The notes under the pieces: generated by a model
Told to the model about the DNA's origin: nothing
Database searches by the model: none
What the model saw: the letters and a program-made list of their open reading frames with translations, nothing else
Source: Chloroflexota bacterium
GTDB lineage: Bacteria; Chloroflexota; Anaerolineae; Aggregatilineales; J027
Length of the DNA stretch: 32,933 nucleotides
Assembly: GCA_022616515.1 (NCBI GenBank)
Contig: JAKEEQ010000500.1
Coordinates: 1 to 32,933 of the forward strand
Direction: 5' to 3'
Program-made: the position numbers and the translations under genes
In this document: one piece after another, positions 1 to 32,933 of the stretch
How the letters are laid out: every line of letters begins with the position of its first letter
Numbering within the stretch: the stretch's first letter is position 1

Positions 1-806
1 GCCATCGACAATTCGTCTAAGTCGTCTTCGGTCAGTTGATCATCGCGCACGCGCTGGGCAAATCCAGCCAGTGTTTTAACGGGCGACACGATGGTTGGAC
101 GCATCACGAGATTTAGCGTGAGCAACACCACCGTAAACACACCCACAAAAATACCGATGATGATGTAAAACGACAGCCGGGCGCTTTCAAGAACCTCATC
201 CGCAGGCACATAAATGATCTGCGCGGCGATCACCTCGCCAAGCTCCCAGCCGAAGCCGCCGCCGTCGGGATAGGTATTGACCAGACTGACCGGAGCCGCC
301 TCCGGGGAACTATGACAGGCCAGACAACTCTCACTGCTTACGCTCAAGGGACGGGCGATATAAAAGACCTGCTGCCCATCGCGGGTCCGAAATCCGGTAA
401 GTTCCTCAAGGTCGCGGTCAGCCCGGAATTGTTCCACCAGTTCCGTTTCAAAACCATCGGCCTGATCGACGGGATTGGTGGGATTCAGTGTCGCTTCTTT
501 GTACAGGAAATCGCCATGATCTTCGTTCTGGCGGAATATTTCAAATACAGTGCGTGCTGAATAACCGGGCACGGATTCGCGGACAAATTCGGTTTCTGTT
601 TGAAGTTCATCCTGAAGCATTGGGTTAATATGTGTGCCGGTGTAGGCCCTTACACTGGTCATGGTCTCAATGAGAATGAGGCCACGAGTTGCCACCTCTT
701 CTTCAGCGCGATCAGTCAGTACGCGATTGAGGATAATGCCGCTGCCAATCACGCCAATCAGAAACACAGCCAGCAACAGAAGCGATAATTTCGTACCAAT
801 TTTCAT
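1..806 (-). CDS. DUF3365/Tll0287-like heme-type sensor protein, 3' part missing (window edge)
   Basis: The reading frame opens at the ATG at 806, preceded by GGGAG about 7 bases upstream, and stays open to the left edge, giving 268 full codons. Residues 7-28 form an N-terminal membrane anchor. The extracytoplasmic part (about 29-208) contains CLACH at residues 161-165 (bases 312-326), a c-type heme-binding CxxCH motif. A second membrane segment lies at about 211-234. The chain then enters what looks like a HAMP-type linker (MRPTIVSPVKTLAGFAQRV). This order (TM, DUF3365 with CxxCH, TM, HAMP) is typical of redox or gas-sensing receptor kinases, chemoreceptors or cyclases. The output domain lies outside the window, so the type of signalling protein cannot be stated. 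The DUF3365 assignment is from family knowledge and was not searched. Confidence 0.8.
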   Translation of the reverse strand, partial: MKIGTKLSLLLLAVFLIGVIGSGIILNRVLTDRAEEEVATRGLILIETMTSVRAYTGTHINPMLQDELQTETEFVRESVPGYSARTVFEIFRQNEDHGDFLYKEATLNPTNPVDQADGFETELVEQFRADRDLEELTGFRTRDGQQVFYIARPLSVSSESCLACHSSPEAAPVSLVNTYPDGGGFGWELGEVIAAQIIYVPADEVLESARLSFYIIIGIFVGVFTVVLLTLNLVMRPTIVSPVKTLAGFAQRVRDDQLTEDDLDELSM

Positions 807-958
807 TTAGTTCTCCCGATACTCTCTAAGAGCAATGTCAGGCATCTTTAATTTAGTCGCTAGCGCAGGGACGAAAGCGCCGCTTTTGCTTGCAAAAGCT
901 ATAGATGTGTAGTATACCATCTCCGTGACATGAAACGAATTGGGATGTGCCAAGCACC
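807..958. other. Intergenic region with a perfect hairpin (probable IS left-end region)
   Basis: This region lies between the sensor gene and tnpB. Bases 882-899 form a perfect hairpin with arms GCTTTTGC and GCAAAAGC and a TT loop. A second short GCGC...GCGC pairing lies at about 863-880. Subterminal hairpins are expected at the left end of IS200/IS605 elements, but no exact left tip or target site could be fixed. The hairpin is not followed by a T-run on either strand, so it is not a convincing terminator. Confidence 0.35.
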
Positions 959-2150
959 ATGACTGAATCAACCACTGATAACCATCGCATGATGGTTCAG
1001 AAAGGCTATCAGTTCAAACTGGAGCCGACAGCGGAACAGGCAGCGTTGTTCTGGCAATATGTCGGTGCAACACGCTGGGTCTACAACTATATGCTGGATC
1101 AGCGTAAAGCAGCATTTCGGGCTGGTGGGAAAACCCCGACGACCAACGAACAAATCAACCAGCTTCCGGTGTTAAAGCGACAGGCAGCAACCGCCTGGTT
1201 GACTACCATCTATTCACAGGTGCTGCAAAACGCCGTGCGGGATTTGGACAATGCGTTTGACCGCTTCTTCAAAGGGCAAAACGGCTACCCAAAATTCAAG
1301 AAGAAGCACGGCGGGCGGCAATCCTTCAGCTACCCTCAGAATGTGAAAGTAGACGGTAATCAGGTCTGGCTGCCGATGATTGGGTGGGTAAAATTTCGCC
1401 GTTCGCACAAACCCAAACGTTATCGTGAGATTGACGGCACGATTATAACGGGCGACCATCAAACATAAAGCCAGTGGCTGGTATGTTTCGCTCAACGTTG
1501 AAGTTCAAATCGAGAAGCCGAAACCCGTCCAAATGACACCAGAGGATAGCATCGGGATTGACCTAGGCAGCATTGACTTGGTAACAACGTCGCGTGGTGA
1601 GAAATTCGCCAATCCACGCCATTACCGCACACTGGAACGCCAACTCAAGCGTGAGCAGCGCAAACTCTCTCGTAAACAGCCCGGCTCGAACAATCGCCGG
1701 AAGCAACGGCAAAAAGTAGCTCGATTAAATGAACAGATTGCCAATCGTCGCCAGGATGTACTCCACAAATTGTCTCGCCAGTTAATTGACGAAAACCAAG
1801 CGATTTTCTGCGAGGACTTGAATGTGAAGGGCATGACGAGAGGCAACATGGGCAAGGCCGGGTGGGGTGAGCTGGTGCGTCAATTGAAGTACAAGGCGCA
1901 GTGGGCAGGCAAGACCTGTCTACAGATTGACCGCTTCTACGCCTCGTCAAAGCTATGTTCGGCTTGTGATTACAAGTACATTGAATTAGCGCGTTCCGAA
2001 AGAAGCTGGACCTGCCCCAACTGTGGAGTTGAGCATGACCGCGACATCAATGCGGCTATCAATATTCAAAAAGAAGGATTAAAGCAGTACGTCGCCGCCG
2101 GTCTATCGGAGACGGAAAACGCTTGTGGAGAGACGGTAAGACCTGCATAG
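959..2150 (+). pseudogene. tnpB: TnpB RNA-guided nuclease (IS605 OrfB), split by a +1 frameshift near 1451
   Basis: The first part (to the TAA at 1466-1468) has the TnpB N-terminal domain, including KGYQFKLEPTAEQ, WVYNYMLDQ, and GYPKFKKK. The second part, in another frame (open from about 1449 to 2150), has the RuvC-like nuclease: IGIDLGS (first Asp), FCEDLNVKGM (Glu) and HDRDINAAINI (last Asp). A zinc ribbon, CSACDYK...CPNCG, lies between the last two. Joining the frames near 1448-1454 gives the expected GTIIT-x-TIKHK...GWYVS run; one extra G in ACGGGCGACC explains the break. The frameshift could be real decay, a recoding site or a sequencing error. The first codon is uncertain: ATG at 959 is listed, with GTG 947 or ATG 989 possible, and none has a clear ribosome site. 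TnpB proteins are omega-RNA-guided DNA endonucleases that favour element retention. Confidence 0.85.
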
Positions 2151-2204
2151 CGGGCGCGTCTTGCTGAAGCAAGAATTTCCCGGCTTTAGCCGGGGAAGTG
2201 TCAA
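2070..2204 (+). ncRNA. Candidate omega-RNA scaffold at the tnpB 3' end / element right end
   Basis: In this family the guide RNA is produced from the tnpB 3' end and the right end, and its guide is the DNA just outside the element. The 3' part shows the characteristic GAAGCAAGAATTTCCCGG, the CCGGC-TTTA-GCCGG hairpin and GTGTCAA at about 2165-2204. If the tip is at 2204, the guide would begin at 2205 in the 3' end of the glycosyltransferase gene. The 5' boundary is not visible and 2070 is an estimate by analogy. Confidence 0.4.
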
Positions 2205-2208
2205 ACGG

Positions 2209-4017
2209 CTATTGGATGTGAATGGGTTGAATGGTTAGATATTCTTCATGATTATTTACGGGTAAAATCTCGCCGTTGGCAGAGTTATAAACCTTCACCG
2301 CCAGTTGATACGTCCCCGGCGGAAGCGATTCGGGCAGCGGAATTTCGTGGGAATCAAAGATGATCGTATCCACCTCCCAAGTGTTGGTGGGCCTATCGCC
2401 GTTTTGGGGCGGGCCATCGTGCTGGGCAACCAGACGACCGGCATCATCCAGCAGAAAAACAGAGATGCTGTAGCTGGTATCCAGCGGTTTGGCGGTGCTC
2501 CACCACAGGCTTACGGGTAGCTCCTCGCCCGGTTTGCCAGCGGTCGCCAGTTTCACCTTGTGCAGGCTGATTACCTTGTTGTAAACGCCCAGACGTTCAT
2601 CAAGGGGTGGCAGCTTGTCATAGTGATACCACACGATGGGAAAACCAAGATGATATTCGGTGTGGGAGGCCGTTCGTGTATAGCCGTGCCCGGTATAATA
2701 GGATTCGCGCTGGTACTCTGGATCGCCCCAGTAGGCCACCCAGAAGCCATCATTATCCTGCAAGAACGATTGCAAAACTCCCAGAAAGTGGATTTTATAT
2801 TTTATTTCCCACTGATTGAGCGAAATGATCTCTGTCCCGGCGGGCAGTTCCTTGCGCAGGTGATAGCCGAGGGCTTTATCGCCGCCGCGCACATCCATCA
2901 AAACGGGTTCCCCCGGCGGGTAATTATTCGCTACGAAGTCGGCCATCTCGCGCCAGGGCGGGTGATCAGAATAAGAGTCGAGACTGGTCATGCCGTTGAA
3001 GGTGATGAGTAGTGCCAGCAGTATTGAGGCCGTTGGGCGAAAGGCGGTGATGCCATGCCCGCCCAGCAGCGCAATCGGCAATATCAACAGAGCCATGTTG
3101 CGGTCAGTCAGGAGGGTCACGTAATCAAAAATGGCGATGGTCAGGGCCACGGGCAGGGCAAACCAGATCACCGCATACCAGACTCCGGGGTTATGCCGGA
3201 TAATCAGCCTGCCCGCCTGATTCAGGGAAACAACACCGACAATCATCAACGCAATAAACAGCGCAACAGGCCGCCCCAGAAAATCCACCGTGAAGATTTT
3301 AAGTGTGTCCACGCTCAATGAATAGGAATGCAGTATCCCCTCCGGGCGGATTTGTAACTGGTGAATGGCGATGGGCAGCCAGGGGAGAAAGGCCAGACTT
3401 GCCAGCCCCATCATCGCCCCCAACTTAAACACCCGGCTCCACGGACGCAGGAATAAAATTGCGTAGGCTAGCTGTACCAGTAAAATGAGGGATGTATAGT
3501 AATGGGTGTACACCGCCAGAATGTAGATGATGGCGTAAGTGAGGGTGTTGCGGCGGGACGGGTTATCAAGCCAGTACAAAAACACGAGGCTGCTGGCCGC
3601 TATCCACATGAAAGCCATTGGATAGTGGCGCACTTCCTGTGAGAGCAGGATGTGTTTATCGGCAAGTGCCAGAATCAAGCCTGCCATGATGCCGCTGGAT
3701 ATGTCGAAGAGTTTGCGCCCGATGCGATAAATGAGAGCGACCGTAATGAGGGCCGCGAAAACGGCCAGCAGACGCATGGCGACCTCATCACTCCCGGCTA
3801 ATTCACGCCAGCCACCGAGCAGGATGAAGTACAGCGGTGGGTGAAGATCATCAATCATATTACGGGTAATGGCAGCGGGATCGCGGGGTTCAGAAAATTC
3901 GACAGACCAGCCTTCATCGCCCCATAAACCTTGCAGATTGAGGTTATAGATTCGCAGCAGGGCCGCAAGGAATAAGACGGCAACGACCCACCACAGGTTG
4001 TAATCTAAACGTTTCAT
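2209..4017 (-). CDS. GT39/PMT-like membrane glycosyltransferase with C-terminal beta domain
   Basis: A 602-residue protein with an N-terminal membrane helix (9-24) followed by LWGDEGWS (residues 31-38) and LHPPLYF (58-64). These are the two loop motifs of ArnT/PMT-type (GT-C) glycosyltransferases, which use a polyprenyl-phosphate sugar donor outside the membrane; the acidic residue in GDE is the usual catalytic candidate. About ten hydrophobic segments follow to about residue 350. The rest is a soluble part ending in a beta-rich domain (about 480-602; YSISVFLLDDAGRLV and PPGTYQLAVKVYN) often attached to such transferases in Chloroflexota. The acceptor is unknown. The ATG at 4017 is the first reasonable start, although its ribosome site (GAG) is weak. 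The IS605-type element ends about 4 bases beyond its stop codon without interrupting the gene. Confidence 0.85.
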   Translation of the reverse strand: MKRLDYNLWWVVAVLFLAALLRIYNLNLQGLWGDEGWSVEFSEPRDPAAITRNMIDDLHPPLYFILLGGWRELAGSDEVAMRLLAVFAALITVALIYRIGRKLFDISSGIMAGLILALADKHILLSQEVRHYPMAFMWIAASSLVFLYWLDNPSRRNTLTYAIIYILAVYTHYYTSLILLVQLAYAILFLRPWSRVFKLGAMMGLASLAFLPWLPIAIHQLQIRPEGILHSYSLSVDTLKIFTVDFLGRPVALFIALMIVGVVSLNQAGRLIIRHNPGVWYAVIWFALPVALTIAIFDYVTLLTDRNMALLILPIALLGGHGITAFRPTASILLALLITFNGMTSLDSYSDHPPWREMADFVANNYPPGEPVLMDVRGGDKALGYHLRKELPAGTEIISLNQWEIKYKIHFLGVLQSFLQDNDGFWVAYWGDPEYQRESYYTGHGYTRTASHTEYHLGFPIVWYHYDKLPPLDERLGVYNKVISLHKVKLATAGKPGEELPVSLWWSTAKPLDTSYSISVFLLDDAGRLVAQHDGPPQNGDRPTNTWEVDTIIFDSHEIPLPESLPPGTYQLAVKVYNSANGEILPVNNHEEYLTIQPIHIQ

Positions 4018-4081
4018 GAATTTAACTCGACTTTAAGGAAATGAGTTTACGATATTTCGAACGAACCCAGGAGTAATTCTC

Positions 4082-5398
4082 ATGCGACGCAACATTATAC
4101 CAGTTTTCATCATCGCTGGATTGCTAATACTATCCCTTTTCACAATGATCACCTTACAAGCATCGGCACAGGGTGGAGGCGACAACGATGTCGAGGAACC
4201 GTTTGAGCCAGATGGGTGGTATTTAACCTCATTTTCTGATGAGGAGTGGGCTTTCCCCTACTACCAGCCGGGGACATCCAGCGGAGATGCAATCTGGACT
4301 GTCGGAGAATCGTCGTTTGAGAGTTTATATCCCACAGGTTTTGAATTTGAGGCTGTTGCCTCCAGTTCGGGTGGCGAAATCGTAGAAGCATCGGTCATCT
4401 GGTCACATACACCGGAAAAGTTAAAGCGGCGCGAAGCACAAGTCAATCCAACCACCGGGCGAATTTCGCTGCGCTGGTCGGTTGACGAGTCACTGCCACC
4501 CTGGGTTGCTGTCAATTATTACTGGAGTTTCATCGACAGCGCGGGCAATCGATTCCGAACGGGTTGGATTTTAGGGGAAGAATATTCAGATGACTTTGAT
4601 ACCTGGGAACGTTTTGAAAATGAAGAGGTTATTGTGTTCATTCAAGACGGACTACCGGTTGAGACTGCTGAGTTAACACTCCAAGCGATGGAAGATCAAA
4701 ATCCGACGTTTTTGCAGGCATGGGGTGGACCATTGTCCTATAAACCGCGTGTTATCCTGTTTTCGGTTCGTGACGACTTTGAGCGGTGGCGCAGTGGATT
4801 TGGCGGTGGAGCGGTTATCGGGCAAACGTCCGATGACTGGGGTGCGACCGTTCAGGTGATTGTGGAGGACGACATCAGCAATCTTACCTATGGAACGGTG
4901 CTGCACGAAATCGGGCATTTGTATCAGTTTGAATTCGCGCCCGATGCTTTCCCGCCGGGAACGTGGCTTACCGAGGGTAATGCGAGTTTCTTCGAATTGT
5001 CGCAGGAATATGATTTTGAGGCCCGAATTCGTGATTTTGCTGAAAATGATGAACTTCCCATCCTGCTGGAAGGACCCGGTCCAAATGCGTTTGCGTCAGG
5101 GCCGGATGGTCGTGGGAGATTGGGCTATGACGTTGGCTATACCTTTTTCCACTGGCTGACCATCAATTACGGGCTGGATGCGCATCGCGAGTTGATCGAA
5201 GGGCTGGCGGCTGGCGAAGAACGCAACACGGTTCTAGAGAGAATCACCGGGCTAACTGTGCAAGAGATCGAAAGTGAATGGCGGGCATGGCTGGGAGCCT
5301 ATGGCCCGGCCCCAACCTTCTATCCATCCCCAACCTTTGAATATCGCGTACCCGCGATACCCACCATGCAACAATTCCCAACTAGCACAGGCGAGTAG
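4082..5398 (+). CDS. Secreted gluzincin-like metallopeptidase (peptidase MA-like)
   Basis: A 438-residue protein with an N-terminal signal sequence (hydrophobic 5-22, then LQASAQ with probable cleavage near residue 30). The central region carries LHEIGHLYQ, with the zinc motif HEIGH at 275-279. TEGNASFFE follows, with E298 as the likely third ligand, a HExxH-18-E spacing consistent with gluzincins of the peptidase-MA type. The N-terminal 200 residues look like a beta-rich extracytoplasmic domain. The start is supported by AGGAG 8-9 bases before the ATG at 4082. modA begins 42 bases after its stop, so they may be co-transcribed. The substrate is not predictable. Catalytic residues appear intact. 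Confidence 0.8.
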   Translation: MRRNIIPVFIIAGLLILSLFTMITLQASAQGGGDNDVEEPFEPDGWYLTSFSDEEWAFPYYQPGTSSGDAIWTVGESSFESLYPTGFEFEAVASSSGGEIVEASVIWSHTPEKLKRREAQVNPTTGRISLRWSVDESLPPWVAVNYYWSFIDSAGNRFRTGWILGEEYSDDFDTWERFENEEVIVFIQDGLPVETAELTLQAMEDQNPTFLQAWGGPLSYKPRVILFSVRDDFERWRSGFGGGAVIGQTSDDWGATVQVIVEDDISNLTYGTVLHEIGHLYQFEFAPDAFPPGTWLTEGNASFFELSQEYDFEARIRDFAENDELPILLEGPGPNAFASGPDGRGRLGYDVGYTFFHWLTINYGLDAHRELIEGLAAGEERNTVLERITGLTVQEIESEWRAWLGAYGPAPTFYPSPTFEYRVPAIPTMQQFPTSTGE

Positions 5399-5440
5399 TC
5401 TTTTGTATGATGAGGGGCGTTTATTCAGAGAGGAACGAAT

Positions 5441-6172
5441 ATGCGCCCTTCTCTCCACTTATTGCTGCTGATTCTTCTCCTGTTGACATCGTGCCAGTCT
5501 GAGCCGGACAAGAATGAAATCGCCGTTTTTGCCGCCAGTTCGCTAACCGATTCATTTAATGAACTGGCAACCGCGTTTGAGGCCAATCACACAGACACCG
5601 AAATAGTCTTTAATTTCGCGAGTTCTTCTCAACTTGCGGCCCAGATTCTGGAAGGCGCACGGGCGGATGTCTTCGCCAGTGCCAACGAGCAGCAGATGCA
5701 ACTTCTCGAAGAAGCGGGTCTTGTGGAGGGAACCTCGCATATTTTTGCCACGAACCGCCTGGTCCTCATCACCCCGGAAGACAACCCGGCAGATATTCAA
5801 CAAGTTCATGATCTGGCCCGCGCCAACACGAGATTTGTCACCGCCGTGCGGGGCGTACCTATTCGTGAATATACAGAAACGCTGCTTGCCGAATACACGG
5901 AATATGACGCCATTATTGAGAACATTGTGTCGGAAGAAGCCAATGTGCGGCAGGTCGTTCTCAAGGTCGCGCTCGGTGAAGCCGATGCCGCCATCGTTTA
6001 TGCGACGGACGTAACCGCCGATTTGACCGACCAGATAAGAGCAATTCAGCTTGATGCCCCGACGATTCCCAGGTATCACATCGCGTCACTGAATGCCAAC
6101 GCCTTTACCGACTTTGTTTTGAGCGATGAGGGGCAAGCCATCCTGCAAAAATGGGGTTTTGATGCTCCGTAA
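5441..6172 (+). CDS. modA: Molybdate/tungstate ABC transporter substrate-binding lipoprotein
   Basis: A 243-residue protein with a lipoprotein signal peptide (LLLLTSC, Cys18), then the ModA opening IAVFAASSLTDSFNELATAF. Further ModA features are FNFASSSQLAAQILEGARADVFASA, RLVLITP, and a C-terminal ALGEADAAIVYATDV with DFVLSDEGQAILQKWGF. ModA captures molybdate or tungstate outside the membrane and delivers it to ModB. The ATG at 5441 follows AGAGGAA by about 6 bases. Its last bases overlap the modB start. The oxyanion preference cannot be decided from sequence. Confidence 0.92.
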   Translation: MRPSLHLLLLILLLLTSCQSEPDKNEIAVFAASSLTDSFNELATAFEANHTDTEIVFNFASSSQLAAQILEGARADVFASANEQQMQLLEEAGLVEGTSHIFATNRLVLITPEDNPADIQQVHDLARANTRFVTAVRGVPIREYTETLLAEYTEYDAIIENIVSEEANVRQVVLKVALGEADAAIVYATDVTADLTDQIRAIQLDAPTIPRYHIASLNANAFTDFVLSDEGQAILQKWGFDAP

Positions 6173-6935
6173 TGTGCTGACAACTATCGCAGTCACCTTC
6201 ATCATCATCCCGGCAGCGGCTCTGCTATGGCGCAGCGTCGAACAGAACGCATGGCAATCGACCTCAGTAGAGGCCGTACAAGCCGCATTATTTCTGAGTT
6301 TGTTTACGTCATTTATCAGCATGTTGATTATCCTGATACTGGGAACGCCGCTGGCCTATTCGCTTGCCACAAGGCCGTCATGGATCAGTGCGGTCATTGA
6401 GATGCCGATTGTGCTGCCGCCAGCGGTTGCCGGTCTGGGGCTATTGATGGCCTTTGGGCGGCGGGGCATTCTGGGGCGGTGGCTGCTGGAGATTGGTGTT
6501 TCACTCCCATTTTCAACAGCGGCAGTCGTTATTGCGCAGATTTTTGTGGCTATTCCGTTTTTTGTGCGGACGGCGCAAGTCGGCTTTGAAGCCATTCCAG
6601 TCACGTTGAAAGAAGCCGCGACGGTTGACGGCGCAAACGCCAATGCCGTTTTCCGCTATGTGACACTCCCACTGGCGTGGCGGGCTTTGCTGGCTGGAAT
6701 GCTTATCGCGTGGGCGCGGGCGCTGGGCGAGTTCGGGGCCACCATACTTTTTGCGGGTAATCTTCAGGGCGAAACACAGACCATGCCGCTGCTGGTGTTT
6801 GCCATACTGGAGCGGGATTTGAATGCAGCGATCTGGACAGCCCTGATTCTGGTTGGCGTGGCGATGCTGGTGGTTATTCTGTCTCGCTGGCTGACGTCAT
6901 CTGCTCGCGCACTTGTTCTCGAAGCAGATCAATGA
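6162..6935 (+). CDS. modB: Molybdate/tungstate ABC transporter permease
   Basis: A 257-residue integral membrane protein with about five to six helices. The cytoplasmic EAA loop is clear: [20 protein letters not shown], followed by [25 protein letters not shown], a hallmark of ModB/CysT-like permeases. I chose ATG 6162, which overlaps the last 11 bases of modA, because the preceding residues of the longer frame (from 6126) lie inside modA and are not membrane-like. No modC ATPase follows. Instead the 3' end overlaps the convergent methyltransferase gene by 62 bases. The ATPase must be encoded elsewhere or be shared. Confidence 0.9.
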
Positions 6936-7959
6936 CCTCTCGCGCACCGTTACTGTCCTCAAAATACCAGTGTGTCCAGCCATTACACGGCGCGTTTTTC
7001 AGGTCACGCGCAATTTGGTGAATGGAGCCGGTTTTGCCGTTGTATTTCAGTTTGCCGCTGGCAAGAACGGTGGCTGATAGTTCGCTGTTGTTGGCAAAAT
7101 ACAGGGGCTGCCCGATTTCAAGGAGATTCATTTCAAGCAGCAGACCAAAGGGCACACGCGGACGCTTGCGTTGGTTTTCAACACTATAAAGGGCGTTGTC
7201 ATAGGGCTGGACATCAATCGCTTCGATACGCGCCAGCGCCGCCTCAATATAAAGTGGATGCTGTTCGATGCCAATCCAGTGGCGATGGAGTTTTTTGGCG
7301 ACCGCGCCAGTGGTCCCTGTGCCGAAAAACGGGTCAAGAATCAGGCCGCCGGGTTCGGTGCTGGCGGTAATCACCCGGTGCAGTAATGCTTCTGGCTTCT
7401 GGGTTGAATGGACTTTTTCGCCGTTAATTTTCAGGCGTTCGCTGCCTGTGCAGATTGGTAAAACCCAATCACTGCGCATCTGCAAATCATCATTCATGGA
7501 TTTCATGTGGTGATAATTGAATGTGTAGGGGCTGCCCTTATGTTTTTGCGCCCAAATCAGTGTTTCATGGGCATTGGTGAAGCGCACGCCGCGAAAGTTT
7601 GGCATGGGATTGGTCTTGATCCATACCACTTCGTTCAGTATCCAGAAGCCCAGATCCATGAGTATTTTGCCCACGCGGTAGATATTGTGATAGCTGCCAA
7701 TCACCCAGATGGTTCCATCATCTTTCAAGACGCGGCGGGCGGCTTTCAACCATGCGGTCGTAAATTGATCGTAAACTTCAAGGCTGTCAAATTGATCCCA
7801 CTCGTCGTCAACGGCGTCAACTTTAGTCAGGTTAGGACGCCACAGGTCTTTCTGGAGTTGCAGATTGTAAGGAGGGTCCGCAAAAACCAAATCAACCAAC
7901 TTTTCAGGAAGACGGCTCATTTCCTCAATACAATTTCCCTGTATTATCTGGTCAATCAT
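6874..7959 (-). CDS. ccrM: CcrM-like DNA adenine-N6 methyltransferase (beta class, predicted GANTC type)
   Basis: A 361-residue protein that aligns from memory along its whole length with CcrM/HinfI-type methyltransferases. It has [14 protein letters not shown] (catalytic DPPY 28-31), [65 protein letters not shown] and the AdoMet-binding [10 protein letters not shown] (209-218). The order (DPPY before FxGxG) defines the beta class. The C-terminal extension (about 265-361) with [26 protein letters not shown] and [11 protein letters not shown] matches the DNA-recognition domain of CcrM. GANTC specificity is therefore predicted by homology, not shown. No restriction endonuclease gene is adjacent, so it appears to be an orphan regulatory or housekeeping methylase. 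Its ATG lies within the last codons of the upstream histidine kinase, so translation is probably coupled. Confidence 0.92.
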
Positions 7960-9094
7960 GGGCTACCGGAAAGTGCATCCTGAAGGTACTACCCGCGCCG
8001 GGTTCGCTGTGCAATGATACATAGCCGCCGTGCTGCTCCACAATCATCTTCACCAAGCTAAGCCCTAACCCGGTCCCGCGTTGGCTCTTAGCACTTTGCA
8101 AACGGGTGAAGGGTTCGAAAACTTTGTCATGATTCTCAGGATCAATACCCGGACCTTCATCGTCAACGGCGATTTGAAACTCCTGATCTATGGTCAGCGT
8201 CTCGACATGAATGGTTTTGCCCGGCTCTGAATATTTGATGGCATTGGAGATGAGATTACCCAGCGCTTCTTTGATAAGCAGCCGGTCGAGTCGAATATTC
8301 AGGGGTCTATCGCTGGTTGTCAATTCCAGTGATTGCTGCTTGTTCTCGGCATCGGGCGTAAAGTCACCAACCGTTTCTGTCGCAATTTCGTTCAGGTCAC
8401 CCTCTTCAAAAGTTGTGGCATCTGTTTGATGGGTGATATTGGCGTAGTGCAAAATCCCGTCAATCAAGTCCGCCATCTGATTGATGGCATAGCGGATCCG
8501 CTCTACCCATGATTCTTGTTCTTCATCGAGTGGACTTAAATCATCAATCAGCACATCGAAGTATCCCACAACCCGACTGAGTGGATTGCGAAGATCATGG
8601 GCGGCCAACCCCATCATGGCATCTTTGAAAGCATTGAGTTCGGTCAGGGACGCGGCCAGACGTGCATTGACGATGGCAATGGCTGCCATGCGGGCGATGA
8701 TGCGCAAATTCTCGACATGTTCATCGGTAAAGGCATCTGGCTTCCGTGATAAGGCGTACAACACACCCAGAATCCTGTCGTTATAAAGAATCGGCATTCC
8801 AATATAGGCTTTGATACCGGCTGCTTCGACAAGCTCGTTGCTGCTCACCGGATTTTCGTCAATATTGTTGACAACCAACGACGTCTTATTGTCAATAATC
8901 CAGCGGGTCGCGCCACCTTCGCGCCGCACCTTCTGGACGATGTTATCGTGAAATCTGTTGGTAGCTGCCCCAAGTTCAAAATTATTGTGTGTGGTATTCC
9001 ATAACACCACGCTAGCCTCATCGCAGGCAAGCAGTGTAGTGGTATATTGCACAACTTCATCTAAAATAGCACTGGGTTCAAGCCCTTCGAACAT
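7952..9094 (-). CDS. GAF-domain sensor histidine kinase
   Basis: A 380-residue soluble kinase. Residues about 5-145 form a GAF domain ([23 protein letters not shown], then [19 protein letters not shown]). A HisKA dimerisation region follows, with phospho-acceptor His166 in [17 protein letters not shown]. The HATPase_c domain has [12 protein letters not shown] (N box), VDDEGPGID (G1), VFEPFTRL (F box) and [18 protein letters not shown] (G2). All catalytic boxes are present. No transmembrane segment is seen, so it probably senses a cytoplasmic ligand or redox cue. No response regulator is encoded nearby. The ATG at 9094 has AGAGG 7 bases upstream. The stop codon overlaps the ccrM start by 8 bases (7952-7959), placing both genes in one transcript. 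Confidence 0.92.
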
Positions 9095-9198
9095 GAATGC
9101 CTCTACAGTGTTGAATCTGATATGTACCTTAATTATACGTCAACCCACCATTTCGCATCCGGTAGACGATGGTTATAATCTGGCACAAGGAGTTAAAC

Positions 9199-9828
9199 AT
9201 GCTTGCGAATATTCACTGGCTCGGTCATGCAAGTTTTCTCATTGATAGTGAGTTGACACTTTACATTGATCCATTCAGAGTGCCAGCCAACCTGCCCTCT
9301 GCTGATGTGATCTTAATCACGCACGAGCATTATGACCATTTCTCGCTGTCGGATGTTGAGCGTCTCTCTAAAAAAGATACACAAATTATCACCAATCAGC
9401 GTATAACTGAACAATTACCTGACAATTACAATGTGGTCACACTTCGACCGTGGCAAAGCGTCAATATCCGTCAGGCGAACATAAAGGCAATACCGGCCTA
9501 CACACTGGATGATTACCATCCGGCGGTGCGTGAAGATCTGGGTTTTGTCATCGCGCTCAACCGCTACGACATTTACTATGCAGGCGATACCGACTTTGTG
9601 CCAGACTTGCGAACACTGCGCTGCGACATTGCTATTCTCCCGGTGAGTGCTAAAGAGGGCCTGATGACGGTTGAAGAAACAGTCGCGTTTGTCAAGTCCC
9701 TGCAACCACAGGTTGTCATTCCCAGCCATTATGGCACTACCGAAGGCGGTAATCTGATTGATGCAAAAGCACTGGAAACCGCATTGGGTAATATTGCTAA
9801 AGTTCAGTTGTTGAGTGCCGAAGTCTAG
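9199..9828 (+). CDS. Metallo-beta-lactamase-fold hydrolase (UlaG-like)
   Basis: A 209-residue protein with the MBL-fold opening IHWLGHASFLIDSELTLYIDP and the zinc motif THEHYDH (His42, His44, Asp46, His47). Later features are YYAGDTDFVPDL (metal-bridging Asp) and VVIPSHYGT (last His). The short, YycJ/UlaG-like architecture is common in proteins annotated as L-ascorbate-6-P lactonase-like or general hydrolases; the true substrate is unknown. Start 9199 is preferred over the upstream in-frame ATG at 9169 because AAGGAG lies 7 bases before it. A TATAAT at 9174-9179 sits just upstream. The gene is divergent from the histidine kinase and its stop overlaps the stop of the convergent phosphoesterase by two bases. 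Confidence 0.88.
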   Translation: MLANIHWLGHASFLIDSELTLYIDPFRVPANLPSADVILITHEHYDHFSLSDVERLSKKDTQIITNQRITEQLPDNYNVVTLRPWQSVNIRQANIKAIPAYTLDDYHPAVREDLGFVIALNRYDIYYAGDTDFVPDLRTLRCDIAILPVSAKEGLMTVEETVAFVKSLQPQVVIPSHYGTTEGGNLIDAKALETALGNIAKVQLLSAEV

Positions 9829-10346
9829 CCCGCTTGGGTGAGCCAGATGATTTCACCCTGATGGGCAACTACATCGTAGAGACCAAACGACGCCCCCTGC
9901 ACATCTTCCGTTGTTTTGTCGAGCAAGGTCCCCGGATTCATGGCAAGTGTTCTGCCATGCTGTTCGATCTTTGCCAGATGGTTGTGCCCATAAAAGACAG
10001 CATCGTAATCACCACATTTGATGAGTGCGTTTACGATACTGGGACTGGTCCCGTGATAAATTGCCAGATTTTTTCCTGATACAGTGTGGGTTAGAAGTTG
10101 ATCTTCCATCGTTAAATTCAGCCCGACTCGCTGGGCAACGCGCTGGTGCGTAAATTTGTCCCCATCGTTATTCCCGTAAACCGCATAAACAGGCACATCC
10201 AGTGGCTTAAAGTATTGCAGGGTGAACGGAGATATCCAATCACCGCAGTGAAACAGCATTTCAATGCCACGATCCTGATAATAACTCACGACACGCGGCA
10301 AATAGTGAACCTGATCATGGGTATCGCTTATGATTCCAATGAGCAT
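9825..10346 (-). CDS. Calcineurin-like phosphoesterase (YfcE/MJ0936 family)
   Basis: A 173-residue protein with all motifs of small bimetal phosphodiesterases: GIISDTHD (Asp8, His10), FHCGDW (Asp36), YGNND (58-61), IYHGT and FYGHNHLA. The compact size and motif order match the YfcE/MJ0936 family, which hydrolyses phosphodiesters in vitro; no physiological substrate is established from this sequence. The start at 10346 is fixed by GGGAGGAAATCA directly before the ATG; a longer frame from 10370 would begin inside the terminator hairpin. It lies downstream of the SCP2 gene but is separated from it by a strong terminator, so it probably relies on read-through or its own promoter. Confidence 0.9.
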   Translation of the reverse strand: MLIGIISDTHDQVHYLPRVVSYYQDRGIEMLFHCGDWISPFTLQYFKPLDVPVYAVYGNNDGDKFTHQRVAQRVGLNLTMEDQLLTHTVSGKNLAIYHGTSPSIVNALIKCGDYDAVFYGHNHLAKIEQHGRTLAMNPGTLLDKTTEDVQGASFGLYDVVAHQGEIIWLTQAG

Positions 10347-10357
10347 TGATTTCCTCC

Positions 10358-10394
10358 CAAAAAAATTCACCAGCCCTAGGTGGAACTGGTGAAT
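10358..10394 (-). terminator. Rho-independent terminator of the SCP2 operon
   Basis: A perfect 9-bp inverted repeat (ATTCACCAG at 10365-10373 with CTGGTGAAT at 10386-10394, 12-base loop) is followed on the minus strand by a T-run (A-run at about 10359-10365 on the plus strand). It lies between the SCP2 stop and the ribosome site of the downstream phosphoesterase. Confidence 0.85.
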
Positions 10395-10430
10395 CGGTCC
10401 AACAAAGTATTCCTGTGTGGAACGGCGTTT

Positions 10431-10763
10431 CTAGCCGAGACCAAATATACTTTGCAACTTCATTGCCAGCCCCATGTTGCCTTTGACCTTAACTTTGCCC
10501 TGCATGAATGCGTTCATGGCATTGATGTCGCCATTGGCGAGCTTCAGGTAATCATCGGCAGAGGAAATAATAGTGATGCTGGGATTGTCGTGTTCACCCT
10601 CTTCAATGCTGAGCTGCTGGTCTTGAACTTTTACCCAATACTTGCCACCATCGTCGCCCGTCAAATCAAATTGGAAGACAGCGTCTACACCGGAGGCCGC
10701 GTCGGCGTTAAATTGTTCTGGCATCGCTTCAAAAACTTGCTTTATTGAGGTTGCCTTTTCCAT
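10431..10763 (-). CDS. SCP2 sterol-carrier-like small protein
   Basis: A 110-residue protein that consists of one SCP2-like domain: an initial helix (IKQVFEAMPEQFN), a beta sheet (AVFQFDLTGDDGGKYWVKVQDQQLSIEEG, PSITIISSADDYLKLANG) and the typical MNAFMQGKVKVKGNMGLAMKLQSIF end. SCP2 domains bind hydrophobic ligands such as acyl-CoA or lipids in a tunnel. The ATG at 10763 follows GGAG by about 8 bases. It lies 63 bases downstream of the arsR-type gene on the same strand and is closed by a terminator, so it is probably the last gene of that operon. The ligand is unknown. Confidence 0.88.
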   Translation of the reverse strand: MEKATSIKQVFEAMPEQFNADAASGVDAVFQFDLTGDDGGKYWVKVQDQQLSIEEGEHDNPSITIISSADDYLKLANGDINAMNAFMQGKVKVKGNMGLAMKLQSIFGLG

Positions 10764-10826
10764 CGTTTTTTCTCCACTGCATTCGGGGATACTATTCGGG
10801 TGTTTACCATACCTGCAAGCCGACTT

Positions 10827-11126
10827 TTAATCAATATCGGGCGCAAAATTAGCGCGAATTTGTCCGCAACAAATCATTATTTCGTCCTGATTAAGACTAT
10901 AAAATGTATGGCGGCCTTCCCGGCGACTCTTGACCATCCCGGCATCACGCAGTTCGGCGAGGTGATGAGATACAGTTGGCTGTGTCAATTGCTTGCCTCG
11001 CGCCGCAAGTTCATCAATCAGGCCGCTGACGGAATGCTCTTCACAGCACAAAATTTGCATAATCTGCTGGCGGGTTTCGTCGGAGAGAATACGTGCAAAG
11101 TTGAGCAGTCTCGTCATGTCATCCAT
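10827..11126 (-). CDS. ArsR/SmtB-family winged-helix regulator
   Basis: A 99-residue protein with the ArsR fold: LSDETRQQIMQIL, a recognition helix in QPTVSHHLAELRDAGMV and a wing in SRREGRHTFYSLN. Two cysteine pairs are striking. Cys27-Cys28 (ILCCEEHSV) lie where ArsR proteins carry their ELCxC metalloid motif, and Cys86-Cys87 (MICCGQ) lie near the C-terminus. They could bind a metal or metalloid or act as a thiol redox switch; this is inference. The first ATG (11126) has GGAGG 5 bases upstream. It starts 21 bases after the stop of the ADP-ribosylglycohydrolase gene and precedes the SCP2 gene, so it probably regulates its own operon. Confidence 0.9.
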   Translation of the reverse strand: MDDMTRLLNFARILSDETRQQIMQILCCEEHSVSGLIDELAARGKQLTQPTVSHHLAELRDAGMVKSRREGRHTFYSLNQDEIMICCGQIRANFAPDID

Positions 11127-11147
11127 AAGCCCTCCATAAGCAAGTAG

Positions 11148-12068
11148 CTATTGATCGTCAACAGCCCAGCTCGGCAAAGGTTCGCGGTGTTCGCGCCACT
11201 GAGCCGGGATGCCATCTAACCCGGCCACCATCGACACAATACCGCCGACGATGGCGCAGTTGGTGTCAATATCCCCACCGCCCTGAATCGTTGCCCACAA
11301 TGCCTCTTCGTAACTGTCGAGGTGGTGCGCTGCCATCCATAAACAATAACCTACCGTGTCCTGAGCGGAAATTTGCCCACCGTTGCCTAACTGCTTGACC
11401 AGCATCAGGAGCGATGGTCTTTCGCTGCACAAAGCATGGGCGCTTTTCACGCGGTTTTCGACTTCGGTTCCGCGTGGGATGTGAGGCAGCACCGACGCGA
11501 GGAAGTCTGCCGGGGTCGGGGGATTTTCCCGATGCTGCCATGCAAGCGCTGTTGCAACGGCAACGGCTATTCCCCCGGCAATGCCTTCAGGATGGGCATG
11601 GGTGACTTCGGAGGCGAGGCGGGCGTTGTCGATGACAGCATTAATGTCATCCGCAAAATAAGCCCCCAGCGGCGCAATTCGCATGGCGGCTCCATTGCCA
11701 TAGGAGCCAGTCCCGCCAAAAAGCCCGGGTGCAGCATCTTTCCAGTGAGCATCAACTTTGAACTGTTCAAATAAGCCACGCATCGCGGCCCCATACTTTC
11801 GATATGGGTTGTAGCGTCGGGCAAAGCTCATGGCAAGGTCAGTTTGACTGATTTCTCCGTTATCTCGCAAGTTGGCGTAGATGGAGAGCGCCATTTGCGT
11901 ATCGTCGGTGTAGGTCCAGGGTGGACCGGGTAATGCGCGGGCTGCCATCAAACCGGGCATAAGTTCGACCGGAATGAAAAACCATTTCTCCCCGAAGGCA
12001 TCACCAACGGATAGGCCCTCCAGGGCAATGCGAGCACGCGCCAAACGTTCGTTATTCGGCGAAGCCAT
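11148..12068 (-). CDS. ADP-ribosylglycohydrolase (DraG-like)
   Basis: A 306-residue protein with the magnesium-binding signatures of the ADP-ribosyl-glycohydrolase family: RIALEGLSVGDAFGE, YTDDTQMA (TDDT at 54-57), and GGGDIDTNCAIVGGIV (GGDIDTN 264-270). Also typical are PLGAYF and VTHAHPEGIAGGIAVA. The family removes ADP-ribose from proteins, nucleic acids or small molecules; which is cleaved here is unknown. I chose ATG 12068 because the residues before it in the longer frame (12107) belong to the upstream gene. The start overlaps the last 17 bases of that gene, suggesting translational coupling. The metal-site residues are present, so the enzyme is predicted to be active. Confidence 0.92.
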   Translation of the reverse strand: MASPNNERLARARIALEGLSVGDAFGEKWFFIPVELMPGLMAARALPGPPWTYTDDTQMALSIYANLRDNGEISQTDLAMSFARRYNPYRKYGAAMRGLFEQFKVDAHWKDAAPGLFGGTGSYGNGAAMRIAPLGAYFADDINAVIDNARLASEVTHAHPEGIAGGIAVAVATALAWQHRENPPTPADFLASVLPHIPRGTEVENRVKSAHALCSERPSLLMLVKQLGNGGQISAQDTVGYCLWMAAHHLDSYEEALWATIQGGGDIDTNCAIVGGIVSMVAGLDGIPAQWREHREPLPSWAVDDQ

Positions 12069-13566
12069 TGAAACCGTCCGGTAAATTCTCCAGTCCCAGC
12101 GGCACATCGGTATCGAGCGGCATGGCGTCGAGACGATCAGTCGTAAGGTCAGCGGTCAGCCATCCACTGCGTGTGAGATGCCAGATGTCCCGTCCATACA
12201 TGAACACCGCACCCAGACCAACAAAGGCAAATGCCCCCCACAGAATAATTTGAATAAAGTTCGAGGCAGGCAGCGGCGCATTGACCAGCAGCGAGAAGAA
12301 GGCAACCCCGACCGCCAGCGCCAGCCAGCGATATTTCCCGGTGACAATGGGCAGGTAGACCACTGGCTCGTCCGGATCGCGATTGCGCTCGGCATACCAG
12401 CGATGCCCGACACGCACGAGATTGACTCCAACCACAAAACTGGTAATGGCAGGTCCCACAAACAGAAGCAAAAACCAGAATCCACCGATGAGAACAACGT
12501 TCACGACAAGGAAAAACAACGATGCCGGAACCGTCAATGAGCCGAGCGTTACGACCGTGACCAGAATTACCAGCACAACGCTAAATATCAGTAAGGCAAA
12601 ACCAATGGGAAAATTCAGGATAAAGAGCATAAAGCCCCAACTGAATGCCGTCGGTGTGGTACGCTGAACGCGCTTACCCGGCTCGATCATCAACATCGGC
12701 AAAAATTGGAGCATGAATAAGCCCACTATCATCAATGACAGGGCGTCCTGTAAAACACCTACAACGTAACTGCGCAAAATAGTAAAGAACGTCTCAGACT
12801 GTTCAACGCGCGTGATGTCCACCTGTTGGAGGGAGCGCGTATAGTTGACCCGGCCACGAACCGTATTGCGACCCAGGACAACCTGTTGGGGTGCTTCGTA
12901 GGTCAGATTGCCGTTGATGACAGAGGTTTCACCGATGAAAAAGCCCGGATTGGTCAGGCTGATGCTGAAGGGCAGTGGAAAGGTGCGCAGTGGCGTTTCC
13001 TGACGGCGGTCACCAACGATGGCATCAACATTGCCTGCCACGTTTCCGTTGATGCGCAAAGTCTGGCCCTGAAAATCGATGTTGCTGCCGACATCGCCGT
13101 CCACGATGCCCTGATAGCCAAGCATCAACAAGTCACCGGGCAGGGTGACCCCCTCTTCTAGCGACACACTGATAGCGAGTGCGGCGATGTCAATCCGTGG
13201 CTCAGGAAAAGCGGCGTCCTTCGTGACCTGAAAGTTGCCCCCGGCAAAGTGCATATCGTCTTCCACGGTTCCCTCAACGATCAACTGCCCGGCAGCGATC
13301 CAGATGTCGCCATTGACGGCGGCACCTCGCACAACCGTTACACGAGAGGCCGTACCAATCAAATCTCCGTTCACGGTGCCGCGAATAGTGAGGTTGTAAC
13401 ACAAGAAGTAGAAGTCATGGTCAATAACTTCATCTCTCTCGATAGCACAATTCGTACCGCGCATTCCGTCGGCTGCTTCTACCGCACCAACACCTGTCGC
13501 CAACAAAACGATAAGCATGATGGGTATCCACAACAGGCGGCGCAGCCATTTTGCTTTTTTTATCAT
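12052..13566 (-). CDS. Polymer-forming (bactofilin-like) beta-helix domain fused to a polytopic membrane domain
   Basis: A 504-residue protein. A signal/anchor helix (about 10-28, WIPIMLIVLLATGVGAVEA) is followed by about 230 residues of short repeated beta strands such as NLTIRGTVNGDLIGTASRV, AAVNGDIWIAAGQLIVEGTV and LRINGNVAGNVDAIVGDRR. Their 'NGD/VxGD' periodicity is typical of right-handed beta-helix polymer-forming proteins. The C-terminal half (about 275-465) has five or six membrane helices, then a short cytoplasmic tail. The protein probably displays a beta helix at the cell surface, perhaps with a structural role; no enzyme motif is seen. The frame extends to 13776, but that part overlaps the divergent carboxypeptidase gene, so ATG 13566 is preferred. 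Its 3' end overlaps the ADP-ribosylglycohydrolase start. Confidence 0.8.
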   Translation of the reverse strand: MIKKAKWLRRLLWIPIMLIVLLATGVGAVEAADGMRGTNCAIERDEVIDHDFYFLCYNLTIRGTVNGDLIGTASRVTVVRGAAVNGDIWIAAGQLIVEGTVEDDMHFAGGNFQVTKDAAFPEPRIDIAALAISVSLEEGVTLPGDLLMLGYQGIVDGDVGSNIDFQGQTLRINGNVAGNVDAIVGDRRQETPLRTFPLPFSISLTNPGFFIGETSVINGNLTYEAPQQVVLGRNTVRGRVNYTRSLQQVDITRVEQSETFFTILRSYVVGVLQDALSLMIVGLFMLQFLPMLMIEPGKRVQRTTPTAFSWGFMLFILNFPIGFALLIFSVVLVILVTVVTLGSLTVPASLFFLVVNVVLIGGFWFLLLFVGPAITSFVVGVNLVRVGHRWYAERNRDPDEPVVYLPIVTGKYRWLALAVGVAFFSLLVNAPLPASNFIQIILWGAFAFVGLGAVFMYGRDIWHLTRSGWLTADLTTDRLDAMPLDTDVPLGLENLPDGFNGFAE

Positions 13567-13651
13567 ATGCGAACTCGCTGTGTCGTGTTGTCCATCTGTT
13601 ACGCTATAATACCTGACAGAGTGATTTTGATAAACATTGTTAAGGGTTTCA

Positions 13652-15154
13652 ATGGAAAACGTACAAGCACTAAAAGAGCGCACGAGCGATCTGGTCAATC
13701 TTGGAGAAACACAGCAACTGCTGGGTTGGGACCAGCAAACCAACATGCCACCGGGGGCAGCAGTCGCCCGTGCCAATCAATTAGCCACACTCAGCAAAGT
13801 CATTCATGAGATGTCCACCTCCGAAGAAATGGGTGATCTGATTGCCCGTGCCGGTAAAGATGTTATGAATTTGCCGGAAGATCATGATGATCGTAAGTTG
13901 GTTGAGGTCTCACGGCGCGACTATGAACAGGCGACCCGCTTACCGACAAATTTCGTTGCGGAATTCACTCGCGTAACTGCGCTGGCGCATGAAGTGTGGG
14001 CGAAAGCACGGCAGGACAACGATTTTGCTTCGTTTCGCCCCGAACTGGAGAAAATTGTTGACCTGTGCATTCAACGCGCCGAATATCTGGGCTACGAAGA
14101 CCACATTTATGATGCACTGCTTGATCAATTTGAGCCAGAAATGAAAACGGCTGATGTAGAACGCATCTTCGGCGGGCTGCGGGAAGAACTGGTGCCCTTT
14201 GCCCTGGAACTTTATGAACGTAATGATGCGGTGTCCGATGAGCCGCTGCACCGCGAATTCCCGATTGAAGATCAGCGCCGTTTTGGACTTAAGGTGGTCA
14301 AACAGATTGGTTATGATCTTTCACGCGGGCGTCAGGATGAAGCGGTTCATCCGTTTTGCAGCTCCTTTTCTCCAGATGATGTACGCATTACTACCCGTTT
14401 TGATAAAAATTTCCTGTCACCAGCGCTGTTCGGGACTATTCACGAAGCGGGCCACGCCACCTATGAGCAGGGCATCGGGCGTAATTTATTCCAGACAGTG
14501 TTGGGTACGGGTGTGTCGCTGGGCATCCACGAAAGCCAGTCGCGCCTGTGGGAAAATGTCGTTGCCCGCAGTCGCGGTTTCTGGGAGTATTTTTACGGGC
14601 TACTTCGAGAAACATTCAAGGGTGTGCTGGATGATGTGAGTCTGGATGACTTTTATCGTGCTGTTAACAAGGTCCAGCCCTCATTTATCCGCGTGGAAGC
14701 CGATGAGGTGTCATACTGCCTGCATATTATGCTGCGTTTTGACATCGAGAAGGACCTCATCACCGGCAAACTGGCTGTCAAAGATGCGCCGGAAGCCTGG
14801 AACGCCAAAATGGAAGAGTATCTTGGTATTATCCCCGAAACGGATACGCTGGGTATTCTGCAAGATGTCCACTGGTCATCGGGCATTCTGGGTTATTTCC
14901 CCACCTACGCACTGGGCACACTGCTATCGGCACAGTTGTATTACCGTACCCTGCAAGATTACCCGGCCATCCCCGACGAGATTCGTCAGGGCAAGTTCAG
15001 CACCCTTTTGACGTGGATGAACGACAACATACATGTACATGGGCGCAAGTACATGCCTGCTGAATTGATCCAACGCGCGACCGGTAAACCCCTTGGGCAT
15101 GAGGATTATATGACCTACCTGCGCGGCAAATTTGGCCCGATCTACAACCTGTAG
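13652..15154 (+). CDS. M32 family metallocarboxypeptidase (Taq-type)
   Basis: A 500-residue protein, the usual length for M32 enzymes. It has the N-terminal LGWDQQTNMPPGAAVARANQLATL helix region, then TIHEAGHATYEQGI with the zinc motif HEAGH (264-268) and GIHESQSRLWEN with the third ligand E294. The conserved IRVEADEVSYCLHIMLRFDIEK and QDVHWSSGILGYFPTYALG regions are also present. These enzymes remove C-terminal residues from peptides in the cytoplasm. All catalytic residues are visible. Start 13652 is preferred to the ORF start at 13637 because AAGGG lies 6 bases upstream. The gene is divergent from the beta-helix gene and is closed by a hairpin terminator. Confidence 0.95.
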   Translation: MENVQALKERTSDLVNLGETQQLLGWDQQTNMPPGAAVARANQLATLSKVIHEMSTSEEMGDLIARAGKDVMNLPEDHDDRKLVEVSRRDYEQATRLPTNFVAEFTRVTALAHEVWAKARQDNDFASFRPELEKIVDLCIQRAEYLGYEDHIYDALLDQFEPEMKTADVERIFGGLREELVPFALELYERNDAVSDEPLHREFPIEDQRRFGLKVVKQIGYDLSRGRQDEAVHPFCSSFSPDDVRITTRFDKNFLSPALFGTIHEAGHATYEQGIGRNLFQTVLGTGVSLGIHESQSRLWENVVARSRGFWEYFYGLLRETFKGVLDDVSLDDFYRAVNKVQPSFIRVEADEVSYCLHIMLRFDIEKDLITGKLAVKDAPEAWNAKMEEYLGIIPETDTLGILQDVHWSSGILGYFPTYALGTLLSAQLYYRTLQDYPAIPDEIRQGKFSTLLTWMNDNIHVHGRKYMPAELIQRATGKPLGHEDYMTYLRGKFGPIYNL

Positions 15155-15163
15155 ATTAAACAC

Positions 15164-15198
15164 AGGCCCGACGCATTTTCGACGTTGGGCCTATTTTA
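15164..15198 (+). terminator. Rho-independent terminator after the M32 carboxypeptidase gene
   Basis: A 10-bp stem with one G-T pair (AGGCCCGACG at 15164-15173 with CGTTGGGCCT at 15183-15192, 9-base loop) is followed by ATTTTA. It lies 10 bases after the stop codon. Confidence 0.8.
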
Positions 15199-15345
15199 GG
15201 AAATTTTTCAGTTCCAGAAGTTACACAAAGTGCTACAATGGCACTATATATAAATATTCAACAAAGAATCCTAGAGTCTAATAGCCTGCATGTTTTTTTT
15301 ATGATATAGTCTCACGGTATTCACCACGATGTTCGAGGATTGGCT

Positions 15346-16077
15346 ATGCGCATACTGGTAATTTCGGATATTCACGCTAATCTTGTCGCCTTTGAAACGG
15401 TGCTCAAAGATGCTCAGGGCGATTGGGATTATGTGTGGTGCCTGGGTGATGTTGTGGGTTATGGTCCTGACCCCAATGAATGCTGCGATTTATTGAAGAC
15501 GCTGCCGCACTTGTGTCTGGCGGGTAATCATGACTGGGCTGCGCTGGGACGCCTCGATATTCGCACGTTTAACGTCGATGCGCGAAAGGCCGTCAACTGG
15601 ACGCAGGAAACCTTAACCGAAGAGAACATTGCCTATCTCTCCGCATTGCCGACAACTTTTGTATTGGGGAACTATACGCTGGCACATGGCAGCCCGCGTG
15701 AACCGGTGTGGGAATATATCCTTGATCCGCTGATTGCAGCGCTGAATTTCCCCCATTTCGAGACGGATTACTGCCTCGTAGGCCATACTCACACCCCCAT
15801 CATCTTTGAATTGACTACTGATGAAGGCGATACCAGTTCGATGCAGCCGAAATATCGCGAGGCCAAAAACCTTAATGGTCATCGCTTGATTATTAATCCG
15901 GGCAGTGTCGGGCAGCCACGTGACAGCAACCCGGATGCGGCCTACGCTGTACTGGATGTGGAAGCAGGTGTTTTTGAACACCGCCGCATTCCATATCCGA
16001 TTCAGGTTACACAGGAACGGATGCGCAATCATGGAATGCCAGAACGGTTGGTGACTCGCCTGGAACACGGCTGGTAA
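15346..16077 (+). CDS. Calcineurin-like metallophosphoesterase
   Basis: A 243-residue protein with ILVISDIHANL (Asp8, His10), VWCLGDVVGYGPDPNECC (GD 34-35), LAGNHDWAALG (GNH 60-62), LAHGSPREPVWEY and CLVGHTHTP, followed by INPGSVGQPRDSNPDA. The GDVVGYGPDPNEC pattern is typical of a YfcE-type subgroup of about 240 residues that is often annotated as a phosphodiesterase or a protein phosphatase; the substrate is not known. ATG 15346 has GAGG 7 bases upstream. A TTG six bases earlier is in frame but has no proper spacing to that site. The upstream region is AT-rich. A terminator follows the gene. Confidence 0.9.
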   Translation: MRILVISDIHANLVAFETVLKDAQGDWDYVWCLGDVVGYGPDPNECCDLLKTLPHLCLAGNHDWAALGRLDIRTFNVDARKAVNWTQETLTEENIAYLSALPTTFVLGNYTLAHGSPREPVWEYILDPLIAALNFPHFETDYCLVGHTHTPIIFELTTDEGDTSSMQPKYREAKNLNGHRLIINPGSVGQPRDSNPDAAYAVLDVEAGVFEHRRIPYPIQVTQERMRNHGMPERLVTRLEHGW

Positions 16078-16103
16078 CAAGGCCGTATAGATTGACTATA
16101 ATG

Positions 16104-16130
16104 AACCTTGCCTGCGTGCAAGGTTTTTTT
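16104..16130 (+). terminator. Rho-independent terminator after the phosphoesterase gene
   Basis: A perfect 8-bp hairpin (AACCTTGC at 16104-16111 with GCAAGGTT at 16118-16125, 6-base loop) is followed by TTTTTGTTTT. It lies 27 bases after the phosphoesterase stop codon. Confidence 0.9.
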
Positions 16131-16198
16131 GTTTTGGTCAAGTCAGGGAAGAGAATAACGGTCTGGACGTGTAGAATAGGTAGCGTTGTACTGGTAAT

Positions 16199-16921
16199 GT
16201 GGAGAAAAACCTGACGGTGAATGAGGCGATTCAAGTAGAACATGTCACGAAAGACATCAAGGTTGGCGAGCGTGTATTGCACATCATCAAAGAGACCAAT
16301 CTGGATGTGCCGCGCGGGCAAATGATGGCGATTGTGGGGCCATCGGGCAGCGGCAAGAGTACGCTGATGGGCATGCTGGGCGGGTTGGATACGCCTTCAA
16401 CCGGGCAAATTTGTATTGATGGCATCGACATTTCCCGGATGAATGAAAATAAACTCACCGAAGTGCGCAACGCGAAAATCGGATTCGTGTTTCAGTTCTT
16501 CCATCTCGTGCCGACGCTCGATGCGGTAGATAACGTGGCGCTGCCGGTGCGCTTTGCCATTAACCGCAAGTACGAGCCTGTGCAGCGAGCAAAAGAACTC
16601 CTTGATTTGCTTGGATTGGGCAACCGCCTCGATCATCGACCAAGCCAACTATCGGGCGGACAGCAGCAGCGGGTCGCCATTGCACGGGCGCTTGCCAACG
16701 ACCCACCCATCTTGTTATGTGATGAGCCGACGGGAAATCTGGACACGAAGACAGGCCAGCAAATTATGGATGTGTTGAAGCAGGTGCAGCGCGAGATGAA
16801 CACAACGGTTGTCATTGTGACGCATGACCCGGATATTGCCGAACAGACGGAGCGTATCGTGACGCTGGTGGATGGAAAGATTGTGGAAGATTGGGTAATG
16901 GAACATGTCGGAGCGGATTAG
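16199..16921 (+). CDS. ABC transporter ATP-binding protein (MacB/LolD type)
   Basis: A 240-residue ATPase with Walker A GPSGSGKS (47-54), a Q-loop in GFVFQFFHLVP, signature LSGGQQQRVAIARAL (151-165), Walker B ILLCDEPTG (171-179) and the H-loop His209. PSTGQICIDGIDI and LGGLDTPSTG place it in the MacB/LolD/FtsE-like group that energises FtsX-type permeases for export or envelope remodelling. The GTG at 16199 is the first start in the frame but has no clear ribosome site. GTG 16217, 12 bases after a GGAG, is a possible alternative. The 3' end overlaps the permease start by 17 bases (16905-16921), so the two form one transporter. Confidence 0.92.
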   Translation: MEKNLTVNEAIQVEHVTKDIKVGERVLHIIKETNLDVPRGQMMAIVGPSGSGKSTLMGMLGGLDTPSTGQICIDGIDISRMNENKLTEVRNAKIGFVFQFFHLVPTLDAVDNVALPVRFAINRKYEPVQRAKELLDLLGLGNRLDHRPSQLSGGQQQRVAIARALANDPPILLCDEPTGNLDTKTGQQIMDVLKQVQREMNTTVVIVTHDPDIAEQTERIVTLVDGKIVEDWVMEHVGAD

Positions 16922-19900
16922 GTTTTATATCAGTCATTCCTGGAAGGATATGCGGGTCGGCAAGTGGCGAACGATGTTTGTGCTGCTGTGTATCGCGGCG
17001 GGTGTGTCTGCTGTAGTCAGTTTACAGACACTGGGCGCGATGATTGAGGATGTGCTGACCGGGAATTTGCAGGAACTTAATCGCGGAGACATGCGCCTGC
17101 GCGTTGAAAGTGATGAGCCGAGCGATATTGATCTGGGTAAAGAGCGCGGGCATCTGGTGGTCAGCAATACGGTGCGTGAAGTTCTCACCGTTGACGGTAT
17201 TCAAGCCGTTACGGACTGGATTCAGGAACGCGACCCTGACGCTCAAATCAACTACCGCCAGATTTTCCCACGTGATTTCACCGCTGGATTTGGCATCGCC
17301 AAAGTTGGCGAACTCGTCGAAAATGTGCCGGGTATATTGGTTAACATCGACAATTACCCCTTTTACGGGGAAATCCGTACCCTTGAGGGCGATCTGATAC
17401 AGGAGGCCATGCAGGAGCCAACTGACCTGATCATCAGCGATAATGCCGCCGACAAATATGGTTTTGAGGTGGGCGATGAGGTACACATCGGTGGCTCTGA
17501 AGAGACGTTTGTGATTAAGGGGATTGTCGATGTCGAAACGGAGACACTCAGTAATCCCGAGTCGGCATTCCTCGGCTTTTATTACATCGACCACAGCGCC
17601 ATTCCCTTGTTTTCAAGCTACGATAAAGACCTTGTGACCGAAAGCGGCGATGGCAACCGTTATGCACTTGAGGTTTTTGTTAAACTGACGGATACCAACC
17701 GCACTGAAGTCAACGAATTTGCCGAGCAGTTACAGGATGAATTTCCCTATATCGCAGTGCGCACCACCGCTGACTTGCAGGAATTCAATTCCACGTTGTT
17801 TAATGCGCTGGACCAACTACTGCTGATTATGGGGCTGGTGTCGCTGCTGATTGGTGGTATCGGCATCATCCAGACCATGATGGTGATTGTGGCTCGTCGG
17901 ACGACGGAAATCGCGATTCTCAAAACGGTAGGCTTAAAGGCAGGGCAAATCACGATCCTATTTTTCATTGAAGCGCTTATTCTGGGCATTGCTGGCAGCG
18001 CCATCGGGATTCCGGTGGGCCTGCTGCTGGCGTTGGGCCTTGAATATGTTGCGGAAATTTTCTTCGCGCAAAACCTATCATGGGTGCTGTCACTAACCGC
18101 CATCTGGCGCGGATTTGTGCTGGGTGTGGTGATTACAGGTGTTTTTGGTCTGCTGCCGACGTTGATTGCCGGGCAGGTCCGCCCCGGACGTATCCTGCGA
18201 CCTAGTGAAACTCAAATGCCGGGTGCGAGCATCTCGCGGACGCTGCTGGCGCTCGTGGTCGTCTTTCTGGTATTGGGCGTTATATCATGGTCAATTCTGG
18301 GCGGCGGTATTTCGGGTAATCCACAGGATGCGCTGGTGAGCGTTTTGAGTATTGGGTTAGCGGTAGGAGTTGCGATTGGTATCGGCACAGCGGCTCTTGC
18401 TGCCGGGACACCGCCTGCCTATAAATCTAAAGATGAACTGGAACGTTCATCAAGAACAATACGCAGGGTGTTTCTGGTTTTCGGCATCCTGGTGCAGACG
18501 GTGTTGGAAGGCGTGTTATTTTTTGCGCTGGGAATTATTTTGATCGTGATTATCTTCGAGCGTATAACGACCGAGAATACGGTTAGTGCACTGATTATTG
18601 CGATTCTAATCGGTCTCTATCTCAGTGTTCAATCGCTGCGCAAACAGCCAGCCGTTCCCGTGACGTTGGGGGCGGTGCTGCTGGGTTTCGTGGGTGGTAT
18701 TCTGGCGGGCATTGTGGTGGGCAGCATTATTGGCCTTCCGGCATTTTTCCTGCTGTCGGAAACGGCGCTCTGGGAGTTCATTATCGACCTGTCCAGCAAC
18801 ATTGTCTTGATTGAAATTTCGTTCGTCCTGCTGGGTGTCGTGGCAGGTGTATTGTGGCTGCTGGTGGCGCTATCGACGAATATCCCAAGTTTTGGTATCC
18901 CGGATATTAAGTTGACCCTGCGGACGCTTTCCGAGAGCAGGAATCGGGTCTCGACAACGGTGCTGGCGCTGGTAATTGGGGTGCTGGCCCTGAGCCTGAT
19001 TCTGATGCTGACGCAGGCCATTCGTGGACTGTTGAGTTTTTCGCTTGAGGAATCGGCAGGCGGCAATGTGTTCATTTTTGTGTCGCCCGGTGAGAATTGG
19101 CTGGAGACCGCCGACACTGTCTCAGGAACCATCGAAGCGGTGGACGGGGTGGAAAGCTACACGATTGCCACCAATTATGTGGTTGATTTTGTGGAGGTCG
19201 TTAAGCCTGACGGCACACGCTTGACCAGAGAAGATTTGATGACCAACATTCAGGATGAACTGGATGAACAGGGTCGCAATGCGCGTGATTTCAGGGAACT
19301 GCTGGACTACACACTCAATTTTGTGGATGGACGCAGTGTCACTCAGGCAGGGGCACTGCCCAATTATGAGTTCATAAACGGCAGCCGCCAACTGAGCAAA
19401 GCCGATGCTGGCAAACGCCGGATTGTGGTGCGCGGTAATCAGGCGGTCATGTTGGGTGGTATCGAAGCAGGTGATATTCTGGTGTTCGATTTCCCCAATG
19501 CCGCTCGTGATAACGGTCCTCCGGCTCGATTGAAATTTGAAGTGGTCGGGATAACGGAGGAACCACTTGGCGGCGTGAATTCAGCAGGCAGCAATCCGAT
19601 TTATGCGCCGCTGGATGCATTTGGCGACATCAGGCCGGATACGATGGGGGCAGTGGTGGATATCGACGAGGGCAATATCCGGCAGCTTCGACGACAGCTT
19701 GCACAGGATGTGCCGCAGGCGTTCGTGTTTGAGATTTCGCAGCTCAACCAGCTCATTGATGAGTCCATCAACCGCTTCACCACACTGCCGATTATTGTGG
19801 CGGTGCTGGCAGTAGTGGTGGCGGGTGTCGTGATTGCCAATTCCGTTATCCTGACCACAATGGAACGCCAGCGCGAAATCGGCATTATGAAGGCCGTCGG

Positions 19901-20168
19901 CTTGCAACGCGAACGGGTACTGGGGATGTTGTTGTTTGAAAATGGCCTGATGGGTTTGCTCGGTGGCACGATAGGGGTAGGGGCATCGGTGCTGCTGCTG
20001 ATTTTCCTGTGGGCACAGCTATTTGAGGGAGACCTCAGTGATGCTGTTCCACTGGACATTGCGCTGCTGCTGATGGTGGCCTGTGTGGGCATCTCGCTGC
20101 TGGCGTCGGTTGCCATTGCGTGGCGGGCCAGTGGCGAGAAACCACTTAACGTCCTGCGCTACGAATAG
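16905..20168 (+). CDS. Double FtsX-domain ABC permease (1087 aa)
   Basis: One polypeptide holds two MacB/FtsX-type modules. The first has an N-terminal helix (about 22-42), a long extracytoplasmic domain (about 45-290) and membrane helices with GLVSLLIGGIGIIQTMMVIV followed by the cytoplasmic RRTTEIAILKTVGLKAGQI. A central hydrophobic region (about 440-660) adds several helices. The second module starts at LTLRTLSESRNRVSTTVLAL, has a second extracytoplasmic domain (about 715-960), and ends with three helices including VVIANSVILTTMERQREIGIMKAVGLQRERV. The R/E-I-x-KAVG motif is the coupling helix region of FtsX permeases. The gene overlaps the ATPase gene. Members of this class may export lipoproteins, peptides or other amphiphiles, but no substrate is evident. 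Confidence 0.9.
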   Translation: MSERIRFYISHSWKDMRVGKWRTMFVLLCIAAGVSAVVSLQTLGAMIEDVLTGNLQELNRGDMRLRVESDEPSDIDLGKERGHLVVSNTVREVLTVDGIQAVTDWIQERDPDAQINYRQIFPRDFTAGFGIAKVGELVENVPGILVNIDNYPFYGEIRTLEGDLIQEAMQEPTDLIISDNAADKYGFEVGDEVHIGGSEETFVIKGIVDVETETLSNPESAFLGFYYIDHSAIPLFSSYDKDLVTESGDGNRYALEVFVKLTDTNRTEVNEFAEQLQDEFPYIAVRTTADLQEFNSTLFNALDQLLLIMGLVSLLIGGIGIIQTMMVIVARRTTEIAILKTVGLKAGQITILFFIEALILGIAGSAIGIPVGLLLALGLEYVAEIFFAQNLSWVLSLTAIWRGFVLGVVITGVFGLLPTLIAGQVRPGRILRPSETQMPGASISRTLLALVVVFLVLGVISWSILGGGISGNPQDALVSVLSIGLAVGVAIGIGTAALAAGTPPAYKSKDELERSSRTIRRVFLVFGILVQTVLEGVLFFALGIILIVIIFERITTENTVSALIIAILIGLYLSVQSLRKQPAVPVTLGAVLLGFVGGILAGIVVGSIIGLPAFFLLSETALWEFIIDLSSNIVLIEISFVLLGVVAGVLWLLVALSTNIPSFGIPDIKLTLRTLSESRNRVSTTVLALVIGVLALSLILMLTQAIRGLLSFSLEESAGGNVFIFVSPGENWLETADTVSGTIEAVDGVESYTIATNYVVDFVEVVKPDGTRLTREDLMTNIQDELDEQGRNARDFRELLDYTLNFVDGRSVTQAGALPNYEFINGSRQLSKADAGKRRIVVRGNQAVMLGGIEAGDILVFDFPNAARDNGPPARLKFEVVGITEEPLGGVNSAGSNPIYAPLDAFGDIRPDTMGAVVDIDEGNIRQLRRQLAQDVPQAFVFEISQLNQLIDESINRFTTLPIIVAVLAVVVAGVVIANSVILTTMERQREIGIMKAVGLQRERVLGMLLFENGLMGLLGGTIGVGASVLLLIFLWAQLFEGDLSDAVPLDIALLLMVACVGISLLASVAIAWRASGEKPLNVLRYE

Positions 20169-20178
20169 TCATAGGTTC

Positions 20179-20330
20179 TAACCCCACCTTGGCCCTCAAC
20201 CGCAAACGGGGAGGGAACCAGAATCATCACTCCCAACCACCGCTTGTTGTCAACGACTCGCTGCGACAAAACGCTTTATTCAAGCTGTGCCGATTCCTCC
20301 CTCGTTTGCGGGGAGAGACAGAGGGGGTAA
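20179..20330. repeat. MITE-like element with about 40-bp imperfect terminal inverted repeats
   Basis: Bases about 20179-20219 and about 20289-20330 are imperfect inverted copies of each other. The shared core is CCGCAAACG(G/A)GGGAGG flanked by an ACCCC tract at the outer end. The interior (about 20220-20288) has no coding signal. The arrangement suggests a small non-autonomous element or a long stem-loop RNA region at the end of the permease transcript. It directly abuts the 97-bp repeat that starts at 20331. Confidence 0.55.
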
Positions 20331-20427
20331 TACCAAGTTCGGGTAATCAGTAGAAGAAGAATTTTGGATACCGTGATTTCACAGGCAGCTTTACAATGGT
20401 ATATAGTCTAATCAGGTGAACTTGGTA
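20331..20427 (+). repeat. 97-bp MITE-like repeat, copy A (upstream of the J-domain gene)
   Basis: The copy begins TACCAAGTTCGGGTAATCAG and ends CTAATCAGGTGAACTTGGTA. The ends form imperfect inverted repeats of about 20 bases with TACCAAGTTC at each tip. The flanks are TAA on both sides, a possible target duplication. A reverse-complement relative of identical length lies at 22653-22749, with 75 of 97 positions matching by hand alignment. The copy ends 7 bases before the J-domain gene start. Confidence 0.8.
20377..20405 (+). promoter_or_regulatory. Promoter-like pair inside the MITE copy A, pointing at the J-domain gene
   Basis: TTTCAC (20377-20382) and TATATA (20400-20405) are separated by 17 bases. 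Transcription would start near 20412, giving a leader of only about 23 bases before the ATG at 20435. The same two hexamers with the same 17-base spacing occur in the other MITE copy, although the spacer between them is less conserved. No Shine-Dalgarno sequence is visible before the ATG. Confidence 0.35.
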
Positions 20428-20434
20428 TAAGATT

Positions 20435-22480
20435 ATGTTTGACCCAATTGATCTACTTAAACTATATGAAATTCTTGAAGTGGAAATTGGTTGCAGCGGT
20501 TTGGAATTACGGAAAGCCTATTTGCATTGCGCCAAAAAATATCATCCTGACAAGAATCCCGATAGAAAAGAATGGGCTACAACCAGATTCCAGCAAGTTC
20601 AGGATGCTTATTACAGGTTAAAAGAAATAGGGCAAACGAAACCGACCCAGAGAGCATCCCATTATTCAGAAACGAATCAGACTTTTGAAGATTTAGTTGA
20701 ACCATCTTCAAGATTTGAGTTTAGTGGTCGTGTCTTCCATATTAAGTTCAATTTTGATTATAAGCTTGACCTAGACGAACTTGCACAAAGAAGAAGAGGT
20801 CTACGTGAGGCTTGGAACGAATGGGTTGAAAGCCCGAACGATTTACAGACGTCCTTGAAGCTAATTCATGTAGCGCATCTATCATCCCGTCCAGATATTG
20901 TAGCGCAACTTTTGACCGAACCTATTCTTATAGATGCTGCATCATTACTTTTTCTCGAATTTGATACCACGCAAGTAACCGATACCCTACTGAGCTGGGC
21001 GGAATTCTTGTATGCTGGCAAACATACGGAAGCTGCCATAGAGTTACTAGAGGGAGCGTTATTTATTGAATTCGCAGATGAAAAAATCCGGGATCGTTTG
21101 CGGCAATATCATTACTGGATGACACAAAAGGATGGTAAGAAGAAAAACGTTGACCCCCGAATTAGAATATTTCACTATAAGAAAATTCTAGAGTTAGGTT
21201 TTGAACTGGATTACATATATAAACTCCTTGCGGAAGCTTACTATGAGCTAGATGAAATAGATACGGCAAAGGCACACCTTCAACATGCATATGAAATCAA
21301 CCACCTGTTAAGTGGAGCAAAAACAATATCACGTGCACTCGGAATGGAGAAATTTATTCCTGATGATACAGAAACTCAAGCAGATGTCTTTCCACCACCA
21401 AATGTTCGCAAAAACGATTATCTGGTAAACCATGTAAAACACATTCCAACTTTAGACGAGGCAATTTCGTGGTTTGACAACGAGGATTGGCAAACAATTG
21501 AAGTCTACTCGGACCTGAATGCATATTACCCTAAGATTCTCAATAAAGCTCGAAATGTCTTAGTTGAAATAGCTCGAAACCTCAGCCGATGTAATAAAGA
21601 TTTTGCACGCTATAACCTCATAACATTTTTAAATTGTGTTTACTGGGATGTCAGAGAGGCTGCAACAACTTCACTTGTCGAAATTGGCAACGCTGATACA
21701 CTTCATGCTCTTCAAAACTTCGAGCCAAATGAATACTGGAGACCGGGACGTGATGATAGAAACTTAGATCAATGTATAAAATTGCTCAAGGCAAAACTAA
21801 ACATTGATTCCAGGAAGTCCTCTGATGATGGAATAATTCACTATTCGTTGGAAGATCTTATTAGGGCGAAGAAGGAGGCATCATACTTCATGAAAACAAG
21901 AGATTATGTTTCTGCCTACAAAATCCTCTCGCCATTCGTTACGGATCACGGTCCGTATGATGAAAATCATCTAGATCTCATACTAATGTTTGCAATCTGT
22001 TTAAGTGAAACGCGCAATGCTAAGGCAGCACTTGAGCTGGTACAACCCTTGTATGAACATCTGCGAAACGATCACTCACAGTTCATACTGCCCAAAGTGT
22101 TGAATTGGTACCGACGTGTTTATCTTTATCACCCCTATATCTCCAAATATGACAATACATACCTGCAAATTCTTGAAACGTATGAAAAATATTTTGCAAT
22201 TGCTCAGGATCCCACAGAGTTTCTGGAAAATGTCGATGTATTAGCACTCTGGTTCGGGTTTTGGAATCAGTCTACACACGTCAAATGGCTGAACTATGCG
22301 ATTGCATATACGGCACCAGGATCAAGACTAGCTAAACGGAAATATCATCTACACGACACGAAAATCAGTCCGTTTCTTCAGAAGCAAATAGACATTTCCT
22401 TTCCAGCAATTCAGATCCTAACCCAACACAAAATATATGAACTTTTTGGGGTCGAGATATTTTTGGATTCATTCAATTAG
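20435..22480 (+). CDS. J-domain (DnaJ-like) protein with TPR/HEAT-like repeats, AT-rich
   Basis: A 681-residue protein. Residues 9-65 are a J domain with the HPD motif (His37-Pro38-Asp39 in KYHPDKNPD), the part that stimulates an Hsp70 ATPase. There is no glycine-rich region or zinc finger as in DnaJ. The remainder is helical: a TPR-like hairpin near 245-295 (YIYKLLAEAYYELDEIDTA), a HEAT-like segment near 395-425 (DVREAATTSLVEIGNADTLHAL) and more TPR-like helices near 465-550. The protein probably brings a client to Hsp70; the client is unknown. The gene is visibly richer in A and T than its neighbours and lies between two related 97-bp repeats. ATG 20435 must be the start because a stop codon (TGA 20417-20419) lies just upstream in frame. 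It has no ribosome site. Confidence 0.8.
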   Translation: MFDPIDLLKLYEILEVEIGCSGLELRKAYLHCAKKYHPDKNPDRKEWATTRFQQVQDAYYRLKEIGQTKPTQRASHYSETNQTFEDLVEPSSRFEFSGRVFHIKFNFDYKLDLDELAQRRRGLREAWNEWVESPNDLQTSLKLIHVAHLSSRPDIVAQLLTEPILIDAASLLFLEFDTTQVTDTLLSWAEFLYAGKHTEAAIELLEGALFIEFADEKIRDRLRQYHYWMTQKDGKKKNVDPRIRIFHYKKILELGFELDYIYKLLAEAYYELDEIDTAKAHLQHAYEINHLLSGAKTISRALGMEKFIPDDTETQADVFPPPNVRKNDYLVNHVKHIPTLDEAISWFDNEDWQTIEVYSDLNAYYPKILNKARNVLVEIARNLSRCNKDFARYNLITFLNCVYWDVREAATTSLVEIGNADTLHALQNFEPNEYWRPGRDDRNLDQCIKLLKAKLNIDSRKSSDDGIIHYSLEDLIRAKKEASYFMKTRDYVSAYKILSPFVTDHGPYDENHLDLILMFAICLSETRNAKAALELVQPLYEHLRNDHSQFILPKVLNWYRRVYLYHPYISKYDNTYLQILETYEKYFAIAQDPTEFLENVDVLALWFGFWNQSTHVKWLNYAIAYTAPGSRLAKRKYHLHDTKISPFLQKQIDISFPAIQILTQHKIYELFGVEIFLDSFN

Positions 22481-22482
22481 AG

Positions 22483-22517
22483 GCATAAATCATATTTTTC
22501 AGAAAAAATATTTATGC
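22483..22517 (+). terminator. AT-rich hairpin after the J-domain gene
   Basis: GCATAAAT (22483-22490) pairs with ATTTATGC (22510-22517), and the pairing can continue inward with TATTTTT/AAAAATA around a small bulge. It sits 2 bases after the stop codon. No strong T-run follows, so it may act as a weak terminator or as an mRNA-end stabiliser. Confidence 0.45.
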
Positions 22518-22652
22518 ATAAGTTGGAGGAAGGAGAATCACAGGGGACACACCTGCTAACTGCAATGTGAACAAAGAGGCTGATATCCAAAGCCTTGAAC
22601 TGTCCGCCCGGTTGATGGACCCGATTATCTACCATACTATTTGAGCCAGTCG

Positions 22653-22749
22653 TACCAAGTTCGTGTGATTAGGCTATATACCGTCTCAAAGATCGCTGTG
22701 AAATCGTGGCATCCAGAAATTTGATACTACTGATTATCCAAACTTGGTA
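22653..22749 (-). repeat. 97-bp MITE-like repeat, copy B (inverted relative to copy A)
   Basis: Read on the minus strand it begins TACCAAGTTTGGATAATCAG and ends CCTAATCACACGAACTTGGTA in the same order as copy A, with identical length and 75 of 97 matching positions. The tips TACCAAG/CTTGGTA are conserved, as are GATTTCACAG and GGTATATAG in the interior. It lies 172 bases after the stop codon of the J-domain gene. Confidence 0.8.
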
Positions 22750-22802
22750 TGAGTAGTGCTGCCTTTCAGAGACGTTCACGAACGGATTTCACATAGAACG
22801 TA

Positions 22803-25800
22803 TCATTTAAGCACAGCGCGAATGTCCGAAAGGTCGTCCAGATTAGTCTTGTCCAGTTCAAAAAGCTGCTGAAGTTTACTATCAAGCAAGCCACGATGTG
22901 AGGCGTACTCGCGGGCTTTAGCGTAGGCTTCCATGGCTTTTTCGGGTGAAGTGTCGCCGAGGAGATAGAGGCCAGAATAGGCAAGTCCGATGACGAACCA
23001 TGTCTGGTAACTACGCTCAAGGGTTTCGAGGACTTTATTGGAACGTTCGATGGCACGATTAAAGGCATTGCGGGCCGCCGATACATCCTTGTCGCGCAGG
23101 CAGGCTACGCCAAAAGCAGAGGCGGCACGATAGCCGTGCTCACTTTGCCCCAATGTGACCGCCGCCCGGTGTAACACGGTTCTTGCCTGATCAACGTTAT
23201 CGGCGGCGAGGTATGCCCAGCCCAGCGTCGTACTGTAGAGGCACTGCAAGTCTTCATCATTTATCTCGACGGCGATGTTATAGGCAGATTGGGCATAGTG
23301 GATGGCTTCTTTGGGTTTGCTGTAGCCGATGTAAATTCTGGCTAAATCGTAGAGACGGTTCGACTCGTTGCGGCGGTTACCCACTTCGCGCATGATGATC
23401 AGCGATCTGTGGTAATATTGTTCGGCGCTCTGCAATTCGCCCAAATCAAGCTGTGAGTCGCCAACTAAATCAAGGCAAATACCCTCTCCAACAATATCAC
23501 CGACATCCATGAATATCTTCAGGGCCTGCTGGTAGACGTCCAGTGCCTTCTCATACTGGTTATAGTTATGATAAGTCTGGCCGAGATTACGCAGTCCAAT
23601 GGCTTCACTGCGCCGGTTGCCGTTGGCGCGGAAAAGTTCCAGCGCATCCAGCCGGTAATTAACGGCGGGTTCAAACTGACCGATATCACTGTAAACACCG
23701 CCTAGATATTCAAGCGTGATGCCTTCAAAGCGTTGGTCGCCGATTTCGCGGGCCATGACAAGTCCCTGCTGTAGATACTCGATGGCCTGCTCCTGATCGC
23801 CCAATTCGCGATGAATGTCGCCAAGTTGACTGAGAGCGTTGGCTTCGGCGAGTTTGAAGTTAATCTTTCGGGAGAGTTCCAGTGCTTTCTCGAAGTAGTC
23901 ACGGGCTTCATCAGTCCGCCCCTGATTACGGGCAATGGAACCGAGTTGCAGCGTTGACTCGGTGAGGGCGGTTATGTTGTCCACTTTTTCCGCAAGTTCA
24001 ACCGTTGCTTTCAGAATAGGTTGGGCTTTTTCAAAATCCCCCATGTAACGATGGGCGGTTCCGATGCGACACATTAGTTCGGCGCGTTGGGCTTCGCTGG
24101 CATTATCAAGGGCCAGTTGCAAAAAGTGGATGGCCTCCGGGTAGACATTCATTTCAAGGGCTTTTTGGCCTGCAATGCGGGCATAGTGCCATTCTATTTC
24201 CTTTTCGCCCGCAAATCCCCAGTGCTCAGATAGTCTGGCAGCATATTCATCGGCATCGGGATAGGTGGCCTCAATTGCCAGTGCCATATGACGGTGCAGG
24301 TCTGCTAAGCTGTCCGCTGACAATTCCTGCAATGCCCCTTCGCGCAGCTTATCATGTGCAAAGCGCCAGTGCCCATCGCGAAACTCAATGACGGCAGCAT
24401 TGGAGGCACTGATGAGCCATTTATTTAGTTCGGGAGGATTGTCAAGCGTATCCATCATCTTTTCTAATATCTTCAGGTCAATATCACGACCACTAATCGC
24501 CGCCAGTTGCAGCAGCGGCTGGCCCCACGCTGGAACCTGAGCAAGACGGCGCTGCACAATGGCCTGCATGCCGCCGGTAAAAACGTTCAGTGGCAGGGTG
24601 TCGTGACCAACTTTGTCCAGCCGCCCTGCTTCTTCAGCCAGTGCCCGGACCACTTCGACGAGGAAGAAAATATTGCCCTCGGTCTGTTCCTTCAAAAACA
24701 GCAGGATTTGCCGGTTGTGTGCTCCTTCACCGAGCATGGAGAAGGCTAGTTGTTCAATTTCGGCTGGGGTAAGCCGTTCAAGTTGAATGAGGTTCATTTC
24801 AGGCAGGTGTTCAGGCAGGGATGGGCGTTCGTCATTGCGATAACTTGCCAGAATGAGCAGCGGGAAGTTTTGGACGGTGCGGACAAGACGCCGGAGCACT
24901 TCGAGGTCCTCGGATGCCCACTGCAAATCCTCCAAAATGAGGACGGTGGGCATCTGCTGAAGGTGAATAGTTGTTACAATGGTGTCGAGCACCGCCGTTC
25001 GCCCCGAAAAGGTCGTTTCCCCCGGTTCACGTTCCAGCAAGGGATAAATATCTGGCACAAGTTGAGAGAGAATATCCACTTGCTGGTCGGTCAGATCAAC
25101 CGTCAGGGCTAGATTGCGCACCGGCTGCCGCCAGAGTTGATAGGGCAGGCCGCTCCCTGCCACACTTTCCCCTACAAACACATTCGTGCCTTTGACCAGT
25201 GCCCGAACGCGAATTTCATCGAGCAGCCGGGTCTTTCCGACGCCGCTTTCGCCACCAATGAGCCATGCGCTGCCACGTCCAAGCCACGCTTCTTCGAGGG
25301 CGACTTCCAGTTTCGTCAATTCTTCTTCACGACCAACCAGTTCCGCTGCCTGTAAGAAACTCTCCCGAATGTCGTCCGTCTCTTCGGGGAGCGGCAAATC
25401 AAATGCCTGACTGAGGTCTCGAATGACATCGGAAGCGTGCTGATAACGCTGTTCAGGATCTTTAGCAAGTAACTTTTCCAGCACGGCAACCTGATTCCGC
25501 CCGAAATCCAGTTTATCGTATTCAGGTTCCATCATGCTAATTCGGTAAATCATCTCCATGATGTTCCCGGTCGGGTCGAAGGGGTGTTCACTGGCAAAGA
25601 GTTCGAAGGCCATCACGCCCACTGCAAACAGATCGGATGCAACGCTTGGTGGATTTTCTTCGAGGAGTTCAGGAGCCATGTAGGCGACTGTACCTACGGC
25701 TTCTTCAGGAACGGTGTTGTGATTGATAGCCAAGCCGAAATCGAGGATTTTGACGTGATTGTTTTCAACAAGGACATTGCCGGGCTTCAGGTCGCGGTGC

Positions 25801-26222
25801 AAGATGCCGCGATGATGCAAGTAGTCGAGGGCTTGCAGCATTTGTATGATGTAATTTATTTTCATCTCATCAGACTGAAAGCGGCTGGCCCCCACAATAC
25901 TGCGTGCCCGTTTCAATAATTCCATCGTGAAATAGGGCTGCTGCTCATCATCAAAGCCGTATTCGATGACACTGATGATATTGGGATGGCGCATTGAGGC
26001 GAGGGTTTGAAATTCATGGGCCAGCGCAATGCGTAAATCTTCATTATCGCCAGATGATTCAAAGACCAGATTTTCCAGCGGCGCAAATACGCGCTTCAAT
26101 GCCACAACCTCACCACGCAGCCGATCCAGAGCCTTATAAACCGCACCCATGCCGCCAATGCCAAGTTGTTCTTGAATCACATACCGCTGGGAGAAAAAAT
26201 CTTTTGTTTTTGTAATGGTCAT
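22803..26222 (-). CDS. Ser/Thr protein kinase - AAA/NTPase - TPR regulator (1139 aa)
   Basis: An N-terminal Hanks-type kinase (about 14-275) has the glycine loop LGIGGMGAVYKA, Lys43, catalytic ILHRDLKPGNV (Asp144), DFG 161-163 and GTVAYMAPELL. A linker carrying VGREEELTKLE leads into a STAND/AAA-like ATPase with Walker A GGESGVGKT (323-331) and Walker B VLILEDLQWA (about 427-436). The C-terminal part (about 700-1110) is a run of TPRs (for example DFEKAQPILKATVELAEK, RTDEARDYFEKALELSRK, DQEQAIEYLQQGLVMARE). All kinase residues are intact. Such proteins act as signal-integrating switches in large-genome bacteria, with TPRs sensing a partner. ATG 26222 is preceded by GGAG. A sigma70-like promoter at 26258-26286 lies in the short region shared with the divergent dnaE. 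No transmembrane segment is seen. Confidence 0.9.
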   Translation of the reverse strand: MTITKTKDFFSQRYVIQEQLGIGGMGAVYKALDRLRGEVVALKRVFAPLENLVFESSGDNEDLRIALAHEFQTLASMRHPNIISVIEYGFDDEQQPYFTMELLKRARSIVGASRFQSDEMKINYIIQMLQALDYLHHRGILHRDLKPGNVLVENNHVKILDFGLAINHNTVPEEAVGTVAYMAPELLEENPPSVASDLFAVGVMAFELFASEHPFDPTGNIMEMIYRISMMEPEYDKLDFGRNQVAVLEKLLAKDPEQRYQHASDVIRDLSQAFDLPLPEETDDIRESFLQAAELVGREEELTKLEVALEEAWLGRGSAWLIGGESGVGKTRLLDEIRVRALVKGTNVFVGESVAGSGLPYQLWRQPVRNLALTVDLTDQQVDILSQLVPDIYPLLEREPGETTFSGRTAVLDTIVTTIHLQQMPTVLILEDLQWASEDLEVLRRLVRTVQNFPLLILASYRNDERPSLPEHLPEMNLIQLERLTPAEIEQLAFSMLGEGAHNRQILLFLKEQTEGNIFFLVEVVRALAEEAGRLDKVGHDTLPLNVFTGGMQAIVQRRLAQVPAWGQPLLQLAAISGRDIDLKILEKMMDTLDNPPELNKWLISASNAAVIEFRDGHWRFAHDKLREGALQELSADSLADLHRHMALAIEATYPDADEYAARLSEHWGFAGEKEIEWHYARIAGQKALEMNVYPEAIHFLQLALDNASEAQRAELMCRIGTAHRYMGDFEKAQPILKATVELAEKVDNITALTESTLQLGSIARNQGRTDEARDYFEKALELSRKINFKLAEANALSQLGDIHRELGDQEQAIEYLQQGLVMAREIGDQRFEGITLEYLGGVYSDIGQFEPAVNYRLDALELFRANGNRRSEAIGLRNLGQTYHNYNQYEKALDVYQQALKIFMDVGDIVGEGICLDLVGDSQLDLGELQSAEQYYHRSLIIMREVGNRRNESNRLYDLARIYIGYSKPKEAIHYAQSAYNIAVEINDEDLQCLYSTTLGWAYLAADNVDQARTVLHRAAVTLGQSEHGYRAASAFGVACLRDKDVSAARNAFNRAIERSNKVLETLERSYQTWFVIGLAYSGLYLLGDTSPEKAMEAYAKAREYASHRGLLDSKLQQLFELDKTNLDDLSDIRAVLK

Positions 26223-26257
26223 TGAGGCTCCATTATCCGTCGCTGCGCTTCCATTTA

Positions 26258-26286
26258 ATTATCACCAGCGATTTGACTTGCGTCAA
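26258..26286 (-). promoter_or_regulatory. Sigma70-like promoter of the kinase-ATPase-TPR gene
   Basis: On the minus strand TTGACG (26286-26281) and GATAAT (26263-26258) are separated by exactly 17 bases, a close match to the -35/-10 consensus. The -35 box overlaps the palindrome at 26271-26288. Confidence 0.6.
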
Positions 26287-26288
26287 AT
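26271..26288. promoter_or_regulatory. 18-bp palindrome (operator-like) between the kinase gene and dnaE
   Basis: ATTTGAC-TTGC-GTCAAAT is a perfect inverted repeat with 7-base arms and a 4-base centre. It covers the -35 box of the minus-strand promoter and lies about 26 bases upstream of the dnaE -10 box, so a dimeric regulator bound here could affect both genes. The regulator is unknown. Confidence 0.5.
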
Positions 26289-26310
26289 GATTAAATTTCG
26301 TGACCGGGTG

Positions 26311-26319
26311 TGTTATACT
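26311..26319 (+). promoter_or_regulatory. Extended -10 promoter element of dnaE
   Basis: TGTTATACT contains a TATACT -10 box (26314-26319) preceded by TGn. No good -35 hexamer lies 16-18 bases upstream, as is common for extended -10 promoters. The proposed dnaE start (26356) lies 36 bases downstream. Confidence 0.45.
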
Positions 26320-26355
26320 CCAATTAAATATCAGCCTCGAAACAAAGCCCAAAAA

Positions 26356-29300
26356 ATGCACACACATAACCATGCTCATGATAAGGACTTTGTGCATCTA
26401 CATTTGCACACTGAATATAGTCTTCTTGATGGATTTGCTCAGATAAAGCAGGTCGTCAATCGCGCAGTTGACCTCAATATGGAGGCACTTGCCATCACAG
26501 ATCACGGCACGATGTTTGGCGTGATTGACTTCTATCGTGCCTGTAAGGCAGCGGGTATCAAGCCGATTATCGGTGTTGAAGCTTACCTCGCCCGGCGCAG
26601 CATGCGTGACCGCGACCCGGTCAAAGACCGCACCCCCTACCATCTGCTGCTGCTGGCTAAAAATGAAGCGGGTTACAAAAACCTGCTCAAGATTGCGTCG
26701 GCTTCTCAATTGGACGGGTACTATTACCGTCCGCGCATCGACAAAGAGTTTCTGGCGGCCCATGCGGAGGGGATTGTTGCCACCAGTGGCTGCCTCGCGG
26801 CGGAAATCCCGCGTATGGTGGAGGAGGGCCGCGATGACGAGGCCCTGCAAACTATCGGATGGTATCAGGACGTTTTCGGGAAAGATAATTTTTTTCTCGA
26901 ACTCCAGCAACATGACATTTCCGAACTGGAACGCCTCAACAAATGGCTGCTGGAAAATCGTCACCACGCCAATGTGCCGCTGGTTGCCACAAATGATGTG
27001 CATTATGTGAATCAAGATGACTACGACGTACATGATACCCTGCTGTGTATCCAGACGAGTTCGTTAAAGCGGGAAAGTAAAACCAGTCGACTGGCGATGA
27101 CCGACCCGTCGTACCATCTGCGGTCACAGCACGAAATGTGGCAAATATTCGGTGATGTTGCGCCAGAAGCCCTGTATAACACACGGCTTATCACCGAGAT
27201 GTGTGATATTCATGAATTAGATGGCGAGGGTTATCACCTGCCGATTTTCCCTGTGCCAGAGCGATTCGATAACCCGGAGCAGTATTTACGCTATCTGTGT
27301 GAGCGCGGTATTGAGTGGCGCTATGGCAGCCGGGCCAGTTCGAAGCCGATTCAGGACAGGCTTGAGCATGAACTCAATATCATTTTCAAGATGGGCTTTG
27401 CCACCTATTTCCTCATCGTATGGGACCTGATTGAGTTTGCCCGTAGTGCCGACATCTGGTGGAATGTGCGTGGATCGGGTGCAGGCAGTGTGGTGGCCTA
27501 TTCGCTCGGTATCACCAGTCTGGACCCGCTGGAAAACGCCTTGATTTTCGAGCGGTTTTTGAATCCACATCGTAAGACCATGCCAGACTTTGACCTCGAC
27601 TTCCCCGAAGACCGCCGTCAGGAGATGATTGAATACTGCGCCCGCAAATATGGGGAAGACAAAGTCGCGGCGATTATCACGTTTGGAACTCTAAAACCCA
27701 AAGCAGCTATCCGCGATGTGGGGCGTGCCCTCGATTTGCCGCTGCCGGAAGTGAACCGGATTGCCAAGATGGTTCCAACGGTGGCAAGGCCGCCCTCGAT
27801 TGACCAGCTTCTGGGCAAAGATGAGAGCAAGCCCGACGCGATGAATCCAGAAATGGTTGAGTTGTATGAAAAAGACCGCTTTGCACGTGATGTTCTGAAT
27901 TACGCGGCACGGGTCGAAGGGGTGCCACGTCATGCCGGAACGCATGCGGCGGGTATTATTGTGTCTGACAAACCGCTTGTCGAATATCTTCCGCTGCATC
28001 GCCCGACCGGCAGCAGTGCTGAAGATGCCCCGGTGAAGCAAATCACGCAGTTCCCGATGGAAACGGCAGAAAGTATTGGCCTGCTGAAAATCGACTTCCT
28101 CGGATTGTCTACCTTAACCATCATGCGACGTGCCTGCGAGTTGATCGAGCAGCATCACGGCATCAAATATGACATGTCAAACATTCCCTACCAGCCGGAC
28201 CCGGAAAACTCGGACATAACACGGATGGTTAAGGAGATGTTTGAGATGATGGGACGTGGCGAGACCATCGGTGTCTTCCAGCTTGAAAGCAGCGGGATGC
28301 GGCAGATGTTGCTGGGGATGCGACCCCAAACGTTTGAGCATATCATCGCGGCTATTTCGCTGTTTCGCCCCGGCCCGATGCAGTTCATCCCCCAGTTTAA
28401 CGCCCGTTTGCATGGCGAAGAGACCGTCGAATACCGGCACCCGCTTCTTGAGCCTATCTTGCAAGAAACTTATGGAATTTGCATCAGCGGCGATTCGCTA
28501 ATTTTGGACACGCGAACTGGACAGCGTTACCGCGTCGATCAAATCGCCCAAGTTACTAACCCGATCTATGTGCAAGGTATTGACGAGAACTACCATCCGG
28601 TTGCCAGCCGTGTCACGCATTTGATCTACAACGGTGACAAGCCCGTTTTTCGCGTTACTTTGAAAAATGGAGCGACTATCAAAACGACGCACGATCACCG
28701 CTTTTTGACTGAAACAGGATGGAAACCCCTCAGCGAGATACAACCGGGTGATTATGTTGCCACACCGCCACAGCTAATCGAGCCGGAAGAACACCAGTTA
28801 TTTGATCGTGATAAGTTACGTGTACTGGCTTATCTCATCGCTGACGGCAGTTTGGCGAGTGGAAGTTCCGTTGATTTTGTCAATAAAGAGCAATCGCTGA
28901 TCAATGAATATGTTCGATGCCTGAAGTCTTTTGATGATCTAAAACCTGTTTATACTGGACAAATCCATGATGTTCTACGAGTAGGTGTTCGCAGTGCCCG
29001 CTACAAAGAAGTCAATAGCCTCTTGGTCTGGATGCGCGAATTGGGATTTAAATACCCGCCAGGGATAAGAAAACACCCTTGCGGAGTTCGGAGTCAGGAA
29101 AAATCAATCCCTGATTTTGTATTTTCACTTAATAATGAGAATATGATCTATTTTCTCGCATCACTCTGGGACTGTGACGGTTACATTGGGGAGGAGTCGT
29201 GTCATTACAAGACAATCTCACCGCAGCTTGCGTATGATGTTCAAACGTTGTTGTTACGTTTGGGGATCAGTTCAACTATCTACACATCAAGTTATCACGC

Positions 29301-31671
29301 ACGTGGCGAAGCACGAACCGCGTATCAGGTCACAACTTACGACACGATGCGCCTAACAGAAATGCTTTTCCCTTACATGTTAACTCAAAAACGAGAAGTG
29401 GCATGTATGGGTCATGGTCGAAATACGATCAATCGCACGATTTTTATAGAAGAAGTACGTCAAAAAACAGATATGTCTGCCCGGCAGCTTATGGCAAGCT
29501 ATGGCATTGATCGGCAACATTTATATCTAAATGGTTTATCGAGACCGCGTATTACCGCAGATGTGGTTGAGTCCATCGCGGAAGCCATGCCTTTACCCCG
29601 AACGGAAGCGTTAATCAATCTGAGATGGGTGGAGATTGCCTCAATTGACCCGTCAGGCGTTGAGGCCGTTTACGATCTGACTGTCGAAGGGAATCACCAT
29701 AATTTCGTTGCCAACAATATCATTGTTCACAACTGCGCGTATCAAGAGCAGATTATGCAGATTGCGATGGACCTGTTCGGCTATGACGCTGGTGAGGCAG
29801 ACTTGATGCGCCGCGCAGTGTCCAAGAAGAAGGAAAAGGACCTCGCCAAGCATCGCGGCATCTTCCTTGAACGCGGTCCACAAAACGGCGTTGATGAGGA
29901 AGCTGCCGGGAAGATTTTTGACGACATCGAATATTTTGCCAATTATGGCTTTAATAAGTCGCATGCCGCCGATTACGCCGTCATCACCTGCCAGACGGCT
30001 TTTCTGAAATGCCACTATCCCCACGAATATATGACGGCGCTGATGTCCATCCATAAAGATGACACCGACAAAATCAGCATCTTTGTGGCGGATGCAAAGC
30101 GAATGGGCATTGATATTTTGCCCCCCAACATCAATAAATCTTCCTCAGACTTCGATATTGAAGCCGACGACAATGGTCAGCGACATATCCGGTTTGGATT
30201 GGGGGCAATCAAGAATCTTGGTCTCGGCGCAGTCGATTACATCATTGGGGAACGCGAAACCTCAGGGCCGTTTAAAAACCTCGATGACTTCCTCGACCGC
30301 TGTTCTGCCAGCGACATCGGTAAACGCGGACTTGAATCGGCAATCAAGGTGGGGGCATTCGATGAATTCGGGAACCGACCAACCCTGCTGCATAACATTG
30401 ACAAGCTCGTTAAACACAGTGTCGAGCGCCACAAGGCCGCTGAAGTAGGACAGGTGAGCATGTTCGACATCCTCGGCGGGTCGGGTGGCGATAACAGCGC
30501 GACCTCGATTGTGAATGTGCTTGAAGCGCCGCCCAATCCTGCTGACAAGCGGGAGCAACTGCGCTGGGAAAAGGAACTGGTGGGGATGTATGTCACCGAC
30601 CATCCGCTTGAGATGATTATGGACAAGTTGGATAAGATCATTACCCACAACTCGCATGAAATCCGCGAGGCGGGTGCTGTCCTTAATAGCCAGTCAGTGA
30701 TCATTGCAGGGTTAGTCACAAGTATACGTACCATCATCACCAAAAACGGTGATTCGATGGCAATCCTGCAAGTCGAGGATATTGGCGGCAAAATCGAGTG
30801 CGTGATGTTCCCGCGAATATGGGGGACTTTCCGTGATCTGGTAGAGGAAGATCGCGTATTGGTGATTCGCGGTAAAGCTGAGGACCGCCAGAGTGAGATG
30901 CAAATTATCGTAGACAGTGTCTCGCAAAATTTTGATGTGGCCTACAGCGAAGAACTGGAGGAACTGCGCCAGTCGAATTTTTCGTGGCTGCCACAAAATG
31001 ACAGTGATCCGGTAAACAATCGCTTTTTCGAAGACATTCCAACCTACATTGATGATGGCCTGGACGACGATGAGGATGATGACGAAGCCGAAGAGGATGA
31101 CATCATTGAAGATGGTGACTCTGTGGAAATCGACGATGTGGAAGCGCCGCCTGAAACCGTTGCTGAAGCGGTCGTTGTGCCTGCTGCTCCGGTACCTGAA
31201 GAAATGGAAGACGAACTGGTTCAAGACATCGAGGTGATCGTCACTGAAGAGGCTGATTATCCGGTGTCACCGCCAAAAGATGAACTGTATGAGCCAGTAG
31301 ACGATTATGAGTCGTATACCACCGAGCAACCAGTAAACGGACACGATTCATTGGTGGATGCTGCTGGCCGGTTGATTGCGCCGCCCGCCCCGGCGGCGGT
31401 TCCGCGCAAAGTGACGACTCGCCAGCAATTGGTGGTTACGCTGTATCGTTCGGGAGATGATGAACGTGATTATCGCCTGCTGCGCTGGATTTACAGTGCG
31501 GCGATGGCCTATCCGGGTGGAGATGAGCTGCGGGTGTATGCACAGTTTCCCGGTCAAGAAGACCGGCTCACGATGGATTTTCCTGATTTGACGATTCTGG
31601 TATGCGAGGCGCTGATTAACAAGTTGAAAGAGCGCCTCGGTGAAAATTGTGTGATGATCCGTAACCTGTAA
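26356..31671 (+). CDS. dnaE: DNA polymerase III alpha subunit with an in-frame intein
   Basis: A 1771-residue precursor, about 1353 residues after removal of the 418-residue intein. It has an N-terminal PHP domain (HLHLHTEYSLLDG, AITDHGTMFGVIDF, TSGCLAAEIPRM), and the C-family polymerase core with NVRGSGAGSVVAYSLGI and PDFDLDF (catalytic Asp411, Asp413 and Asp415 region). RFGLGAIKNLG and a C-terminal OB fold (VIIAGLVTSIRTIITKNGD) follow. The intein interrupts TYGI-CAYQEQIM. After the OB fold comes an acidic low-complexity linker (about 31050-31370, DDDEDDDEAEEDD) and a final folded segment. The frame opens at 26215 inside the divergent kinase gene; ATG 26356 is preferred as the family's normal start, although no ribosome site is visible. 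A terminator hairpin overlaps its stop codon. It replicates the chromosome. Confidence 0.95.
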   Translation: MHTHNHAHDKDFVHLHLHTEYSLLDGFAQIKQVVNRAVDLNMEALAITDHGTMFGVIDFYRACKAAGIKPIIGVEAYLARRSMRDRDPVKDRTPYHLLLLAKNEAGYKNLLKIASASQLDGYYYRPRIDKEFLAAHAEGIVATSGCLAAEIPRMVEEGRDDEALQTIGWYQDVFGKDNFFLELQQHDISELERLNKWLLENRHHANVPLVATNDVHYVNQDDYDVHDTLLCIQTSSLKRESKTSRLAMTDPSYHLRSQHEMWQIFGDVAPEALYNTRLITEMCDIHELDGEGYHLPIFPVPERFDNPEQYLRYLCERGIEWRYGSRASSKPIQDRLEHELNIIFKMGFATYFLIVWDLIEFARSADIWWNVRGSGAGSVVAYSLGITSLDPLENALIFERFLNPHRKTMPDFDLDFPEDRRQEMIEYCARKYGEDKVAAIITFGTLKPKAAIRDVGRALDLPLPEVNRIAKMVPTVARPPSIDQLLGKDESKPDAMNPEMVELYEKDRFARDVLNYAARVEGVPRHAGTHAAGIIVSDKPLVEYLPLHRPTGSSAEDAPVKQITQFPMETAESIGLLKIDFLGLSTLTIMRRACELIEQHHGIKYDMSNIPYQPDPENSDITRMVKEMFEMMGRGETIGVFQLESSGMRQMLLGMRPQTFEHIIAAISLFRPGPMQFIPQFNARLHGEETVEYRHPLLEPILQETYGICISGDSLILDTRTGQRYRVDQIAQVTNPIYVQGIDENYHPVASRVTHLIYNGDKPVFRVTLKNGATIKTTHDHRFLTETGWKPLSEIQPGDYVATPPQLIEPEEHQLFDRDKLRVLAYLIADGSLASGSSVDFVNKEQSLINEYVRCLKSFDDLKPVYTGQIHDVLRVGVRSARYKEVNSLLVWMRELGFKYPPGIRKHPCGVRSQEKSIPDFVFSLNNENMIYFLASLWDCDGYIGEESCHYKTISPQLAYDVQTLLLRLGISSTIYTSSYHARGEARTAYQVTTYDTMRLTEMLFPYMLTQKREVACMGHGRNTINRTIFIEEVRQKTDMSARQLMASYGIDRQHLYLNGLSRPRITADVVESIAEAMPLPRTEALINLRWVEIASIDPSGVEAVYDLTVEGNHHNFVANNIIVHNCAYQEQIMQIAMDLFGYDAGEADLMRRAVSKKKEKDLAKHRGIFLERGPQNGVDEEAAGKIFDDIEYFANYGFNKSHAADYAVITCQTAFLKCHYPHEYMTALMSIHKDDTDKISIFVADAKRMGIDILPPNINKSSSDFDIEADDNGQRHIRFGLGAIKNLGLGAVDYIIGERETSGPFKNLDDFLDRCSASDIGKRGLESAIKVGAFDEFGNRPTLLHNIDKLVKHSVERHKAAEVGQVSMFDILGGSGGDNSATSIVNVLEAPPNPADKREQLRWEKELVGMYVTDHPLEMIMDKLDKIITHNSHEIREAGAVLNSQSVIIAGLVTSIRTIITKNGDSMAILQVEDIGGKIECVMFPRIWGTFRDLVEEDRVLVIRGKAEDRQSEMQIIVDSVSQNFDVAYSEELEELRQSNFSWLPQNDSDPVNNRFFEDIPTYIDDGLDDDEDDDEAEEDDIIEDGDSVEIDDVEAPPETVAEAVVVPAAPVPEEMEDELVQDIEVIVTEEADYPVSPPKDELYEPVDDYESYTTEQPVNGHDSLVDAAGRLIAPPAPAAVPRKVTTRQQLVVTLYRSGDDERDYRLLRWIYSAAMAYPGGDELRVYAQFPGQEDRLTMDFPDLTILVCEALINKLKERLGENCVMIRNL
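28480..29733 (+). other. Intein in DnaE with LAGLIDADG homing endonuclease and an HTH-like insert
   Basis: The 418-residue insertion begins at Cys1 (CISGDSLILD, block A), has the block B motif TTHDH (Thr70, His73) and ends VYDLTVEGNHHNFVANNIIV-HN (blocks F and G), followed by +1 Cys. This is a standard class 1 splicing arrangement. Endonuclease motifs are LAYLIADGSL (Asp122) and LASLWDCDGYIG (Asp233); both acidic residues are retained, so homing activity is possible. Between the endonuclease and block F there is a segment like an HTH (MSARQLMASYGIDRQHLYLNG, about 29470-29560). Splicing would restore YGI-CAYQEQ in the polymerase core, so DnaE function depends on it. Confidence 0.93.
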
Positions 31672-31687
31672 TGGGTTGCGGATTTTT
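31659..31687 (+). terminator. Terminator hairpin overlapping the dnaE stop codon
   Basis: CCGTAACC (31659-31666) pairs with GGTTGCGG (31674-31681, one G-T pair) around a 7-base loop that contains the TAA stop codon. ATTTTT follows. Confidence 0.7.
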
Positions 31688-31703
31688 CCAATTCATGTAT
31701 AGT
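31676..31703 (+). promoter_or_regulatory. Possible promoter of the pspC-like gene
   Basis: TTGCGG (31676-31681) and TATAGT (31698-31703) are 16 bases apart, upstream of ATG 31741. The -35 box lies inside the right arm of the dnaE terminator hairpin. Confidence 0.35.
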
Positions 31704-31740
31704 TTCAGGCGATGATTTTAGTAGATTATTTGTGTAGCTT

Positions 31741-32163
31741 ATGAGACGAAGAAGACCTGCTCCCCGCCTAACGCGAAGTCTCCTCGACCGGACATTCGGC
31801 GGGGTATGTGGCGGTATTGGATATTATCTTGGCATCAATCCATGGTGGATTCGAACCGCCTTTATTGGATTGGCGTTCTTTACCTATGGCGCAGGTGTTC
31901 TGTTGTACTTTGTCCTATGGCTGGCGATGCCACAGCAAACCATCAGTGACTTACAACTCAACCCCAATCCGCTGCGCCAGAGCAACACGGCCCGCCCTGA
32001 GACATTGATTCTGCTGGGAATAGGCGTGATATTTTTAGGACTGTTGGTGATGGCGTTTAATCTGGGGGTTCTGGACAATACGAACGGGGGGGCTTTGCTC
32101 CCATTTGCCGTGATACTGCTCGGATTAACGCTGCTTGCCCAACAAATCAGGAGTCGTGCCTGA
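31741..32163 (+). CDS. PspC-domain membrane protein
   Basis: A 140-residue protein. The N-terminal part LTRSLLDRTFGGVCGGIGYYLGINPWWIR is the PspC signature, followed by a membrane helix (about 38-62). Two more hydrophobic segments follow (about 88-108 and 118-133). PspC proteins take part in the phage-shock/LiaRS envelope-stress response as membrane sensors. The stop codon overlaps the start of the next gene (TGATG), so both are translated from one message. The ribosome site before ATG 31741 is weak. No PspA or response regulator gene is in the window. Confidence 0.88.
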   Translation: MRRRRPAPRLTRSLLDRTFGGVCGGIGYYLGINPWWIRTAFIGLAFFTYGAGVLLYFVLWLAMPQQTISDLQLNPNPLRQSNTARPETLILLGIGVIFLGLLVMAFNLGVLDNTNGGALLPFAVILLGLTLLAQQIRSRA

Positions 32164-32933
32164 TGACACAATCGCGTTCAAATCTCATCTGGCCTGTACT
32201 TATCATCGGCATCGGAATTGTGATGTTACTGATCTCCGCCAATGTGATCCCGGAGGCGATTGGCGACCTCCTTATCCGGTCATGGCCTGCACTGCTGATT
32301 ATTTTTGGCCTGAACATCCTCCTGTCCCATCGTTTCCCCGTCGCAAACTGGCTGGTGCTGATTGTTAGTGTGGGTCTGGTAGTGGTGGTTGCCAATCTGG
32401 CCTATGCCGAGCGTAGCAACGAATATCGCACCGATTATCGGGAATTTCGTGAAGATTTCGTGCCGCCCGAAATTGAACAACTGGTGTTGGTCATCGACGT
32501 GCGAGATACCCGTGCCACCATTAGCCCTGCTTCGCAGCCGCGCCAGATCGCAGCCCAATTTGAAGGCAGCAACGAAAGTGATGTGGGCATCGGTTTCGAG
32601 ATTCAGGGGACGACCGCCACCATTACCATTAGCGAAGATCGCCCCGGTGTTTTGCCGCGACTGCAACATGTCGGACGTGGAACACTCAACGTCTTTGTGC
32701 CTGCTGATATACCGATTGAAGCGTTGGACTATCTGGGCGATGATGGTTCGGTGACAGCGGACTTGATGGGGCTGGATATACGAAGCATCAATATGCAAAC
32801 CGGGCGTGGTAATATGCGGCTGTGTCTGCCCCGGCAGGGAATTGTCCTTCAGGACACCATTACGATTGAGAACGGTGACCTTGAAGTAGTCATCCCGCCG
32901 AATACCACACTCAGCTTTAATGTTGGGGGCGAA
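32163..32933 (+). CDS. LiaF/DUF4097-like membrane protein, 3' part missing (window edge)
   Basis: The frame from ATG 32163 (TGATG overlap with the pspC-like gene) stays open for 257 codons to the right edge. Residues about 8-85 hold three or four hydrophobic segments of the LiaF-type N-terminal domain (LIWPVLIIGIGIVMLLISANV, SWPALLIIFGLNILL). After TDYREFREDF comes a soluble, beta-rich part with short repeats (LVLVIDVRDTRATISPA, TVTADLMGLDIRSINMQTGRGN-like) resembling the DUF4097/LiaF C-terminal domain. Such proteins modulate LiaRS-type cell-envelope stress signalling. The end of the gene is outside the window. Confidence 0.78.
   Translation, partial: MTQSRSNLIWPVLIIGIGIVMLLISANVIPEAIGDLLIRSWPALLIIFGLNILLSHRFPVANWLVLIVSVGLVVVVANLAYAERSNEYRTDYREFREDFVPPEIEQLVLVIDVRDTRATISPASQPRQIAAQFEGSNESDVGIGFEIQGTTATITISEDRPGVLPRLQHVGRGTLNVFVPADIPIEALDYLGDDGSVTADLMGLDIRSINMQTGRGNMRLCLPRQGIVLQDTITIENGDLEVVIPPNTTLSFNVGGE

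What the first reader, a model, noticed from the sequence alone, without database searches (positions are those of the whole stretch)
20331..22749. Two related 97-bp MITE-like repeats in opposite orientation bracket an AT-rich J-domain gene
Copies at 20331-20427 (plus) and 22653-22749 (minus) have exactly the same length, TACCAAG tips and 75 of 97 identical positions. They bracket only the 681-aa J-domain gene, which is AT-richer than its neighbours. The unit has the shape of a non-autonomous, MITE-bracketed transposon with a cargo gene, or of two independent insertions beside a foreign gene. No transposase lies inside. The 77% identity argues that the two copies are not from one recent event.
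Basis: partly seen in the sequence, partly recalled or inferred. Interest (0 to 1): 0.65.

Follow-up and report, generated by a model that had tools for sequence, protein, structure and literature searches.

The report
Two MITE insertions beside an orphan gene
The two 97-bp repeats are separate insertions of a small parasitic DNA element moved by an IS630-type transposase, sitting on either side of a probably acquired orphan gene; the pair does not look like a transposon that carried the gene, so the arrangement is mostly ordinary.

Summary
The repeats are real: 20331-20427 (+) and 22653-22749 (-), 97 bp each, 75/97 identical, bracketing one 681-aa J-domain gene with 39% GC (neighbours 50-53%). 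They are MITEs. Relatives with the same ends occur at three more places in this genome and in dozens of copies in a sister genus. There a full-size insertion sequence with matching ends abuts an IS630-type transposase (DDE_3). The family makes a 3-bp TNA target duplication: 35 of 45 full-length elements have identical TNA flanks, against 2 of 45 in a control. Natural empty sites of related IS630 elements on plasmids confirm three bases. This settles the main question fairly well. Copy A has its own duplication (TAA/TAA), and the outer flanks of the pair disagree (TAA/TGA), so the A-J-B block does not look like one transposed unit. Close MITE pairs around ordinary genes are also common in the sister genus. 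Beyond its J domain the gene is an ORFan: no match in 399 other genomes of the phylum, phages, plasmids or IMG/VR. Its GC supports foreign origin, but nothing ties that to the MITEs. Copy A lies 7 bp before the start codon. No empty site for the window itself was found.

The parts
20328..20330 (.). left target-site duplication of copy A (TAA)
   Evidence: identical to 20428-20430
20331..20427 (+). MITE copy A, 97 bp, tips TACCAAGTTCGGGTAATCAG / CTAATCAGGTGAACTTGGTA
20428..20430 (.). right target-site duplication of copy A (TAA)
20378..20407 (+). weak sigma-70-like promoter match inside copy A (TTCACA-18-TATAGT), pointing into the J gene; speculative
   Evidence: 1 found, 0.4 expected by chance
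20435..22480 (+). 681-aa J-domain (DnaJ) gene with an ORFan, probably alpha-solenoid C-terminal part; low GC
22650..22652 (.). left flank of copy B (TCG), not matching its right flank
22653..22749 (-). MITE copy B, 97 bp, 77% identical to A, inverted
22750..22752 (.). right flank of copy B (TGA); differs from the outer flank of A (TAA)

Best explanation
The two repeats are non-autonomous miniature elements (MITEs) of a family whose full-size partner is an IS630-type insertion sequence of an ISAva6-like clade. The transposase, acting in trans, recognises the TACCAAGTT-type ends and inserts the element at a TNA site, duplicating those three bases. A and B arrived as separate insertions in the two intergenic spaces beside a low-GC, probably horizontally acquired J-domain gene. 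They did not carry it in as a composite transposon. Shown: the repeat structure, the dispersed family, the matching ends next to an IS630-type transposase in a sister genus, the TNA duplications, and A's own TAA duplication. Inferred: that this transposase moved the window copies, that B is an old insertion whose duplication has decayed, that the J gene is foreign, and that A, only 7 bp before the start codon, now supplies the gene's leader and perhaps its promoter.
For: Own genome: three further relatives, C262 (153 bp, both ends, TGA/TGA), C102 and C470. Sister genus: 97 ends in G009, 24 in G004, 13 in G006, 9 in G007 and 4 in G008; reversed-pattern controls 0-2 per genome. Full-length elements: 35 of 45 flanked by identical TNA, control 2 of 45. 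Full-size IS: the end in G008, G006 and G004 abuts an ORF with PF13358 DDE_3, 54.7 bits against cut-off 28.6. Three left ends in G006 (TCA, TGA, TTA) and three right ends (TGA, TTA, TCA) form one matching set. Related plasmid IS630 elements (Trichormus ISAva6, Stanieria, Deinococcus, Methylocystis, two Thermus) all have identical TNA flanks. Natural empty sites: Nostoc mobV (350 of 350 bp, one piece) and a Deinococcus integrase (359 of 359, one piece) align without net gap to the flanks joined over one TNA copy. Window: A TAA/TAA; outer flanks TAA/TGA. Seven close MITE pairs in G009 against about 2 expected, lying around ordinary genes.
Against: B lacks a matching duplication (TCG/TGA). A three-base duplication carries little information, and one change (TAA to TGA) would reconcile the outer flanks with a composite. 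With only about five family members in 6.79 Mb, a pair within 2.3 kb has a chance of about 0.7% under uniform placement. No intact partner IS with TACCAAG ends was found in this 81%-complete assembly. The only continuous transposase-plus-end copy (G008) is itself degraded.
Confidence: 0.78

Rival explanations
1. Composite element: A and B act as the two ends of one transposable unit that carried the J gene here, mobilised in trans by an IS630-type transposase; the mismatch of the outer flanks is a later mutation.
For: Inverted orientation with matching outer ends, a single low-GC ORFan cargo gene, no second such gene, and few other family members in the assembly. MITE-bounded cargo units are documented elsewhere: PMC10969869 reviews MITE-flanked integrons and resistance genes, and the abstracts of PMC13367494 and PMC4133298 concern TIME composites.
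Against: A has its own perfect TAA duplication and the outer flanks differ, TAA/TGA. A and B are 23% diverged. Family members elsewhere carry individual duplications (35 of 45). Close pairs around genes occur in G009 without sign of composite movement. No second location of the block was found.
Confidence: 0.1
2. The repeats came in together with the J gene as passengers of a larger horizontally transferred DNA segment from a MITE-rich relative, neither moving the gene nor inserting here independently.
For: Low GC runs from about 20320 to 22540 and the full-length 97-bp form is known only here.
Against: The spacer between the J gene and B rises to about 0.5 GC. The family also exists at three other sites of this genome. 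No donor was found.
Confidence: 0.1
3. The repeats are structural RNA or terminator/attenuator elements serving the J gene rather than mobile elements.
For: Both can fold into hairpins and sit directly at the 5' and 3' sides of the gene.
Against: No Rfam match, no intrinsic terminator in either copy, and a dispersed family with target duplications.
Confidence: 0.02

Closest known systems
IS630 family (IS630/Tc1/mariner group), ISAva6-like members of Trichormus, Thermus and Deinococcus plasmids
   Same: Ends with TA-starting inverted repeats; related DDE_3 transposase (about 43-50% identity); same TNA flanks in all six examples with recognisable ends.
   Different: IS630 and ISY100 are described as duplicating TA only (PMC2170065). 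The clade examined here duplicates three bases, TNA, with TA as the element's own tip. The window copies have no coding capacity.
Bacterial MITEs (Correia, Nezha, MITEAba12 and others; review PMC10969869)
   Same: Short, no ORF, inverted ends, target duplication, dispersed, partner IS in trans, often next to gene starts and possibly promoter-bearing.
   Different: Different ends and partner IS; no sequence relation was tested.
MITE- or TIME-bounded composite units (PMC10969869, PMC13367494, PMC4133298)
   Same: Two related MITEs flank a cargo gene.
   Different: No shared outer duplication, no second location, diverged copies; one copy has its own duplication.

Membership tests
MITE (non-autonomous IS derivative) | short, non-coding, terminal inverted repeats | tested here: met
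   97 bp, tips 9-10 of 10 complementary, no ORF of note
MITE (non-autonomous IS derivative) | dispersed copies | tested here: met
   relatives at 3 more sites in own genome; many in sister genus
MITE (non-autonomous IS derivative) | target-site duplication | tested here: met
   A TAA/TAA; family 35 of 45; not met for copy B (TCG/TGA)
MITE (non-autonomous IS derivative) | shares ends with an autonomous element | tested here: met
   20 of 24 bases of A's left end match the IS end beside the DDE_3 ORF in the sister genus; no such IS found in own assembly
IS630 family as classically defined (for the partner IS) | 2-bp TA target duplication | tested here: not met
   The duplication is 3 bp, TNA, confirmed by two natural empty sites of related IS; assignment to IS630 rests on the transposase (DDE_3; database names), so it is called IS630-type here
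IS630 family as classically defined (for the partner IS) | DDE_3 transposase | tested here: met
   PF13358 54.7 bits for the partner IS; plasmid relatives annotated IS630
MITE composite transposon | common target duplication at the outer ends | tested here: not met
   TAA against TGA
MITE composite transposon | empty site or second location of the whole unit | tested here: inconclusive
   no relative shares the flanking junction; no second J gene found

The most novel reading that the evidence does not exclude
The A-J-B block is a real cargo unit: an ORFan J-domain gene moved by an IS630-type transposase acting on two flanking MITEs, in a clade of IS630 elements that duplicates TNA rather than TA.
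Probability: 0.1. Interest if true: 0.55.

Novelty: new member of a known kind. Interest (0 to 1): 0.3.

Why it matters
It identifies an apparently undescribed MITE family with its likely partner IS, and shows how target duplications can tell a true composite from two neighbouring insertions. The 3-bp TNA duplication in an IS630-type clade is a small but testable departure from the TA rule; whether ISfinder already records it could not be checked. If copy A drives the J gene, it is one more case of a MITE rewiring a gene.

Tried and rejected
TA as the target duplication (my first reading): rejected when the three bases outside the TA tips matched in 35 of 45 elements and empty sites closed over one TNA. 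Viral-contig matches to the paired-tip pattern (20): chance, none scored by the repeat model. The single genome-collection match (Alkalinema) and the G009:C21 match: chance tips, the latter in conserved sequence shared with G007 and G008. Empty site for the window: the permease orthologues are followed by other genes, and the kinase is one of a large paralogue set, so no orthologous junction exists. Structure of the J protein without an alignment: mean pLDDT 41, only an all-helical outline. Rfam: nothing. PADLOC: no defence family for the J protein. Own-genome DDE_3 transposases lack TACCAAG ends. Empty site of a Thermus copy: none found. Papers: no report of this repeat or of TNA duplication in IS630 found in the library searched, which is incomplete.

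Full report
Observation. The two repeats are exactly as described: 97 bp each, 75 of 97 identical, opposite orientation, inverted tips TACCAAGTT/AACTTGGTA. The only gene between them is a 681-aa ORF with an N-terminal DnaJ domain, GC 39.4% and GC3 0.355, against 0.50-0.54 and 0.55-0.65 for the other genes checked. Copy A ends 7 bp before the ATG.

The family. In the window's own genome (6.79 Mb, 564 contigs, 81% complete) only these two copies have both ends at this spacing. A sequence model adds three relatives: C262 (153 bp, both ends, different middle), C102 and C470 (one end each). Among 150 relatives the strict end pattern is rare. A looser one finds 97 ends in G009, 24 in G004, 13 in G006, 9 in G007 and 4 in G008, all one sister genus, with 0-2 control matches per genome. 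The pattern is essentially absent from the GTDB contig collection: one match, in a cyanobacterial contig, judged chance. Viral-contig matches are chance.

The partner. In G004, G006 and G008 the same type of end is followed by the C-terminus of an ORF that matches DDE_3, PF13358, at 54.7 bits. Opposite ends in G006 and G004 start a transposase-like ORF. The two halves were not seen on one contig, because the assemblies break in the repeated element; the one longer copy, in G008, is degraded. Plasmid relatives are annotated as IS630, including ISAva6. The three DDE_3 genes of the window's genome do not have these ends.

Target duplication. Taking TACC...GGTA as the element, 35 of 45 full-length elements have identical 3-bp flanks, all TNA, against 2 of 45 for the next three bases. 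The G006 IS ends show the same set on both sides: TCA, TGA, TTA. Six related plasmid IS also have identical TNA flanks. For two of these, natural uninterrupted sequences align in one piece of equal length to the flanks joined over a single TNA: Nostoc mobV, 350 for 350 bp, and a Deinococcus wulumuqiensis integrase, 359 for 359. This fixes the duplication at three bases for this clade, where IS630 and ISY100 are reported to duplicate TA (PMC2170065).

Application to the window. A has TAA on both sides and is therefore a complete single insertion. B has TCG/TGA, so its duplication is lost or never matched. The outer flanks, left of A and right of B, are TAA and TGA, which does not support one transposition of the whole block. 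The information in three bases is small, so this is good but not final evidence.

Is bracketing special? In G009, 82 elements give 7 pairs within 2.5 kb, against about 2 expected under uniform placement (rough, because the assembly is fragmented). Such pairs lie around ordinary genes: a phosphodiesterase-like gene, MerR-like and DinB-like genes, a sulfurtransferase-like gene (names from reading the translations). In the window's genome a pair this close among five elements has a chance of about 0.7% if placement were uniform; with clustering it is less surprising.

The J gene. Only its J domain (residues about 10-80) matches other genomes of the order. The remaining 593 residues have no match in 399 other genomes of the phylum, phages or plasmids or IMG/VR. 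A weak TPR match and an all-helical low-confidence model suggest an alpha-solenoid partner-binding region. Low GC and no orthologue suggest acquisition, though a fast-evolving native gene is not excluded. Relatives do not share the junction, so an empty-site test was impossible.

Effect of A. Removing A and one TAA in thought leaves GAGGGGGTAAGATTATG, so A lies between a purine-rich run and the start codon. The new leader holds a weak promoter-like match (1 found, 0.4 expected). This is inference, not evidence of expression.

Noticed in passing
L220-L224, L228, L229 and sister-genus loci: An ISAva6-like clade of IS630-type elements makes a 3-bp TNA target duplication (six of six plasmid IS with recognisable ends, two natural empty sites), not the TA reported for IS630 and ISY100.
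   Followed up: yes
sister-genus MITEs (e.g. L159, L163, L165-L175) and G000 C262 (L046:3762-3914): MITEs with the same ends carry quite different middle modules (ACAATGGGTTTAAACCCATTGT, CCCTTCCC-rich, GTAGGGGTAGGG, GGAGGTCGCTTGCGGCCTCC), as if cores were exchanged between fixed ends.
   Followed up: partly
20185-20330: Just upstream of copy A lies another imperfect GC-rich inverted repeat (CTCAACCGCAAACGGGGAGGG ... CCTCCCTCGTTTGCGGGGAGAG) of a style also seen inside sister-genus MITEs.
   Followed up: no
26215-31671: The DNA polymerase III alpha gene carries an intein at about residues 755-1190.
   Followed up: no
947-2150: A TnpB (IS200/IS605-type) gene is split into two ORFs, 947-1468 and 1533-2150, probably a decayed copy.
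   Followed up: no
22803-26222: The neighbouring Ser/Thr kinase-AAA-TPR protein is one of a strongly expanded set: 28 matching stretches in this genome at E below 1e-60, against 2-16 in 13 relatives.
   Followed up: no
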